A DNA stretch of 64,000 nucleotides from Gilvimarinus xylanilyticus (GTDB lineage Bacteria; Pseudomonadota; Gammaproteobacteria; Pseudomonadales; Cellvibrionaceae): assembly GCF_024195295.1 (NCBI RefSeq), contig NZ_JAMFTH010000001.1, forward strand, positions 310,001 through 374,000, read 5' to 3'. The notes beneath the pieces were generated by a model. The model searched no databases. It was given only the letters and a program-made list of their open reading frames with translations, and had not been told where the DNA came from. This document shows, in pieces, positions 1 through 64,000 of this stretch (within the stretch, counting starts at the first letter, position 1; each line of letters starts with the position of its first letter). Both the position numbers and the translations under genes were made by a program.

Positions 1-1008
<1,008 letters not shown>

Positions 1009-1098
1009 AAACAGGACCGTATTATCACTATTATTGGATGTTTAGTGGACAACTTTAGCGTGTTTTGGTCGGGTTTACCATAAGGCCGAGATTGCCTC

Positions 1099-1120
1099 CT
1101 CGGGCGTTTTACCGCCCGAG
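1099..1120 (-). other. Stem-loop around a stop codon
   Basis: A perfect 8-bp inverted repeat (CTCGGGCG / CGCCCGAG, 1099-1106 and 1113-1120) places the TAA stop of the GH94 gene (1109-1111) in its 6-nt loop. No T-tract follows on the minus strand. It is therefore more likely an mRNA 3'-end or intercistronic structure ahead of the xylanase gene than a classic terminator. Confidence 0.5.
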
Positions 1121-3463
1121 TTTAACTGTCAACTGATAGGTTGCTCCTTGCTGGAAACCGTTTACACGGTTGCTGGGCAAATCTACCCCGTCCAGATTCA
1201 CTGTAAGTCCTGCTTCGGCGTCACTCCGTTGGTAAGTGACTTGTAATTTAGCGCCACGGAATATTCGTGTCACCGATGCGGAGTTCCAATCGTGTGGCAA
1301 ATTCGGCTCGATCACCAAATCCTCTCCATCACCCCTTAAACCAAACAGGCCTTCCACCAGCGAGCGGTACACCCAGCTAACCGTGCCGGTATTAAACAGC
1401 TGGCTGGAGCGCCCGGCGGTGCGTGGGTACTGGTAGTAGGCGCCTCGGTAGTAATTGGGAATGTAGATGGGCATTTGGCCGCGCTGCTCAAGGTCCTGCA
1501 TGTCCGGGCCAGGGATCATCTGGCGCAGTAGCTTGTAGGCGCGGTCGGCTTCGCCGATGGTGTAGAGGCTGTAGATATAAAAGATGGCAGCGTGGTTGTA
1601 GACCGAACCGTTTTCGGCTGAGCCCGGGTGTTTTTGCGTGACTCGGCCCACGTCGTCGCGCATGGCGGTGAAGGCGGGGGCGAGCATGGCGACGCCGTAG
1701 GGGGTTTCTAATTGCTCCTCCACAGCTTTAATCATCTTGGTGCGCTGATCATCCGAGCAGGTTCCGGCGAGTATGGCCCAGCTTTGCGGGTTAAGAAATA
1801 TGCGGCCCTCTTTGTCTTTGCTGATGCCAAAGGTGACATTGTCATCGGTGATGCCGCGACCGTACCAGTCGCCGTCCCACAGGTGTTGGTTGACCGCCGT
1901 GTTTATCTCGTCGGCCCCCGCGCGAAAATCCTGTGGGGTTTCAATAGCGTTTTGCTCGCAGATATCCGCCCAGAGGTTTAGCGCGTAGGCGGTGGCGACG
2001 CTGAGCCAGCCGGACACGCCTTTGCCTTTGTAGCCCACCATGTTCATGGGGTCGCACCAATCGCCCTGGGCGATGTAGGACAGGCCGCGTTCATCGCGCG
2101 CTTGCAACAGCCAGCTCATGGCGGCGCTGATGCGTTGGGCGACGGTCATGGTTTTGCCGTCGGACCCGCCCACGGTTTCGTTTAACAAAGCAAAGTCGCC
2201 GGTTTCGTCCAGGTAAGCTTTTAGGCACACCGGCAACCACACACAGTGATCGGTGTGGGGTACTTGATTGATGTATTTTAATTCGGCGTCTTCGTGCAGC
2301 AGTATGCCGTCGGGCATAGCGCCCGAGGCTTCCTGCTGGCTTAGGGCGTGCAAGAAGGCGTGGCGGGCAACCTCGGGCTTGATATAGCTCATGCCCATAT
2401 TGTCCTGCAGGTAGTTGCGCGTTTGCGGGTCGGTGGTTAAGCGGTTTACATCGCCGTGGTAGTAGACCTGCCGTGCCAGCCAGTGGTTGACGAAGTTGTT
2501 CAGCCCTTCATCGGGGGTGTCGATGTGCAGAACCCCTTCGCCTGCGCCGATGTAACTGTGGTAATCCTGTTCGGCCTGAGAAAAACCGACTTCGCTTAGG
2601 TAGCGATCGCGTATTTGTTTTATTTCGGCATCGTCTTTGGCGGGACCGAAGGCAAAACGATAGGTTTGTGTTTCGCCTGCCGCCAAACACAACCGGTACT
2701 GCAGTGCGGCCAAGGGTGGTTCGTAGCGCGAGTCGTCGCAGGGCAGTAAGTCTTGTTGTAACGCGTCGGGGTTATGCAGCCCGCCTTCGCCTTCAAAAGC
2801 TTCACGCTGCACTTGCCAGGCGTCGGGTTGTTGCTCAGCGAGCAGGTAAGTCTTGTCTTTAAAGTGTTGGTTCTTAAAGTAGTCCGGGTATTTTTGATAG
2901 GGCGTTACGCAGCTGGCAACCACTGCCTGCAATTCGGGGCTGTATTGGGCGCTCTGGTTCATCCAGCTCATATAGCCCGGGGTAAAGTAGGGGTACAAGC
3001 TGATGTTGCGGGTTTGTTCGCCTAGGTTTTTAACCGACACTTCCCACAGCTCCACCACATCGTCTACCGGTAAGGCGAGGCGCAGGTTAATCTCCAAGTT
3101 ACTGCAGGTAACCGTCCAGCGAATATCGGTTTTGCCCGGCGAAAAACAAAACTCACTTTTTTGGTTACGGACTGGCTCGTAGGGAGCCGAGAAAATCTCG
3201 CCGGTGTCTTCATCTTTTAGGTAAAAAAAGCGGCCCGGGTGGTGTGCGTAGTAGGGCTGCTCGGGCTGCATAAAGGTTTTTGCCTCCAGGTTGGGGGCAT
3301 AGGCGTATTTAGCCGGCTCTGGTTGCATAAACTGGGCGATGGCGTAACCGCGACAGTTCATTTGAATCATCATTTTTTTATTCCACAAAAAGCCGGCGGC
3401 GCGGGGCATAAGGCTGGGGCTTTTAAGGTGATAGTAATGACCATTATCAGAGGGGCTTAACAT
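1109..3463 (-). CDS. GH94 phosphorylase, probably cellobionic acid phosphorylase
   Basis: A 784-residue cytoplasmic GH94 enzyme (no signal peptide). The family splits beta-glucosides with inorganic phosphate, giving alpha-glucose 1-phosphate. The catalytic acid is the first Asp-pair member in GDWCDPMNM (D471), where cellobiose phosphorylases usually have Asn in place of the Cys. The segment GRVTQK gives R607 and K611. From memory, the Saccharophagus degradans cellobionic acid phosphorylase uses D472 for catalysis and R609/K613 to hold the gluconate carboxylate, so spacing and context match. The likely reaction is cellobionate + Pi to glucose 1-phosphate + gluconate. It lies downstream of a GPH symporter on the same strand, separated by a terminator hairpin. 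Ordinary cellobiose phosphorylase is the alternative. Confidence 0.8.
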
Positions 3464-3488
3464 AGTGTCCTCGTTGTGCTGAAACCAT

Positions 3489-3514
3489 AAAAAAGAGCGC
3501 CCGTTAGGGCGCTC
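3489..3514 (-). terminator. Intrinsic terminator or attenuator between symporter and phosphorylase
   Basis: A perfect 8-bp stem, GAGCGCCC / GGGCGCTC (3495-3502 and 3507-3514), has a 4-nt loop and is followed on the minus strand by six U (A-run 3489-3494). It lies after the symporter stop and 25 bases before the phosphorylase start, so it would partly uncouple the two genes. Confidence 0.8.
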
Positions 3515-3559
3515 AAGCAGGGTGACGTTTGCTCGGGTGTCACCGGTCCGAAGTTGGGT

Positions 3560-5188
3560 TTACGCTTGTTGTCGCTCGGCTAACTCTTTTTGAATTACTT
3601 CCAGTTTGTCGCCGGTTAAGTCGTAAAAGAACAGCGCGATAATGGCGATAAACGCAAAAATTCCGGGGGCCAGGGTTTGCATATACACAATGCCATCAAG
3701 CGAAGCGTTGGATTGCACCTGGTTGGCCTGGTAACCCAGCGCTGCTAACACTGACAGCATAATGGCCGAGCCGGCGGCGCTGCCCATTTTTTGCGAAAAA
3801 GTGGTGGCGGCGAAGGTCATGCCCGTAGCGCGGCGTCCGGTTTTCCACTCGTTGTAGTCGGCAACGTCGGCGTACATGGCCCAAGTAATGGGTGCCTTGG
3901 GCCCCAGTGCCAGGCTGATCAGCATGCTGAGCACAAACATTAAGATCAGTTCCGGCGGCCAGTGGGCGCTGTCCAGTTGTGAACCATCGGCGCGGGTGCG
4001 AATCACGCTTAGGGTTTCATTTTCCAGGTTTTGAATATCCAGTTGCGCTCGGGTTTCGGGCAGCTCAACGCGGTTTTTGATAATCCAGAACACTTTGTCG
4101 TAGCGAGTCCAGGTGTAGGTGTCGCCCGCTTGGTGGGGTTCGCCCAATAAGTCATCCGCCTGCAATTGGGTTTGGTTGCTTTCGTTAACATCCACCACAC
4201 CCAGGGCCTGAGGTTTGGGCACAAATGCAAAGACAAAGCAGAGTACGCTGACAATGCCCATTAACATCATCAGCAGTTTTACTTTATCGATATAGCGGGT
4301 AAGGGTAGAGGCGGACATGGCGCCAATCATTAACCCCAGCACTTGCAGCCCCACAAAAGCGCCCAGTAGGTCGGGGCGTTCGACAAAGTATTTAAAATAA
4401 TAAGTGGCCGAGCTGCCGCGCAGGGTGAAAGTGGTCATGATCACCATGGCGAGAATAAAAATAATAATCCACGGCTTGCAGGTCAGCAGGGTTTTTAAAT
4501 CTTTTAACGGTTCAGAGGTTTGTTCTACCGGTGGTGCGATACGCTCGCGGGTGGTGGCGAAGGTAATCACAAACAAAATAGAGGCGACCACCGCGTAAAT
4601 GCTCATGGTGATTTGCCAGCCGATGGGGTTGTAGCGATCGCCACCGCCGAAGTATTCGGCCAAATCGGGCGTGGCTGCGCCCACAATAATGCCGGTGAAA
4701 TAGGCAAAGAAAAACCGGGTGCTGTTAAGGGTGTTGCGCTCTTGCGGGTCGGCGGTAAGCACGGCTGAGAGAGAATTGTAGGGCATGTTGAGCACGGTGT
4801 AGGTCAACATCAAAATCATGTAGGTGGCATAGGCCCAGATTAGCTTGCTACCCTCGTCTAAATCCGGGGTGGTCATGGTCAGCAGGCCCGCGCCCATCAT
4901 GGGCAGGGTGCCAAACAACAGGTAGGGGCGGAATTTGCCCCAGCGAGTTTTGGTTTTGTCGGCTATGGCGCCCATGGCCGGGTCGGTAAAGGCATCCACT
5001 ATTTTGGTAATAGTGACCATGGTGGCAGCGGCGGCGGCACTGATACCGAAAATATCCGTGTAAAAGAAAATTAAATACGAGCCGATTATCGCCCAGTAAA
5101 AGTTGAAGCCGGCATCGCCCAGGCCGTAGCCGATGCGCTCGCGCCAGCTGAGTTTTGCCATCCGATCGGTGGTTTGCGCTTGTGTCAC
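3560..5188 (-). CDS. GPH-family (MelB-like) sugar:cation symporter
   Basis: A 542-residue, roughly 12-helix major facilitator of the glycoside-pentoside-hexuronide:cation group. The N-terminal GYGLGDAGFNFYWAIIGSYLIFFYTD region (split here: GYGLGDAGFNF then YTD) and DAFTDPAMGAIADKTKTRWG are typical, with the early acidic residues used for cation binding. It probably imports a cello-oligosaccharide or its aldonic acid for the phosphorylase downstream. Odd feature: an insertion of about 85 hydrophilic residues (about 325-412) between two membrane segments in the C-terminal half, absent from typical 450-480-residue members. A LacI-type operator lies 63 bases upstream of the start. The substrate is inferred from the neighbour only. 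Confidence 0.85.
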   Translation of the reverse strand: MTQAQTTDRMAKLSWRERIGYGLGDAGFNFYWAIIGSYLIFFYTDIFGISAAAAATMVTITKIVDAFTDPAMGAIADKTKTRWGKFRPYLLFGTLPMMGAGLLTMTTPDLDEGSKLIWAYATYMILMLTYTVLNMPYNSLSAVLTADPQERNTLNSTRFFFAYFTGIIVGAATPDLAEYFGGGDRYNPIGWQITMSIYAVVASILFVITFATTRERIAPPVEQTSEPLKDLKTLLTCKPWIIIFILAMVIMTTFTLRGSSATYYFKYFVERPDLLGAFVGLQVLGLMIGAMSASTLTRYIDKVKLLMMLMGIVSVLCFVFAFVPKPQALGVVDVNESNQTQLQADDLLGEPHQAGDTYTWTRYDKVFWIIKNRVELPETRAQLDIQNLENETLSVIRTRADGSQLDSAHWPPELILMFVLSMLISLALGPKAPITWAMYADVADYNEWKTGRRATGMTFAATTFSQKMGSAAGSAIMLSVLAALGYQANQVQSNASLDGIVYMQTLAPGIFAFIAIIALFFYDLTGDKLEVIQKELAERQQA

Positions 5189-5250
5189 AGAAATCTCCGC
5201 CAGAGTCCCTTAGACTCTTTTGTTTTTATTGGGTTGACGCCGTGCGTCGA

Positions 5251-5264
5251 TGGTAGCGCTATCA
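5251..5264. promoter_or_regulatory. LacI-family-type operator upstream of symporter/phosphorylase
   Basis: TGGTAGCGCTATCA is a near-perfect palindrome (core TAGCGCTA) with the central CG typical of LacI/GalR-family operators. On the minus strand a TAATAT-like -10 box directly abuts it, so a bound repressor would block the symporter promoter. The cognate regulator gene is not in the window. Confidence 0.6.
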
Positions 5265-5362
5265 TATTAGCTTGTGCAGCGAAAATCTACCCTAATGGGC
5301 GTTAAGATTCGCAATAGGAGAAGGGGCGAAGGCGCAAAGGCCTTCGCGATAGAAGCCGGTGT

Positions 5363-5653
5363 TTAGGCGCTTTTCTTGAGCTTTTTGTGGGGGTTGACGG
5401 TCTGTTCGCGCAGAGAATCAAATTTGAGCCAGGCTTGCTCAACGGGCGTAGTGGGGGCACTTTTTTGAGTGATTATTTTCACCAAGCGCATATCCGCCAG
5501 GTTGGGGTTAAGTACTTCGTCGTTTAACAGTGCCGTAATCAGTGTGCCGTGTTTCTTGATTAAACGCTGCTGTGCGCCGGTCAAATCACCGGCATCGGGC
5601 AGGTCGTTTAAACCGTAAAAGGGCTGTTTGACATAGTGTTCACGTGGCAGCAT
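5363..5653 (-). CDS. DUF413 / MaoP(YifE)-like protein
   Basis: A 96-residue soluble protein. The segments KQPFYGLNDLPDAGDLT, AQQRLIKKHG and TPVEQAWLKF line up with the pattern of E. coli MaoP (YifE): NK-YPRGF, GDFT, EAQLLERHG, TEAERVWSKY. MaoP helps organise the chromosome outside the Ter macrodomain in E. coli; whether that holds here is unknown. Of two nearby ATG codons the second (5651-5653) is chosen because GAGGG lies 6 bases before it. A longer in-frame extension upstream is rich in Arg and Cys and looks non-coding. A lysine-rich tail (HKKLKKSA) ends the protein. Confidence 0.65.
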   Translation of the reverse strand: MLPREHYVKQPFYGLNDLPDAGDLTGAQQRLIKKHGTLITALLNDEVLNPNLADMRLVKIITQKSAPTTPVEQAWLKFDSLREQTVNPHKKLKKSA

Positions 5654-5840
5654 AACCATCCCTCTGTCGTTGGTGATGGGGCTGTTATACGTGAGCTTTT
5701 TGACTGTTTTGTGGCAGTGGGGTGACGGTTTTGCGAAAGTGACGGGAGGGTAATGGTTGACGACAGCGAAGCGAGTGCGCTTGAGCGCACATTCCCGTTC
5801 CCCGTTTACCGTTCTCCGTGTTCCCGTATTTTCCAGGCAC

Positions 5841-5868
5841 AAAAAAACCGGCCGAAGCCGGTTTTTTT
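5841..5868. terminator. Bidirectional intrinsic terminator after rpsT
   Basis: CCGGC-CGAA-GCCGG (5848-5861) is flanked by seven A on one side and seven T on the other, so it can end transcription on either strand. It sits 16 bases past the rpsT stop on the minus strand. Confidence 0.9.
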
Positions 5869-5883
5869 GAAGCAGCCAGACTC

Positions 5884-6150
5884 TTAAGAGGCCAGTGCTT
5901 TGATCTTGGCGTTCATGCGGCTCTTGTGACGAGCTGCTTTGTTCTTGTGGTAAGCGCCTTTGTCCGCTACGCGGTCTAAAACCGGTACGGCGGCCGCGTA
6001 AGCGGCTTTAGCTTGTTCTACATCACCTGCTGCAATGGCGGCATCCACTTTTTTCAGGTAGGTGCGCACCATGGAGCGCAGGCTGGCGTTGTGCTTGCGA
6101 GCTTGTTCGTTCTGGCGTGCACGTTTTTTGGCTTGAGGTGAGTTTGCCAC
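5884..6150 (-). CDS. rpsT: 30S ribosomal protein S20
   Basis: An 88-residue, very basic, alanine- and lysine-rich protein starting [20 protein letters not shown], the S20 signature; it binds 16S rRNA early in 30S assembly. The start is GTG at 6148-6150 with AGGAG 7 bases upstream. An in-frame ATG further upstream would add eight residues not found in S20. It is monocistronic: a consensus promoter lies about 85 bases upstream and a strong terminator follows. The GTG start is of note because E. coli rpsT uses UUG and is translationally autoregulated. Confidence 0.98.
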
Positions 6151-6233
6151 CGTGTTGCTCCTATTTAAATTCAAGATAATCTGGTTTGTACGAGGCAGCG
6201 GTTACGCTTATGGGGCCTCATAAAAGACGCGGC

Positions 6234-6261
6234 ATTTTACCCGTTTTTAACCCCGTGTCAA
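6234..6261 (-). promoter_or_regulatory. Sigma70 promoter of rpsT
   Basis: On the minus strand, TTGACA (6256-6261, perfect -35) is 16 bases from TAAAAT (6234-6239, -10). Transcription would start near 6227, giving a leader of about 77 bases to the rpsT GTG. The -35 box overlaps the stop codon of the upstream kinase gene. Confidence 0.8.
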
Positions 6262-8375
6262 CCACCTTGCACAGATTCTGTACGATGCGCGCTAAGCGCC
6301 GGGGCATTTACGGGCAGCGACAAAGTAAAGATGACACCGCCTGCTTGATTCTCAGCCCGCACACTACCCTGATGAAAGCGCGCAATCAAATCCACAATGA
6401 ATAAACCCAGTCCCAGGTGCAGTTGGTCGCCGCTTGCCTGAGTGCGTTTTGAGGTGAGTGAGTTAAACAGCTGGCCTTCCAGTTCGGCGGGCAGCGGCGG
6501 CCCCTGATTGCTGACGGATAGCGCTAAGTAGGGCTCATCAACGCCCTGGCGACTCAGGTGCAGCGCAATAGGCGCCTCGGGCGGGCTGAAACTGGCGGCG
6601 TTATCGACCAGTTTATCCAGTAGTTGTACCAGCAGCTCCGGGGCTACCGCGTTGCGATAGCTGCCTGTCGGGGCAGGGGCGATTTCGCAAATGAAGCTGT
6701 GGTCTGGGTAGGCATCGTTATAAGCGGCGCACATATCCGTTACCAGCTGGGTGATGTCGATGTCTTCGGTCTCGGCATTGCTAATGCTGGCCTCCACCCG
6801 AGAGGCCTCGGTCATGGCGCTTACCAGTCGGCTTAAACGCTGGGTTCCCTGGCGTGCCCGGTCAATATAGGGGGCTGGGTCGCCGCCGTGGGTTAGGTTG
6901 TCCAGCGAGCTGTTTACCACCGCCAGTGGGGTACGCAGCTCGTGGGCCAGTTTGCTGGTTAGGGTTTTCAGGTAATCGGTGTGGGCCCGCACCTGGGTTA
7001 ACAGCGCGCGATAGTGCTCGGATAGCTCGCTTACCTCATCGAGCAGGCGGTAGCGGGGCCAGCGCTCAAGGCTCAGGTTTAGTGCTTCGCGGTCGCGTGT
7101 GGCCCGCTGCGCCGCTTGGGATAGGCGCCGAATACGCAGGCTCAGCCAAACGGCGTAGCCGATCAGTAGCGCTAATAAGACTGCGCCAGCGCCCAGGGTG
7201 TAGGTAAGTAAGCGCACACCGGCGCGGTTATCAATCATTCGCCAGGGGCTGATGCGTTGCTCTACCACGACTGTGCCGGTGCGCTGCGACTCCAGCGCGC
7301 CGGCGTCGGGCCAGTTGCGATAAAGCGGCACCCTCACCCGGGCGATATCGGCATTGCCCGCGCGGTACCATTGCGCGCTACCCAGATCATCACCCGGTTC
7401 GGCCCAGCGCCCCGACGGGTAGTCCTGCCAAGGTGGCAGGGTGGGGCGTGGGTCCAGCCAGCGCAGCAACCAGGGGGTGGTTTGCCCGGCGGCGTTGGTG
7501 TCTATTTGACCTGCCTGGGCGCGCTGCCACTGGTGGCGGTCGAGCACGGTAACCCGCAATTTGTCGGTGGCGAAGGCTTGCAGCGCCTGCTGCAGTGGCT
7601 TAGAGGGGGCCACCACTTGCCCGTTGGCGGCGGGCAGCACCCCGGGGTCTAGTCCGCCCACCAGGGTGGCTAGGTCACCCAGGGTGCCGGTTTGCGTTAT
7701 CTGGTCGGCCTGTTTATCGACAGCGGCAATGCCCAGTGCGCCGGTGGCCCAGCTGGCGGGCAGACGCAATTCCACCCGGTAACCTTGATCTGTCTCGCGC
7801 CAGTGTCCGCGAATGCGATAATCCTGTTGCGGCAGGCCGGCGTCATCGCGGTAGTAGGCTGCTATGGGCCCCGGCAAGGGCGCGCGTAAAACGTAATATC
7901 GCGGTCGGGGCTCGCCCCCGTAAAGCACCAAGTGATCACCGCTTGCCAGTTGTGGGCTGCTCTCGCGATGAAACTGACGATTCGGGTCGGCAACGTCCAC
8001 CAGGGCATAAAGAGACTGATTGTGCCGTCCCAGTCGTAAACTGACGGCTGGACCCGCGGCAGAGCTTAGGGTCAGTGGGGCGAGCTTAAAAGTGCTCCAG
8101 TCGGCGGCGTCGCCATCAACCACTGGTGGGGCCGGGAGGGTGTGAAGGTATAACTCTTGGTTGGCGTGCACGGCGGGTGCATCGCCTAGCCCGGTGTTGT
8201 TCAGCAGGGCATCGTCGGCGCCCAGGCGGGCGGCGATGGCGCGGGCGGTCGCCTGAAGCGCAGCGGTTTGTCCCTCGCGCAATAAATCGTCAAAAATTTG
8301 CAGTGACTGCAGGGCTGCCCAGGGGAGTATTAAAGTGCCCAGTGACACCAGGGCCAGTTGGCGGGTTAGTTTCAC
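6258..8375 (-). CDS. Membrane sensor histidine kinase of the 'dedicated sortase system' type
   Basis: A 705-residue kinase with an N-terminal membrane segment (about 6-26) and a periplasmic region starting with a CBM9/DOMON-like module (about 75-210; PPVVDGDAADWS is its hallmark). A second membrane helix (about 388-413) precedes HisKA with KLAHELRTPL (H478), then HATPase with N592 (LLDKLVDNAASFSP) and GLGLFIV. The usual DxGxG reads NQGPP. Length and layout match the family I recall as proteobacterial dedicated sortase system histidine kinase. No sortase or sortase target is in the window. The GTG start overlaps the response regulator stop by 4 bases (GTGA), so the two are co-translated. Confidence 0.8.
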   Translation of the reverse strand: MKLTRQLALVSLGTLILPWAALQSLQIFDDLLREGQTAALQATARAIAARLGADDALLNNTGLGDAPAVHANQELYLHTLPAPPVVDGDAADWSTFKLAPLTLSSAAGPAVSLRLGRHNQSLYALVDVADPNRQFHRESSPQLASGDHLVLYGGEPRPRYYVLRAPLPGPIAAYYRDDAGLPQQDYRIRGHWRETDQGYRVELRLPASWATGALGIAAVDKQADQITQTGTLGDLATLVGGLDPGVLPAANGQVVAPSKPLQQALQAFATDKLRVTVLDRHQWQRAQAGQIDTNAAGQTTPWLLRWLDPRPTLPPWQDYPSGRWAEPGDDLGSAQWYRAGNADIARVRVPLYRNWPDAGALESQRTGTVVVEQRISPWRMIDNRAGVRLLTYTLGAGAVLLALLIGYAVWLSLRIRRLSQAAQRATRDREALNLSLERWPRYRLLDEVSELSEHYRALLTQVRAHTDYLKTLTSKLAHELRTPLAVVNSSLDNLTHGGDPAPYIDRARQGTQRLSRLVSAMTEASRVEASISNAETEDIDITQLVTDMCAAYNDAYPDHSFICEIAPAPTGSYRNAVAPELLVQLLDKLVDNAASFSPPEAPIALHLSRQGVDEPYLALSVSNQGPPLPAELEGQLFNSLTSKRTQASGDQLHLGLGLFIVDLIARFHQGSVRAENQAGGVIFTLSLPVNAPALSAHRTESVQGG

Positions 8376-9067
8376 GCGCTTTCCTGCCAGCGGTAGCCCA
8401 TACCATAGGCGGTTTGAATGCAGTTAAATTGGCCGTCTACAGCGGAAAATTTGCGGCGAATGCGCTTGATGTGGCTGGTTATGGTGTTGTCATCCAGCAC
8501 CACGTTGGCGGCATCCATCAGCTGCTGGCGATTTTTAACATGGCCCGGGTGGCGCGCCAGGGCGTGCAGTATCCAGAATTCGGTCACGGTTAAATCCACC
8601 GGTTGTTCATGCCAGTGCACACTCATTCGCGAGAGGTTAATGGCAAGCGGGCCCCGAGTCAGGGTGTCGTCTTCGCTGACCGGCTGGCGCAGGGCATCAA
8701 TGCGGCGAAACAGCGCGTTGATACGCGCCAGCATATGGGGCTGGCTGATGTCCTTGGTTAAATAGTCATCGGCGCCCAGGCGCAGGCCCGAAATCACATC
8801 GAACTCGTCGTCGCGGGCGGTCAAAAATACAATGGGCAGCTCCGGGGCGCGGCTGCGCAAATCGCGGCACAGCTCAAACCCGCCCTCTATCTCATCCCCC
8901 AGCCCTACATCAATAATCGCCAGATCGGGCAGGGCGCGGGCAAAGGCGGCCTGAGCGCTGGGGCGGTCCAGGTAATGTTCTACCCGGTAGCCCAGGCGGG
9001 TGAAGGCATCGCGATAATTATCGGCGATGGCCTGTTCGTCTTCGACAATGGCTATAATACGGGCCAT
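8372..9067 (-). CDS. OmpR/PhoB-type response regulator paired with the sensor kinase
   Basis: 231 residues. The receiver domain has the acidic pair EDE near residue 9, phospho-acceptor Asp in LAIIDVGLGDEIEGG, Thr in FLTARD and Lys in YLTKD. It is followed by a winged-helix DNA-binding domain (LTVTEFWILHALARHPGHVKNRQQLM, split here as LTVTEFWILHAL and HPGHVKNRQQLM; then NTITSHIKRIRRKF). It is the first gene of the pair and is translationally coupled to the kinase. It resembles the regulator of the dedicated sortase system family. It diverges from the DUF3592 gene across 71 bases, so that operon is a plausible target (inference). Confidence 0.88.
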   Translation of the reverse strand: MARIIAIVEDEQAIADNYRDAFTRLGYRVEHYLDRPSAQAAFARALPDLAIIDVGLGDEIEGGFELCRDLRSRAPELPIVFLTARDDEFDVISGLRLGADDYLTKDISQPHMLARINALFRRIDALRQPVSEDDTLTRGPLAINLSRMSVHWHEQPVDLTVTEFWILHALARHPGHVKNRQQLMDAANVVLDDNTITSHIKRIRRKFSAVDGQFNCIQTAYGMGYRWQESA

Positions 9068-9138
9068 AACTTATTCCAATAATAGGGTTTTGCGCATAAT
9101 GGTGGCTTGCGCGGCATTGATCAAGTTTAGGGAAACGG

Positions 9139-10854
9139 ATGCTACAAAAATTAAAAGAACGCTGGGTGTTATTTTTGTTTGGGGCGCCCTTTGCGGCGGT
9201 GGGCTTAGGTTTTTTGTTTTGGGGTATTGTGCCCCAATTCGCCGAGTGGACCGCGATGAAACGCTGGGAGCCAGTGCAGGCCCGGATTTTAAGCGCCGAG
9301 ATGAAACACCACCGCTCCGATGACTCTACCACTTACAGCTTGCATGCGACTTATCGCTACCAGTACCAGGGGCAAAACTATACGGGTAATCGTGTGGGCA
9401 TCAGTTCTAGTTCGGATAACGTGGGCGATTACCACCGTCGGGTGATTGGGCCGCTGGAGCGCGCCGAGCGAAATGGCTCAACCGTCACCGCTTGGGTGAA
9501 TCCGAAACAGCCAGATCAGGCTGTGCTTAACCGCGAGCTCCGTCTGAGTCTGCTTTTATTTAAAGGAGTGTTTGCGCTGGTCTTTGGCGGCGTGGGCTTG
9601 GGGATGTGGGCCTATGTGTTTATCGCCCGGCCGGATAAAACAAATGTGACTGAGTCAGAGGCCCAGCAACAACCCTGGTTGTCGCGTAATGATTGGGCGA
9701 GCGCGACCATTAAAAGCGACGGCAAGACCGGCATGTGGGCGCTGTGGGCGTTTGCAGCCTTTTGGAATCTAATCAGTCTGCCCGCTGCCATTGGCGCGGT
9801 GGGTGAAGCCTTGGAGGGTAACCACGTCGCCTGGGTAGCAGTTTTATTTCCTCTGGTGGGGGCGGGCATTGCGTTCTGGGCGATTAAGCTGACCCTGGCT
9901 TGGCGCCGTTTTGGCCCTGCGTCCGTGACTTTAGACCCTTACCCGGGTTCTATCGGTGGGCAGGTAGGCGGTGCGCTGGAGGTGGCCTTGCCCTATCAGC
10001 CGGATAATAGCTTTGCCGTGACTTTGCAGTGTTTGCACAGTTACTACACGGGCTCGGGTAAAAACCGTAAACGGCGCGAGTCGGTGGTGTGGCAGAGTGA
10101 GGGCATTGCTCAGACGGCTCGCGCCGCTCACGGCACTCGCGTAGAGTGGTTGTTCGATGTTGATGAGGGGTTGCCCGCATCCGAGCCTCCGGGAAACCGC
10201 TACCACTTGTGGCGGGTGAACATAAAATGCGAATTGCCGGGGGCGGACTTTGACCGCAATTATGAAATTCCGGTATTCGCCACCGCTGAAAAAGCGCAAC
10301 AGTTGGGCGATGTGACCACGAGCAATCAACACCCGGAAATGGCGCAGCAGCGCGAACAATTATTGGAAGAGCTGTTTGATGTTCGTCAGGTGCCGGGTGG
10401 GGTGATATTGCATTATCCGGCATTCCGGAACTGGAGCACTATGCTGGTGTTAATTGTAGCGGGGGCAATATGTGCCGGCATTGGGTTGTGGTTAGATCCA
10501 TACGGTTTCCCCGAATGTATTTTTACGATTGCGGGCCTACTTATGTTCTTCGGCGGGCTGTACTCGCTGTGCTCTAGCTTGGATGTGCGCATCGACCGCA
10601 CCGAGCTGATTACCCGCCGCCGCATTCTAGGGGTGGGGCTGGGCAACAAGCACACTCCGCGCAGCGAGATCACAAAATTGTTTATCGATGAAAGCTACTC
10701 GTCCAGCACCGGTAACAAACACACCACCTACTACAAAATTAAGGCCCGTTTACGCAGTGGCGACAAAAAAACGATCAGTCACAGCTTGCCCGGGCGCGAA
10801 CTGGCCCAAGAGGCGTTAGAATCACTCAGTCTACTCACCGGAGTCCCCTGTTAG
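9139..10854 (+). CDS. DUF3592 multi-pass membrane protein
   Basis: 571 residues. A membrane helix (about 10-33) leads into a DUF3592 segment: RWEPVQARILSAEM, then a YRYQYQGQNYTGNRV beta stretch and VTAWVNPKQPDQAVL. A second helix follows (about 147-170), two more near 200-260, a long soluble part (about 270-430) and two helices near 440-480, with a soluble C-terminal tail. DUF3592 proteins have no settled function. It heads a tight operon: the next gene starts 2 bases after its stop. AGGGA lies 7 bases before the ATG. The repeated domain layout suggests an internal scaffold rather than an enzyme; no catalytic motif was seen. Confidence 0.75.
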   Translation: MLQKLKERWVLFLFGAPFAAVGLGFLFWGIVPQFAEWTAMKRWEPVQARILSAEMKHHRSDDSTTYSLHATYRYQYQGQNYTGNRVGISSSSDNVGDYHRRVIGPLERAERNGSTVTAWVNPKQPDQAVLNRELRLSLLLFKGVFALVFGGVGLGMWAYVFIARPDKTNVTESEAQQQPWLSRNDWASATIKSDGKTGMWALWAFAAFWNLISLPAAIGAVGEALEGNHVAWVAVLFPLVGAGIAFWAIKLTLAWRRFGPASVTLDPYPGSIGGQVGGALEVALPYQPDNSFAVTLQCLHSYYTGSGKNRKRRESVVWQSEGIAQTARAAHGTRVEWLFDVDEGLPASEPPGNRYHLWRVNIKCELPGADFDRNYEIPVFATAEKAQQLGDVTTSNQHPEMAQQREQLLEELFDVRQVPGGVILHYPAFRNWSTMLVLIVAGAICAGIGLWLDPYGFPECIFTIAGLLMFFGGLYSLCSSLDVRIDRTELITRRRILGVGLGNKHTPRSEITKLFIDESYSSSTGNKHTTYYKIKARLRSGDKKTISHSLPGRELAQEALESLSLLTGVPC

Positions 10855-10856
10855 TA

Positions 10857-12260
10857 ATGTCTAAACTTCTTTTGTGCCCTCTGCTATTGGTGTTATCCGC
10901 CTGTAGCCACCTTAACGCCACCAGTGTTGAGGATTACCCCTTGCCCGACGGATCGTCATACACAGGCGAGCTTAGCGACGGTTTGATGAATGGCGAAGGC
11001 ACTATTGAGTGGCCCAACGGCGATGTGTACACCGGCGAATTACAAGAAGGGGTTATTCACGGCAAGGGCGAGCTGGTCACTGAATCGGGCGAGGTGTTTC
11101 GCGGCTGGTTTAAGCAGGGGTTATTAAACGGTGCGGGCGAGTGGCTGGGCCCGGACGACGTCACTTACAAAGGCGAATTTAAAGACGATGCCTTCCACGG
11201 CGAGGGTGTATACGCCTCGCCCGAGGGCGCCTATGCGGGGGATTTTGTCGAGGGCGAACTAACCGGCCTGGGAACTTTTACCAGTACAGACGGTACTGAC
11301 TACGCCGGTGAGTTTAAAGCCTGGCGGTTTGAAGGCAATGGCGTATGGGAAGACGGCGAAACTCGCTACACCGGGGAGTTTAAATCCGGCCTCTACCACG
11401 GCTATGGCGAGCGTATTGATCTGGCTACAGGCAAAGTGCTTGAAGCCGGGCAGTGGAAGTGGGGCCAGTTTGTGGGCGAGCCGGTCAGCAAGGCCGAACG
11501 GCGCCGCCAGCAATTGGCTATTGAAACAGCGCTTTTTAACCAGCCAGCACGATTGCACGACGCATTCGATTCGCTAACACCCTCTCAGCCGGATACTGTC
11601 GATTTGTTTGCGTTAATCGGCGCGGGCGACGGTACGCAAAAAGTCTTTTCACTGGAGTCGCAAACCATTGCTAAAACAATACAGGCGGATCGGGTATCCC
11701 CGGGGCATTTGCTAACTCTCAGTAACTATCCCGGTACCATGGATCAGGCCCCATTGCTAACGCTACGCAACTTGCAGCAATTAATAAAAGCTCTGGCCGA
11801 GCATATGCAAAGCGACGATGTACTGCTGTTGTATTTAACCAGCCACGGCTCGGCCGAGCACGAATTCTCGCTTGAGGCACCGGGCCACGGCTTTGTGGAT
11901 ATTACCCCCGGCGATTTGTCCGATGCCTTAGAACCCTTGAAAGATAACCCCAAAATATTAATGATATCCGCCTGCTATTCCGGTGGCTTTATCGAACCGC
12001 TAAAAGCACCGCACCACCTAATTATGACCGCCGCCCGCGCCGATCGCACCAGCTTCGGCTGCGGCGACGCCGACACCATGACCTACTTTGGTCGCGCCTA
12101 CTTTGAAAAAGCGCTGCCCGATAGCAATAGTTTTATAGAGGCTTTTGAGGTGGCCAAAAAACATATTGAAATTTGGGAAGATGAGCAGGAAGTTGATCAC
12201 TCCGAGCCGCAGATATTTGTGGGGGATGACGTAGGGCCGGCATTGCAGGGCGTTTGGTAA
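10857..12260 (+). CDS. Lipoprotein with MORN repeats fused to a C13 (legumain/caspase-like) peptidase domain
   Basis: 467 residues. The signal peptide ends in the lipobox LSAC (Cys16). About seven MORN repeats follow (residues 34-200; units such as YTGELSDGLMNGEGTIEWPNG), then a C-terminal alpha/beta domain (about 245-440). That domain carries a His in LLYLTSHGS (H330) and a Cys in LMISACYSGGF (C373), the clan CD dyad as in peptidase family C13. MORN repeats usually bind membranes or proteins, and the C13 domain would cleave after Asn or Asp. It starts 2 bases after the DUF3592 gene and is probably translationally coupled. The substrate is unknown; the location should be periplasmic, lipid-anchored. 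Confidence 0.8.
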   Translation: MSKLLLCPLLLVLSACSHLNATSVEDYPLPDGSSYTGELSDGLMNGEGTIEWPNGDVYTGELQEGVIHGKGELVTESGEVFRGWFKQGLLNGAGEWLGPDDVTYKGEFKDDAFHGEGVYASPEGAYAGDFVEGELTGLGTFTSTDGTDYAGEFKAWRFEGNGVWEDGETRYTGEFKSGLYHGYGERIDLATGKVLEAGQWKWGQFVGEPVSKAERRRQQLAIETALFNQPARLHDAFDSLTPSQPDTVDLFALIGAGDGTQKVFSLESQTIAKTIQADRVSPGHLLTLSNYPGTMDQAPLLTLRNLQQLIKALAEHMQSDDVLLLYLTSHGSAEHEFSLEAPGHGFVDITPGDLSDALEPLKDNPKILMISACYSGGFIEPLKAPHHLIMTAARADRTSFGCGDADTMTYFGRAYFEKALPDSNSFIEAFEVAKKHIEIWEDEQEVDHSEPQIFVGDDVGPALQGVW

Positions 12261-12590
12261 AACAGCGGCCGAATCCTATTCGTTTCGACCACTGCGTTTA
12301 GCTGAAGGCGCTGAGCGCGTCTTTAATTCGCTATTTGAAATTCGTGATGGTGTAAGTTCTTCCGGCGCCGTACTAATTGTCAGGGATAAATATGACAGTG
12401 AGGACGTATGATTGAGGATTTATAGTTTTGGTTCTGAGAGCCTGCTTTAAAGTTCCAACCTGCTTTAGCATACTGGACTATCTGAATATCGCGCTGCGTT
12501 TCAACGAGTGATTTCATCGACTCTGACGCCATTGATCCTTTGGAGTTGAATGATGATAAGTTATCAGGGCTGCAATAAAGGAAGATATTG
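12261..12590. other. Intergenic region with probable decayed coding sequence
   Basis: There is no intact gene. In the +1 frame an open stretch (12235-12411) reads naturally from PLRLAEGAERVFNSLFEIRD to KYDSEDV before TGA, but it lacks a start codon and its 5' end overlaps the C13 gene in another frame. A second open stretch ending at TAA 12576-12578 reads DSDAIDPLELNDDKLSGLQ and abuts the next Shine-Dalgarno. Both look like remains of a lost gene; the family was not recognised. Confidence 0.4.
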
Positions 12591-13709
12591 ATGAAAAAAG
12601 AGAAACTGTACCTAATCGTAGCCGCCCTGCTAATCCTGTGTATTTTCGGATGGCTTTTTTGGCTGTTTAACGGCTCTCCTACCGAAAAAATTTCCACTGA
12701 AGCCCCTACGGAAGAAGCGCTTGTAGATTCGGCACAAGCCGATAAGATGAAAAAACTCATCGACGAAGCTAAAGATGACCCCGAGAAGTCCGAAGGTTTA
12801 TTCGACGCACTTTTGGCACTGCTGCCCTTCAAGCAACGCCTTCAATATCGTCTAAGCTTCCCCGAGCTTGACGATATGAGCTTTTACGGGCAGGTGGTGG
12901 ATCAATATGGTGATCCAGTTGTTGGTGCCACGCTGGATATTGAAGGAGGCGGCCGGTTGTTGACGCCAGGCTCAGGCAAAGCGAGAGCGAGAACCGATGC
13001 AGAGGGTAAGTTTAGTGTGCATATGAAAGGCGGTAGTTTACTGATTACTAATCTTTCTCACCCCGGAGTTAAATACTATTTTCCTAATGATCTTCGTTCT
13101 ACGGGGAGTGGAGGGATAGGATTTGATAGCTTTCAGCGAATGAAGGGCGGAAACGAGCCCTTATGGAGTGATTACCCACAAGGCAACCCCTATGTTTTTC
13201 AGGCATGGCGAATTGATCCGAACGATTTGGTGACCAACCTGAAATCAGGTAGAGATAACTTTCGTGTAGATTGTGAAAACAATACATATTCAATTGATAT
13301 GCTTGTGTCACCACGAAGCAAAAAACGTTTGGTGCTTGACGGGTTAGAAGGCCAGTTGCGTGTTCGCTTTTCGTGCGAAGAGGCGCTAGCGACGGAAACC
13401 GCTGACTGGACAGTAGAAATAGAAGCGATTGACGGCGGTCTAGTCGCAACCGATGAACGTTATATGTATAAAGCCCCCGATTTCGGCTATGTGCCATCAA
13501 TCCGCTGGACATTTAATAAAAATGACTCTAACTATCGGGGCGGCCTATCTCGCAAAAAATTCTATTTTTACTCTAATAATGGAAAAGAGTATGGCAGTCT
13601 AATTTTATCTTTCGATATTTTTTATGAAGGCCCCATATTAATGATTGATAAATACAATATAAACCCCGACGGCGGGCGCTCATTGCTCGGGCCAGATCGA
13701 GGTTACTAG
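12591..13709 (+). CDS. Membrane-anchored protein with a carboxypeptidase-regulatory-like domain, unknown function
   Basis: 372 residues. An N-terminal membrane helix (about 5-27) is followed by an acidic spacer. A beta-sandwich follows (about 95-160) with FYGQVVDQYGDPVVGATLDI, ARTDAEGKFSV and LLITNLSHPG, the pattern of CarboxypepD_reg / Cna-B-like domains. The C-terminal 200 residues are not recognised. The start is the ATG at 12591 with AAAGGAAG upstream. The last third is clearly AT-richer than neighbouring genes, which suggests recent acquisition or weak selection. It borders a repeat-rich accessory region. It may belong functionally with the two upstream genes, but 330 bases separate them. 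Confidence 0.6.
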   Translation: MKKEKLYLIVAALLILCIFGWLFWLFNGSPTEKISTEAPTEEALVDSAQADKMKKLIDEAKDDPEKSEGLFDALLALLPFKQRLQYRLSFPELDDMSFYGQVVDQYGDPVVGATLDIEGGGRLLTPGSGKARARTDAEGKFSVHMKGGSLLITNLSHPGVKYYFPNDLRSTGSGGIGFDSFQRMKGGNEPLWSDYPQGNPYVFQAWRIDPNDLVTNLKSGRDNFRVDCENNTYSIDMLVSPRSKKRLVLDGLEGQLRVRFSCEEALATETADWTVEIEAIDGGLVATDERYMYKAPDFGYVPSIRWTFNKNDSNYRGGLSRKKFYFYSNNGKEYGSLILSFDIFYEGPILMIDKYNINPDGGRSLLGPDRGY

Positions 13710-14299
13710 GGGTTTTCCAGCAGGGCGCCAAGGAACCAGTAGGGTCAGATACCCTCTTGATCTTCAAGAGGGTATCTGACCCCGATGCTCTCTTCTTAAA
13801 CATATCAACCAAATGAAATTCGGCGACTTATAATTTCCTAGAACAAGAATTAAAGGGTGGATTATGGACTATATCGATCAGGATGTTTACTTAGTAAGAA
13901 CCAGTAGAACCAGTAGGGTCACCCATTAGGCAAATTGTCAACCGAAGACGAAAAAAATCCTCCCGAGTAAGCGGGGTTTTCGATCTACACACGCCCTCAA
14001 GAAAATTGCACCCGGCTTTTCATTGGATTGGTGTTTCTCAATTTCACCAGTCACCCATCAGGATCAAGCTATTGGTAGATAGCCCTGGCTTTCGCCCCAG
14101 AAAAACATCGGTACCATACTTTGTTCATTCAAATGACAGATCTGTGAGCTCAACTGTTAACTTCATCATTGGCTCAACCCGTTGCTGACTCGAAGCATGA
14201 GCAAATGCTTTTATGCGTGTTATTGGGTGGCGAAGCCGGGCCAATCAGGCCTGGTGGTTTAATGCCAACCCTGTCAATGGTTAGCCGGCTCCGCCAAGC
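13710..14299. other. Accessory intergenic region with repeats and a truncated reading frame
   Basis: No intact gene is seen. It holds a 19-bp inverted repeat (13742-13782) and two copies of GAACCAGTAGGGTCA (about 13733 and 13905). A 21-codon frame (13864-13929) has a good AAAGGG Shine-Dalgarno, but its coding-like start MDYIDQDVYLV runs straight into the repeat. A hairpin CCCG-AGTAAG-CGGG precedes T4 at about 13963-13980. The last 110 bases probably form the non-coding end of the IS110 element. Confidence 0.5.
13742..13782. repeat. Perfect 19-bp inverted repeat with 3-nt loop
   Basis: GGGTCAGATACCCTCTTGA (13742-13760) is exactly complementary to 13764-13782. No T-tract follows. The GGGTCAG end resembles the AGGGTCAGGCC boxes flanking the RAYT gene 1.3 kb away, so it may be a related REP-type palindrome. 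Confidence 0.9.
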
Positions 14300-15055
14300 T
14301 TAGGCGAACAGTCGTTTCTCGTCATAGGCGACGCCGTTGCGCATAATCCAGTAACAGGCCCTAGCCAATTTGTGAGCTAGTGCTTTTCTAGCCACAATGA
14401 TATTCGTTTCCTTGGCCTTGCGCTGGTAGAAAGCTTTGGCTTTTTCACTGCGTCGAATGGAGAAATTGGCTGCTTCAATGAAAGCCCACGCTAAGTACTT
14501 GTTACCGTTTTTTCGATTATTCTCGCCTTTTTTCTTGCCGTTGCTTTCACGTCGGCTGTCGACGCATCGACTGTATGAGGCGAAATTCCCAGGCCCTTTA
14601 AAACGCCTGATATTGCCGCTTTCCAATAGAACCGTTTGTGCGAGTATGTCGCCTATACCTGGCACGGTCTTGAGCAAGTTGAAATTCGGCGATGAATCTA
14701 CTTGGTGACTAATTGACCGCTCCACGGTTTTTATTTGCTGGGTAAACGCACGCACCATACCTATTGAGGTTTGTAGCGCTAGCTGAGTATTAGCCTCACC
14801 GATTCTAGGGGCAACAAATTTCTTGGCCTTAATCTTGTCTGCCCTTAACGTCTGCCCCGTATGAAGCTGTATAAAGGATTTGAGCCGGATAATCTCCCGG
14901 CTTCGGTCTTGTACCAACTGCATACGTTTTCTAAGTAAATCCCGCAATGCTCGATGCTCTTTGGGATAGATGTATCCGGTAGGTAGAATCCCGAGGCGCA
15001 TTAGATGAGCCAGGTGGAACGCGTCGTAGCGATCGTCAGTACGCTTTAGGCCGTT
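14300..15055 (-). pseudogene. IS110-family transposase, 5'-truncated
   Basis: About 250 residues of the C-terminal part survive. TDDRYDAFHLAHLMRLG is the late part of the DEDD RuvC-like domain, and FNLLKTVPGIGDILAQTVL begins the Transposase_20 domain, followed by YSRCVDS, NRKNGNKYLAWAFIEAANF and the tail with ACYWIMRNG. The N-terminal segment with the first catalytic Asp/Glu is gone: at 15055 the frame enters two copies of the RAYT-associated repeat. The open frame beyond that point is only the antisense of the RAYT gene. The element cannot be active by itself. About 110 non-coding bases beyond the stop probably belong to the IS. Confidence 0.8.
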
Positions 15056-15126
15056 GCAACAACGAGGGTCAGGCCTTACATTTGACACACTGCAACAACG
15101 AGGGTCAGGCCTTACATTTGACACAC
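15055..15126. repeat. Two tandem 36-bp copies of the RAYT-flanking repeat
   Basis: Units 15055-15090 and 15091-15126 are identical and contain AGGGTCAGGCCTTACATTTG. Read in reverse complement, this matches the box AAATGTAAGGCCTG(A/C)CCC found downstream of the RAYT gene (from 16029 and 16383), so the transposase gene is flanked by inverted copies. Confidence 0.9.
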
Positions 15127-15178
15127 TGATGAAGAGTGCTAGAGTGGGGTAAGTGGTCTGACTTGTTGAGGTGATTCT

Positions 15179-16018
15179 GTGGCTCGCCCTCTGCGTATTG
15201 AGTTTTCCGGCGCTTTGTATCATGTGACTTCTCGTGGCAACGCACGCCAAGACATATTCTTGAGTGATGATGATTTTGAGGACTTCTTGCGGCTTCTTTG
15301 TGTCGCCTGCGAGCGATTCCAGTGGTATTGCCATGCTTATTGCCTGATGTCGAACCATTACCATTTACTGATTGAGACACAGGCGCCGTCATTATCAAAG
15401 GGAATGAAATACCTAAATGGTACTTACACCTCCGCTTTCAATCGTCGGCATCAATGCGTGGGGCATGTATTCCAGGGAAGGTATAAGGCCATATTGGTCG
15501 AGAAAGACGCATATTTACTGGAGCTGGCTAGGTATATTGTCTTAAACCCAGTTCGGGCACGCATGGTACGCTCGGCAAGAGAATGGCCTTGGAGTAGTTA
15601 CCGCGCTACAGCTGGTCAAAACGAGCCGCCAAGAGCGTTAACGACAGATTGGATTCTGGGAAACTTCGGCCGGCGCCGAAAAGTGGCAGTGGAGGGGTAC
15701 AAGCGTTTCGTTCAAGAGGGGAAAAATCAACCCTCTCCCTGGGAGGCCTTAAAGAATCAGGTGTACCTTGGGTCAGACGAGTTTGTTGAAGATACGCAAG
15801 CCAAGATGGATCCGAATCAGTCCTTGCTTGATATTCCAAAACCACAGAAACTCAGCCCACCGAAACCATTAGGGCATTACGTCGATAGCTACGCAGACCG
15901 GAAGCAGGGCATGTCAGAGGCGTACCGCAGCGGCCACTATACGCTATCTGAGGTTGGTGATGCGTTTGGCGTCAGCTATGCGACAGTGAGCCGAGCAGTG
16001 AAAAGCTTTGATGAATGA
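15179..16018 (+). CDS. REP-associated tyrosine transposase (RAYT, Y1/HUH family)
   Basis: 279 residues, apparently intact. It opens MARPLRIEFSGALYHVTSRG. The HUH metal motif lies in LMSNHYHLLIET, and the nucleophile Tyr is in LELARYIVLNPVRARMV, followed by WPWSSYRA. A C-terminal helix-turn-helix (DAFGVSYATVSRAVKSF) probably reads the REP DNA. RAYTs nick and move single-stranded REP hairpins. The start is GTG at 15179 with GAGGTG about 5 bases upstream; an ATG start is not available without losing the conserved MARPLRIE. The last 76 bases of the gene are duplicated at 16297-16372. Confidence 0.93.
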   Translation: MARPLRIEFSGALYHVTSRGNARQDIFLSDDDFEDFLRLLCVACERFQWYCHAYCLMSNHYHLLIETQAPSLSKGMKYLNGTYTSAFNRRHQCVGHVFQGRYKAILVEKDAYLLELARYIVLNPVRARMVRSAREWPWSSYRATAGQNEPPRALTTDWILGNFGRRRKVAVEGYKRFVQEGKNQPSPWEALKNQVYLGSDEFVEDTQAKMDPNQSLLDIPKPQKLSPPKPLGHYVDSYADRKQGMSEAYRSGHYTLSEVGDAFGVSYATVSRAVKSFDE

Positions 16019-16025
16019 TGCGGGG

Positions 16026-16073
16026 TGTGAAATGTAAGGCCTGCCCCCCGTCGTCTCATGACCCCCGTCGTCT
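16026..16073. repeat. Downstream REP-type repeat of the RAYT gene
   Basis: GTGTGAAATGTAAGGCCTG (from 16026) is inverted relative to the upstream copies and is followed by two CCCCCGTCGTCT boxes separated by a few bases. It matches 16380-16424, where the same arrangement recurs. Confidence 0.8.
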
Positions 16074-16075
16074 CA

Positions 16076-16166
16076 GAATATTAAAAAAGCTCATGGCGTC
16101 TTGTTTGGCACAGGCTTTCTGAGTGGCTGCTTGTTGAAATTGGCGGCGGCTACGATTAGCATGCAT
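16076..16166 (-). pseudogene. 5' fragment of a transposase gene, probably IS4 family
   Basis: On the minus strand an ATG (16164-16166) with a strong AAGGAG Shine-Dalgarno opens MHANRSRRQFQQAATQKAC and then DAMSFFNIL, after which the frame runs into CCCCCGTCGTCT repeat DNA and stops. Starts of the form MH-N---R-F--A ... FFNLLT are familiar from some IS4-type transposases (from memory). Non-coding IS sequence probably continues to about 16274, where another REP copy begins. Only about 30 residues survive. Confidence 0.45.
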
Positions 16167-16274
16167 ACAGACTGCTCCTTGGTGATGGTGGACTCTTTGG
16201 TCGGAAAAAGCCTCATCATTGGAGCAGTTTTTTTGTGTCTATATCAAGTGCTTATGCTTAAGTAAGTGCCATTC

Positions 16275-16424
16275 AGGCCTGACCCCCGTCGTCTATGCTA
16301 TCTGAGGTTGGTGATGCGTTTGGCGTCAGCTATGCGACAGTGAGCCGAGCAGTGAAAAGCTTTGATGAATGATGCAGGGTGTGAAATGTAAGGCCTGACC
16401 CCCGTCGTCTGACCCCCGTCGTCT
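16275..16424. repeat. Duplicated RAYT 3' end plus REP boxes
   Basis: A REP box (16275-16294) is followed by 16297-16410, which repeats 15943-16056 with only two mismatches: the last 25 codons of the RAYT gene, its stop and the downstream repeat. A further CCCCCGTCGTCT box (16413-16424) ends the block. The arrangement looks like the remains of a second RAYT unit, or a deletion between two units. Confidence 0.9.
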
Positions 16425-16526
16425 GGATAGGCAATCAAGAGCAGCTGCGGCTACCCGAGCACCCAGGCGAGCAGGTTTAGGAGGGGTGCTATCGCGCACA
16501 GTACCGAGAAAAACCAATAATTTCAT
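16425..16526 (-). pseudogene. NAD(P)H-dependent FMN reductase, 5' fragment
   Basis: Good Shine-Dalgarno (AAAGGA) and ATG (16524-16526), then MKLLVFLGTVRDSTPPKPAR, the phosphate-binding start of FMN_red flavodoxin-like reductases. The frame runs into REP DNA after about 34 residues (ALDCLS then RRRGSDD, the repeat read in translation). The remainder of the gene is not in the window. It is distinct from the intact FMN reductase at 30661. Confidence 0.6.
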
Positions 16527-16665
16527 AAAACGTCCTTTTAGATGAATTTGGTCGATTGTGAGCTAGTTCAATGCCACGTTTTAAATGTCGTTAGAAGCGG
16601 GTTTATTTCAATATGTAAAATAAAACGCCGAGAGTTTACCCTTCGGCATTACAGGCTGTTCGTGT

Positions 16666-16968
16666 CTAAATTTTTCCAGTGGTTTTTAGATGCATTATGA
16701 GAACAAGTAATAAAATAATGTGAATGGAGAGAAACCCCAAGATTTGCCAGCGAGGCATTTGCCTCGGAATGTCTTTGTGGTTTCCTCTACGGAGCCATGT
16801 CAAGCGATGCGAGTATGCGATAATCGAGGAGGATATAGTGTATAACGCAAATGCAGTTGCCGTTTCGGCGTCGTTTATTGCGAGGGCTGCTGTTACAAAG
16901 GCAGAAAATGCAGGAATTGCATAGTTACCAATTTTGGTTACTTCGGAAATAGGGTTTGAGTTTGTCAT
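16666..16968 (-). CDS. Small membrane protein, unknown
   Basis: 100 residues from the ATG at 16966-16968; an in-frame GTG at 16998 would add ten. Three or so hydrophobic helices are visible: IGNYAIPAFSAFVTAALAI, TATAFALYTISSSIIAY and ILGFLSIHIILLLVLIM. A basic linker (HRLTWLRRGNHKDIPRQMPR) separates the second and third. No family was recognised. Base composition is AT-richer than the Mrp operon next to it, and it sits at the edge of the mobile-element region, so it may be accessory DNA. The Shine-Dalgarno is weak for either start. Confidence 0.45.
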   Translation of the reverse strand: MTNSNPISEVTKIGNYAIPAFSAFVTAALAINDAETATAFALYTISSSIIAYSHRLTWLRRGNHKDIPRQMPRWQILGFLSIHIILLLVLIMHLKTTGKI

Positions 16969-17079
16969 TTTCAGCTTTGTTAGCCCCTTAACGTTCACGA
17001 TGAGTCAGCTGAATCGGTGTTTAAGGATTAAGCTTTTTTATGTTCTGATTTGACGTTGCTATGCGCTGCACACTCTTAT

Positions 17080-17128
17080 CCAGCGTCCAGCGTCCAGCGT
17101 CCAGCGTCCAGCGTCCAGCGTCCAGCGT
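17080..17128. repeat. Heptanucleotide tandem repeat (7 x CCAGCGT)
   Basis: Seven perfect copies of CCAGCGT in the gap between the small membrane protein gene and mrpG. No gene covers it convincingly. Confidence 0.95.
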
Positions 17129-17174
17129 CTTTTCCGCCCCCCCGTAAACCGTCCTCCATTCTCCAAAATCTAAA

Positions 17175-17534
17175 TCAATTAATATCCACCGAATCATCCC
17201 CCTCATTCCCCCAAGGCACATTCCGCGTCCGCGCTTCACATCTTAACTGGCGGTGCAATGCCGCCTTACCCACAATATGCGCACTCACCGGGGCGGTGAT
17301 AAACAGGAACAGGGCGATCAGCAATTCGTGCAGGCTGAGTTCCTGATCGCCGGTGGAGAAGAAGATAATGGAACCGATAATCATGCCGCCCACGCCCAGG
17401 GTGGTGGCTTTGGTGGGGCCGTGCAGGCGCATAAAAAAGTCTTGCAAGCGCGCCAAGCCCAGCGAGCCCACTAGGGCAAAGCAGGCCCCCAGAATTAAAA
17501 ACACGGAAATAATAATTTCTACGGTAACGCTCAT
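17175..17534 (-). CDS. mrpG: Mrp Na+/H+ antiporter subunit G
   Basis: 119 residues from the ATG at 17532-17534 (the open frame extends upstream, but that part overlaps mrpF and is not conserved). It is the last gene of the Mrp operon. Three helices are typical of MnhG/PhaG: VEIIISVFLILGACFALVG, then the conserved LGLARLQDFFMRLHGPTKATTLG, GGMIIGSIIFF, and LLIALFLFITAPVSAHIVGKAA. The C-terminus is hydrophilic and acidic. In the complex this subunit is a small accessory membrane protein required for Na+/H+ exchange. Confidence 0.92.
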   Translation of the reverse strand: MSVTVEIIISVFLILGACFALVGSLGLARLQDFFMRLHGPTKATTLGVGGMIIGSIIFFSTGDQELSLHELLIALFLFITAPVSAHIVGKAALHRQLRCEARTRNVPWGNEGDDSVDIN

Positions 17535-17541
17535 AGGTGCC

Positions 17542-17811
17542 TCACTCGATAATGTCGCCGCGCAGCAGGTATTTGGACAGGGCGACGGTGCCCACAAAAC
17601 CCATGACTGCGATCAGCAGCGCGCCTTCAAAGTACAGGGTGCTCTGCTCGTGCATGCCGAATAAAATCAGCATGGCGATGGAGTTAATGTACATGGTGTC
17701 CAGCGCCAGAATGCGATCGGTCATGGTGGGGCCGATGCACAGACGCCACAGGTTTAGCGCGAGCGCCAGGCCGACGATAAGCATGGTTAGCTGAATTACG
17801 GATTGGAGCAT
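17542..17811 (-). CDS. mrpF: Mrp Na+/H+ antiporter subunit F
   Basis: 89 residues with three membrane helices. The conserved GPTMTDRILALDTMYINSIAM segment (given here as GPTMTDRILALDTM) is the MnhF/PhaF hallmark. It overlaps the end of mrpE by 16 bases and ends 8 bases before mrpG, as in a tightly packed operon. It is a structural subunit of the seven-part antiporter. Confidence 0.92.
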   Translation of the reverse strand: MLQSVIQLTMLIVGLALALNLWRLCIGPTMTDRILALDTMYINSIAMLILFGMHEQSTLYFEGALLIAVMGFVGTVALSKYLLRGDIIE

Positions 17812-18308
17812 TCGAAAATCTCCTTTAACGGCTTTTCGTAGCGGTTTTTAATCTCGGCAATGGTGGTGTCTATATCTTTGACATCCAGACCGTGCACCAG
17901 CAGGTAACCGTCCTCCATTTGCAAGTCTACCGATACCGTACCCGGGGTGAGCGAGATGGTGTTGGCCAGCAGGGTAATGGTGAAATCCTGCTTTAAGTCC
18001 AGCGGGATGCGCATAAACGCAGGCTGCAGTTTTTTGCGCGGCCCCATAATTAAAAACGCCACTTGCACATTGGCGATCACAATGTCCCACAGTACCAGCA
18101 GTAAAAAGCGCACTGCTTTAAACGGCTTGGCGATAACCATGGATTGGGGCCAGAACTCCTGGGTAAAAAACGGGATGGCCCAGGCGAGTATCGCGCCCAG
18201 CACCCAGTGTCCGGGGGCGATGGTGTTGTTCATTAACAGCCACAGGCCCAGCATAAAGACGCTGAGTAACTTGTGGGGAAAAAGTTTTTTTCCGGTCAGA
18301 CTAGTCAT
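17796..18308 (-). CDS. mrpE: Mrp Na+/H+ antiporter subunit E
   Basis: 170 residues with two N-terminal membrane helices (about 10-50) and another near 65-85. A soluble C-terminal domain carries LLANTISLTPGTVSVDLQ, the MnhE signature, and HGLDVKDID. It overlaps mrpD by 8 bases and mrpF by 16. It is required for complex assembly in Bacillus-type Mrp. Confidence 0.93.
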   Translation of the reverse strand: MTSLTGKKLFPHKLLSVFMLGLWLLMNNTIAPGHWVLGAILAWAIPFFTQEFWPQSMVIAKPFKAVRFLLLVLWDIVIANVQVAFLIMGPRKKLQPAFMRIPLDLKQDFTITLLANTISLTPGTVSVDLQMEDGYLLVHGLDVKDIDTTIAEIKNRYEKPLKEIFECSNP

Positions 18309-19824
18309 GATGAACCCCCGGAATGGCTTTATGGCTTAACACCGCCTGAGTGTAAATGGCCGGATTTTTTAACTGTTGCGCTAGCGCGTCGGTGTAGCGC
18401 ACTACCGGGTTACCGCCAAACGATAGCACCAGTGACAGGGCGAGCATGCAGATTACCGCCAGCAGGGCGCCGCGATCAGCCTTGTCGACTTTGGCAACGC
18501 GGTTTTCGGTGCGCCAAAAAATGGTGCTGCCGCTGCGGCTTAGGGCGGTAATGGTGACAAAACCCGCCGCCAGCAACATAAACCACAGCCAGAAGGTGCG
18601 CTCGTCGGTAGTGGCCGATTGCATTAGCAAGACTTTACCCACAAAGCCCGACAGCGGCGGCATACCGATAATGGCGGCGGCGGCGATAAAAAACAGCGCC
18701 CCCAATTTTACCGGTTGGCGCAGGGCGGGGCCGGTAATAATGCGATCGGCGGTGGCGCCGCGCTGGCGCACGATTAAATCGGCCAGCAAGAATAGCGCGC
18801 CGCAAATCCACGTAGAATGCATCAGATAGTACAGGGTGGCGCTTAGAGCCTGCTCGGTGTTAAGCGCTACACCCGCCATCATGGTGCCCACGGATACCAC
18901 CACCAAATAGGCGATTTGTAATCGCAGCTCGCGCGCGGCCAGGGCGCCCGCCACACCAAAGCCCAGGGTTACCAGTGCCAGGGGCCACAGCCAGGGCTGG
19001 GCTAAGTTGGCTACCACGCCGGCCTCATCACCAAACACCAGAGTGTACATACGGATAATCGCGTAAATACCGATTTTGGTCATAATGCAGAACACCGCCG
19101 CCACCGGCGCCGAGGCCGAGGCGTAGGCGCGTGGCAGCCAAAAATACAGAGGCACCATAGCGGCTTTTAAGCCAAACACCACCAGTAACAACAGGGCGGC
19201 GGCGTTCATCAGCGGCGCTTCGTCGGCGGTGGTTTGCGCGACTTTGTTGGCCATATCGGCCATATTGAGGGTGCCGGTTAAACCGTACAAAAGCGCCGCC
19301 GCGATCAAGAACAGGCTGGAGCCCACCAGGTTAAGCAGTACATAGTGCAGGCCCGACTTAATGCGTGCCGCACCGCCGCCGTGCAGCAGCAAGGTGTAAG
19401 AGGCGATTAGCAGCACTTCAAAAAAGACGAACAGGTTAAACAGGTCGCCGGTCAGGAAGGCGCCATTAACCCCCATAATTAAAAAATGCACCACGCTGTG
19501 TAAGCTGTCGGCGGGCTTGTCGTTGCCGCGTATGGCGTACCACAAGCTGAAAAACGCCAGCACCGCCGTGACAAACACCATGAGCGCGCTCAGTCGGTCC
19601 AGCACCAGGACAATGCCGAAAGGCGCCTCCCAGTTGCCCAGCGCGTAAACACTAATAGTGCCCTCGGCGGCGGATAGCAGCAGTGCGGTGGCCACACCTA
19701 ACTGCAGACAAATACTGATAAAACTGATTCCGCGCTGAATACGCAGCGGCCTGCCGGTACCCAGCAGCAGTAATATTGCTGTGAGCAGCGGCATCAAAAC
19801 CGGAGCAATAATCAAGTGGTTCAC
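18301..19824 (-). CDS. mrpD: Mrp Na+/H+ antiporter subunit D
   Basis: 507 residues, about 14 helices, homologous to the proton-pumping NuoM/NuoN subunits of complex I. Conserved points: FEVLLIASYTLL with the helix-5 Glu, GLKAAMVPLYFWLPRAY with the broken-helix Lys, and KIGIYAIIRMYTLVFG. The GTG start overlaps the mrpC stop by 4 bases. With MrpA it forms the ion-translocating part of the complex. Confidence 0.95.
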   Translation of the reverse strand: MNHLIIAPVLMPLLTAILLLLGTGRPLRIQRGISFISICLQLGVATALLLSAAEGTISVYALGNWEAPFGIVLVLDRLSALMVFVTAVLAFFSLWYAIRGNDKPADSLHSVVHFLIMGVNGAFLTGDLFNLFVFFEVLLIASYTLLLHGGGAARIKSGLHYVLLNLVGSSLFLIAAALLYGLTGTLNMADMANKVAQTTADEAPLMNAAALLLLVVFGLKAAMVPLYFWLPRAYASASAPVAAVFCIMTKIGIYAIIRMYTLVFGDEAGVVANLAQPWLWPLALVTLGFGVAGALAARELRLQIAYLVVVSVGTMMAGVALNTEQALSATLYYLMHSTWICGALFLLADLIVRQRGATADRIITGPALRQPVKLGALFFIAAAAIIGMPPLSGFVGKVLLMQSATTDERTFWLWFMLLAAGFVTITALSRSGSTIFWRTENRVAKVDKADRGALLAVICMLALSLVLSFGGNPVVRYTDALAQQLKNPAIYTQAVLSHKAIPGVHHD

Positions 19825-20162
19825 GATTTTACGTCCTCCACTTTAATGCGACCGTCGACATGGTCGTTGCCCAGCTCGGCCCGCGCGCGCAGCGCCAGCA
19901 CCATCACAAAGGCGGTCATGGCAAAGCTGATTACAATGGCAGTCAGTACCAGTGCCTGGGGCAGGGGGTCGGTATAGCCTTCGCCGACGCCGATAATGGT
20001 ACTTTTGCCCGGATTTAAGCGGCCGGACATAAAAATAAACAGGTTGACGGCATAGGTGAGCAGAGTCAGCCCCAAAATAATAGGGAAGGTGCGTCCGCGC
20101 AGCAGCAGGTACACCCCGCAGCTGGTTAATACGGCAATCACCACGGCTACCAGAACTTCCAT
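19821..20162 (-). CDS. mrpC: Mrp Na+/H+ antiporter subunit C
   Basis: 113 residues, three helices, similar to NuoK. Conserved GVYLLLRGRTFPIILGLTLL and DPLPQALVLTAIVISFAMTAF (shown in part: DPLPQALVLTAIVI). Its start codon overlaps the last base of mrpAB, and its end overlaps mrpD by 4 bases. Confidence 0.95.
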   Translation of the reverse strand: MEVLVAVVIAVLTSCGVYLLLRGRTFPIILGLTLLTYAVNLFIFMSGRLNPGKSTIIGVGEGYTDPLPQALVLTAIVISFAMTAFVMVLALRARAELGNDHVDGRIKVEDVKS

Positions 20163-22999
20163 CAGCTTTCTCCTCTGGTCACTTGGGTGTCGGTATAGGT
20201 TTTACTGGTGGGTGGGCGCGGCGAATGGCTGGTTTGGGCCAGCTTGCCCAGGTGCGCCAAAATCAGCATGGTGGCACCTACTACGGTGACATAAACGCCG
20301 ATATCAAAGCCCATGGCCGAGGCCAGTTCAAAGTCGCCCACCACTGGCCAGTGAACATGGCTGAAGGTTGAGGTCAGGAACGGATAGCCGAAAAACCAGC
20401 TGCCCATACCGGTCAGGGCGGCGATAAACACCCCCGAGACCGCCACCCGGCGATACTTCCACTTAAGTCGTTCTTGCATCCAGCCGGTGCCCGAGGCCAC
20501 ATACTGCAATATCAGCGCGACACTGGTCACCAGCCCCGCAATAAAGCCGCCGCCCGGGGCGTTGTGACCGCGCAGTAATAAGTAGGTAGACACCAGTAAT
20601 GCCAGCGGCAGAAGAATTCGGGCCATAACCGCCAGAATGGGGGGGTGGGGCTCTTTGTCCCAGGTGCGGCCCTCGCCGTCGGCCTGAGGCAGGGGCAAAT
20701 GCAGGCCGTTGAGCATGGCGTAAATGCCCACCGCCGCAATCGCCAGTACGGTGATTTCGCCGAAGGTATCAAAGCCCCTAAAATCCACCAAAATAACATT
20801 TACCACATTGGCGCCTCCGCCGCCCGAGACACTGTTGGCGAGGAAGAAATCCGAGATGGATTCGTAGGGACGGGTCAGCATGGCAAAGGTGATTAACCCC
20901 ATGCCAATACCGGCGGCGCCGGCCAGGGCAATATCGCGCCCCACGCGCTTGGCGCCGGACTCATTGGGGGTAATTTGCGGCAGAAAGTAGAGCGCCAGCA
21001 TCAGCAGGACAATGGTGACTACCTCAACCGAGATTTGCGTGAGCGCCAAATCCGGCGCCGAGTAGCGCACAAAAATCAGCGAGACGATCAGCCCCACCAC
21101 GCTCATTAACAACAAAGCGGCAAAGCGGTTGTGGTGCAAAAGCACCGTGCCCAGCGCGCCCACGATTAAAATAATGGCCGCCAACAGGCTTACCGGTTCA
21201 ACCGTGCTGATGGGAATGCTGCCCTGCAGTTGGGTCATGGGGTAAAGCGAGTAGGCGATCACCACAATGGCCGAGCCAATCAACAGCGACATATAGCGCT
21301 GCAGCGAGTTGTTTTGCACAAAATCGGTAAACAGCTGGGCGATGCGCACCGACAGCTGTACCCGCGACTCAAACACAATTTTCTCGTCGTGGCGGAATTT
21401 GCGCTCGTAAAAGGCAAATAAGCCGGTGCGCTGGCTGTACATCAAAAGCCCGCCAATCATGGCGACAATACTCATGATCAGTGGCAGGTTGAAGCCGTGC
21501 CAGATGGCAATATGGTAATCGGGTTTGTTTTCGCCCAGTACCGCCAGCGTTGCGGCGTCTAAAAAGGGCGCCACGGTAAAGTTGGGCAGTATGCCCACCA
21601 GCAGACACAGGGCCACCAGAACTTCCACCGGCACAATCATATAGCGCGGCGGCTCGTGGGGCGGGTATTTGGGCAAGTCGATAGGCTCGCCGTTAAAGAA
21701 CACATCGTGAATAAAGCGCACCGAGTAGGCTACCGAGAAAACCCCGGCCAAGGTAGCCATGAGGGGGAATATCCAGCTGAACATGCCCATGGATTCGATG
21801 TGCAGCGCCTCGGAGAAGAACATCTCTTTACTCAAGAAACCGTTCAGCAGCGGCACGCCCGCCATTGCCAGGGCGGCTACCATGGCCAGCAGTGCGGTGT
21901 GGGGCATGTACTTCCACATACCGTTAATTTTGCGCATATCGCGGGTGCCGGTTTCGTGGTCAATAATCCCGGCGGCCATAAACAGCGAGGCTTTAAAGGT
22001 GGCGTGGTTAATAATGTGAAAAATCGCCGCCACCACCGCCAGCTGGGTGCCAAAGCCCAGCAGCATGGTAATCAGGCCCAAATGGCTGATGGTGGAGTAG
22101 GCCAGCAGGCCTTTCAAATCGTGTTTAAACAGGGCGTTATAGGCCCCGAACAGCAAGGTGGCCATACCGGTAAAGGTGACAATGTAGAACCAGCCATCGG
22201 TGCCGGCCAGCGCCGGGTACATACGCGCGAGCAAAAACACCCCGGCTTTTACCATGGTGGCTGAGTGCAAATAAGCCGATACCGGGGTGGGGGCGCTCAT
22301 GGCGTGGGGCAACCAGAACTGAAACGGGAACTGCGCCGATTTGGTAAACGCGCCCAGCAGCACCAGTACCAGAATAACCGGGTAGCTGGGGTCGGCTTTT
22401 ATGGTGTCGGCGGCGGCAAAAATGGCCCCCAGCTCAAAGCTGCCTACAATGCGCTCAATTAGCAGGGCCCCCGCCAGTAAGCACAGGCCGCCCGCGCCGG
22501 TTACCGCCAGGGCCATACGCGCGCCTTTGCGGGCGTCGGTTTGGCTGGACCAGTAGCCGATTAACAGGAAGGATACCAGCGAAGTGACCTCCCAAAACAC
22601 AATCAACAGCAGCAGGTTGTTGGACAGCACAATGCCCAGCATGGCCATCATAAACAGCTGCAGTAGGGCGTAGAGCTTACTCAGAGAGTCCCGCTCGGAC
22701 AGATAGTAGCGGGCGTACAGAATCACCAACAGGCCAATGCCCACAATTAACAGGGCAAACATCAGCCCCAGGCCGTCCAGGCGCAGGCTTAGATTCAGGC
22801 CCATGGTCGGCAGCCAGGCAAAGCTGGCGTACTCCACGTGCCCGCCAAACACGCTGACGGCGCTGCCCATTAATATGCCCAGAGCGCAAAGCGGCCCCAG
22901 GGCGGCAGAGTAGGCGCAAATGGTGCGACCGTAGCGCTCGGTAGCGAACGGCAGCAATGCTCCCAGCATGGGTAGCAAAATAATGCTAAGTAGTGTCAT
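20162..22999 (-). CDS. mrpA: Mrp Na+/H+ antiporter fused subunits A and B
   Basis: 945 residues. The N-terminal 500 are a NuoL-like antiporter module: FWEVTSLVSFLLIGYW with the helix-5 Glu, KSAQFPFQFWLPHAMSAPTP with the helix-7 Lys, and YLHSATMVKAGVFLLARMYP. It then carries the MrpA C-terminal (NuoJ-like) helices with SAPDLALTQISVEVVTIVLL and, from about 790 on, an MnhB domain (LLLRGHNAPGGGFIAGLV). Subunit B is therefore not a separate gene, as in Pha/Mrp operons of group 2. First gene of the operon; no clear promoter was identified in the 315 bases upstream. Expected role: Na+ export and alkaline pH homeostasis in a marine cell. Confidence 0.95.
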   Translation of the reverse strand: MTLLSIILLPMLGALLPFATERYGRTICAYSAALGPLCALGILMGSAVSVFGGHVEYASFAWLPTMGLNLSLRLDGLGLMFALLIVGIGLLVILYARYYLSERDSLSKLYALLQLFMMAMLGIVLSNNLLLLIVFWEVTSLVSFLLIGYWSSQTDARKGARMALAVTGAGGLCLLAGALLIERIVGSFELGAIFAAADTIKADPSYPVILVLVLLGAFTKSAQFPFQFWLPHAMSAPTPVSAYLHSATMVKAGVFLLARMYPALAGTDGWFYIVTFTGMATLLFGAYNALFKHDLKGLLAYSTISHLGLITMLLGFGTQLAVVAAIFHIINHATFKASLFMAAGIIDHETGTRDMRKINGMWKYMPHTALLAMVAALAMAGVPLLNGFLSKEMFFSEALHIESMGMFSWIFPLMATLAGVFSVAYSVRFIHDVFFNGEPIDLPKYPPHEPPRYMIVPVEVLVALCLLVGILPNFTVAPFLDAATLAVLGENKPDYHIAIWHGFNLPLIMSIVAMIGGLLMYSQRTGLFAFYERKFRHDEKIVFESRVQLSVRIAQLFTDFVQNNSLQRYMSLLIGSAIVVIAYSLYPMTQLQGSIPISTVEPVSLLAAIILIVGALGTVLLHHNRFAALLLMSVVGLIVSLIFVRYSAPDLALTQISVEVVTIVLLMLALYFLPQITPNESGAKRVGRDIALAGAAGIGMGLITFAMLTRPYESISDFFLANSVSGGGGANVVNVILVDFRGFDTFGEITVLAIAAVGIYAMLNGLHLPLPQADGEGRTWDKEPHPPILAVMARILLPLALLVSTYLLLRGHNAPGGGFIAGLVTSVALILQYVASGTGWMQERLKWKYRRVAVSGVFIAALTGMGSWFFGYPFLTSTFSHVHWPVVGDFELASAMGFDIGVYVTVVGATMLILAHLGKLAQTSHSPRPPTSKTYTDTQVTRGES

Positions 23000-23314
23000 G
23001 GTGTGTTAGCACCCAAGTTCAAGGCCCTAAAGGGCGTTAATTTATATGATTAGGCTTGTACTAGGGGCTCGGGCACAGCGAATGCAAACGCGCGAGCCTT
23101 ACACCTGGCCCGGCGGATCCATATAGAAAGGTTGATAGCGCCGTTCGGCGTGATTACAGCCCTGGCAGGCCGCCGAGAGTGCGGTTAGGTCTGGTCGCGG
23201 CAATGCGGTTAGTGCGATACGCGAGAAGGCCATGAAATTTGTGTATCCCTGAAGTCGGTTCAGTGCTTGAGACTTTATACACAAACTTGCCGATAAGTGC
23301 CACCAGCGATGGCC
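23000..23314. other. Intergenic region upstream of the Mrp operon
   Basis: No well-supported gene. A 61-codon minus-strand frame (23099-23284) ends with ALSAACQGCNHAERRYQPFY, which resembles a c-type haem site but with CxxCNH instead of CxxCH, and lacks a signal peptide. It may be the tail of a lost cytochrome gene or chance. The promoter of the Mrp operon should lie near 23000-23080. Confidence 0.35.
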
Positions 23315-23848
23315 CTAATTTTGGTCGTCGAGCTTGCGGATGACCAGCTGAATGGAACCGACGGTAAAGCCCCACTTTTTGAGGGTAGATTGATTAATGA
23401 CCACCTCGTCCGACACGCGCCACATCCAGTCGTCGACCGCCAGGGTCAGTTTGTCGCCCCGGTAGTCAATCTCCAGCGTGTATTGAAGGTTAAAGGCGTT
23501 GCCCGCCACGCTCGCGGTGCCGGGGCCAATGACATCGCCGGCGGTGGCGGTATAGCGGTTTTTGCCTGCTGGGGTGAGTGTCCAGGTGCGGTACTGGATT
23601 TCACCGTCGTCAAACTCGAACTTTTCCTCTAGGGTGCCTACGCCGTCTTGCCAGCTGGCTTCAATGTCGGCGTTAAACGTGCGGGTCACCAAACCTGCGC
23701 GGTCTTTGAGTACGCCGTGAGCGGTCAGTGGGCCGTTAAAAAACTCCTGGGGGGCGAAGGCCGGTTCTCGTCCCTGATAGTCCTGGATCTCGGGGCCTGC
23801 GCAGGCTTGCAGTAAAACGAGTGAGAGAATCAGCAGGATTTTATTCAT
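23315..23848 (-). CDS. DUF3833 family lipoprotein
   Basis: 177 residues. The signal peptide MNKILLILSLVLLQACAG has a lipobox (LQAC, Cys16). The rest matches DUF3833: PEIQDYQGREPAFAPQEFFNG, LTAHGVLKDRAGLVTRTF, and DDGEIQYRTWTLTP, then DDWMWRVSDEVVINQSTLKKWG (first half DDWMWRVSDEVVINQ). The function of the family is unknown; these proteins have a lipocalin-like beta pattern. It starts 9 bases upstream of the phospholipase gene's stop region on the same strand, so they may be co-transcribed, phospholipase first. Confidence 0.88.
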   Translation of the reverse strand: MNKILLILSLVLLQACAGPEIQDYQGREPAFAPQEFFNGPLTAHGVLKDRAGLVTRTFNADIEASWQDGVGTLEEKFEFDDGEIQYRTWTLTPAGKNRYTATAGDVIGPGTASVAGNAFNLQYTLEIDYRGDKLTLAVDDWMWRVSDEVVINQSTLKKWGFTVGSIQLVIRKLDDQN

Positions 23849-23856
23849 AAAGGCCT

Positions 23857-24888
23857 CTAAAAAATATCGGTAAAGGTAACCCCCAGCCCGATAGATTGAG
23901 TCCGAACATCGTAATCGATCAGGCTGGCGCCATAGCCGTCAAATAGCTTTATGTAACCGCGTACGGTGCTGCTGATGGGAAAAGACCAGTCCAGCTCCAA
24001 TGCCCCTTTGCGGGTAAAGGGGCGGCGCGTCATAAAGCTCACTATATGGTCATTACGCGTGTAGGCGCCGCGCAGTTCATAGTGACCGTAATAATCCTCG
24101 ATATCCGGGTTGTCGTCGTCCTCTTTGTCCTCGGGCAATCGATACCAGGGGGACAGCGAAAAGGCGATGTGATCGCGCTCGAAGACAATATTACCCTTGA
24201 TTCGATTCCAGCTGCGGGATAAATCGCCGGATTGACCGTTGGATTGATGTACTAACGAAAGCTGATTGAGAACATTGCGAAAGCCAAAAAATTCCCAGTC
24301 ATTCATCACCGAAAGAATCAGTTCTGGCTCGTGGTTGGTCTCGCGAAAAGGGCGAGAGATACCAGTGTTGTAAGCCTGCCAGAAGGAGCGGTTGGTGTAG
24401 GCGATATAAAGGTTGCCGTTATTGTGCAGCAAATCTTGGGCAATCAGCACCTTCATACTGATTTGAAACTCAAGCTCGGTATTTTGCAGATTGATATCCC
24501 GCTGCGCCGCTTGTTCAAAAGGGGCGGCATTGGGCCTGTCGGTATAGTTGGCCGGAAGCACATAGTTGCGGTTGTGGGGCGTTAGCAAAAAGCGGTTGGA
24601 GCGGTTGAGTGCTTCCATTTCAATACGTTTTTGCAGTGGTTCGCTGGCGGGATTGGTCGTGGGTTCGGTTTTCAGCTCAGCGCTGCGTTGCTCCACGCTA
24701 CCCTGGCTGAGGGTTTTGCAGCTTTCTCGCAGTTGCCCCAAGGTCATGTTGGCGTCGGCAGTTTGTGCCATTAACGTCAGACAGCGGCGGTATTCCGTTT
24801 CGTTAAGCGGGGTGTCCTCCCCGGGCTGCTGCGCCAATACGGCGGAGGTAAACATTATGGGCAGGCTGGCAAGCACAGAAAGTTGCAT
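23857..24888 (-). CDS. pldA: Outer-membrane phospholipase A (OMPLA)
   Basis: 343 residues. Signal peptide MQLSVLASLPIMFTSAVLAQ, an about 90-residue Cys-containing extension, then a 12-strand barrel ending in Phe. The catalytic triad is in LVHQSNGQSGDLSRSWNR: H214, S216 and N228, with exactly the spacing of E. coli OMPLA H142/S144/N156. It hydrolyses misplaced phospholipids in the outer leaflet. Compared with E. coli (289 residues) the N-terminal extension is unusual: two cysteines (C36, C57) in a helical TEYRRCLTLMAQTAD region could form a periplasmic disulphide hairpin. It lies upstream of the DUF3833 lipoprotein gene. Confidence 0.93.
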   Translation of the reverse strand: MQLSVLASLPIMFTSAVLAQQPGEDTPLNETEYRRCLTLMAQTADANMTLGQLRESCKTLSQGSVEQRSAELKTEPTTNPASEPLQKRIEMEALNRSNRFLLTPHNRNYVLPANYTDRPNAAPFEQAAQRDINLQNTELEFQISMKVLIAQDLLHNNGNLYIAYTNRSFWQAYNTGISRPFRETNHEPELILSVMNDWEFFGFRNVLNQLSLVHQSNGQSGDLSRSWNRIKGNIVFERDHIAFSLSPWYRLPEDKEDDDNPDIEDYYGHYELRGAYTRNDHIVSFMTRRPFTRKGALELDWSFPISSTVRGYIKLFDGYGASLIDYDVRTQSIGLGVTFTDIF

Positions 24889-24952
24889 AGGCGTTTACAG
24901 GCTCTGGGAAGATACGCCGGTATCTTGCCCGATTACCTTCGTCGCGCCAAGG

Positions 24953-25948
24953 TTACCAGTTGCTATTGATAAGCCACTGGTCCATATCGGCGTCGTGCCA
25001 TTGGCTGATTAGGTCGATACCATTGTCCACAATGGATAAATATACATCGATGATGTCGGTGGCGAGGTTGTAGATACGGGTGCTGTCGCTGTTCATGGCC
25101 CCTTCGTGAAGGATGTCGGTCTCGACCATGTTGAGCAAAAACATCAGCTTTAACTCGTAGCTTTTCAGCTGACTGAGTAAGCCGATATCCTGCTCCAAAA
25201 TACTTTCCAGGCGTTTAATTTGGTGGCGCAGTTTTTCGTTATTGACCCGAGTACACTGAATCACATAGCGCAACTTGCTGTCGTGGTGGTCATCCAAAAA
25301 GCCGGCGGCGGCCGCGTAGGTGCCCAGGGCGCGGATTCGACCAATCTGCTCCACCACCGCTGGCAGCAGGCGGGTGGTAAAGTGCAGCACCTCAAGGTGT
25401 TTAAAACGACCGGGGTAGACGTTAATATCCGAGCTGGCGCCGGCTTCACCCAGCGCTTCGTGAATGGGCTGTTCCAGCTCTCGCGACAGAGAGGCCAGCA
25501 TGGACAGTGATTGCTCGATCAGGTGGCAGTGGAGTTCATAGTTGTCGATCACCGAGTCTTCCTGCCAGTCGCGGCTGATGGTGATCCAGGCGTTTTGCAG
25601 GTTCTCGCGATCGCGCTCGCTGAGCAAGCCATTGTTTGCTCGGGTCATCGCCTGTAACAGCAATACGCGGCGTCCCAGTTCGGTTTGCAGCTGATTTAAA
25701 TCGTCGCGGAACATATCGTTACCGCCCAGGGTGCCCATGCTCATACCTCGGTGACGCTGGGCGGTTTTGATGGTGCGGTTAAGCTGCCGGATCAGGTTCA
25801 ACGCATCCTGGCGGCGGCGATACAGGCCGTAATAGCGTTCGAAAATGTCGCTATTGGCGTGCGAATCTAGTGCATGATGTACGCTGGTTTGCCCGTTCAT
25901 GGTGCCCGTTTTTAAATAAAAAGCTCCGTTAATGTGGCGCTCACTCAT
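24953..25948 (-). CDS. NIT-like (nitrate/nitrite-sensing type) helical protein
   Basis: 331 residues, all-helical, no signal peptide or membrane helix. TIKTAQRHRGMSMGTLGGND near residue 63-80 resembles the Q-x-ERG-x-S motif of NIT sensor domains, and IGRIRALGTYAAAAG (about 203-217) resembles the second half-repeat. NIT domains normally sense nitrate or nitrite, attached to kinases, chemoreceptors or antiterminators. Here the domain stands alone with no output domain, so it could act by binding a partner. Two starts are possible (M1 or M17); neither has a clear Shine-Dalgarno. The name rests on motif similarity only. Confidence 0.5.
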   Translation of the reverse strand: MSERHINGAFYLKTGTMNGQTSVHHALDSHANSDIFERYYGLYRRRQDALNLIRQLNRTIKTAQRHRGMSMGTLGGNDMFRDDLNQLQTELGRRVLLLQAMTRANNGLLSERDRENLQNAWITISRDWQEDSVIDNYELHCHLIEQSLSMLASLSRELEQPIHEALGEAGASSDINVYPGRFKHLEVLHFTTRLLPAVVEQIGRIRALGTYAAAAGFLDDHHDSKLRYVIQCTRVNNEKLRHQIKRLESILEQDIGLLSQLKSYELKLMFLLNMVETDILHEGAMNSDSTRIYNLATDIIDVYLSIVDNGIDLISQWHDADMDQWLINSNW

Positions 25949-26306
25949 GTGCGAGGCAATTTATGCCTGCCCATGGTGCGAAAGTCGCGTCCACAGCCTT
26001 GGTCTCCAAATCTGTGGTAATGTCGGAGCAAGAGTTATACCAATAGCTGTGGTGATTGAGTTTGGGCAAATGAAGTGCAACTAAAATCACATTTTGCGCG
26101 TCAATTCAGATTGCCGGCCTTTGGTTGATCTTAGGGCGCTATGGGCGGCTTGATCCAGGGCGGGGCAGGGAAAACCGCTTGCGCCTCTAAATGAAACATT
26201 GGAGCGTCGAGGGGACATTTGTCTTGCGCTTGCGTATATTGCCCTTGGCCAGATTGACGGGCCCTGCCCATTTAAAAGAAAAGAGAGCTCACAGGAGATT
26301 TATTCG
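25949..26306. other. Intergenic region upstream of the RND efflux operon
   Basis: 358 bases between divergent genes. It must hold promoters for both the NIT-like gene and the efflux operon. The open frame continues upstream of the chosen adaptor start, but that extension is Cys/Gly-rich without family likeness. No convincing operator palindrome was found. Confidence 0.5.
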
Positions 26307-27497
26307 ATGCAAACCCCCGGTTTCTTTCGCCGCAATATGCGCTGGTTGCTGCCTATAACCATTATCATAATGGCTATTGTGGTTGTTGTTATTCTGGCGG
26401 GCTTGCGCGAAGGACCACCGATGAAACCACCGGCTGATAATGCTCCGCTGGTCGAGCTTCGCACCCTCACGCCCGGGCCTTTGCAGCTGACGGTGACGTC
26501 GCAGGGGTTGGTGCAGCCCAAGTACACCACTAACTTGGTGGCGCAGGTCAGTGGCGAAATCGTCTCCTTGAACGATACCTTTGTGCGCGGTGGCTTTGTT
26601 AAAAAGGGCGATGTGCTGGCCACCATTGACCCCACCAACTATGAAGTGGCCCTGCAAAATGCCAAAGCTTCGCTGGCCAGTGCCCAGGCGGGGCTGGAGC
26701 AAGAGCAAGCGCAAAGCGAAGTCGCTCGGGTCGAGTGGGAGGATATCAACGACCGGCCGGCCCCGGCGCTGGGGCTGCGCAAGCCGCAACTGGCCCAGGC
26801 CCAGGCCCAGCTTATCGCCTCCGAGGCGGCGTTAAAGCAAGCTCGCAAAGATCTGGAACGCACCCAGATTGTCGCCCCTTATGACGCTTTGGTAGTGGCA
26901 CGGGAGGTCAGTTTAGGCACCTTTGTCAATACCGGAACCAACTTGGGGCAGGTGGTGGATGTCAGCTCTGCCGAAGTGCGTCTGCCGGTGGGCGAATCGG
27001 AATACGCCTATTTGCCCAATGGCGGCATTGGCTCCGAGGTGACGCTGCGCGCGGGCGAACAAACCTGGCCCGCGCAAGTCGTGCGCAGCGAGGGTCTGGT
27101 GGATGACGAGACCCGCATGCGCTACCTGGTAGCGGAATATCGCGATCCCTATCATCGCGAATCCTCTAGCGATCTGCCTGCGTTAAGTTTTGGCACTTTT
27201 GTTGTGGCCCAGTTGCAGGGTGCACAAATACAAAGTGCGGTGACCATTCCCCGCACTCTATACAGTAATGGCACAGTGCCGCTTTTTACCGAGGGTAGCT
27301 TAACCCTGCGCCAGGTAGAGGTACTGCGCCACGAGGGCGGTAACACGGTTATTCAAAGTGGCTTGCAAGCCGGTGATCGGCTGGTGTTGACGCCGCTGGA
27401 GCTTGCGGTAGATGGCATGAAGTTAAAAGAGCGCGACGCTGCCACACAGGATGGCGCCGAAGATGGCGAGCCCGCCGACGTTGAGGGAGCCGATTAA
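26307..27497 (+). CDS. RND efflux periplasmic adaptor (membrane fusion protein)
   Basis: 396 residues from the ATG at 26307, preceded by AGGAGA at 8 bases. One N-terminal membrane helix (about 12-35) anchors it. Then come a lipoyl/barrel-sandwich hybrid (SGEIVSLNDTFVRGGFVKKG), a coiled-coil hairpin (about 120-190, rich in Ala, Gln and Glu), the second lipoyl half (IVAPYDALVVAREVSLGTFV) and beta-barrel and membrane-proximal domains. It links the inner-membrane pump to a TolC-type channel, which is not encoded here. The stop overlaps the pump's ATG by one base. Confidence 0.93.
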   Translation: MQTPGFFRRNMRWLLPITIIIMAIVVVVILAGLREGPPMKPPADNAPLVELRTLTPGPLQLTVTSQGLVQPKYTTNLVAQVSGEIVSLNDTFVRGGFVKKGDVLATIDPTNYEVALQNAKASLASAQAGLEQEQAQSEVARVEWEDINDRPAPALGLRKPQLAQAQAQLIASEAALKQARKDLERTQIVAPYDALVVAREVSLGTFVNTGTNLGQVVDVSSAEVRLPVGESEYAYLPNGGIGSEVTLRAGEQTWPAQVVRSEGLVDDETRMRYLVAEYRDPYHRESSSDLPALSFGTFVVAQLQGAQIQSAVTIPRTLYSNGTVPLFTEGSLTLRQVEVLRHEGGNTVIQSGLQAGDRLVLTPLELAVDGMKLKERDAATQDGAEDGEPADVEGAD

Positions 27498-30400
27498 TGG
27501 AGACCGTGGACGATACCCGCAAAGGCGTTATTGCCTGGTTCGCCCGCAACAGTGTGGCGGCTAACTTGTTGATGATCGTGATTGTGCTGATGGGTGTTTA
27601 CAGTGCGATGACCATTCGCAAGCAGATGTTCCCCCAGTTGGAAATCAACTGGATCAATATCAACATAACCTACCACGGCGCGGCGCCCCAGGATGTGGAA
27701 GAGGCGATTACCGTTAAGCTCGAGGAGGCTCTGGCCTCGGTGCAGGGCATTGAGCGGCTGATTACCCGCTCCAATCGCGGCAGTGCCAGTGCGAGCATTG
27801 AGGTAATGGAAGAGTACGAGCCCCAAGAGGTGCTCGATGAGGTAAAGACCGCCGTTGACTCTATTTCCAGCTTTCCCGAGGGAATGGAAAGTCCCCGAGT
27901 GAGTCGGGCCAAGTTTCGCCAAGAGGTCATGTATGTGTCTCTGTATGGCGATGTCGATAACTTTACCCTTAAGCGTATGGGCGAAGAAGTGTACAACGAG
28001 CTGCGCTCGCTGCCCGACGTCAGTATTGTGGACTATTACAGTGGTGCCAACTATGAGATTGGCATCGAGGTAAGCCGCGATAAACTGTATGAATACGGTT
28101 TTACTTTTAACGAAATTGCCAATGCGGTGCGTAACTGGTCTACCAATCAGTCAGCCGGACAAATTCGCACCGATGATGGTTTTATTTCGGTTCGGGTGGA
28201 AAACCAAGCCTATGTGGGCGCTGAATTCGAGCGTTTACCCCTGCGCACTTTAGAAGATGGCACCACCATTTATCTGGGGGATGTGGCCACTGTTAACGAC
28301 GGCTTTGAAGAGGGGATTAACTACACCAAACTAAACGGCCACAATGCGGTTACCTTTTTTATCGGCGCCACTAAAGACCAGAGTATTACCGACGTATCGC
28401 AAACGGTAAAAGAGTTTATTGCCGAGCGCAATGAAACCTTGCCCACGGGTATTACCCTGGACCCCTGGGTGGATTTAACCTATTACCTGAACGGCCGTTT
28501 GAACATGATGCTTAGCAATATGTTCTGGGGCGGGCTCTTGGTGTTTGGCATCCTCGCATTGTTCTTGCGTATGAAGCTGGCCATGTGGGTGATGCTGGGT
28601 CTGCCGGTTAGCTTTTTGGGTGCCATGGCGCTGCTGCCGCACAGCTGGATTGACGTGACCATTAATGTGGCCAGTCTCTTCGCCTTTATTATGGTGCTGG
28701 GGGTGGTCGTCGACGATGCGATTGTGATTGGCGAAAGCGTCCATGCCGAGGTGGAAGACCGAGGGCAGAGTATAGACAATGTCATTCGCGGTGCGCAAAA
28801 GGTTGCTACCCCGGCCACCTTTGGTGTGCTTACCACCTGCGCCGCTTTTGTGCCTATGATTCTAGAAACGGGACCGGATTCGGCCTTCCCCCACGCCATT
28901 GGGTATGTGGTGGTGTTGTGTCTGCTGTTCTCGTTAGTGGAATCCAAGCTGATTCTGCCCGCCCATTTGGCTAATATGAAGCCGGCCAAACCCAATCCCA
29001 GAAATATTGTTTACCGGGTCCAGACCGCTATTTCCAATACCTTGCAGGGTTTTATCGAGCGGCAATATACCCCCGCGTTAAAGTGGGCCTTGCACTACCG
29101 CTATGTGGTGATGGCGCTGTTTACGGCGGTGATATTGATCACTGTGGGTATGTTCGCAGCGGGGCTGTTGAAATTTGTGGGTATGCCCAAGGTGCCCCAC
29201 GATTTTGCCATTGTCAAAATTGAAATGAATGCCAGTACCCCGGAACAGGCCACCATGGATACTCTATTGGCGGTTGAGGAAATGATTAACGAAGTCGAGG
29301 CCGATATACAGGAGGAGTTTGGCAAGCCGCTGGTGGATAAACTGTTCGTGTCTATGCAGTCGCGCACCACCGCCGAAATTCAAGCCAAGCTAGTCGACCC
29401 CGAGTTCCGGCCCATTGATACTTTTGGCTTGTCGGCGCGCTGGCGCGAAAAAATGCCCGAGTTTACCGGCCTTAAAAGCCTGACCATTATCGATCAGGTG
29501 ATGGGTGGCGGCACCAACGACGGCGATGTCAGCTTCCGGGTTGTGGGGAATAACTTACCCCAGCTGCGTGCGGCGGCGGCGGATATTCGGGCAGGGCTGG
29601 ATAAAATTGATGGCGTGTTTGAAATCCAGGACAGCGAACAGCGCGGGGTGCGCGAAGCGCGATTTACCCTTAAACCGGTAGCCTACAGTCTGGGATTGAC
29701 CACCGCCGATGTGGCCAATCAGGCCGCGTTTAGCTTGTACGGTATTGAGGCGCAGCGGATTGTGCGCGACAGCGAAGAAATACGCGTGATGGTGCGCTAT
29801 CCCGAGGGGGAGCGCAATGTGCTGGGGGCCGTGAACCAAGTGCTGATTCAAACCCCCGCCGGTGCCCGGGTGCCCCTGCAGGAAGTAGCCGATATCGAGC
29901 TGGTGGATGGTATTAACCAGATCTATCGCGAAGACGGTAAGCGCACCATTACGGTTTGGGCGAATCTGGATTTTGCCAAGGTTCAGCCCTTGAAGGTGGC
30001 TGAAATTTTACAGGACGGTGTATTCAAGGAGATTGAGCGCGATTACCGTGATGTCGAGATTGAAGAGTCCGGCAGCTTGCAGGACGAGCGCGAAACCTTT
30101 AACAGCTTCTTTATCAATATCGGTATGATTTTGCTGATGATATTTGTGTTGTTGGCGTTGCCGCTTCGCTCATACAGCCAGCCGCTGATGATTATGTCGG
30201 TGATTCCTTTCGGCATTGTAGGCGCCATTTGGGGCCACATGATTATGGGATACGATTTTAGCAGCTTGTCTCTGTTTGGCATTTTCGCCGCTATCGGCGT
30301 GGTGGTAAACGATTCGCTGGTCATGGTGGATTACGTTAACGGAGCCCGCGAGCGCGGAGAAACACTGCATAACGCCGTGCTGCAGGGTGGGCGGCGCCGT

Positions 30401-30649
30401 TTTCGCGCCGTTATACTGACCTCGCTCACAACCTTTATCGGGTTGTTGCCGATCATGTTTGAGTCGTCACTGCAGGCGAAAATTGTGATTCCTATGGCGA
30501 TATCTCTCGCCTACGGTGTTTTGTTCGCCACCTTTGTCACCTTGGTGTTGGTGCCCGTGCTTTACTTGGTGATGAACGATATGGGGAGGCTCAGGCGCAA
30601 AACAGTGGCCTGGTTTGTGCCCTACCGTAAAAAGTCCCAGCATTATTAA
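27497..30649 (+). CDS. RND-family efflux pump permease
   Basis: 1050 residues with the AcrB-type layout. Helix 1 is at about 15-35, a large periplasmic loop carries MFPQLEINWININITYHGA, and a helix 2-6 bundle has VLGVVVDDAIVIGESVHAEVE, where the Asp pair of helix 4 relays protons. A second periplasmic loop and a second six-helix bundle follow, with GVVVNDSLVMVDYVNGARERG. It uses the proton gradient to expel substrates. A missing TolC partner and regulator suggest it relies on genes elsewhere. The substrate cannot be read from sequence. The next gene follows after 11 bases. Confidence 0.95.
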   Translation: METVDDTRKGVIAWFARNSVAANLLMIVIVLMGVYSAMTIRKQMFPQLEINWININITYHGAAPQDVEEAITVKLEEALASVQGIERLITRSNRGSASASIEVMEEYEPQEVLDEVKTAVDSISSFPEGMESPRVSRAKFRQEVMYVSLYGDVDNFTLKRMGEEVYNELRSLPDVSIVDYYSGANYEIGIEVSRDKLYEYGFTFNEIANAVRNWSTNQSAGQIRTDDGFISVRVENQAYVGAEFERLPLRTLEDGTTIYLGDVATVNDGFEEGINYTKLNGHNAVTFFIGATKDQSITDVSQTVKEFIAERNETLPTGITLDPWVDLTYYLNGRLNMMLSNMFWGGLLVFGILALFLRMKLAMWVMLGLPVSFLGAMALLPHSWIDVTINVASLFAFIMVLGVVVDDAIVIGESVHAEVEDRGQSIDNVIRGAQKVATPATFGVLTTCAAFVPMILETGPDSAFPHAIGYVVVLCLLFSLVESKLILPAHLANMKPAKPNPRNIVYRVQTAISNTLQGFIERQYTPALKWALHYRYVVMALFTAVILITVGMFAAGLLKFVGMPKVPHDFAIVKIEMNASTPEQATMDTLLAVEEMINEVEADIQEEFGKPLVDKLFVSMQSRTTAEIQAKLVDPEFRPIDTFGLSARWREKMPEFTGLKSLTIIDQVMGGGTNDGDVSFRVVGNNLPQLRAAAADIRAGLDKIDGVFEIQDSEQRGVREARFTLKPVAYSLGLTTADVANQAAFSLYGIEAQRIVRDSEEIRVMVRYPEGERNVLGAVNQVLIQTPAGARVPLQEVADIELVDGINQIYREDGKRTITVWANLDFAKVQPLKVAEILQDGVFKEIERDYRDVEIEESGSLQDERETFNSFFINIGMILLMIFVLLALPLRSYSQPLMIMSVIPFGIVGAIWGHMIMGYDFSSLSLFGIFAAIGVVVNDSLVMVDYVNGARERGETLHNAVLQGGRRRFRAVILTSLTTFIGLLPIMFESSLQAKIVIPMAISLAYGVLFATFVTLVLVPVLYLVMNDMGRLRRKTVAWFVPYRKKSQHY

Positions 30650-30660
30650 AGGAGTGAATC

Positions 30661-31191
30661 ATGAAGCTTTTATTGATCAGCGGTAGCTTGCGTGAGGAGT
30701 CGTTAAACACCGCTTTGCTTAACGCGGTAGTCCAATCGCTGGGCGACAAGGCCACTTGCCAGTGGGCACGCATAGGCGATGTGCCGCTTTACAACCAGGA
30801 TAATGATGGAGATAGCAAGCCCGCTGCCGTCGATCGCTTAAAAGCGCAAATAAAAGACGCTGACGCCTTGGTTATTGCCACGCCGGAATACAATTATGGG
30901 ATACCCGGGGTGTTGAAAAATGCCTTGGACTGGGTTTCCCGCCCGGCGTACAAGTCGGTGCTGGCGCACAAGAAAACGCTGTTGCTCAGCGCTTCAATGA
31001 GCCCCATGGGCGGCGTGCGTGCCCAGGGACAGCTTAAGCAGGTTCTTGCTGGAACTCTAACGCCGTTTTTTCCGGCGCCCGAGTTCGCGGTGGGTGGCGC
31101 GCAAAATAAATTCAAGGATGGCGATCTTACCGATGACGACACGCGCGAAAAGTTACAGCGCTTGCTGAATGATTTTCTCGCCTGGGTATGA
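30661..31191 (+). CDS. NAD(P)H-dependent FMN reductase
   Basis: 176 residues, flavodoxin-like fold. GSLREESLNTALL is the FMN phosphate loop, and ATPEYNYGIPGVLKNALDWVS is the hallmark of the chromate/azo-reductase type FMN_red family (shown as ATPEYNYGIPG and LKNALDW). It likely reduces quinones, chromate or nitro-compounds using NAD(P)H. It lies 11 bases after the RND pump with a good Shine-Dalgarno (AAAGGAG), so it may be co-transcribed; a link to redox-active drug tolerance is inference. Confidence 0.9.
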   Translation: MKLLLISGSLREESLNTALLNAVVQSLGDKATCQWARIGDVPLYNQDNDGDSKPAAVDRLKAQIKDADALVIATPEYNYGIPGVLKNALDWVSRPAYKSVLAHKKTLLLSASMSPMGGVRAQGQLKQVLAGTLTPFFPAPEFAVGGAQNKFKDGDLTDDDTREKLQRLLNDFLAWV

Positions 31192-31206
31192 TGCGCCTTT
31201 AAACGT

Positions 31207-32115
31207 TTAACTCCGCTCGGCCAGAGCGCGAATCGCCATGGCCGCGGCGGAGGTTCTGTTTTCTACCCCCAACTTTTTAAAGATTTGCTCCAGGTGTTTA
31301 TTCACCGTGCGCGGGCTCATCTCTAATATCTGGGCAATTTCCCGGTTGGTTTTGCCATTGGCTATCCACAGCAATACATCGGCTTCTCGCTGCGTCACGG
31401 TAAACTGCTGGCGCAGTAAATCGGTGTGGTTTTCGGCGCTGGGGGCATCGGTTAGGCGCAGCAAGTACTCTTTATTGTCCACAAAGGTGAGAAATTCCAC
31501 CGCCAAGGTATCGCTGCTACTGACTTTTAATTTATGGCCGCTCTGGGGTTGGTGTGATAGCCACTGTTTTAGTTGTTCGGCAAGTGAGTTTTCGGCGCTG
31601 TCGTCCATAAACGGAGCAAGCAGTTGATGCACCCTAGGCGTTGCCCACAGAATTTCTCCGCTGGGGCTACAGGCAAACAGGTTCTGCCCAGCAGCATCCA
31701 GCGCCTGGCGTGCACTTTGGGTCATACGGGCATTGGTTAAATGTACTTGCATTCGCGCGATTAGCTCGGCGGCGTTGATCGGTTTGGTAATGTAATCAAC
31801 CCCGCCGGACTTTAAACCCATGACCACGTGTTCGGTGTCGGTTAGACCCGTCATAAACACTATGGGCACATCGATCAGCTTGGGGTTTTCCTTTAGGGTC
31901 CGACAGGTTTCAAAGCCATCCATATTGGGCATGATGGCGTCCATAAGGATAATGTCCGGGGTAATATTTTGGGTAATGGTAATCGCTTGGGAGCCTTCCA
32001 GGGCAATCAATACCGTCATATCTGATTCCTCCAGCACATCGCTAATCATGCGAATGCTGTCTACCGAATCATCAACGACGAGTACGACATCTTGTTGGTT
32101 TTTAGGCGCTTTCAT
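31207..32115 (-). CDS. LuxR-type response regulator of the permease-kinase
   Basis: 302 residues. Receiver domain with the acidic pair in VLVVDDS, phospho-acceptor D59 in PDIILMDAIMP, and Lys in YITKPIN. A PAS-like middle part (about 140-225) follows, then a C-terminal LuxR helix-turn-helix with LTQREADVLLWIANGKTNREIA (shown as TQREADVLLWIANGKT) and SPRTVNKHLEQIFKKLGVENR. It overlaps the upstream kinase gene by 14 bases, so the two form a phosphorelay pair. The divergent urt-ami operon is the obvious target (inference). Confidence 0.9.
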   Translation of the reverse strand: MKAPKNQQDVVLVVDDSVDSIRMISDVLEESDMTVLIALEGSQAITITQNITPDIILMDAIMPNMDGFETCRTLKENPKLIDVPIVFMTGLTDTEHVVMGLKSGGVDYITKPINAAELIARMQVHLTNARMTQSARQALDAAGQNLFACSPSGEILWATPRVHQLLAPFMDDSAENSLAEQLKQWLSHQPQSGHKLKVSSSDTLAVEFLTFVDNKEYLLRLTDAPSAENHTDLLRQQFTVTQREADVLLWIANGKTNREIAQILEMSPRTVNKHLEQIFKKLGVENRTSAAAMAIRALAERS

Positions 32116-35100
32116 TAGAGGGTTCCTGAAGCAGGGTAATCAGTAAGTCGAACTGGAAATTATCCACGTGGTGAATGGCTTGTTGATAAAACGCGCGGTT
32201 ACAACGCTGCTCGCTCATCAACTGGTTGAGCAGTTTCTTAATGCCGCGTTTATGACCAATTGCCGCAAGCGCGGTAAGTTCCTGACATGCCGCGTCATCG
32301 GGTAGAGATATTTTGTCGGATGCATCCGTCTCGTTTTGAATGTGGGTGGTCGGTTCGTAGCACCAGCTTAATTGCAATAAGTTACCGATTTTTTCCAATA
32401 GGGTGGACAGTTTGACCGGTTTGACCACATACGCATCGTGATGGGGTGGGTCGGCCAAATCCGGGTGGCTTTCGCGGGCGTCGGCCGAGACCATTACAAT
32501 CGGACAGGCGATATTCGCTTGTCTAAGGCGTGCGGCGAGCTCCCAGCCGCCGAGCCCCGGCATAGAAATGTCCAGCATAATTAAATCGGGCTGTAGATCA
32601 CAGGCGTTTGCCACAGCCTTTAATGAATTGTCTAAGGTGTGTACCGCAAAGCCCAAGGGGCTAAGAGCCGCGGTAATTAAGTCCCGGTGGCTCGTCTCGT
32701 CGTCCACAACAAGTAGCGAGCGGCGAGGCCCCTGGTAACCTTGAATGTGCCGAGTGGATTGGGGCGGATAGTGCGCGGGTGATGTGCTTGACAACATGAG
32801 TGCCAGCTTAAATTCACTGCCTTGACCAAGCTGACTTTTAAGACTTAAGTCGCCGCCCATAATGTCGGTTAAAAGCCGCGTAATGGTGAGCCCAAGCCCC
32901 GTACCCGAGGCGGTACTGCCGGGGCGTTTCACCCGCTCGAAAGGTTGGAAAATTCGCTCGATATTTTCGTTGGCAATGCCTTCGCCGGTGTCAGATATCG
33001 TGAACTCTGCCACCTGTGAGCGGTAGCGCACCTTAAAGATCACGCGACCGCGTTCGGTGTACTTGATGGCGTTGGACAGCAAGTTTATCAGTACCTGGCG
33101 CAGGCGCTTTTCGTCGGTTTTAACAAATTCGGGCAGGCCGGTAAGTTGAATAAACTCGAATGTCAGCCCCTTGCTTTCGGCCTGGGGGCGAAACATATTC
33201 ACCAATTGTTCGACAAGTTCGGGCAGGCGAACTTGTTCGGTATGTAGGTCCAGGCGGCCCGCCTCGATTTTAGAAATATCCAGTAAACCTTCAATTAAAT
33301 CCCCCAGATGTTCACCGCTGCGACGAATAACGCCAATAGCATCGCGCCGCGCGGGCGGAATGTCAGCGGCCTTTTCCAGCAGTTGGGCGTAACCCAGCAC
33401 GGCGTTTAGTGGTGATCGCAGTTCGTGACTAATGCCTGTTAAATAGCGGCTTTTGGCCTGGTTGGCGGCCTCGGCCACTTCCTTGGCGCGCTGCAACTCG
33501 CGGTCGGTTTGTTCGTGAGCGAGAATTTCTTCGGTCAAAAGCCGCGTTTGGCGCTGGGACTCCTCCTGTGCAACCACTCGGCTTTCGTGGGCCAAGACAA
33601 ACAGCCAACTGACAATACCGGTAATAATGACGAGTAGAAAAAAGACTTTCCAAAGTGTCGCGGCGGTGTGGGGCGTGGGCTCTTGAAAATAGATAAGCGA
33701 AAGTAGCAGAGCCGAGAAGCCGTTGATGACAGCTTGCAAACCCAAAAAGTGACCCAGGCGGGAGTTAATATTGGGCACCAACCAGGCGGGTAAAAACCCT
33801 TGTGCCAGTTGCCGCAATTGCTCCCCATAGCCCGCCCCCGGTTTGCAATAATCGCCGCAGCGGGCGTCCAGCGAGCAGCACAGGGAGCAAATATTACCCG
33901 CGTAAGCGGGGCAGTAGGTCATGTCCTCGTGCTCAAAACGGTGCTCGCAAATACAGCACTCTACCGGTTGCCCATCGGCGCGTTCGTATTCGATATCGCT
34001 GGCAATAATCTCGCGTGCTAAATAAAAACGGCCGCCGGTGAGCCAGGCAATAAGCGGGGCGGTAAGCAGTGCAGCAGCCAGGGTAATAAAATGGGCCAGC
34101 GCCTGAGCGGTGGGGCCGAGAGCAGCGGAGTAACACACCATGCCGGTAATGGCGGCGATAATCATTGCTCCGCATCCGACCGGGTTAATATCGTATAGGT
34201 GGGAGCGTTTGAATTCGATGTGCTTGGGGGAAAGCCCCAATGGTTTATTGATGACTAAATCGGCGACCAAGCAGCCAACCCAGGCGATGGCGACGACGGC
34301 GTAAAAGCCCAGAGTTTGCTCCAGTGCCTGATATACCCCAAGTTCCATTAACAAAAGGGCGATGCCGACGTTAAACACCAGCCATACCACGCGCCCCGGG
34401 TGCGAATGGGTGAGACGCGAGAAAAAGTTAGACCAGGCAATGGAGCCCGCGTAGGCATTAGTGACGTTAATTTTTAGCTGACACAAAACCACAAAAATAC
34501 CGGCAATGGCCAGGGCGACCTCGGGTGTTTGGGTAATGTAGCTAAAGGCCACCATATACATCCGGGTGGGGTCGGCGGCGTTGTCCGGGGTCATGCCGTG
34601 TTTAAGTGCTAGCACCGCAAGAAATGAACCCGCCAGCATTTTGATAACACCCAGCACAATCCAACCTGGGCCCGCCGCCATGGCGCACACCCACCAGCGC
34701 TTTTTTGTGGCTGCTGTGGGTTCGGGCATAAAGCGTAAGAAATCCACCTGTTCACCAATTTGCGCAATCAGCGCAAACATGACCGCCGCAGCGGCACCGA
34801 ACAAGAGAATGTCGAAGTGACCATCACTCTGCAATGGACTGGTAAAGGCAGTCCAATCGCTGACTGCGCTGGCGTCGGCATAGATAATAAATACAAAAGG
34901 GGTAAGCTGTAGTACCAGCCACAAAGGTTGGCTCCAGACCTGAAAGCGGCTGATGAAAGTGATGCCGTAGATCACCAGAGGAATCACCAAAACGGCACTG
35001 ATTAGGTAACCCAGCGCCAGCGGAACATTGAACAGAAGTTCAAGTGCCATGGCCATAATGGCCGCTTCCAGAGCAAAAAAGATAAAGGTAAACGACGCGT

Positions 35101-35464
35101 AGATAAGCGACGTGATGGTTGAGCCAATATAGCCAAAACCCGCGCCGCGGGTCAGCAAGTCGATATCTACTCCGTAGCGGGCCGCGTAGTAGCTGATGGG
35201 AATACCGGTAAGAAAAATCACCAGCCCCACCGCGAAAATAGCGGCTAGGGCATGGATAAACCCATAGTGCAGGGTGACGGTCGCGCCTATGGCCTCAAGG
35301 GCGAGAAAAGAAATTGCCCCCAGCGCTGTGACCGCAACCCGGCTGGCGCTCCAGCGGCGTGCACTCTTGGCGGTAAAACGCAGCGCATAATCTTCCAGAG
35401 TCTGGTTGGCAACCCATTGGTTGTAGTTGCGTCGCACGCGAAAAATATGTTGCTTGGCGGTCAT
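32102..35464 (-). CDS. Hybrid histidine kinase with an NCS1 permease as sensor half
   Basis: 1120 residues. Residues 1-475 are a full NCS1-type permease (cytosine/purine/allantoin transporter fold, about 12 helices; LTRGAGFGYIGS near 104-115). A cysteine cluster follows (C503, C504, C506, C518, C526, C529, C530, C536, C540) that looks like a metal or Fe-S site. Then come two more helices, a coiled coil, HisKA with H680 (GISHELRSPLNAVLGYAQ), HATPase (LINLLSNAIKYTERG, ISDTGEGI, GTGLGLTI), a receiver with D965 and an Hpt-like or linker tail. It probably reads amide or urea uptake and signals to the LuxR regulator. It is divergent from urtA across 352 bases. Confidence 0.92.
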   Translation of the reverse strand: MTAKQHIFRVRRNYNQWVANQTLEDYALRFTAKSARRWSASRVAVTALGAISFLALEAIGATVTLHYGFIHALAAIFAVGLVIFLTGIPISYYAARYGVDIDLLTRGAGFGYIGSTITSLIYASFTFIFFALEAAIMAMALELLFNVPLALGYLISAVLVIPLVIYGITFISRFQVWSQPLWLVLQLTPFVFIIYADASAVSDWTAFTSPLQSDGHFDILLFGAAAAVMFALIAQIGEQVDFLRFMPEPTAATKKRWWVCAMAAGPGWIVLGVIKMLAGSFLAVLALKHGMTPDNAADPTRMYMVAFSYITQTPEVALAIAGIFVVLCQLKINVTNAYAGSIAWSNFFSRLTHSHPGRVVWLVFNVGIALLLMELGVYQALEQTLGFYAVVAIAWVGCLVADLVINKPLGLSPKHIEFKRSHLYDINPVGCGAMIIAAITGMVCYSAALGPTAQALAHFITLAAALLTAPLIAWLTGGRFYLAREIIASDIEYERADGQPVECCICEHRFEHEDMTYCPAYAGNICSLCCSLDARCGDYCKPGAGYGEQLRQLAQGFLPAWLVPNINSRLGHFLGLQAVINGFSALLLSLIYFQEPTPHTAATLWKVFFLLVIITGIVSWLFVLAHESRVVAQEESQRQTRLLTEEILAHEQTDRELQRAKEVAEAANQAKSRYLTGISHELRSPLNAVLGYAQLLEKAADIPPARRDAIGVIRRSGEHLGDLIEGLLDISKIEAGRLDLHTEQVRLPELVEQLVNMFRPQAESKGLTFEFIQLTGLPEFVKTDEKRLRQVLINLLSNAIKYTERGRVIFKVRYRSQVAEFTISDTGEGIANENIERIFQPFERVKRPGSTASGTGLGLTITRLLTDIMGGDLSLKSQLGQGSEFKLALMLSSTSPAHYPPQSTRHIQGYQGPRRSLLVVDDETSHRDLITAALSPLGFAVHTLDNSLKAVANACDLQPDLIMLDISMPGLGGWELAARLRQANIACPIVMVSADARESHPDLADPPHHDAYVVKPVKLSTLLEKIGNLLQLSWCYEPTTHIQNETDASDKISLPDDAACQELTALAAIGHKRGIKKLLNQLMSEQRCNRAFYQQAIHHVDNFQFDLLITLLQEPSNESA

Positions 35465-35816
35465 TCGTTGCTCGTTCGGCGTTTGGTCGTGGGAAGGGCA
35501 AAAGCCCGTTTTGTTCGTGCATGGTGCATTGCACAGAGTAAGAGTCTTATTTGGTGCGTGGCGCGTAACGAATCGAACTCATATGCCAAACACCACACCC
35601 TCTAGCGACTATCCGTGTGGCAACAGAGCTTTGTGTTTACAAAAGCTGTACCACTTTCGACGCGCGCAAACCTTACGCGTAACTCGACGGAGGGCGTATG
35701 GGGTAAATGACGTAGTCTCATGGTGCGATTGGCGAATAGGCCACAAGAGAGACTTTCCCGAGAATAGGTGGCGAGACACAGGTTGTCTGAAACTGCTAAT
35801 CACACGAGGAAAGATC
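35465..35816. other. Divergent promoter region between kinase and urtA
   Basis: 352 bases. It contains the inverted repeat GTGCA-N8-TGCAC (35517-35534), a possible regulator site. I looked for a sigma54 -24/-12 pair (GG-N10-GC) in the candidate spots and did not find a convincing one. The open frame upstream of urtA through this region is rich in Arg and Cys and is not a gene. Confidence 0.5.
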
Positions 35817-37088
35817 ATGGCTACGATGAATCATGCAAGCCAAAGCGGCTTGGGGGGCAAGTTGCCGGGGTTGGTTAAAACTCTGGCGGGTGCTGTCGCA
35901 GGCGCCACCATGGCGTTTTCGGCGGCGTTGCACGCGGCACCGGCTACGTCCGAGGTGAACACCACCGATCTGGCGGTGACTGACGATACTGTTACGGTCG
36001 GCATTCTGCACTCGGTAACCGGTACCATGGCGATCAGTGAAACCGGCTCGGTCCAGGCCGAAAAGTTGGCGATTGAGCAGATTAACGCCCAGGGCGGTGT
36101 GCTGGGTCGTCAAATTGAATATATTCAAGAAGACGGTGCCAGTGACTGGCCCACTTTTGCCGAGAAATCGCGCAAGCTGCTGTTAAACGACAAGGTGGCC
36201 ACGGTGTTCGGTTGCTGGACATCGGCCTCGCGCAAGGCGGTACTGCCGGTGTTTGAGCAATACAACGGTATGCTGTACTACCCCACCTTCTATGAAGGCT
36301 TAGAGCAATCACCCAACGTTATTTACACCGGTCAGGAAGCGACGCAACAGATTCTTGCCGGCATCGACTGGGTGGTGGAAGAGAAAGGGGCGAAAAGCTT
36401 CTACCTGTTGGGCTCTGACTACATCTGGCCCCGCACTTCCAACAAAATTGCCCGCAAACATATCGACAAGCTGGGCCTAAAGGTTTCAGGGGAAGAGTAC
36501 TATCCACTGGGCCACACTCAGTTCAATTCGGTGATCAACAAAATCAAGCTGAAAAAGCCTGATGTTATCTTTGCCTCGGTGGTGGGTGGCTCGAACGTAG
36601 CCTTCTACAAGCAGTTAAAAGCCGCTGGTATCGATATGACCGATGAAAAGCCGCTGGTGCTGACCATTTCGGTTACCGAGGATGAAATTCTGGGTATCGG
36701 TGGTGAAAACATTGATGGCGCCTACGCCTCAATGAAGTACTTTCAAAGCCTGACCAACCAGAACAACCAGGAATTCGTAAAAGCGTTTAAAGAGCGCTGG
36801 GGCGACGACATCGTAATCGGTGACGTTACCCAAGCGGCCTACCTGGGCCCTTGGTTGTGGAAAGCGGCGGTGGAAAAAGCCGGCTCTTTCGATGTGGATA
36901 AAGTGCGCGAAGCCTCACCGGGTATCGAGCTGACCACTGCGCCTGAAGGTTATGTGAAGATTCACCCCAACCATCACCTGTGGTCCAAGACTCGTATCGG
37001 TCGCGCTAAAACCGATGGCCAATATGAAATTGTCTATGAGACTGATGAGCTGATCGAACCCGATCCGTTCCCCGAAGGTTACCAATAA
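35817..37088 (+). CDS. urtA: Urea/short-chain amide ABC transporter, substrate-binding protein
   Basis: 423 residues from the ATG at 35817 (GAGGAAAG Shine-Dalgarno). A long signal peptide is cleaved near HAAPA. The mature part opens DTVTVGILHSVTGTMAIS, typical of UrtA/AmiC-like type I periplasmic binding proteins, with YYPTFYEGLEQSPNVIYTG and IDGAYASMKYFQSL. It captures urea or small amides in the periplasm. Since the operon carries an amidase and no urease, amides are as likely as urea. A strong hairpin after the gene (37102-37122) probably allows more binding protein than permease to be made. Confidence 0.92.
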   Translation: MATMNHASQSGLGGKLPGLVKTLAGAVAGATMAFSAALHAAPATSEVNTTDLAVTDDTVTVGILHSVTGTMAISETGSVQAEKLAIEQINAQGGVLGRQIEYIQEDGASDWPTFAEKSRKLLLNDKVATVFGCWTSASRKAVLPVFEQYNGMLYYPTFYEGLEQSPNVIYTGQEATQQILAGIDWVVEEKGAKSFYLLGSDYIWPRTSNKIARKHIDKLGLKVSGEEYYPLGHTQFNSVINKIKLKKPDVIFASVVGGSNVAFYKQLKAAGIDMTDEKPLVLTISVTEDEILGIGGENIDGAYASMKYFQSLTNQNNQEFVKAFKERWGDDIVIGDVTQAAYLGPWLWKAAVEKAGSFDVDKVREASPGIELTTAPEGYVKIHPNHHLWSKTRIGRAKTDGQYEIVYETDELIEPDPFPEGYQ

Positions 37089-37101
37089 GCAGCCTTCTCC
37101 A

Positions 37102-37122
37102 CCCGCCGGATTCTCCGGCGGG
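37102..37122 (+). promoter_or_regulatory. Intercistronic hairpin between urtA and urtB
   Basis: CCCGCCGGA / TCCGGCGGG is a perfect 9-bp stem with a 3-nt loop. No long T-run follows. Such hairpins after binding-protein genes commonly protect the upstream mRNA or partially stop transcription. Confidence 0.75.
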
Positions 37123-37176
37123 TACCTTCCCGGTTTTACCTGGAAACCCGATAGATTTGAGCACGAGGATTGAGCG

Positions 37177-38103
37177 ATGTTCGCCGATTATTCCACCTCT
37201 GAATTAATGTCAATATTTGCCATGCAGGGCTTTGCCGGACTGATTTTGTTTTCGGTTTTTGTCCTTATGGCATTGGGGCTGGCCATTATTTTTGGTCAGA
37301 TGGGTGTTATCAATATGGCGCACGGCGAATTTATGATTCTCGGCGCGTACATTACCTATATGACGTCAAATGTGTTTGCGGACTATATGCCTGCACTGTT
37401 TGGCTCTTACTTTTTTGTTGCCATGATTTTGGCATTTATCGCCGCAGGGGCATTGGGGATGCTCGTGGAGTGGGCCATGATCAGGCATCTGTACCACCGC
37501 CCTTTGGATACCTTGTTGGCCACCTGGGGCCTTAGCCTAATTCTGCAGCAACTTTACCGTACTATCTTCGGTGCCCGTGAAGTGGGCGTTTCTCTGCCAG
37601 ATTGGTTAATGGGCTCGATCCAGTTAACCGATATTGTCGAAGTGCCGATTAACGGTATTTTTGTGATGACTCTCGCCATTGGTATTTCCATTGCCATTGC
37701 CGCGCTAATGTACAAATCCCGTTGGGGTATTCAGGTGCGTTCAGTGGTGCAAAACCGTCCTATGGCCGGTGCCGTGGGTATTAACACCGCCAAAGTTGAC
37801 CGCCTGACATTTGGTTTGGGTTGCGGCATTGCCGGTGTGGCCGGTAGCGCGTTTACCATGATTGGTTCAACCGGGCCCACCTCTGGGCAGTTGTATATCG
37901 TGGATACTTTCTTAGTGGTTGTTTTCGGTGGTGCAACAAGTTTGCTGGGTACGATCGCTTCCGCGTTTACCATTTCTCAAGCCCAGTCCACCATGGAATT
38001 TTTCTTAAGTGGCTCTATGGCCAAGGTTCTTACGCTGCTGTTTGTAGTGTTTATTCTGATGCTGCGTCCGCAGGGTCTGTTCTCGCTGAAAATGCGTAAG
38101 TAG
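37177..38103 (+). CDS. urtB: Urea/amide ABC transporter permease UrtB
   Basis: 308 residues, LivH-like, about 8-9 helices. FGQMGVINMAHGEFMILGAY and GIQVRSVVQNRPMAGAVGIN are the characteristic loops. VFGGATSLLGTIASAFTI lies near the C-terminus. With UrtC it forms the membrane channel. It starts 88 bases after urtA and is followed by urtC after 12 bases. Confidence 0.95.
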   Translation: MFADYSTSELMSIFAMQGFAGLILFSVFVLMALGLAIIFGQMGVINMAHGEFMILGAYITYMTSNVFADYMPALFGSYFFVAMILAFIAAGALGMLVEWAMIRHLYHRPLDTLLATWGLSLILQQLYRTIFGAREVGVSLPDWLMGSIQLTDIVEVPINGIFVMTLAIGISIAIAALMYKSRWGIQVRSVVQNRPMAGAVGINTAKVDRLTFGLGCGIAGVAGSAFTMIGSTGPTSGQLYIVDTFLVVVFGGATSLLGTIASAFTISQAQSTMEFFLSGSMAKVLTLLFVVFILMLRPQGLFSLKMRK

Positions 38104-38115
38104 GAGGAGTCCACT

Positions 38116-39273
38116 ATGTCTTACGATGGCTTGCGTTCGCTGTTGCCAAAAAATGACCTCCTCGGCTTTGCCGTTCTGGCGCTGCTGTTGGTGGTAGTAC
38201 TGCCGCTGAGCTTGGATATTTTCCGGCTCAACTTGGTGGGTAAATATTTAACTTACGCGTTTGTCGCACTCGGCTTAGTCTTGTGCTGGGGATACGGCGG
38301 TATTTTGAGCTTGGGGCAAGGGGTGTTCTTTGGCTTGGGTGGTTATGCCATGGCGATGTTTTTAAAGCTTGAGGCATCGTCGCCGGAAAATACCGCGATT
38401 CAGTCCACACCGGGTATCCCCGATTTTATGGACTGGAACCAGATTACCGAGCTGCCTTGGTTCTGGGAGCCCTTCAACAGTCTTATCTTTACCGTACTGG
38501 CGATTGTGATTATCCCCAGCATCTTTGCTTACATTATCGGCGTAGCTATGTTTAAGCGCCGTGTAGGTGGGGTGTACTTTGCCATTATCACCCAGGCGGT
38601 AGCGGCTATTCTGACCATTTTGATTATTGGTCAGCAAGGCTACACCGGTGGGGTAAACGGTATTACCGACCTTCGCACTCTAAAAGGCTGGGATATTCGC
38701 ACCGACGAGGCTAAGTATGCGTTCTATTTTCTGTGCGTGTTTATGCTGTTTGTCTGCCTGTTTATCGCGCAATATGTGCGCAAAAGCAAGCTGGGCCGGC
38801 TGCTGGTTGCCATGCGCGAAATGGAAGATCGAGTACGCTTTTCGGGCTATGACGTTTCCAATTTTAAAATCTTTGTATTCTGCCTGGGCTCGGCTTTCGC
38901 GGCTATCGGCGGCGCCATGTTCACCCTTCAGGTGGGCTTTATGTCGCCCACCTTTGTCGGCATCGTGCCGTCCATTGAGATGGTGATCTTCTGCGCGGTG
39001 GGTGGTCGTTTGTCTATTCTCGGCGCGGTCTATGGCACCTTAGTGGTTAACTGGGCGAAAACCACTTTCTCGGAAAGCTTTCCGGAGCTTTGGTTGTTTG
39101 CCATGGGTGCATTGTTTATTGCCGTGGTTATGGCCTTCCCGAATGGCTTGGCCGGTTTGTATAACAAGTACGCGGCCCATCACGTAGAAAAACTGTTGGG
39201 CAAGAAAAAAGGTCAATCGCCCGACGCAAAGGCAACCGTTGGAACCCAGGGGGTGGCTCATGAGCGCCAGTAA
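38116..39273 (+). CDS. urtC: Urea/amide ABC transporter permease UrtC
   Basis: 385 residues, LivM-like, about 9-10 helices. The conserved LCWGYGGILSLGQGVFFGLG segment and QGYTGGVNGITDL are typical of UrtC, and GRLLVAMREMEDRVRFSGYD faces the ATPase. A strong AGGAGG Shine-Dalgarno lies upstream. The 3' end overlaps urtD by 14 bases. Confidence 0.95.
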   Translation: MSYDGLRSLLPKNDLLGFAVLALLLVVVLPLSLDIFRLNLVGKYLTYAFVALGLVLCWGYGGILSLGQGVFFGLGGYAMAMFLKLEASSPENTAIQSTPGIPDFMDWNQITELPWFWEPFNSLIFTVLAIVIIPSIFAYIIGVAMFKRRVGGVYFAIITQAVAAILTILIIGQQGYTGGVNGITDLRTLKGWDIRTDEAKYAFYFLCVFMLFVCLFIAQYVRKSKLGRLLVAMREMEDRVRFSGYDVSNFKIFVFCLGSAFAAIGGAMFTLQVGFMSPTFVGIVPSIEMVIFCAVGGRLSILGAVYGTLVVNWAKTTFSESFPELWLFAMGALFIAVVMAFPNGLAGLYNKYAAHHVEKLLGKKKGQSPDAKATVGTQGVAHERQ

Positions 39274-40009
39274 CACAGATTTTGTTTTGGCGGTGGAAGG
39301 TTTGACCGTCTCCTTTGATGGCTTTAAAGCGGTTAACGATCTGAGCTTTTACGTGGACAAAGACGAGATTCGTGTGATTGTCGGCCCCAACGGGGCCGGT
39401 AAAACCACGGTGCTGGATTTGATTTGCGGTCGCACCAAATCCACCGAAGGCTCGATTAAGTTCCGCAATAAAGAGCTAACCAAAATGAAAGAGCACCAGA
39501 TAGTGCGCGCGGGGGTGGGGCGGAAGTTTCAGACGCCCTCTATCTACGGCGACCTGACGGTGTTTGAAAACTTGGAAATTTCTTTTCCTCGCGGCCGCTC
39601 GGTATTTGGCGCACTGGCTTTTAAGCGCGACGCCGAGGTGTTGAATCGGGTGAGTGAAGTTGCCGATATGATTTTCCTGAGCGATCTGTTGGAGTCCCGG
39701 GCGGACTTGCTCAGCCACGGCCAAAAGCAGTGGTTGGAAATCGGTATGTTGCTGATTCAAGACCCGGAGCTTTTGATGCTGGATGAGCCGGTGGCAGGAA
39801 TGTCGGTATCGGAGCGGCGTCAAACCGCCGAGCTATTACGCCGCATTACCAAAGATCGATCGGTCATTGTGATCGAGCATGATATGCAGTTTGTCGCGGA
39901 AATTGCCGATAAGGTCACCGTTCTGCATCAGGGTAAAATTCTCGCCGAAGGCTCTGCCGAAGAGGTGAAAGCGGACCCTAAAGTGATTGAAGTTTATTTG
40001 GGCCATTAG
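39260..40009 (+). CDS. urtD: Urea/amide ABC transporter ATPase UrtD
   Basis: 249 residues. Walker A GPNGAGKTT, Walker B LLMLDEP, switch His in IVIEHDM. The signature is LLSHGQKQWLEIGML, the form seen in UrtD rather than LSGGQ. LivG-like. The start is the ATG at 39260 inside the urtC end; a TTG 21 bases upstream would also be in frame but adds a Pro-Arg stretch not expected in the family. Confidence 0.95.
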   Translation: MSASNTDFVLAVEGLTVSFDGFKAVNDLSFYVDKDEIRVIVGPNGAGKTTVLDLICGRTKSTEGSIKFRNKELTKMKEHQIVRAGVGRKFQTPSIYGDLTVFENLEISFPRGRSVFGALAFKRDAEVLNRVSEVADMIFLSDLLESRADLLSHGQKQWLEIGMLLIQDPELLMLDEPVAGMSVSERRQTAELLRRITKDRSVIVIEHDMQFVAEIADKVTVLHQGKILAEGSAEEVKADPKVIEVYLGH

Positions 40010-40027
40010 GGCATTAAGGAGCATCCA

Positions 40028-40717
40028 ATGTTAAATGTATCCGACTATCGCGTCAGTTATGGCCAGAGTGAAATCATTCACGGCATGAACTTTGAGGTGA
40101 AGCCCAACGAAATCGTCGCCATTATGGGGCGCAATGGCATGGGGAAAACCACGTTAATGAAATCCCTGATGGGGGTTATTCCTTCCCAGGGGGGCAGCGT
40201 TACCTTGGAGGGCAAAGAGGTTTCCAAGCTTAAAAGCTACCAGCGGGTAAGCTCGGGCTTTGGTTTTGTGCCTCAGGGCCGCATGATTTTCTCAAGCATG
40301 ACGGTAAAAGAGAATATTGAAACCGGTTTGACGACGACCAATAAGCGCAGTGTGCCACGGGACTTATACGACCTGTTCCCGGTGCTTTTGGAAATGCGCA
40401 ATCGTCGCGGCGGTAACTTGTCGGGCGGGCAACAGCAGCAGCTTGCCATTGCGCGCGCCTTGGCGAGCAACCCCAAAATGCTGCTACTGGACGAGCCCAC
40501 CGAGGGGATTCAGCCATCTATTATTCGCGATATGGCAAAAACCCTTAAAGAGATTCGCGACCAGCGCGGGCTTTCGATTGTGGTGTCTGAGCAGGTGTTG
40601 AGCTTTGCGCTGGATATTGCTGATCGAATTTTGGTGATCGAAAAGGGAGATATTGTTCACGAAGAGCTGAGGGAGAATGTCGACGAGGCGAAAATTGCCT
40701 CTTATCTTTCTGTTTAA
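40028..40717 (+). CDS. urtE: Urea/amide ABC transporter ATPase UrtE
   Basis: 229 residues, LivF-like. Walker A GRNGMGKTT, signature NLSGGQQQQLAIARAL, Walker B LLLDEPTEGIQPS, and SIVVSEQ in place of the usual switch EH, as is common in UrtE. It forms the ATPase dimer with UrtD. AAGGAG lies upstream of the start. Confidence 0.96.
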   Translation: MLNVSDYRVSYGQSEIIHGMNFEVKPNEIVAIMGRNGMGKTTLMKSLMGVIPSQGGSVTLEGKEVSKLKSYQRVSSGFGFVPQGRMIFSSMTVKENIETGLTTTNKRSVPRDLYDLFPVLLEMRNRRGGNLSGGQQQQLAIARALASNPKMLLLDEPTEGIQPSIIRDMAKTLKEIRDQRGLSIVVSEQVLSFALDIADRILVIEKGDIVHEELRENVDEAKIASYLSV

Positions 40718-40732
40718 TAGTGGAGTTAGGTT

Positions 40733-41773
40733 ATGCGTCACGGTGATGTTTCAAGTTCACCCGATACCGTCGGAGTGGCGGTAGTCAATTATAAAATGCC
40801 CCGCCTGCACACCAAAGCTGAAGTGTTGGACAACGCCCGTAAGATCGCCGATATGATTATCGGTATGAAAAAGGGGCTGCCAGGTATGGATTTAGTCGTC
40901 TTCCCCGAATATAGCACCATGGGGATTATGTACGACAACGATGAAATGATGGCGACGGCGGCGACCATTCCCGGCGCCGAGACCGACATTTTCTCGGCGG
41001 CCTGTCGCGCAGCCAATACCTGGGGTGTGTTTTCTTTAACCGGCGAGCAGCACGAAGAGCATCCCCATAAAGCGCCCTATAACACTTTGGTGTTGATTAA
41101 TAACAAGGGCGAAATCGTACAAAAGTATCGCAAGTGTATTCCCTGGTGCCCGATTGAGGGCTGGTACCCGGGTGACAAGACCTATGTCACTGAGGGTCCT
41201 AAGGGCATGAAGATCAGCCTGATTATTTGCGACGATGGCAACTACCCCGAAATATGGCGCGACTGTGCGATGAAAGGCGCCGAGTTAATTGTGCGCTGCC
41301 AGGGTTACATGTACCCGGCCAAAGAGCAGCAAATTATGATGGCCAAATCCATGGCCTGGGCCAACAACTGTTATGTCGCGGTGGCCAACGCTTCGGGTTT
41401 TGACGGCGTCTACTCTTACTTTGGCCATTCGGCGGTGATTGGTTTTGACGGCCGCACCCTGGGCGAATGCGGCGAAGAGGATATGGGTGTGCAGTATGCT
41501 CAGTTGTCGGTATTACAGATTCGCGACGCGCGTAAAAATGATCAATCGCAGAATCACCTATTTAAATTACTGCACCGTGGCTACAGCGGTATTCACGCCT
41601 CCGGCGATGGCGACAAAGGGATTGCCGATTGTCCATTCGATTTTTATCGCTCGTGGGTTATGGACGCGGAACAAACGCAAAAAGATGTCGAGGCTATAAC
41701 CCGCGATACGGTGGGTGTGGCTGACTGCCCCGTGGGTAACCTGCCGGTTGGCGAAAAAGAAAAAACGGTGTAA
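40733..41773 (+). CDS. amiE: Aliphatic amidase
   Basis: 346 residues, the same length as Pseudomonas aeruginosa AmiE and colinear with it ([20 protein letters not shown] at the start). Nitrilase-fold triad: E59 (VVFPEYS), Lys of the KYRK stretch (position 134 in Pseudomonas) and Cys of [16 protein letters not shown] (position 166). It hydrolyses short aliphatic amides such as acetamide and propionamide to the acid and ammonia, in the cytoplasm. It follows urtE by 15 bases and precedes amiB by 2, so import and hydrolysis are made together. Formamidase (AmiF) is less likely from the N-terminus and length. Confidence 0.96.
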
Positions 41774-41775
41774 GC

Positions 41776-42834
41776 GTGGTTTTTATTAACCAGCGATTGG
41801 CCGACAATGAGCGTCAGACATCGGCGAAGATGTCTGACGCTTTAGCGGCTGGCTCGCAAGACATTGCTTTCCCCAGCCGTTTTCGCTTTGATTTGACCGC
41901 TGGACGGGACTATTTACACGCGAACTTAGTTGGGCAGCCGCAGGTCAGTAAAGCCCTTTGCAGTGCTTTAGCGGTTGTGAAAGCCGATATCGCTGATAAC
42001 AGTCGTCCATTATGGGCGGCGCTACTCGCGGGTCCAACAGGTGTGGGAAAGACCTCGAGTGTGAAACTGTTGGCGAAAGTTTTAACCGGTAGTGAGCAGA
42101 ACGTTTGCCGCATCGATATGAACACGCTTTCACAAAGCCATTACGCGGCGGCTTTATCTGGCGCCCCACCTGGGTATGTCGGGAGTAAAGAGGGCGTCAG
42201 CCTATTTGATGAAGCGCTGATAAAAGGTGATTTTAGTACTCCGGGCATTGTGTTGTTCGACGAAATTGAAAAGGCCAGTGACGAGGTCATTCAGGCGCTC
42301 TTGAACGTATTAGAAGAGGGGCGTCTAACCTTAACCGGTGCCGGTAAAACACTGGATTTTCGCAATAGCCTTATTTTCTTTACCACCAACCTCGGCAGCA
42401 CCGCTCACCCGATCTGGCTGGATCGATTAGGCCTGACCAGGAAAAAAAGCGATTCAGACGCAAAAGCAATCACCCGCGCGGTAGAAAGCTTTTTCACTCC
42501 CGAGTTTTATAACCGACTTGACGCGGTTTTGGTTTATCGGCCTCTCAGTGCTGAGTCAGCGGAAGATATTCTGGGCTTGGAGCTGGAGAAGCTCAATCGG
42601 CGCTTGGCCAAAAAGTCTGTCCAGCTGGATCTAACCGATAGAGCTCGACGGGAAATAATCCGCCTGGGGTTTGACGGGCGATATGGCGCCAGAGCGGTGA
42701 GGCGAATTGTACGTGAGCACCTAGAGGCTCCTTTGGCTGTGTTTTTATTGTCGGAGACGTTTTCCCCATCGGAGCAAGACCAGCTTAAGTTAAAAGCTGT
42801 TTGGGATGGAGAGGCCATTAATATTACCACCTAA
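41776..42834 (+). CDS. amiB: ClpB-like AAA+ ATPase, AmiB-like
   Basis: 352 residues, one AAA+ module. Walker A GPTGVGKTS, a substrate-loop-like GAPPGYVGSKEGVSLFDEAL, Walker B IVLFDEIEKA, sensor 1 FTTNLGS, and a C-terminal ClpB-D2 small domain with GFDGRYGARAVRRIV. It corresponds to the second gene of the Pseudomonas amiEBCRS operon, proposed as a chaperone-like partner of the amidase system. GTG start 2 bases after the amiE stop. The sensor AmiC, antiterminator AmiR and channel AmiS are absent here; the divergent permease-kinase may replace them. Confidence 0.88.
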   Translation: MVFINQRLADNERQTSAKMSDALAAGSQDIAFPSRFRFDLTAGRDYLHANLVGQPQVSKALCSALAVVKADIADNSRPLWAALLAGPTGVGKTSSVKLLAKVLTGSEQNVCRIDMNTLSQSHYAAALSGAPPGYVGSKEGVSLFDEALIKGDFSTPGIVLFDEIEKASDEVIQALLNVLEEGRLTLTGAGKTLDFRNSLIFFTTNLGSTAHPIWLDRLGLTRKKSDSDAKAITRAVESFFTPEFYNRLDAVLVYRPLSAESAEDILGLELEKLNRRLAKKSVQLDLTDRARREIIRLGFDGRYGARAVRRIVREHLEAPLAVFLLSETFSPSEQDQLKLKAVWDGEAINITT

Positions 42835-42977
42835 AGCTCACGCATCAGCCGTTCATTTAGGTCCAGCCGACTCCGCTTTGCCGCTTGAACTGTGCCCTTG
42901 TCGCCCTGAATAGTGCGTTCGGTGTTGGTACAAATTGTGTTTGCTATTCCCTCTAACGAATTGCAGAGGGGGCAAAG

Positions 42978-43958
42978 ATGGCGGACTGGACGAATCTGCA
43001 GGCTTGGTTGGGCGCTGCGATTATAATTTTTACGCTATTCGATGCATTTGTCACAATTTTGAGTCTTCGCGGCGGCGGACCGCTGACTACGTTTGTCTCG
43101 CGTCGCCTTTGGGGCGCGATGCTCGCCGTACATCGTTTCAGCCCCTGCCATAAACTGCTGTCGGCCAGTGGCCCGGTGTTGCTCATCGTCGTTGTGCTAA
43201 TTTGGTATTCACTTTTGTATGTCGGGTGGTTTTTGGTGTTTCGCGCAGCGGGCCCGGATTTGACCGATAGCACAACCTTAACGGCCGCGAACGATTTGCA
43301 GCGCCTGTATTTTACCGGGGTGACACTCAGTGGCCTAGGCTATGGTGACTACACGGCGCAGCATTTCCCCTGGACGCTATTCAGTACGCTGGCGGTGGCT
43401 ACGGGCACCTTGCTCACCTCATTGGGGCTGTCCTATATTATCGCGGTGGTACCCGTCGCCTTAGAGAAACGGCAAAATGCGCGGCAGATCAATGCCCTGA
43501 TAGGCGATCAAGCACAGGCGCTTGAACGACTTTACAACAAAGATGATGTTACCTTTTTATGGGATAAACTCTTTGCTATTCAGTTAAACAGCATGCGTTT
43601 TTCCACCAAATACGGTGCCTATCCGGTGGTTGCCTATTTTCACGCTGCCCAGGTACAAAGCGCTTTTTCACTGGCCTACTTAAAAGCCGCCGATGTGTTG
43701 TTTTATATTGTTAATCACCCTAATCCAGATTTTCGGCCTTCGCCCAGCGAGGTTATCGCGTTAAAGCGTTTGCTGGCTTCTCATAGTGATAATATTCGAG
43801 AGGTGATCGACGGCTATTATCCTAAGGATAGGGACATTCCCGCACGACTTGCCATTGATCCTAGGATCCAAGAGACCGAGTCTGATAACTTCAGTTGGGC
43901 CGAATATCAGAGCCTGCGCTACACGCTGGCACTCGCCTGCCTGTACGATGGTTGGTAA
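42978..43958 (+). CDS. Two-pore-helix K+ channel-like membrane protein
   Basis: 326 residues. Four hydrophobic segments lie within the first 170 residues. Between the third and fourth lies a pore loop LYFTGVTLSGLGYGDYTAQ, a potassium filter variant (GYGD). The remaining 150 residues are soluble and helical with no RCK motif recognised. It may be a simple ion channel with an unknown regulatory domain. It lies 143 bases after amiB on the same strand, so a link to amide or ammonium handling is possible but unproven. Confidence 0.7.
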   Translation: MADWTNLQAWLGAAIIIFTLFDAFVTILSLRGGGPLTTFVSRRLWGAMLAVHRFSPCHKLLSASGPVLLIVVVLIWYSLLYVGWFLVFRAAGPDLTDSTTLTAANDLQRLYFTGVTLSGLGYGDYTAQHFPWTLFSTLAVATGTLLTSLGLSYIIAVVPVALEKRQNARQINALIGDQAQALERLYNKDDVTFLWDKLFAIQLNSMRFSTKYGAYPVVAYFHAAQVQSAFSLAYLKAADVLFYIVNHPNPDFRPSPSEVIALKRLLASHSDNIREVIDGYYPKDRDIPARLAIDPRIQETESDNFSWAEYQSLRYTLALACLYDGW

Positions 43959-43971
43959 AAGCGCCCTAAGG

Positions 43972-44769
43972 TTAAGCCGCCCCTATGCGTTTAAACCATC
44001 TCCAGCCCAGGTACCAAGCCGCAGCCATATAGGGTATGCCCCCCAGCACCCACATCAACACACCCGCTAAGTGTTGATTTTGCAAGTCCCGTTGCGGACC
44101 GTACCAGCTTTGATCAGAAAAAGTCATTAGGGCTCCTAGAAAGCCCGTATGCATTAACGTCGCTAAAAGCGCTAAAAGCGCATGACCAGTATTTCTCTGC
44201 TGGCTGCGCAATACCGCCCACCAGAAAACGCCCGCCGTGAGTAAAAAACACACATGCTCGAAAAGGTGCCACCATAGATTCTCGAGCGCCAAGATATAAA
44301 GGTTAGGGGCATGCCAGAGCCAAATAACCGCGCCGTGGATTGACGCGGCTAAAAGTGGGTGCCGGGCTGTCAGTAATAAAGGGGTAAACAGCTTGGATGC
44401 TATATCGGCGTGCAACGCGTGCCATTGCGGTAAAGGACGGGCAATGACCCACAACGGCGCAATGACTGTCATCATCAGCATATGCTGCGTCATATGCGCG
44501 GCTTCATTGGTTTCGGCCCAGTGATCGAGTGGGCCAAAAACCGTAAAAATACTGATGACACCCGCGAAGTTAAAAAGTATCCACTGGCTTTTGGTGGGCT
44601 TTAATCTCAAGCTTCCTATCAGATAGGCAAGCCAAAACACCAATAAAATAAGGGCGGCAAGAATCGTAGCGCCATCATCCGGTCTGGTAAGCGGGTTATG
44701 GGCCAGAGCTTGAAGGGGAAAAAAGCCGATAAACCCCCCAGCTTGTATTGCTCGATAATTTAGATGCAT
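43972..44769 (-). CDS. ctaG: Cytochrome c oxidase assembly factor CtaG (caa3 type)
   Basis: 265 residues from the ATG at 44767-44769, seven or so helices. It carries the caa3_CtaG signs: DHWAETNEAAHMTQHMLMM, where the His-rich segment is thought to bind copper, GAVIWLWHAPNLYILAL and LMHTGFLGALMTF. It helps load copper into the caa3 oxidase. It overlaps the preceding small gene by 10 bases and is last in the oxidase cluster. A longer start 13 residues upstream lies further inside that gene and is less likely. Confidence 0.85.
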   Translation of the reverse strand: MHLNYRAIQAGGFIGFFPLQALAHNPLTRPDDGATILAALILLVFWLAYLIGSLRLKPTKSQWILFNFAGVISIFTVFGPLDHWAETNEAAHMTQHMLMMTVIAPLWVIARPLPQWHALHADIASKLFTPLLLTARHPLLAASIHGAVIWLWHAPNLYILALENLWWHLFEHVCFLLTAGVFWWAVLRSQQRNTGHALLALLATLMHTGFLGALMTFSDQSWYGPQRDLQNQHLAGVLMWVLGGIPYMAAAWYLGWRWFKRIGAA

Positions 44770-45134
44770 GGTTTCAGAAATATTGCTGGTAAACCCGATA
44801 GTAAACACGCCAGCGCTGCGACTAGGTACACCGCGACACTGATGCGACCGATAAACTCATCTGGTGCGCGGCAAGAGGTGGGTTGATTCGCAGCTGGGTT
44901 ATGTCGGTTTTTCTGGAGCAATCTCCATACCCTACGGGCTTGGTAAAGTAATCCGGCTGTAACAGCCAGAGTAAAAATAAACAAACCAACACTTAAACCA
45001 TTGATCGGGGTTGTAGATTCAGAAATCGTGCTTTGCTGACAGGCAATAGAAAGCGAGGCGTAAAGAACGATAAAAAACAACGCCCAAATAATAAGTCCCA
45101 GGGTTAACTGTACCGGGTGCAAGGGTGAGCGCAT
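44760..45134 (-). CDS. Small membrane protein in the caa3 oxidase cluster
   Basis: 124 residues, three hydrophobic segments (about 9-30, 48-66, 98-120) joined by basic linkers. It starts on the last base of the fused oxidase gene and overlaps ctaG, so it is clearly in the operon. Its position is where caa3 clusters often encode a small subunit IV or assembly protein, but no family motif was recognised. Confidence 0.7.
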   Translation of the reverse strand: MRSPLHPVQLTLGLIIWALFFIVLYASLSIACQQSTISESTTPINGLSVGLFIFTLAVTAGLLYQARRVWRLLQKNRHNPAANQPTSCRAPDEFIGRISVAVYLVAALACLLSGLPAIFLKPCI

Positions 45135-47650
45135 TAATTAATATTCCAAATAGGGGGCATGATTATCGCCGCGATAAAAATTAACCAAAAGACACCGGTG
45201 GTGTATACCCACCAACGCTCGACCACCATGGGCTCGTAGGGGGCCATTTCACCCACATAGCCCTTGTGAACTCTTAGCGCTTGCAGGGCTGTTAATATCA
45301 CCGCGAGGCCGCTGTGCAGCATTTGGTATAACAACATAACGGTAATGACGGCATCGTGAGCACTTTTTTGCGCGTTAAGCGGCGCTAGAACGTAAAGGCC
45401 AATAAGACTCGCCAGATGAATTGTGCCCAATAAACTGATGCCCCACAATTGCTGGGTTAGGCGTTTTGTGGTTTCACTTTTTAGGTGTTTGATGATTGTT
45501 TTGAACCATAGTAACGCTAAAGAAAGCGGGATACCTGCGAGCGCAAACAGATTAGCCGATAGCGGCGATTGCTCGGGAAATTGCCACTGTGGTGCGACTG
45601 TCCAAAGGTAAAACCAGCCAAACAGCAACGACATAAACAACGAACCGTTGGCTAACAGGGTGACATTCATGCCCCACAGCCCCGGACCGTCGTGAGTGCG
45701 CGAATGCAAGGGTGGGTCCCCTTCGACGACTTCGGCGTTAGGGGCCGCTTTAGGGTGGGCACCATTTTCCCAGGACCAGCGCAATAAAAACGTCAGACTT
45801 AGCAGAGCTGCCGCTACGGCAAACTCATATTGTTTGCTCAGCAAGCTAATGCAAAGTCCAGCAGTTGCCACAGCGCCTAGAAAAGGTAGCCAGCTATTGC
45901 CTGGTAAATGAATAATTTCTCGTACCTTGCCCGTAATCGGATCTGAGCCCCAAGTCTCGCGCCGTCCGTGATCAATAGTGGCGAGGTCATGATGGCCGTG
46001 TTCAATGGTGGACTGGAGGTCGGGGTTATCCCACAGTGGATGCCGCGTGGGGCAGGGCGGCAGGGTGGCAAAGTTATAGGCGCTCGGTGGGAGCGAGGTG
46101 GTCCATTCCAGAGTATCGGCCCCCCAGGGGTTGCGCTCGGCGGATTTGCCAAAGCGAAAATGCAACACAATATCCAACAAGCAGGCAGCCACGCCCGCCG
46201 CCATAATAAAACTGCCGACAGAGGATATTAAGTTGGGCAGGTCCCAACCGAGATCGGCATCATAGGTATATATACGTCGGGGCATCCCCAGTAGACCCGT
46301 CACGTGCATAATGATAAAAGTCGCGTTAAAACCAATAAACGTGAGCCAAAAACCCCAACGCGCCAAACTGCGGTGGGGCATGCGACCGGAGAAATGGGGC
46401 AGCCAATAGTAGATGCCCGCCATCAGCGGAAAAATCACCCCTCCCACCAAAACAAAATGAAAGTGCGCCACCACAAAGTGGGTGTCGTGCACCTGCCAAT
46501 CAAAGGGTACCAGCGCCAGCATGACCCCGGTGAGCCCGCCGGCGACAAAAATAAATAAAAAGCCCAACGCCCAAAGCATAGGGGGCTCGTAAGTGGGGCG
46601 CCCGTTCCATAGTGTGGCCAGCCAGGCAAAGACTTGGATGGCAGTGGGAATGGCCACCATCATACTCGCCGCCGAGAAAAACGCCTGCGCCAGATGAGGA
46701 ATACCCACGGTAAACATATGGTGAACCCAAAGACCAAAGCTGATAAAACCGGTGGTGATAATAGCCAGGACTACCCAGCGATAACCGGCGATGGGGCGGC
46801 GGCAAAATACGGGCAGTATGGTTGAGATAATACCCGCGGCAGGCAGGAATAAAATGTACACCTCTGGATGGCCAAACAGCCAGAATAAATGCTGCCATAA
46901 AATCGGGTCGCCACCACCGGCGACGTCAAAAAATGGCATGCCAGCGGCGCGTTCTAGTTCCAGTAAAATGCTGCCTAAAATTAAAGGCGGAAAACCGAAC
47001 ACAATCATTAAGGCCATGGCCAGTATGTACCATACGAACAGTGGCATATGCTGTAAGCCCATATCGCGGGTACGGGTACGCATAATAGATACGACCAATT
47101 CTACCCCGGCAGATACTGCCGAAATTTCCACAAAGGTAACCCCCAGTAGCCAGAAGTCTGAGCCGGGTCCAGGTGAATAAACAGCGCTACTGAGCGGGGT
47201 ATACATAAACCAGCCACTGGCGGGCGCGATTTCCATGACCAGACTTGAGGTTAAAATAATTCCGCCCAACAGGTAGCACCAGTAACCAAAGGCGCTTAAG
47301 CGCGGAAACACTAAATCGCGCGCGCCGATCATCTTGGGGATCAGGTAGATGGCGAACCCTTCCATCACCGGCACGGCAAATAAAAACATCATAATCGTGC
47401 CGTGCATGGTGAATACTTGATTGTAGATTTCAGGGGTCAGTAAATCGTGTCCGGGAAGCGCCAGCTGGGTGCGGATTAGCATGGCGAGTAGGCCGCCAAT
47501 AAGAAAAAATACTCCCCCGGTCACCATAAAGCGCAGGCCAATGGTGGTGTGGTTAACGATGGTAAGGGCTAAGAGTCCGCGAGGGTTCCCCCATACTTTG
47601 TCAAACTGGTGGTGAAAGTCCTGCGCCGCCTGCGGGTCATCGCTGCTCAT
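45134..47650 (-). CDS. ctaD: Cytochrome c oxidase subunit I fused to a subunit III domain
   Basis: 838 residues. Residues 1-540 are subunit I: haem a ligand His in VFTMHGTIMMFLFAVPVMEG, CuB His-Tyr cross-link region GHPEVYILFLPAAG, HH pair in LWVHHMFTVG, and a3/a ligands in HDTHFVVAHFHFVLVGG. From about 600 to 838 a COX3-like helical domain follows (GLWGMNVTLLANGSLFMSLL). Fused I/III chains are known in caa3 and cbaD-type oxidases. It reduces oxygen to water while pumping protons. It overlaps coxB by 4 bases. Confidence 0.93.
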   Translation of the reverse strand: MSSDDPQAAQDFHHQFDKVWGNPRGLLALTIVNHTTIGLRFMVTGGVFFLIGGLLAMLIRTQLALPGHDLLTPEIYNQVFTMHGTIMMFLFAVPVMEGFAIYLIPKMIGARDLVFPRLSAFGYWCYLLGGIILTSSLVMEIAPASGWFMYTPLSSAVYSPGPGSDFWLLGVTFVEISAVSAGVELVVSIMRTRTRDMGLQHMPLFVWYILAMALMIVFGFPPLILGSILLELERAAGMPFFDVAGGGDPILWQHLFWLFGHPEVYILFLPAAGIISTILPVFCRRPIAGYRWVVLAIITTGFISFGLWVHHMFTVGIPHLAQAFFSAASMMVAIPTAIQVFAWLATLWNGRPTYEPPMLWALGFLFIFVAGGLTGVMLALVPFDWQVHDTHFVVAHFHFVLVGGVIFPLMAGIYYWLPHFSGRMPHRSLARWGFWLTFIGFNATFIIMHVTGLLGMPRRIYTYDADLGWDLPNLISSVGSFIMAAGVAACLLDIVLHFRFGKSAERNPWGADTLEWTTSLPPSAYNFATLPPCPTRHPLWDNPDLQSTIEHGHHDLATIDHGRRETWGSDPITGKVREIIHLPGNSWLPFLGAVATAGLCISLLSKQYEFAVAAALLSLTFLLRWSWENGAHPKAAPNAEVVEGDPPLHSRTHDGPGLWGMNVTLLANGSLFMSLLFGWFYLWTVAPQWQFPEQSPLSANLFALAGIPLSLALLWFKTIIKHLKSETTKRLTQQLWGISLLGTIHLASLIGLYVLAPLNAQKSAHDAVITVMLLYQMLHSGLAVILTALQALRVHKGYVGEMAPYEPMVVERWWVYTTGVFWLIFIAAIIMPPIWNIN

Positions 47651-48633
47651 GGTTCTAGGGTCTCCAACCAGGTGGCAATACGTTCAAGGGTTTGCGGGTT
47701 TATTTCCGCGAGTATTGGGGATGGCTCAGTCGCAAACCGCGGGTGTGGTTTCTCCAGCCACTGGGCAATGCTTAGCGGTTTTTTTTGTCGGCTTTGCATA
47801 TGGCTGAGCCTGCGCCCGGCTATATCACTTAAGTCTGGCCCATTAGCCCCGTCGCTCACACCGCGCACGCGGTGACAGTCGCCGCAATAGGTTTGGAACG
47901 CCTCTGCCGCCTGGGTGTGCTGCGGCTGAATCTTTACTGGCAGTTGTTGGCGCTCCTGCCAGTGTTTAAACGCCTGCTGGCTTAAAACTTCGACTTCAAA
48001 CACCATATGAGCGTGACCTGTGCCACAGAACTCGGCGCACTGGCCGCGTAAGGTGCCGGTTTTAGACGCGCGCAGTCTTATCTTATTGACTCGCCCCGGA
48101 ACGACATCAATTTTTCCTCCCAATCGCGGCACCCAAAAGGCGTGAATGACGTTATTTGTATGGCCGTAAACATCAATCGGCGTGTCTACCGGAATTACCA
48201 GTCGATTACCTGTGGTAATGTCGGACTCAGGATAGTAAAAGCCCCACCACCAACGATGGGCGTGAGCGTCGATTCGCAAGGGGTCGCGCTTATCATCGGG
48301 CAATGTCAGTATGTATTGGCCTGCCGGTATGCCCGCCGCCAGTAGTACAGTGATACTTAACAATGGCAGAATAATACCGCCGCCAATTATCCAGCGGTTG
48401 GTTAGGCGCGTTGCTTGTTGTTCATCGGGTTCGGGGGCGCGGCGTTTCATGGCGTACAGCCAAAGCCCGGTAACCAGGATTAATACGAGGGTAAAGAATG
48501 CGAACATACCCCACCAGAGCCAAGCAATAATACCGGCCCCAGGGCCGGCCGGATCCAGAGCGGATTGTGGTCCGCCGCAGCCGGTGGCTAGGACCGAGGT
48601 AAGCACTAAGCCCCAAGCTCTCATGCATGACAT
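47647..48633 (-). CDS. coxB: Cytochrome c oxidase subunit II with C-terminal cytochrome c domain
   Basis: 328 residues from the ATG at 48631-48633 (a second ATG three codons on is possible). The lipobox-like LATGC gives a lipid anchor, followed by two membrane helices. The CuA domain has RGQCAEFCGTGHAHM, and a C-terminal cytochrome c domain has YCGDCHRVRG (CxxCH) and a later Met. This makes it a caa3-type oxidase that takes electrons through its own haem c. The longer open frame upstream is antisense to the divergent DUF2231 gene and is not part of it. Confidence 0.93.
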   Translation of the reverse strand: MSCMRAWGLVLTSVLATGCGGPQSALDPAGPGAGIIAWLWWGMFAFFTLVLILVTGLWLYAMKRRAPEPDEQQATRLTNRWIIGGGIILPLLSITVLLAAGIPAGQYILTLPDDKRDPLRIDAHAHRWWWGFYYPESDITTGNRLVIPVDTPIDVYGHTNNVIHAFWVPRLGGKIDVVPGRVNKIRLRASKTGTLRGQCAEFCGTGHAHMVFEVEVLSQQAFKHWQERQQLPVKIQPQHTQAAEAFQTYCGDCHRVRGVSDGANGPDLSDIAGRRLSHMQSRQKKPLSIAQWLEKPHPRFATEPSPILAEINPQTLERIATWLETLEP

Positions 48634-48663
48634 TAACTTTGCCGAGACCGTTGAGAAACTTTT

Positions 48664-49125
48664 ATGCGTCCATCTCCCATACCCAGCCGCACCGCGATTG
48701 CGGGCCACCCGATTCACCCTATGCTGATCCACTTTCCGGTCGCCGCCTTGCTGGGACTGGTTGCTAGCGATATCGGATTTTTGATGACCGGCGACACCTT
48801 TTGGGCCAGAGCGAGTTTGTGGCTTGCGGGTGTGGGCAGCTTGTGTGGCTGGGGTGCCGGGTTGATTGGCCTGATTGATCTGGTTTCGGTGGCGCAAATT
48901 CGACGTTTGATAGCCGCCTGGAGCCACGCCCTTGTGGCGGTCATGGGGCTGTCGGTGGTGACCCTCAACTGGTTGCTCCGGCTTGATGATATGCAAAGTT
49001 GGGTAAATCCCTGGGGCCTCAGCCTGTCGATTTTTACCGCGGTGTTGGTCTCGCTGGCGGGTATACTGGGCGGCCAGCTGGTCTACGAGCATGGGGTAGG
49101 CGTGGATACAGAATTGGACCAATGA
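48664..49125 (+). CDS. DUF2231 membrane protein
   Basis: 153 residues, four helices. The start AIAGHPIHPMLIHFPVAALLG (HPIHPMLIHFP is the family hallmark) identifies DUF2231, found beside respiratory and haem-containing proteins. The histidines could bind haem. It is divergent from coxB, with 30 bases between the starts, so they share a control region. Confidence 0.88.
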   Translation: MRPSPIPSRTAIAGHPIHPMLIHFPVAALLGLVASDIGFLMTGDTFWARASLWLAGVGSLCGWGAGLIGLIDLVSVAQIRRLIAAWSHALVAVMGLSVVTLNWLLRLDDMQSWVNPWGLSLSIFTAVLVSLAGILGGQLVYEHGVGVDTELDQ

Positions 49126-49141
49126 GCTGAATGCTAGCATC

Positions 49142-49543
49142 TTAAACACCGAAAACGGGTTTAGCTAAAACAAGCGCAATAATCGCAGTTATCGCGACGC
49201 CGAGCAAAAGAGTGATCGTATAACACCAGCGTCTGGCGTGGCTCAGGGCATTGCGCTTATGTCGGGCGATGAGCCAGCCGAGCAGTAAATGCAGCAAGAC
49301 TAACAGCGTGACCATAAACAGCTTTGCAATCAGCCATTTATCTAACATATTGTGAACCGAAAATACGAGCGTGCCGAGAATAATGGAGGCCAGAGCGGCG
49401 GGTGTGGCAATAGCGGTATACACCCACTGCGATAGACTTTTGGGTTTTCCGGGTGTCTGCGAGAGCATAAGCCCCGGTAGGTATAACAAGGTTCCACACC
49501 AGCAAAGCAAGGCGGCAATGTGCAATGTCAGTAACCAGGGCAT
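49142..49543 (-). CDS. CopD/HemJ-like four-helix membrane protein
   Basis: 133 residues. WLLTLHIAALLCWCGTLLYLPGLML resembles the first helix of CopD-domain and HemJ-type (UPF0093) proteins, where the His may bind haem; DKWLIAKLFMVTLLVLLH and HARRW follow. Convergent with the DUF2231 gene (16 bases apart). Probable role in copper or haem handling for the oxidase cluster (inference from context). Confidence 0.65.
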   Translation of the reverse strand: MPWLLTLHIAALLCWCGTLLYLPGLMLSQTPGKPKSLSQWVYTAIATPAALASIILGTLVFSVHNMLDKWLIAKLFMVTLLVLLHLLLGWLIARHKRNALSHARRWCYTITLLLGVAITAIIALVLAKPVFGV

Positions 49544-49803
49544 GAATAGTCCTTAGCTAGCAGCTTGTCAGGGCGTAGTTAACATCGCTCGAGTACCCTA
49601 TGGTTCTCTCAGTGTCTGGCTTTTGCGGCTAGGGTGCAAGGGGCGTTGGATAATATCGTGATTGCGTGGATAGTTTATGAATCTTTTCACAGTGCGGCCA
49701 AGCTTGTGGGCTGTGCCTCATGTCGTGGCTATTCCCCCTTAAACCGTCAGGTTCAGCGTGTATAATGCCTGCTATCACATCATATGTACTCAAAGGGGAT
49801 GTT

Positions 49804-50580
49804 ATGAAAACATTTGTTACCAGTACCGCTGCAGCCGTTTTGTTGGTTAGCGCTGGCATTGTGCAGGCGCAAGACGACGATGTCACTGAGGTGAAAACCT
49901 GGGAAGTCGCTGCTGAGCTGGGTGCCATTAGTACCAGTGGTAACACCGAGACCATGTCGGTTAACGGCAAGGTAGATCTGACACAGACTTTGGAACACTG
50001 GAAGAATGAATTCGTTGCCTCAGTGTTATACAAAGAGGACGAGATCAAGAATGATTCGGGCATCAAGGTAACGGAAACCACCGCGGAAAAATATTTCGGG
50101 TCGGCAAAGTCGTCCTACTTGTTTGCCGATGACTTTAGCAGCTTGTTCGGGTTCGCTTCTCATACCCACGATGAATTCGGCTCTTATCGGGATTACACTG
50201 TTGTATCTTTCGGATACGGCGCCCGCTTTATCGACAATGGATCGATCACCTTAGATGGTGAAATTGTCCCCGGCTACTACTGGGGTGACAAAGTGCTGGA
50301 TGAAGAAACTGACACCATCGAGAGCGAAGAGGGCGCTATGGTGCGTGTGGCCGGAGAGCTAAACTGGGAGATCACCGAAAATGCCACCTTTAATCAGAAG
50401 CTGGCCGCCGAAGCTGCCGAAGACAATACTCGCTATTTAAGCGATACCTCGCTCAGCACGAAGATCAGCGACCGGATGCAGATGAAAGTGGGCTACACCT
50501 TGAGCCATGACACCGACGTGGCACCGGATAAAGAAGAGACCGACACCACGACTTACATTAATTTGGTGTACAACTTTTAA
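49804..50580 (+). CDS. DUF481 outer-membrane beta-barrel protein (YdiY-like)
   Basis: 258 residues from the ATG at 49804 with AAGGGG upstream. Signal peptide cleaved after VQAQ. The mature part opens WEVAAELGAISTSGNTETMS, the DUF481 start, followed by alternating beta strands and ending VYNF with a terminal Phe, as in outer-membrane barrels. Function unknown; E. coli YdiY is acid-induced. Monocistronic, with a hairpin 20 bases after the stop. Confidence 0.88.
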   Translation: MKTFVTSTAAAVLLVSAGIVQAQDDDVTEVKTWEVAAELGAISTSGNTETMSVNGKVDLTQTLEHWKNEFVASVLYKEDEIKNDSGIKVTETTAEKYFGSAKSSYLFADDFSSLFGFASHTHDEFGSYRDYTVVSFGYGARFIDNGSITLDGEIVPGYYWGDKVLDEETDTIESEEGAMVRVAGELNWEITENATFNQKLAAEAAEDNTRYLSDTSLSTKISDRMQMKVGYTLSHDTDVAPDKEETDTTTYINLVYNF

Positions 50581-50891
50581 ACCTGTGTGATCTCACGCTT
50601 CTCAACGCCTGGCCTTTGTCGGGCGTTGAGTTAAGTTCCTGTTTTGTTTTGCTGTAGCCACCGTCCGATTATGCAGGGGCGTTTTTTTACAGCTTTGCAA
50701 ACGCCTATTTAGCCCTTCCATCACACCGGAATCTCCTTGTTTCTGCTCGAACGCGCAATATAGCCGTATGAGAGCTGTTCTTTCACAGAGTCTGGTCGTC
50801 AGAGTTAGGCATGGTTTCGGGCGTCAGTAGTCTTTCACTGAATCCCTGGGCGTTGTAACCTCTGAATATTGGTCCCAATAAAGAGAATGTT
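50581..50891. other. Intergenic region upstream of moaC
   Basis: 311 bases. A 9-bp stem CTCAACGCC / GGCGTTGAG (50601-50609, 50622-50630) probably ends the DUF481 transcript, though its T-tract is broken. A 14-bp palindrome TATTGGTCCCAATA (50867-50880) sits just before the moaC Shine-Dalgarno and could be a regulator site or RNA hairpin. I did not recognise a Moco riboswitch. Confidence 0.5.
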
Positions 50892-51371
50892 ATGGCTTTA
50901 ACCCATTGTGATAGTAGCGGCGCCGCCAGTATGGTGGATGTCTCGGACAAGCCCGTCACCACCCGCCAGGCCCGCGCTCAGGCGCGGGTAAAAATGGCGC
51001 CCGCCACTTTGCAGGCCATTGCCGACAACGGTTTAAAAAAGGGCGATGTGCTGGCCACCGCGCGTATTGCCGGGATTCAGGCGGCAAAAAAATGCAGTGA
51101 CTTGATACCCCTTTGCCATCCCTTGGCGCTGTCAAAAGTGGCAGTAAACTTCACCCTCGAGCCTGACTCCAACGAGCTGTATATTGAAACCTACTGCAAG
51201 CTCGCCGGTCAGACCGGCGTCGAAATGGAGGCGCTGACCGCCGCCAGTGTTGCCGCGTTAACGGTTATTGATATGTGCAAGGCGGTCGATATGGCGATGG
51301 TGGTAGAGGATTTGTGTCTGCTGGAAAAGTCCGGCGGACGTCGCGGTCACTATCAACGGAGCGACCCATGA
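50892..51371 (+). CDS. moaC: Cyclic pyranopterin monophosphate synthase MoaC
   Basis: 159 residues. [38 protein letters not shown] and MCKAVDMAM are the invariant MoaC blocks, including the catalytic Lys and Asp. It makes cPMP, the first pterin intermediate of molybdenum cofactor. The ATGA overlap with moaD indicates coupled translation. moaA, which supplies its substrate, is not in the window. Confidence 0.97.
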
Positions 51372-51616
51372 TCACGGTGTTATTTTTCGCCCAGCTGCGC
51401 GAAACCTTGGGTTGCGAACAGCTGGAGCTCGAAGCAAGTAATATTCTGACAGTGGCACAGTTGCAGAGCCAATTGCAGACGCGCGGTGAAAACTGGCAAA
51501 AGGCGCTGGGGGATGAGCGTGTGCTGGTGGCTGTTAACCAGAGCATGGCAAAGCCAGACACTCCTGTCGGCGATGGCGATGAAGTGGCGCTGTTTCCGCC
51601 CGTGACCGGAGGCTGA
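51368..51616 (+). CDS. moaD: Molybdopterin synthase sulphur carrier MoaD
   Basis: 82 residues from the ATG at 51368 that overlaps the moaC stop. Ubiquitin-like fold: [12 protein letters not shown] at the start and [10 protein letters not shown] at the end; the Gly-Gly tail is thiocarboxylated and donates sulphur. The next gene starts two bases after the stop region. Confidence 0.95.
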
Positions 51617-51617
51617 G

Positions 51618-52076
51618 ATGGTAGACCGGATTGAGGTAACCCCCCGGGATTTTTCGTTGGCCGGCGAATACGCAGCGCTTTTGGCCCACGCCAGCGATGC
51701 CGGTGGCATCGTGTTGTTTGTAGGGCGCGTTCGCCCCGATGACGCCGACAACCCGGTCGTGGCATTAGAGCTTGAGCACTACCCGGCCATGACCGAGCAG
51801 GCGTTGCATCAGCTGGTTGCCGAGGCCCGCAAGCGCTGGACGCTGGAAGCGGTAACTGTGTGGCATCGGGTGGGTCGGATTGCGGTGGGCGAGCAGATTG
51901 TACTGGTCGCTGTAGCGGCGGGTCACCGGGATGAGGCCTACCAGGCATCGCGTTTTTTAATCGATAAGCTGAAAACCACGGCGCCCTTTTGGAAAAAAGA
52001 GCACCGGGCCGATGGTACCTGCGGTTGGGTCGAGGCTAAAGCCAGCGACGGTCGGGCCGCCAGTGGTTGGGATTAA
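51618..52076 (+). CDS. moaE: Molybdopterin synthase catalytic subunit MoaE
   Basis: 152 residues. GGIVLFVGRVRPDDADNPV, LELEHYPAMTEQAL and VWHRVGRIAVGEQIV are typical, with the Lys pair KTTAPFWKKE near the C-terminus; the first of these lysines lines the active site. It inserts two sulphurs into cPMP together with MoaD. Confidence 0.96.
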   Translation: MVDRIEVTPRDFSLAGEYAALLAHASDAGGIVLFVGRVRPDDADNPVVALELEHYPAMTEQALHQLVAEARKRWTLEAVTVWHRVGRIAVGEQIVLVAVAAGHRDEAYQASRFLIDKLKTTAPFWKKEHRADGTCGWVEAKASDGRAASGWD

Positions 52077-52095
52077 CTGCCGTTGGCCGAGAGAA

Positions 52096-52500
52096 TTAAT
52101 CCTCAATAGCCTCGTCAACCGCATCGGCGGCGTCTGAACCGGCTTCTTTAGTGGCTTCCCAGCCATCTTTGCTGACTTCTTTGGTTTTTTCCCAGCCGTC
52201 TTCGCTCATTTCTTTGGTTTTTTCCCATCCCTCTTCACCCAGCTCTTTCGCCTTCTCTACTCCATCGGCGGTAGCGTCTTTGGTGGCGTCCCAGGCATCT
52301 TCAGCCGCATCGGCGGTTTTGTCGCCCAGGTCGCGGGCTTTATCTGCCGCGGTATTACTGGCTTCTTTTGCGGTCTTTTTGGCGCTTTCCACGGTTTCTT
52401 GGGTCGATTTTTCCAGCTCGGACTCGGTACTGCTGTCGGGGCTGCAAGCGATCAATAATGCCAGAGAGCTGGCGGCAACTAGGGTGTGAGTTATTTTCAT
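52096..52500 (-). CDS. Acidic lipoprotein with 11-residue helical repeats
   Basis: 134 residues from the ATG at 52498-52500 (GGAGA 6 bases upstream). Signal peptide with lipobox LIAC (Cys 19 or so). The mature part is Ala-, Lys- and Glu-rich. Its second half repeats an 11-residue unit of the type EEGWEKTKEMS, EDGWEKTKEVS, KDGWEATKEAG, giving one Trp per three helical turns. This resembles LEA- or apolipoprotein-like amphipathic helices. Role unknown; an envelope-stress or membrane-surface role is a guess. Convergent with moaE. Confidence 0.75.
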   Translation of the reverse strand: MKITHTLVAASSLALLIACSPDSSTESELEKSTQETVESAKKTAKEASNTAADKARDLGDKTADAAEDAWDATKDATADGVEKAKELGEEGWEKTKEMSEDGWEKTKEVSKDGWEATKEAGSDAADAVDEAIED

Positions 52501-52653
52501 TGGAAATCTCCGTGATCCAATTGGATGAATCTCCATAATAGTGCAGGCGTTGATGTTTGGGTAGCCCCTTGCTCAGGTGGGGGTGAAACGTGCGGCAGCG
52601 GGGTAACTTGGTTACAATAGCCGCCTTTATCCGGCAGTCTTTGCGGTGAGTGA

Positions 52654-52854
52654 ATGTCATTTGAACAGTTCGAAAACTGGTCGCTGATTCTGGGAGTCGG
52701 CGGTCTGATCGCCTTTATGGTTTTTATCGTCTGGGATCTGGCGAAAAAATCCAAAGCGGGGCGTTTTGGTACCTTTATTTTGTTTTTGGCCCTGGGTTTG
52801 GGGCTGCTGGGCTTTATTATAAAAACCGTTCTGGTTGAGTTCATGATCAAATAG
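52654..52854 (+). CDS. DUF2788 small membrane protein
   Basis: 66 residues, two helices (WSLILGVGGLIAFMVFIVWD and FILFLALGLGLLGFIIK) around the basic loop LAKKSKAGRFGT, the DUF2788 hallmark. Function unknown. It precedes the hybrid kinase by 25 bases. Confidence 0.82.
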   Translation: MSFEQFENWSLILGVGGLIAFMVFIVWDLAKKSKAGRFGTFILFLALGLGLLGFIIKTVLVEFMIK

Positions 52855-52879
52855 CGGCAAACCCCGCTGAGGCGTATCT

Positions 52880-55126
52880 ATGTTCGACCTATTTACCCCT
52901 TGCTCTAAGGTGCAAAAAGACCGTCAGGTGATTCACGACACCGACGCCCGGGTTGCCAAATACAGCCGCCGGGGGCTGGTGCTCAATTTTTTAGTGTTTG
53001 CCTTTAGCCTAGCGTTTGGCGATTTCTTTTACCGCGAGACCAACCTGGCGGTGGTACTGGTCACCGGGTTGCTGCTGGTGACTTTGCTGCGAAGCTACTA
53101 CCTGTTCCGTTTCGAGGCGCTATACTCGCGCGCCCCCAAACGCTGGCGCACGCAGTATTTTTTAGCCTCTTTTTTGGGTGCTATCTGGTGGAGCGTGATT
53201 CTGGTCAGCCTGACCTGGGTGCTGGGCATGCGCGAAGAAACCCTGATTATGTGGTTGTACACCGTGGTGTTTTACTCCTCGGTGGCCAATGTGTTCGCCC
53301 CCTATATTCGCTTTCTTAAAATTTACCTGTTTATCGGCATGATTCCCGCTGCGGTGACGGCCATGTTACTCGCGACCATTGATGGCTATTTGTACGCCGC
53401 GATTATGGTGCTGTTTTATATGATGCTGGTGCACCAGGCGCGGGTTAACGGCAATGCCTACTGGGAGCGGCTGGAGGCCAACCATGTGCTGCACGAGCGG
53501 GCGCGGGGCCTGGAGCACGAACAAAAAAGTTCGCGCGCGGCGATTGAACTAAAGAACGAATTTTTAGTGAACCTGGGGCATGAGTTTCGGGTGTCGCTCA
53601 ACGATATTCTGGGTACCTTGTCGCTGGTGGATGAGGCCGACCTGTCCGATCGTCAGCGAGATTTATTGAAAATGGCCACTAAAGCCGGTGAGCGGCAGCT
53701 GGATCTGGTGAACAATGTGGTAGATTTTTCCAAGATTACCACCAAGTCCCTCGAGCTGGATGAATCGGTATTTGACCTGCGCCGTCTGGTCGCCAAGCTG
53801 GTGCAGGATTTCTCCTCGGAAGCCCATCAGCAGGCGGTAGAGCTTAACTACCTGCTGGATGCCGAGCTGCCCGCCCGGGTACGCGGCGACGCCGCCCGGC
53901 TGCGCCAGATAACTGCGACCTTGCTGGGACATGCGATTAAATTCTCGGTTACCGGCAATGTGTTTGTCGAGGTGACCTACGCCGAGAGTCGCGGCGACGA
54001 TGGCGAGTTGCAAATCGTGATCAGCGACAGCCATTACCACCGTACCGATGAGGCCAAAGCCGAGATTGATGAAACCCGCTTGTCCGAGGCCGAGCAAACC
54101 GGCCGGGTGGGTATTGGCTTGGCGATCAGCAAGGGCCTGGCCGAGTGTATGGGCGGCAGCGTGCATCTGCTAAAAAGCCCCTCGGGGGGTAATCGCCTGG
54201 TGATTAATGTGCGCGTGCAAACCATCAGCCACCAGGGCAAGCAATTGGGCAGCGATCAGAAGCTGCACGGTAAGCGCATTATGCTGGTGGACCTGCCCGA
54301 TCGAGTGGCTCTTAATCTGGTGGATGAACTGGGCAATTGGGGCGTTATTGCCCAGACGGTGTATGGCTATGAGCAAGCTGTTAGCCGGATTGATGAATGC
54401 GACAAGGCGGGTGAACCCATCGATCTGGTGTTAATTTACAACCGCCTGAACAGCTTTAACGCACTGGCGTTGTCCAAAGAGCTGGCGCAAGAGGAACCTA
54501 CCCGCGAGTTGCGCCAGGTGATTGCTATGAGCGTGCTGCAGCGCGACACCGAAGAGGTGCAGGAGCATTTGTCGCGCTTTACCCAGGTCAGCTGCCTGGA
54601 AAAGCCCATTATGTACAAGCACCTCTATGAAACCTTGTGCAAGCGCTTGCTATCGGGCAGCTGCGAGGCCGAGCCCGCGGTGACATTAGCCGAACCTGTG
54701 TTGCCGGTAACCGACGGGCCGGGTGTGCCTCGGGTATTGGTGGTAGAAGATCACCGGGTTAATCAAATGGTTGCCTCGGGCATGCTGAAAAAGCTGGGTT
54801 GCTATGTGCAGTTGGTCAACTCAGGCCCCGAGGCCGTGGCCATCTTGGAAAAAGAACGTTTCGATTTGGTGTTGCTGGACAGCGAACTTCCGGAAGACTC
54901 GGGGGTGCGGGCCGTGCACGATATCCGCGAGCTGGAAAAAGCCACCAACAGCCGGCGCCGAGTACCGGTGATTGCCATGGCGCCCGATTTAAGCGAAGAG
55001 CAAATCAGCGAGCTGTTTTCTGCCGGCTACGATGATCAGTTGGCTAAGCCCCTGCGCTATGAAGCTTTGCAGGGGCGTTTGCAGCGCTGGCTGGATATGC
55101 CGAACGAACCGGAAACTAAAAGCTAG
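52880..55126 (+). CDS. Hybrid sensor kinase with degenerate ATP-binding and first receiver domains
   Basis: 748 residues. About six membrane helices in the first 190 residues serve as a membrane sensor. HisKA has H234 in LVNLGHEFRVSLNDILG. In the HATPase domain the N-box Asn is replaced by His (LLGHAIKFS, H351), and the DxGxG loop reads DSHYH (D383 kept, Gly lost), while GIGLAIS is kept. A first receiver (about 465-590) lacks the phospho-acceptor (LVLIYNRL, Tyr520 in place of Asp). The second (617-740) keeps the acidic pair (VVEDH) and D667 (LLDSELP). It may be a phosphatase or phospho-sink rather than a kinase. Layout recalls BarA/GacS-type kinases without HAMP. Confidence 0.85.
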   Translation: MFDLFTPCSKVQKDRQVIHDTDARVAKYSRRGLVLNFLVFAFSLAFGDFFYRETNLAVVLVTGLLLVTLLRSYYLFRFEALYSRAPKRWRTQYFLASFLGAIWWSVILVSLTWVLGMREETLIMWLYTVVFYSSVANVFAPYIRFLKIYLFIGMIPAAVTAMLLATIDGYLYAAIMVLFYMMLVHQARVNGNAYWERLEANHVLHERARGLEHEQKSSRAAIELKNEFLVNLGHEFRVSLNDILGTLSLVDEADLSDRQRDLLKMATKAGERQLDLVNNVVDFSKITTKSLELDESVFDLRRLVAKLVQDFSSEAHQQAVELNYLLDAELPARVRGDAARLRQITATLLGHAIKFSVTGNVFVEVTYAESRGDDGELQIVISDSHYHRTDEAKAEIDETRLSEAEQTGRVGIGLAISKGLAECMGGSVHLLKSPSGGNRLVINVRVQTISHQGKQLGSDQKLHGKRIMLVDLPDRVALNLVDELGNWGVIAQTVYGYEQAVSRIDECDKAGEPIDLVLIYNRLNSFNALALSKELAQEEPTRELRQVIAMSVLQRDTEEVQEHLSRFTQVSCLEKPIMYKHLYETLCKRLLSGSCEAEPAVTLAEPVLPVTDGPGVPRVLVVEDHRVNQMVASGMLKKLGCYVQLVNSGPEAVAILEKERFDLVLLDSELPEDSGVRAVHDIRELEKATNSRRRVPVIAMAPDLSEEQISELFSAGYDDQLAKPLRYEALQGRLQRWLDMPNEPETKS

Positions 55127-55152
55127 CCCCCCAACATGCCGGGGGGGTGAGG

Positions 55153-55968
55153 TTAAACCTTAAACTCGCTCCAAATAGGGCAGTGGTCTGAAGGTTTTTC
55201 CATGCCCCGCAACTCGTAGTCAATACCCGCGTCAACGCACTGGGGTGCCAGAGCTTTACTTGCCAAAATTAAATCGATACGCAGCCCGCGACGGGGCTCG
55301 CGCTCAAAGCCGCGTGAGCGGTAGTCAAACCAGCTAAAGGTCTCGTCGTTATTGGGGTGTATCGTACGATAGGTGTCGGTCAGCCCCCAGGCGAGCAGCT
55401 GATCCAGCCATTCGCGCTCTTCGGGCAAAAAGCTGCATTTGCCGGTGCGCAGCCAGCGTTTGCGGTTGTCCTCGCCAATACCGATATCGATATCCCGGTG
55501 GGAGATGTTCATATCACCCATTAAAATTAGCGGTTTATCGGCGCTGTGCTCTTCACTCAGCAGCCGGTTTAAATCGGCGTAGTATTTTTCTTTGGCGGGA
55601 AACTTAAGCGGGTGGTCGCGGCTTTCGCCCTGAGGGAAGTAACCATTGTAGACATGCAAATCGCCCACGCCGGGCACATCAAACACGCCGCCAATAAAGC
55701 GTTTTTGCGATTCTTCAGTGTCGCCGGGGAAGCCCTTAATCGTCTCTTTAAACGGGTGCTTGGACATCAGCGCGACGCCGTAGTGAGTTTTCTGGCCGTG
55801 AAATGCGACGTGGTAGCCCATGGCTTCGACCGCTTCTTGGGGAAACTGATCGTCGTGCACCTTGGTTTCTTGTAGCCCGATAAAATCCGGCTGGTATTTG
55901 TCGATAATCGCCTGCAGCTGATGCAGACGCGAACGGATACTGTTGATATTAAAACAAACGACTTTCAT
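55153..55968 (-). CDS. xthA: Exodeoxyribonuclease III
   Basis: 271 residues. [22 protein letters not shown] (metal Glu), [11 protein letters not shown] (Asp/Asn pair), [11 protein letters not shown], and the final [10 protein letters not shown] with the catalytic His identify the AP endonuclease/exonuclease III family, E. coli XthA type. It removes abasic sites and 3' blocks in base-excision repair. Convergent with the hybrid kinase; the intervening 26 bases contain a C5/G6 hairpin. Confidence 0.96.
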
Positions 55969-56046
55969 TGGTTGTGGGTCAAATCCTGATTCAGACGGGT
56001 GGTGGTTAAGTCATGGGCGGCGACCAAGGTCGCCGCCGGCTAGGGC

Positions 56047-58227
56047 TTAAAAGTTAGCGACCTTAGCGGTGTTCTCTTCCTGGTCCAAGCCGCGAATAAA
56101 ATCCACTAAAATATAACCGGCTTCGGTTAAAAACGGATCTTTGGACGGGTCGATTTTTTCCGGGCCGGTGTCCATGGCTTGCGCCTCTGGGTCGGCTTCG
56201 CCACCGCTTTCGCTTTCTCCCTCACCCTCGTCGTTACCTTCGCCGCTAATGTCGGCGTAGGTTTCGTAGGGCTCAAGCCCTTTGGCTTTGCGGCGCGTGT
56301 TTTCCAGGTTTAACAGCTGATTTTCCAGATCTTCCTTTTCCGCTAAGCGGGTCTTTTCATTCAGCGAAATATAGTCACGATTGGAGTTGGCGTTAACCAG
56401 GGCCTGCTCCTCGGCGAGGAAAATAAAATCCGGATCGGTGCTGATGCGTTTGCTGTGACGCTGCTCGATTTGGGGCAGTAACGCGGCAATATCATAGTAG
56501 TGCGCGTGCTTGGCCTCGTGAATTTGATCCCAGGGCAGGGCGTAGTCGTAGATGCTTTCGCCCACATCTTCCGGGTCAATCATCTCCGGCAGGTCAATAT
56601 CCGGCAGTACGCCCCGGTGCTGAGTACTGTCGCCCGACACACGGTAAAACTTGGATTCGGTAATTTTTAATTGGCCGTGCTGCAAAGGCTGAAGCGACTG
56701 CACGGTTCCCTTACCGAAAGATTGGCTGCCCACAATAATACCGCGCCCGTAGTCCTGAATGGCGCCGGCAAAAATCTCTGAAGCCGAGGCACTCAGGCGG
56801 TTAACCAGCACCACAATAGGGCCGCGATACACGGCTTTGGAGTGGGAGCGGTAGTTGCGTGAGATGCGCTGATTGGTTTGGCGAATTTGTACCACCGGCC
56901 CCTGATCGATAAACAAATCCGTCAGCGAGGTAGCTTCGTGCAACGAACCGCCGCCGTTGTTGCGCAAATCGACAACAATGCCGTCGACTTTCTCTGCCGC
57001 CAGCTCGCCCAAGAGTTTAAACACATCGCGGGTGGTGCTTTTGTAATTGGGGTCGCGTTTGCGGTAGGCCTCAAAATCCATATAGAAGGTGGGAATATCA
57101 ATGACACCCAGTTTGTAGCTGTTGTTTTGCTCGTCACTCAGCTCAAACACGGCTTTTTGCGCGGCCTGCTCCTCCAGCTTAACCGTGTCGCGCTTAATGC
57201 TGACAATGTGGGTGGTGCTCCCTGCGGCGGCCTTAGCGGGTAACACTTCCAGGCGCACGGTGCTGTCCTTTTTACCGCGAATTAGGTCCACCACCTCGTC
57301 CAGGCGCCAGCCAATCACATCGACGATATCGCCCTCTTTGCCCTGGCCCACACCCACAATACGGTCGGCGGGTTTCAACTGGCCCTGTTTGTCGGCGGGC
57401 CCGGCGGGCACTAAACGGACCACTTTGGTGTACTCGTCCTCGCTTTGCAGCATGGCGCCAATGCCTTCCAGCGACAGCGACATATTAATATTGAAGTTTT
57501 CCAGCGTACGTGGCGACAAGTAATTGGTGTGCGGATCGTACAGCATGGTAAAGGCATTAATGACGGCGTTAAAGGCGTCATCGCCGGTTTGCTGGCTCAT
57601 CCGACGCGCCTGGTTTTGGTAGCGCTTTGCCAATAGCTCGCGAGCTTCTTCGATGCTTTTACCTGCGAGTTTAAGGTTGAGCACATCGGCTTTGACTCGC
57701 TTGCGCCACATCTTTTCGGCGGCGGCTTTATCGGCTGCCCAGCTCGCTTCGTCGCGGTCGACCAACAGAGTTTCATCCACCGCAAAATCGAAGGTTTTTT
57801 CTTCGTCTTCCAGTTCGGCGATCACGCTTTGGGCCCGTTCAATAAACCGGGTGCGGTAGCGGGCGTAAATATCAAAGGCGACGTCAAGCTGACCCTTTTG
57901 AAAGTCGTCGTCAAACTTTAAGGCGTGTTTGTTGAACTCGTCGACATCGCTTTGCAGTAAATAACTTTTGCCCGGGTCCAGGGTTTTGAGGTAGTTATCG
58001 AGAAACTTCCGCGACAGCTCGTCGTTGATATCCTGGTCACGGTAGTGGTGTTTGTGCAGTGACTCGACAATCTCGGCAGTGGTTTCGCGCTGCTCTTCGG
58101 TGCTCTGTAAAGGCTCTGGGTCTAAAGGCTCGGAGTTCAGTGCCTGGGCGAGGCTCGCCGACAGGGTGAAAACCAGCGCGCCCAGCAACTGGGCGGCGTG
58201 ATGGGACAGGGGCATTTTTTTCAGCAT
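56047..58227 (-). CDS. prc: Tail-specific periplasmic protease Prc/Tsp
   Basis: 726 residues, close to E. coli Prc (682). Signal peptide ends near LAQA. An N-terminal helical domain carries HYRDQDINDELSRKFLDNYL, a PDZ domain lies at about 240-340 (GIGAMLQSEDEYTKV) and the S41 protease domain carries LSASASEIFAGA (Ser nucleophile) and SFGKGTVQSL (Lys), 25 residues apart as in Prc. A C-terminal acidic, Gly/Glu-rich stretch (EGNDEGEGESESGGEADPEA, residues about 665-685) is extra. It degrades proteins with nonpolar C-termini and trims penicillin-binding protein 3 in E. coli. Confidence 0.95.
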   Translation of the reverse strand: MLKKMPLSHHAAQLLGALVFTLSASLAQALNSEPLDPEPLQSTEEQRETTAEIVESLHKHHYRDQDINDELSRKFLDNYLKTLDPGKSYLLQSDVDEFNKHALKFDDDFQKGQLDVAFDIYARYRTRFIERAQSVIAELEDEEKTFDFAVDETLLVDRDEASWAADKAAAEKMWRKRVKADVLNLKLAGKSIEEARELLAKRYQNQARRMSQQTGDDAFNAVINAFTMLYDPHTNYLSPRTLENFNINMSLSLEGIGAMLQSEDEYTKVVRLVPAGPADKQGQLKPADRIVGVGQGKEGDIVDVIGWRLDEVVDLIRGKKDSTVRLEVLPAKAAAGSTTHIVSIKRDTVKLEEQAAQKAVFELSDEQNNSYKLGVIDIPTFYMDFEAYRKRDPNYKSTTRDVFKLLGELAAEKVDGIVVDLRNNGGGSLHEATSLTDLFIDQGPVVQIRQTNQRISRNYRSHSKAVYRGPIVVLVNRLSASASEIFAGAIQDYGRGIIVGSQSFGKGTVQSLQPLQHGQLKITESKFYRVSGDSTQHRGVLPDIDLPEMIDPEDVGESIYDYALPWDQIHEAKHAHYYDIAALLPQIEQRHSKRISTDPDFIFLAEEQALVNANSNRDYISLNEKTRLAEKEDLENQLLNLENTRRKAKGLEPYETYADISGEGNDEGEGESESGGEADPEAQAMDTGPEKIDPSKDPFLTEAGYILVDFIRGLDQEENTAKVANF

Positions 58228-58511
58228 GAAAACTCAAGGCTCCGCTTTACTACTTAGGTCGGCTTGACGGGCCTCTCCCGCGTACCGCTAGTTATAGGAC
58301 AGCAACATAGCATTATTTGTTCTACTAGCCCAGTAAACCAGCTCGCTCGGCGTCTGCCAAGGGGGCAGGGGGGCGAATAAAAGTCGTGTTTATGGGCACA
58401 GGCGGTGGTGCGAGTGGGCCAGTTTTACTATACTGGCGGGCTTTTAGCGCGGTCAGCGCACAAACACACAAGTGGCCTTTGGTAGGGGTCACCACTGAGG
58501 AAGGACGTAAC

Positions 58512-60452
58512 ATGCCAGTTATCACTCTCCCCGACGGTTCTAAACGCGAATTCTCTCAACCCGTCACTCTCATGCAGGTGGCCGAAGATATCGGACCCGG
58601 TTTGGCCAAGGCGACCGTGTGTGGTCGTATCGATGGCGAGCTGGTTGACGCCTGTGAGCTGATTGATCGCGACGCCAATATTTCTCTGATTACCGGTCGC
58701 GACGACGAGGGTGTCGAGGTTATTCGCCACTCCTTTGCCCACTTGGTGGGGCACGCGATTAAGCAGCTGTTTCCCGAGGCCAAAATGGCCATTGGTCCGG
58801 TCATCGACGACGGTTTTTACTATGACATTGACTACGAGCGTCCGCTGACCCCGGAAGATCTGGAGGCGGTTGAGCAGCGCGTAAAAGAGCTGATCAAGAA
58901 AGACTACGACGTTATTAAAGAGATGACGCCCATCGAGCGCGCCCGTGAGGTGTTTGCCGGTCGCGGTGAGGAGTACAAGGTAGAGCTGGTCGACGGCCTG
59001 ATCGAGGCGGGTGAAAAAGCGGTGGGCCTTTACCACCACGAAGAATACATCGACATGTGTCGCGGTCCCCACGTGCCCAACACCCGGGTGATGCGTCACT
59101 TTAAGCTGATGCGTGTTTCCGGCGCCTACTGGCGCGGCGATGCCAGCAACAAGCAGCTGCAGCGCATTTACGGTACCGCCTGGAACGATAAGAAAGAGCT
59201 AAAAGCTTATTTGCGCCGCCTGGAAGAGGCGGAAAAGCGCGATCACCGCAAGCTGGCGAAAAAGTTTGACCTGTTCCACATGCAGGAAGAGGCGCCGGGT
59301 ATGGTGTTTTGGCACCCCAAGGGGTGGTCGATTTACACCACCATTGAAGATTACATGCGTAAGGTGCAGCGCGATAACGGCTACCAGGAGATCAAAACCC
59401 CGCAGGTGGTGGATTTGAGCCTGTGGCAGAAGTCCGGCCATGCCGATAAATTCGGCGACGACATGTTTATGTTGAAGTCCGAAGATCGCGAATTTGCGGT
59501 TAAGCCCATGAACTGCCCCTGCCATGTGCAGGTGTTTAACCAGGGGCTGCGCAGCTACCGTGATTTGCCCCTGCGTTTGGCGGAGTTCGGCTCTTGCCAC
59601 CGCAACGAGGCCTCGGGATCGCTGCACGGCATTATGCGGGTGCGCGGCTTCACCCAGGACGATGCCCACATTTTCTGCGCGGAAGACGCGATTCAGGATG
59701 AGGTCTCCGCCTTTACCGATTTGCTGTATCAGGTATACGCCGATTTTGGCTTTGATGAAGTGATTATTCGCCTGTCGACGCGCCCCGAGCAGCGCGTGGG
59801 TAGCGATGAGGTGTGGGATAAAGCCGAAAAAGCGCTGGCCGATGCCCTGGACGCCAAGGGGCTGGAGTACAAATTACTGCCGGGCGAGGGCGCCTTTTAC
59901 GGCCCCAAGATTGAGTTTTCCCTCAAAGATTGCCTGGGCCGGGTGTGGCAGTGCGGCACCATTCAGGTGGATTTTTCCATGCCAGGGCGTCTGGATGCCC
60001 AATATGTAGCTGAGGATGGCTCGCGTCAGGTGCCGGTGATGCTGCACCGCGCCATCCTGGGTTCATTTGAGCGATTTATCGGTATTTTGATCGAAAACTA
60101 CGAGGGTGCTTTCCCTACTTGGTTGGCGCCGGTGCAGGTTGTGCTGGCCAATATCACCGACAATCAGGCCGAATATGTACAAAAAGTCGAAAAAACACTC
60201 GCAAATCGTGGGTTTAGAGCGGTTTCGGACTTGAGAAACGAGAAGATCGGCTTTAAAATCCGCGAGCACACAATTCAGCGGGTTCCCTATTTAATTGTCG
60301 TAGGCGACAAAGAGGTAGAATCCGGGCAGGTAGCCGTGCGTACGCGCGACGGCCAAGACCTGGGTGTGATGAGTGTCGAGGCCTTTACCGACCTGTTGGC
60401 AGCGGATGTTGCCAACCGCAGTCGGGTGTCGGCGTCTGACACACAAGATTAA
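58512..60452 (+). CDS. thrS: Threonyl-tRNA synthetase
   Basis: 646 residues from the ATG at 58512 (GGAAGGA upstream). TGS domain [20 protein letters not shown], editing domain with [17 protein letters not shown] (HxxxH), class II motif 2 [18 protein letters not shown]-like (here [19 protein letters not shown]), motif 3 [13 protein letters not shown], and a C-terminal anticodon domain. It charges tRNA-Thr. The open frame upstream of the chosen start is not conserved. infC follows after 20 bases. Confidence 0.98.
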
Positions 60453-60472
60453 TTGAACAGGAGAAAGACACT

Positions 60473-61012
60473 ATCAAAAGAGATAACGCTAAAGGCAAAT
60501 CCAAGAAAGCTCGTATTAACGATCAAATTGAAGCGTCGGAAGTCCGACTGATCGGTGCCGACGGGGATCAGGTGGGGGTAGTCCCACTGTCCGAAGCCTT
60601 AAAAGTGGCCCAGGACGCCGATTTGGATCTGGTTGAAATAGCGCCTGATAGTAAGCCCGTAGTGTGCAAAGTGATGGACTACGGGAAACACCTGTTCGAG
60701 ATTAAGAAGACCAAAGCCGCTGCGAAGAAGAAGCAAAAGCAGCAGCAAATTAAAGAAATGAAGTTTCGTCCAGGGACGGAAGAAGGGGACTATAAGGTCA
60801 AGCTACGCAACCTTACACGTTTCCTAGAAAACGGGGACAAAGCCAAGGTATCACTGCGCTACCGCGGCCGCGAAATGGCTCACCAGGAACTGGGGATGGA
60901 AATGATGCAACGCATCGAGACCGACCTGGAAGAACTGGCAACAGTGGAACAACGGCCCAAAATGGAAGGCCGCCAACTGATTATGGTCATGGCCCCGAGA
61001 AAGAGAAAGTAG
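60473..61012 (+). CDS. infC: Translation initiation factor IF-3 with an AUC start codon
   Basis: 179 residues. No ATG, GTG or TTG gives a full-length protein: the family N-terminus ([20 protein letters not shown]) lies upstream of the first standard start at 60572. ATC at 60473-60475, 9 bases after AGGAG (60459-60463), starts a chain [17 protein letters not shown], equivalent to the AUU start of E. coli infC. Conserved ends: [22 protein letters not shown] (in part) and [17 protein letters not shown]-3 rejects non-AUG starts, so a rare codon lets it limit its own synthesis. Confidence 0.93.
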
Positions 61013-61072
61013 TCGGGCTTTTAGCTGCCTAGGTTACTTAATATTAATCATTGCAAATGCGGAGTTTTTCTC

Positions 61073-61270
61073 ATGGCATCGAAAGCTAAAGTACATTCTG
61101 GCGCCGCCAAGCGCTTTAAAAAGACGGCTGCTGGTTATAAGCACAAACACGCTAACAAGAGCCACATCCTCACCAAAATGACCACCAAGCGTAAGCGTCA
61201 GCTGCGCGGTACCAACGTGCTTAACGCCGCTGATACCGTTCATGTCGATCGCATGTTACGCGCCAAGTAA
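61073..61270 (+). CDS. rpmI: 50S ribosomal protein L35
   Basis: 65 residues; [28 protein letters not shown] (shown as [13 protein letters not shown] and KRKRQLRG) is the L35 signature. Between infC and rplT as in other gammaproteobacteria; in E. coli L20 represses this pair at the translation level. Confidence 0.97.
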
Positions 61271-61303
61271 TTGGTTCATTTGAGATTTTAAGAGGAGGTT
61301 AGT

Positions 61304-61663
61304 ATGGCCCGTGTAAAACGTGGTGTAGAGGCGCGTCGTCGTCACAAGAAAGTTTTAAAAGCTGCAAAAGGTTATTACGGCGCTCGTTCGCGCGTATTTC
61401 GTGTTGCTAAGCAAGCGGTTATCAAAGCTGGCCAGTACGCGTATCGCGACCGTCGAGTCAACAAGCGCAATTTCCGCGCTCTGTGGATTACCCGTATCAA
61501 CGCCCAGTCGCGCGCTGAAGGCATGACTTACAGCCAGCTGATCGCTGGTTTGAAGAAAGCCAATATCGCACTGGACCGTCGTGTTCTGGCAGACATTGCT
61601 GTTCACGATAAAGCGGCCTTTGCTGCCGTTGTTGCTCAGGCAAAATCAGCTCTGGCTGCTTAA
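61304..61663 (+). CDS. rplT: 50S ribosomal protein L20
   Basis: 119 residues; [19 protein letters not shown] at the start, [18 protein letters not shown] and [14 protein letters not shown] follow. It is an early 23S rRNA assembly protein. Strong AGAGGAGG Shine-Dalgarno. A terminator lies 48 bases after the stop. Confidence 0.98.
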
Positions 61664-61710
61664 TCGCCGCAATGACGCAGACGGGCTCGCTGCCCGTGCA
61701 ACTACGCGAT

Positions 61711-61744
61711 AAAGGGGAGGGCTGTTTCAGGCCTCCCCTTTTTT
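61711..61744 (+). terminator. Intrinsic terminator between rplT and pheS
   Basis: AAAGGGGAGG (61711-61720) pairs with CCTCCCCTTT (61732-61741), with T-tract to 61744. Because pheS starts only 60 bases later, read-through or attenuation may set pheST expression; no phenylalanine-rich leader peptide was seen. Confidence 0.92.
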
Positions 61745-61792
61745 ATTTGTCGCCAGCGAAAGCTGGGTCGAAAACCACAATGCATTAAATAA

Positions 61793-62842
<1,050 letters not shown>

Positions 62843-62917
62843 GCGAATAACTGCAACAAAAACCCAGAATTTAGCCCCTGCGCATCACTGCGCCAGGGGT
62901 ACAAAGAGAATTGGACT

Positions 62918-64000
62918 ATGAAAGTAAGTGAATCCTGGTTGCGCGAGTGGATTAATCCGGACATTGATACCCAAGCCATCGTCGATCAGTTGACCATGGC
63001 CGGTATCGAGGTGGATGCCACCGAACCCGTAGCTGGCGCCTTTAGCGGCGTTGTCGTGGGTGAGATTGTTAGCATCGAACAGCACCCGGACGCGGACAAA
63101 CTGCGTGTTTGCCAAGTGTCCGGGCACCCGGATGGCGAGCACGTGCAAGTGGTGTGCGGCGCCCCCAATGCGCGCGCGGGCATCAAAGTGCCCTTTGCCA
63201 CCGTAGGCGCCCAGTTGCCCGGTGATTTCAAAATCAAAAAGGCCAAGCTGCGCGGAGTGGAATCCTTCGGCATGCTCTGCGCGCAAACCGAATTAGAGGC
63301 GGGCGATGACGATGATGGCCTGTGGGAATTGGCGGTCGATGCCCCGACTGGCACCGATCTGCGCGATTACTTAAACCTTAACGATACCGTGATTGAGGTG
63401 GATATTACCCCCAATCGCGGGGATTGCCTGAGCGTGCGCGGTTTGGCGCGTGAGCTGGGAGTGATTAATCGCCACCCGGTCAACGCAGCGGCCGCAGAGA
63501 CTGTAACCGCGAGCATAAAAGATGCCTTGCCCGTTGCGCTGGAAGCGGGCGATGCCTGCTCGCGTTATTTGGGCCGGGTAATTCGCGGGGTAGACGTTTC
63601 AGCCCCCAGCCCTTTGTGGCTGCAGGAAAAACTGCGCCGCAGTGGTATTCGCTCCATTGACGCGGTGGTGGATGTGACCAACTACGTATTGCTGGAGCTG
63701 GGCCAGCCCATGCACGCGTTTGATTTGGCCAAGATTGACGGCGGTATTCACGTGCGTCAGGCAAAAGCGGGCGAAAAGCTGACCCTGTTGGATGAGCAGG
63801 AAGTTGAGCTTGCCGAAGGCACTTTGTTGATTGTCGATAACAGTCAGCCCCTTGCCATGGCCGGTATTATGGGCGGACTGGCCTCATCGGTGACCGCGCA
63901 AACCACCGATTTATTTTTAGAGAGCGCCTTTTTCAACCCCCTGGCGATTGCCGGGCGGGCGCGCAGCTACGGCTTGCATACCGACTCGTCCCACCGCTTT
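62918..64000 (+). CDS. pheT: Phenylalanyl-tRNA synthetase beta subunit (3' end outside window)
   Basis: The first 361 residues: [20 protein letters not shown], an EMAP/tRNA-binding domain ([20 protein letters not shown]), B1 with [17 protein letters not shown], and B3/4 editing domain with [20 protein letters not shown] and LAMAGIMGG. The gene runs off the window end. It follows pheS by 75 bases. Confidence 0.97.

Follow-up and report, generated by a model that had tools for sequence, protein, structure and literature searches.

The window analysed here is a 64,000-nucleotide stretch of the Gilvimarinus xylanilyticus genome (C1:310001-374000). An ORF check confirmed the gene order at the locus considered below, where a kinase gene and a regulator gene, overlapping by 14 bp, are divergent from a urtABCDE-amiE-amiB operon. 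ORFs, domains and gene order all agree with the first-pass annotation, which had described a LuxR-type regulator co-encoded with the kinase and divergent from these genes. The features are as follows:

31207..32115, minus strand: LuxR-type response regulator, 302 aa (receiver 11-122, GerE HTH 241-294; Pfam)
32102..35464, minus strand: permease-fused hybrid histidine kinase, 1120 aa (Pfam domains and structure model)
34037..35347, minus strand: NCS1-fold permease domain of the kinase, residues about 40-476 by model helices (AlphaFold model, Foldseek)
33845..33958, minus strand: Cys-rich segment of the kinase, residues 503-540 (Cys conservation in aligned relatives)
33257..33457, minus strand: HisKA of the kinase, residues 670-736 (Pfam)
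32795..33118, minus strand: HATPase_c of the kinase, residues 783-890 (Pfam)
32387..32713, minus strand: receiver domain of the hybrid kinase, residues 918-1026 (Pfam)
35696..35717, no strand assigned: putative regulator box GTATGGGGTAAATGACGTAGTC, one half good, the other degenerate (matrix score 17.9)
35817..37088, plus strand: urtA, amide-type substrate-binding protein (TIGR03407, 561.9 bits; pocket F/W/V at 144/192/246)
37177..38103, plus strand: urtB, permease (TIGR03409)
38116..39273, plus strand: urtC, permease (TIGR03408)
39239..40009, plus strand: urtD, ATPase (TIGR03411; the ATG at 39260 is probably the true start)
40028..40717, plus strand: urtE, ATPase (TIGR03410)
40733..41773, plus strand: amiE, aliphatic amidase (NF009802, 710.8 bits; cut-off 427)
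41776..42834, plus strand: amiB, ClpB-like AAA ATPase (PF07724, PF10431)

The urtA start at 35817 is our choice in a frame that is already open from 35427. No sigma-70 site, terminator-like site or Rfam family was found between 35440 and 35850.

With HisKA, HATPase and receiver domains in one protein and a receiver plus HTH in its partner, the pair constitutes a hybrid histidine kinase and a response regulator. The identity of the permease half was settled by fold search, as sequence profile searches of the PDB with the permease alignment, and likewise with a stand-alone relative, returned nothing meaningful. Based on the AlphaFold model of the kinase (pLDDT 86.1, pTM 0.87), the best Foldseek matches of the permease half are CodB (E 6.3e-10, TM-score 0.80 by target length) followed by Mhp1 (E 1.9e-8), with SLC5-type structures scoring beneath the NCS1 ones, which assigns it to the NCS1/LeuT fold. 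PF02133 gave no match in the kinase at E≤0.1 or anywhere in the genome at E≤0.001; SSS and STAC were likewise without a match in the kinase at E≤0.1. The stand-alone relative (G043, contig C40; 30% identity, E 4.7e-27) is itself a PF02133 protein (E 3.6e-9) and has no kinase. It adjoins a CN_hydrolase, an AmiC-like PF13433 protein and an AmiR-like protein, and the permease family is thus independently tied to amide genes. The permease and kinase domains are separated by two additional helices and a Cys-rich segment, helix 598-659 being unbroken in the model. The segment holds nine cysteines (503, 504, 506, 518, 526, 529, 530, 536 and 540), eight of which are invariant in 24 aligned relatives, and its strong matches are restricted to the kinase's own family across the 293 genomes searched. 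The architecture originally proposed, an NCS1-type permease, a nine-Cys cluster and a full hybrid kinase within 1120 residues, is borne out by domains, cysteines, fold and the PF02133 relative, although Pfam is blind to NCS1 in the kinase itself.

The permease-kinase fusion is present in 79 of the 293 genomes of the order and, beyond the order, on at least 585 contigs. Of 159 fetched loci, 156 have a regulator homologue next to the kinase, a pairing above chance; the other three loci are contigs of less than 5 kb. A literature search outside subscription papers found no earlier account of a kinase fused to an NCS1 permease, or of such a sensor.

The UrtA encoded in the window exceeds the curated cut-off of TIGR03407 (561.9 vs 492.75 bits). 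Residues Q144 and N246 of UrtA are described as hydrogen-bonding urea (PMC10392092, available text). The window UrtA carries F and V at these positions, and F144/W192/V246 is found in all amide-type UrtAs (109/109), while the urea-type proteins, including the second UrtA of the same genome, have Q/Y/N (21/21). FmdA (formamidase) accompanies 96 of 109 amide-type loci, AmiE only 49, and FmdA occurs in just one of 20 loci with a urea-type UrtA. FmdA, not AmiE, is the more constant partner of amide-type loci. Judged by pocket residues and the neighbouring FmdA genes, short amides are the most likely cargo of the urt-like transporter, as originally predicted.

The statement that there is no urease gene holds for the window only, since ureC is located elsewhere on C1 (C1:662899-663249) in a ureD-ureC-ureE-ureF-ureG run, and the second urt system of the genome is of the urea type. 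One might accordingly suppose that kinase and UrtA recognise urea at this locus as well, with AmiE being incidental, as the NCBIfam designation of the transporter as UrtABCDE and the presence of urease in this genome and in 70 of the 79 kinase genomes would allow. We consider this very improbable, given that the window UrtA lacks both urea-specific side chains, that a separate urea-type UrtA is encoded in the same genome, that urease did not pass the cut-off in nine of the 79 kinase genomes and that the candidate operator described below was not found in the fetched urease and urea-type urt stretches of the genome.

A 22-bp inverted repeat with the core TACGTCA-NN-TGACGTA precedes urtA in 41 of 43 representative loci, scoring above the 99% null. 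The motif was first derived from all 43 representatives and the held-out result (21/22) is therefore not blind. For the window box at 35696..35717, the training set of the matrix excluded the window along with two near relatives; the box score of 17.9 compares with a 99.9th percentile of 16.2 and a maximum of 18.2 in 1000 shuffles. Scores at or below the 99% null were obtained for 21 of 104 intergenic stretches, mostly from Bradyrhizobium. Outside the training stretches, 36 boxes precede fmdA, 17 lie next to urea-type urtA and four are situated between amiE and urtA, compared with a null rate of about 0.7 per Mb over 3.06 Mb. In the genome studied here, the only exact copy lies 118 bp before the chosen ATG of a distant fmdA; only this exact copy was used, because two-mismatch matches are no more common than in the reversed control (17 vs 21 sites). 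In the urease branch, exact copies occur at urea genes in 17 of 33 genomes, three times on a contig other than that of the kinase. The exact core is found in 51 of 79 genomes with the kinase vs nine of 214 without it (Fisher p 2e-27, the kinship of genomes being ignored), leaving nine box-bearing genomes that lack the kinase. On the basis of this conserved repeat, the pair very likely controls the urt-amiE-amiB operon, as had been proposed.

Neighbouring genes were labelled by tblastn, replacing ORF-picking labels that were unreliable in GC-rich loci due to antisense frames. The kinase tree divides along amide and urea neighbours. One clade of 41 kinases has no amide-type and 23 urea-type neighbours, while the stretches fetched for the other 18 contain no marker; for one genome (G044), no urease was found. 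A simple specificity rule based on kinase residues 51 and 52 (TM1 break), which separate the clades, was rejected since V and S are retained at these positions in three kinases that are linked to urease yet fall outside the main clade. In the comparison of neighbourhoods for amiE versus urease, suggested in the first-pass annotation, AmiE was present in fewer than half of the amide-type loci and a whole clade was paired with urease.

The arrangement of these loci also bears on whether the kinase might sense amides indirectly, through substrate-bound UrtA or the active ABC importer, with its permease domain acting as a docking or conformational partner. The kinase does adjoin urtA in most amide-type loci; in the urease branch, however, it is often distant from the urt-ure operon or on a separate contig, and the stand-alone permease relative exists without any kinase. 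Neither point is decisive, but we judge indirect sensing improbable.

Of 104 intergenic stretches, 37 carry a sigma-54-like -24/-12 element, with one mismatch or none, that is oriented towards the kinase gene, and one carries such an element oriented towards urtA, shuffles giving about 2% per strand; the best such element in the window has two mismatches. Judging from these elements before the kinase gene, nitrogen control probably enters the circuit. They would also suit a scheme in which the pair controls the genes in response to some other signal (nitrogen status, ammonium or membrane energy, for instance) and the permease is a relic that does not bind amides. This appears unlikely, as nitrogen control seems to govern production of the kinase rather than what it senses, the permease core contains long invariant runs across alignments of 24 and 51 rows, and the kinase tree splits by amide vs urea neighbours.

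The absence of AmiC, AmiR and AmiS asserted earlier is upheld for the first two: no ANTAR protein (AmiR) was found in the genome by a search that works, matching in 129 of the 293 genomes of the order, and the only two PF13433 proteins are the window UrtA and the urea-type UrtA, so AmiC/AmiR elsewhere in the genome was rejected. The negative result for AmiS/UreI in the genome is weaker, as the control matched a single genome only and below the cut-off. The idea that the pair replaces AmiC/AmiR at an amide locus nevertheless proved too narrow. AmiR is absent, but with a whole clade going with urease, the kinase family represents a general urea/short-amide system and not a local substitute.

We think it probable that the kinase acts as a membrane sensor with an NCS1 fold that detects short aliphatic amides of the formamide/acetamide class, exerts two-component control over urt-amiE-amiB and fmdAB and has a urea sister clade. 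The computed basis consists of the domain build, the kinase-regulator pair, the UrtA pocket and the repeat before the urt operon and the remote fmdA. The permease domain would bind, or turn over, the amide, and the signal would pass through the Cys-rich segment and the last membrane helix, modelled as one helix towards HisKA. The phosphorylated LuxR-type regulator would then bind the inverted repeat and activate urtABCDE-amiE-amiB as well as fmdAB about 120 kb away. In the sister clade, the same machinery would serve urea through urea-type urt and urease genes; such a urea-directed role seems to be played by relatives of the sensor in numerous other bacteria.

Like the SLC5/STAC kinases of CbrA/CbrB and CrbS/CrbR, the present protein fuses a LeuT-fold transporter domain to a (hybrid) kinase. 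In the accessible parts of the sources, CbrA is termed a transceptor (PMC13022988) and CrbR as a LuxR-type regulator requiring an imperfect inverted repeat (PMC5715377). Unlike them, the present kinase is nearest to NCS1, lacks detectable SSS and STAC domains, contains the Cys-rich segment with two extra helices and has another regulon. Ks-Amt5, according to the available text an ammonium transporter fused to a histidine kinase (PMC5764959), shares the transporter-kinase fusion for a small nitrogen compound but is built on Amt and directed at ammonium instead of having an NCS1 fold. AmiC/AmiR likewise serves amiE-amiB-type genes, and AmiC (1pea) is homologous to UrtA (E 2.9e-45), also with V at position 246; here, control is predicted to run via a two-component regulator instead. 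Further Urt-like importers lie beside formamidase or amidase, reportedly including Methylophilus FmdDEF (see Mills 1998). For the Urt-like importer of Bradyrhizobium japonicum, an amide cargo was already proposed (PMC3098086, in part). Pseudomonas veronii Yu15, with amiE, fmdAB and urtABCDE but no amiC/amiR, is reported to grow on acetamide and formamide (PMC13209695). The term 'histidine kinase' is absent from the accessible text of that paper, and the portions available of these sources name no sensor for such importers. For the E. guguanensis G3 urt operon III, a second urtABCDE, the figure legend lists a hybrid kinase together with a two-component regulator of the LuxR family; the available text assigns it to urea transport and holds no domain analysis (PMC13296017).

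The F144/V246 vs Q144/N246 residue rule separates amide from urea importers that are now annotated alike. Little has been described of how urea and small amides are sensed other than by the AmiC/AmiR model, and this kinase family offers a widespread candidate receptor together with a predicted operator. The NCS1-kinase fusion also provides a second transporter family in which to study permease-to-kinase coupling. More broadly, and with chances we judge to be even, NCS1-fold transporters may have given rise to a second transceptor-kinase family parallel to SLC5/STAC, comprising receptors for the smallest carbonyl amides in an amide and a urea clade, with one conserved operator, TACGTCA-NN-TGACGTA, allowing dispersed genes for import and hydrolysis to be controlled in trans; this would constitute a dedicated urea/amide two-component system across Proteobacteria.

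The genes for the fused kinase and its regulator share a 14-bp overlap and run divergently from urtABCDE, amiE and amiB. The NCBIfam labels for these are UrtA-E for the transporter and aliphatic amidase for the enzyme. The features concerned are:

31207-32115, minus strand, LuxR-type regulator gene (ORF call)
32102-35464, minus strand, permease-fused kinase gene (ORF call)
35696-35717, GTATGGGGTAAATGACGTAGTC, putative copy, with one degenerate half, of the box (a 22-bp inverted repeat with core TACGTCA-NN-TGACGTA), score 17.9 with a matrix trained without the window and loci L031 and L132

HisKA, HATPase and receiver domains were identified in the kinase as Pfam matches, while its first 600 residues gave no Pfam match. 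An AlphaFold model of residues 1-660, based on a 51-row alignment (window plus 50 loci from named genomes), reached a mean pLDDT of 86.1 and a pTM of 0.87. In a fold search, the closest structures were CodB (E 6.3e-10) and Mhp1 (1.9e-8), both NCS1 proteins, followed by SLC5-type and other LeuT-fold proteins; sequence profiles of the permease half did not reach solved NCS1 structures. The final membrane helix is modeled as unbroken up to residue 659, immediately ahead of HisKA. A stand-alone PF02133 relative of the sensor domain (30% identity) is found in genome G043, in the same gene row as CN_hydrolase, AmiC-like and AmiR-like genes (L110 13106-18141, G043:C40). Eight cysteines of the Cys-rich segment are invariant across 24 aligned rows, and every strong match to this segment in the 293 genomes of the order belongs to this kinase family and comes from the 79 genomes that carry the fusion.

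These 79 genomes were obtained from 81 with a match to the kinase N-terminal part, excluding G039 (98-aa frame) and G197 (weak match, 503-aa frame), which have no fusion, and counting G013, whose kinase is cut by a contig end. G065 and G150 each encode two copies. Named genomes outside the order-level set contain at least 585 confirmed contigs with the fusion; the best 80 of these, a selection biased towards close relatives, were analyzed and include Marinobacter, Alcanivorax, Pseudomonas, Methylomicrobium and Bradyrhizobium. Of the 159 fetched loci, 156 contain a regulator homologue. In L160, L161, L165 and other Pseudomonas loci, two to three regulator-like matches adjoin the kinase instead of one.

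The putative substrate type of the associated transporter was read from nine UrtA pocket positions taken from the account of the Prochlorococcus UrtA-urea structure (PMC10392092), according to which Gln144 and Asn246 hydrogen-bond the nitrogens of urea. Among 132 sequences, 108 carry the amide-type pocket of the window (W-S-Y-F-E-Y-W-V-S), with one more deviating at the final position, and 21, including the second UrtA of G. xylanilyticus, carry the urea-type pocket (W-S-Y-Q-E-Y-Y-N-S); the remaining two rows are the AmiC-like protein of L110 and the 8hic reference. Gln144 is replaced by Phe and Asn246 by Val in the window's type, and Val246 is also found in AmiC. For the B. japonicum relative, amide import was proposed earlier from neighboring genes, as stated in PMC3098086.

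Across 160 loci (79 of the order, the best 80 of at least 585 named contigs, and the window), amide-type UrtA is found in 109, together with FmdA in 96 and AmiE in 49 of them. Urea-type UrtA is found in 20, with urease genes in the stretch in 15 and FmdA in one. The order-level loci divide into 41 amide-type, 24 urea/urease-type and 14 without a marker (n = 79). A FastTree phylogeny of the N-terminal part resolves a urease clade of 41 kinases (support 1.0). None of its loci is amide-type, 23 have urea-type urt or urease genes and 18 lack a marker in the stretch. Among the 33 clade members from the order, 18 have ureC within 15 kb and six more within 60 kb; it is farther away in two, on another contig in six and was not found in one. 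Five urea-type loci (L083, L091, L108, L097, L196) and four loci with both types fall outside this clade, so the amide/urea split along the kinase tree is strong, though imperfect. Kinase residues 51, 52, 177, 189 and 400 distinguish the urease clade from amide-type kinases, residues 51 and 52 being located at a break in model helix TM1.

The box was derived from 43 representative intergenic stretches (kinases below 80% identity). The dyad CGTC-N4-GACG is present in 23 of them, whereas no dyad exceeded eight in shuffled sequences. Scores from the refined 22-bp matrix lie above the 99% null for 41 of the 43 representatives and for 83 when all 104 stretches are counted; a half-split test recovered 21/22, although its seed was drawn from all 43. 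Low scores come mostly from Bradyrhizobium, where L162 and other loci carry a variant palindrome, TACGCAATCTTGCGTA, at the usual place. A scan of all loci (3.06 Mb) returned 144 matches scoring >16, compared with 0.67 per Mb under the null. Of these, 80 lie between the kinase and amide-type urtA (77 from training stretches); another 36 precede fmdA, 17 are located at urea-type urtA, four fall between amiE and urtA, four are beside the kinase only and three lie elsewhere. For the window's putative box, the 99.9th percentile of 1000 shuffles was 16.2 and the highest score 18.2. G057, of the same genus, carries a full repeat at the matching place and also before its fmdA. The degenerate half-site TATGGGG of the window's box (35696-35717) may be a functional variant, since it recurs in L063, L155, L072 and L049.

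Genome-wide, G. xylanilyticus has a single exact core (zero mismatches). No site has one mismatch, and the 16 sites with two are background, a reversed control giving 21. The exact core (C1:221603-221618) lies 118 bp before the start chosen by us for fmdA, which is followed by fmdB. The urea-type urt and urease clusters, located apart from each other (C1:178000-197000 and 654000-673000), contain no box scoring >14. Exact cores occur in 60 of the 293 genomes, comprising 51 of the 79 kinase-bearing and 9 of the 214 kinase-less ones; the reversed core occurs in 13, three of them with the kinase. The core is present in 17 of 33 urease-clade genomes: by hand count, directly upstream of urea-type urtA in 13, upstream of ureD in two, 1.3 kb upstream of urtA in G249 and between the kinase and urea-type urtA in G058. 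Among these 17, kinase and core are on separate contigs in G193, G273 and G238 and about 200 kb apart in G253. In the nine kinase-less genomes, it precedes fmdA in G203 and lies in a ure/urt cluster in G087; the other fetched stretches showed no marker near the core.

Transporter-kinase fusions are already known (SLC5/STAC, Amt); our literature search found no description of an NCS1 kinase fusion or a box-linked regulon. By analogy with CbrA/CrbS, we hypothesize that the NCS1-fold domain would change in response to an amide, located in the periplasm or the membrane domain, and that this change would be relayed to HisKA. The regulator would then bind the predicted box, leading to production of the importer and amidases. 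A sigma-54-like element (≤1 mismatch) points into the kinase gene in 37 of 104 kinase-urtA intergenic stretches and into urtA in one, the window having a two-mismatch version only; this suggests that, in species with the element, nitrogen control acts on the sensor itself.
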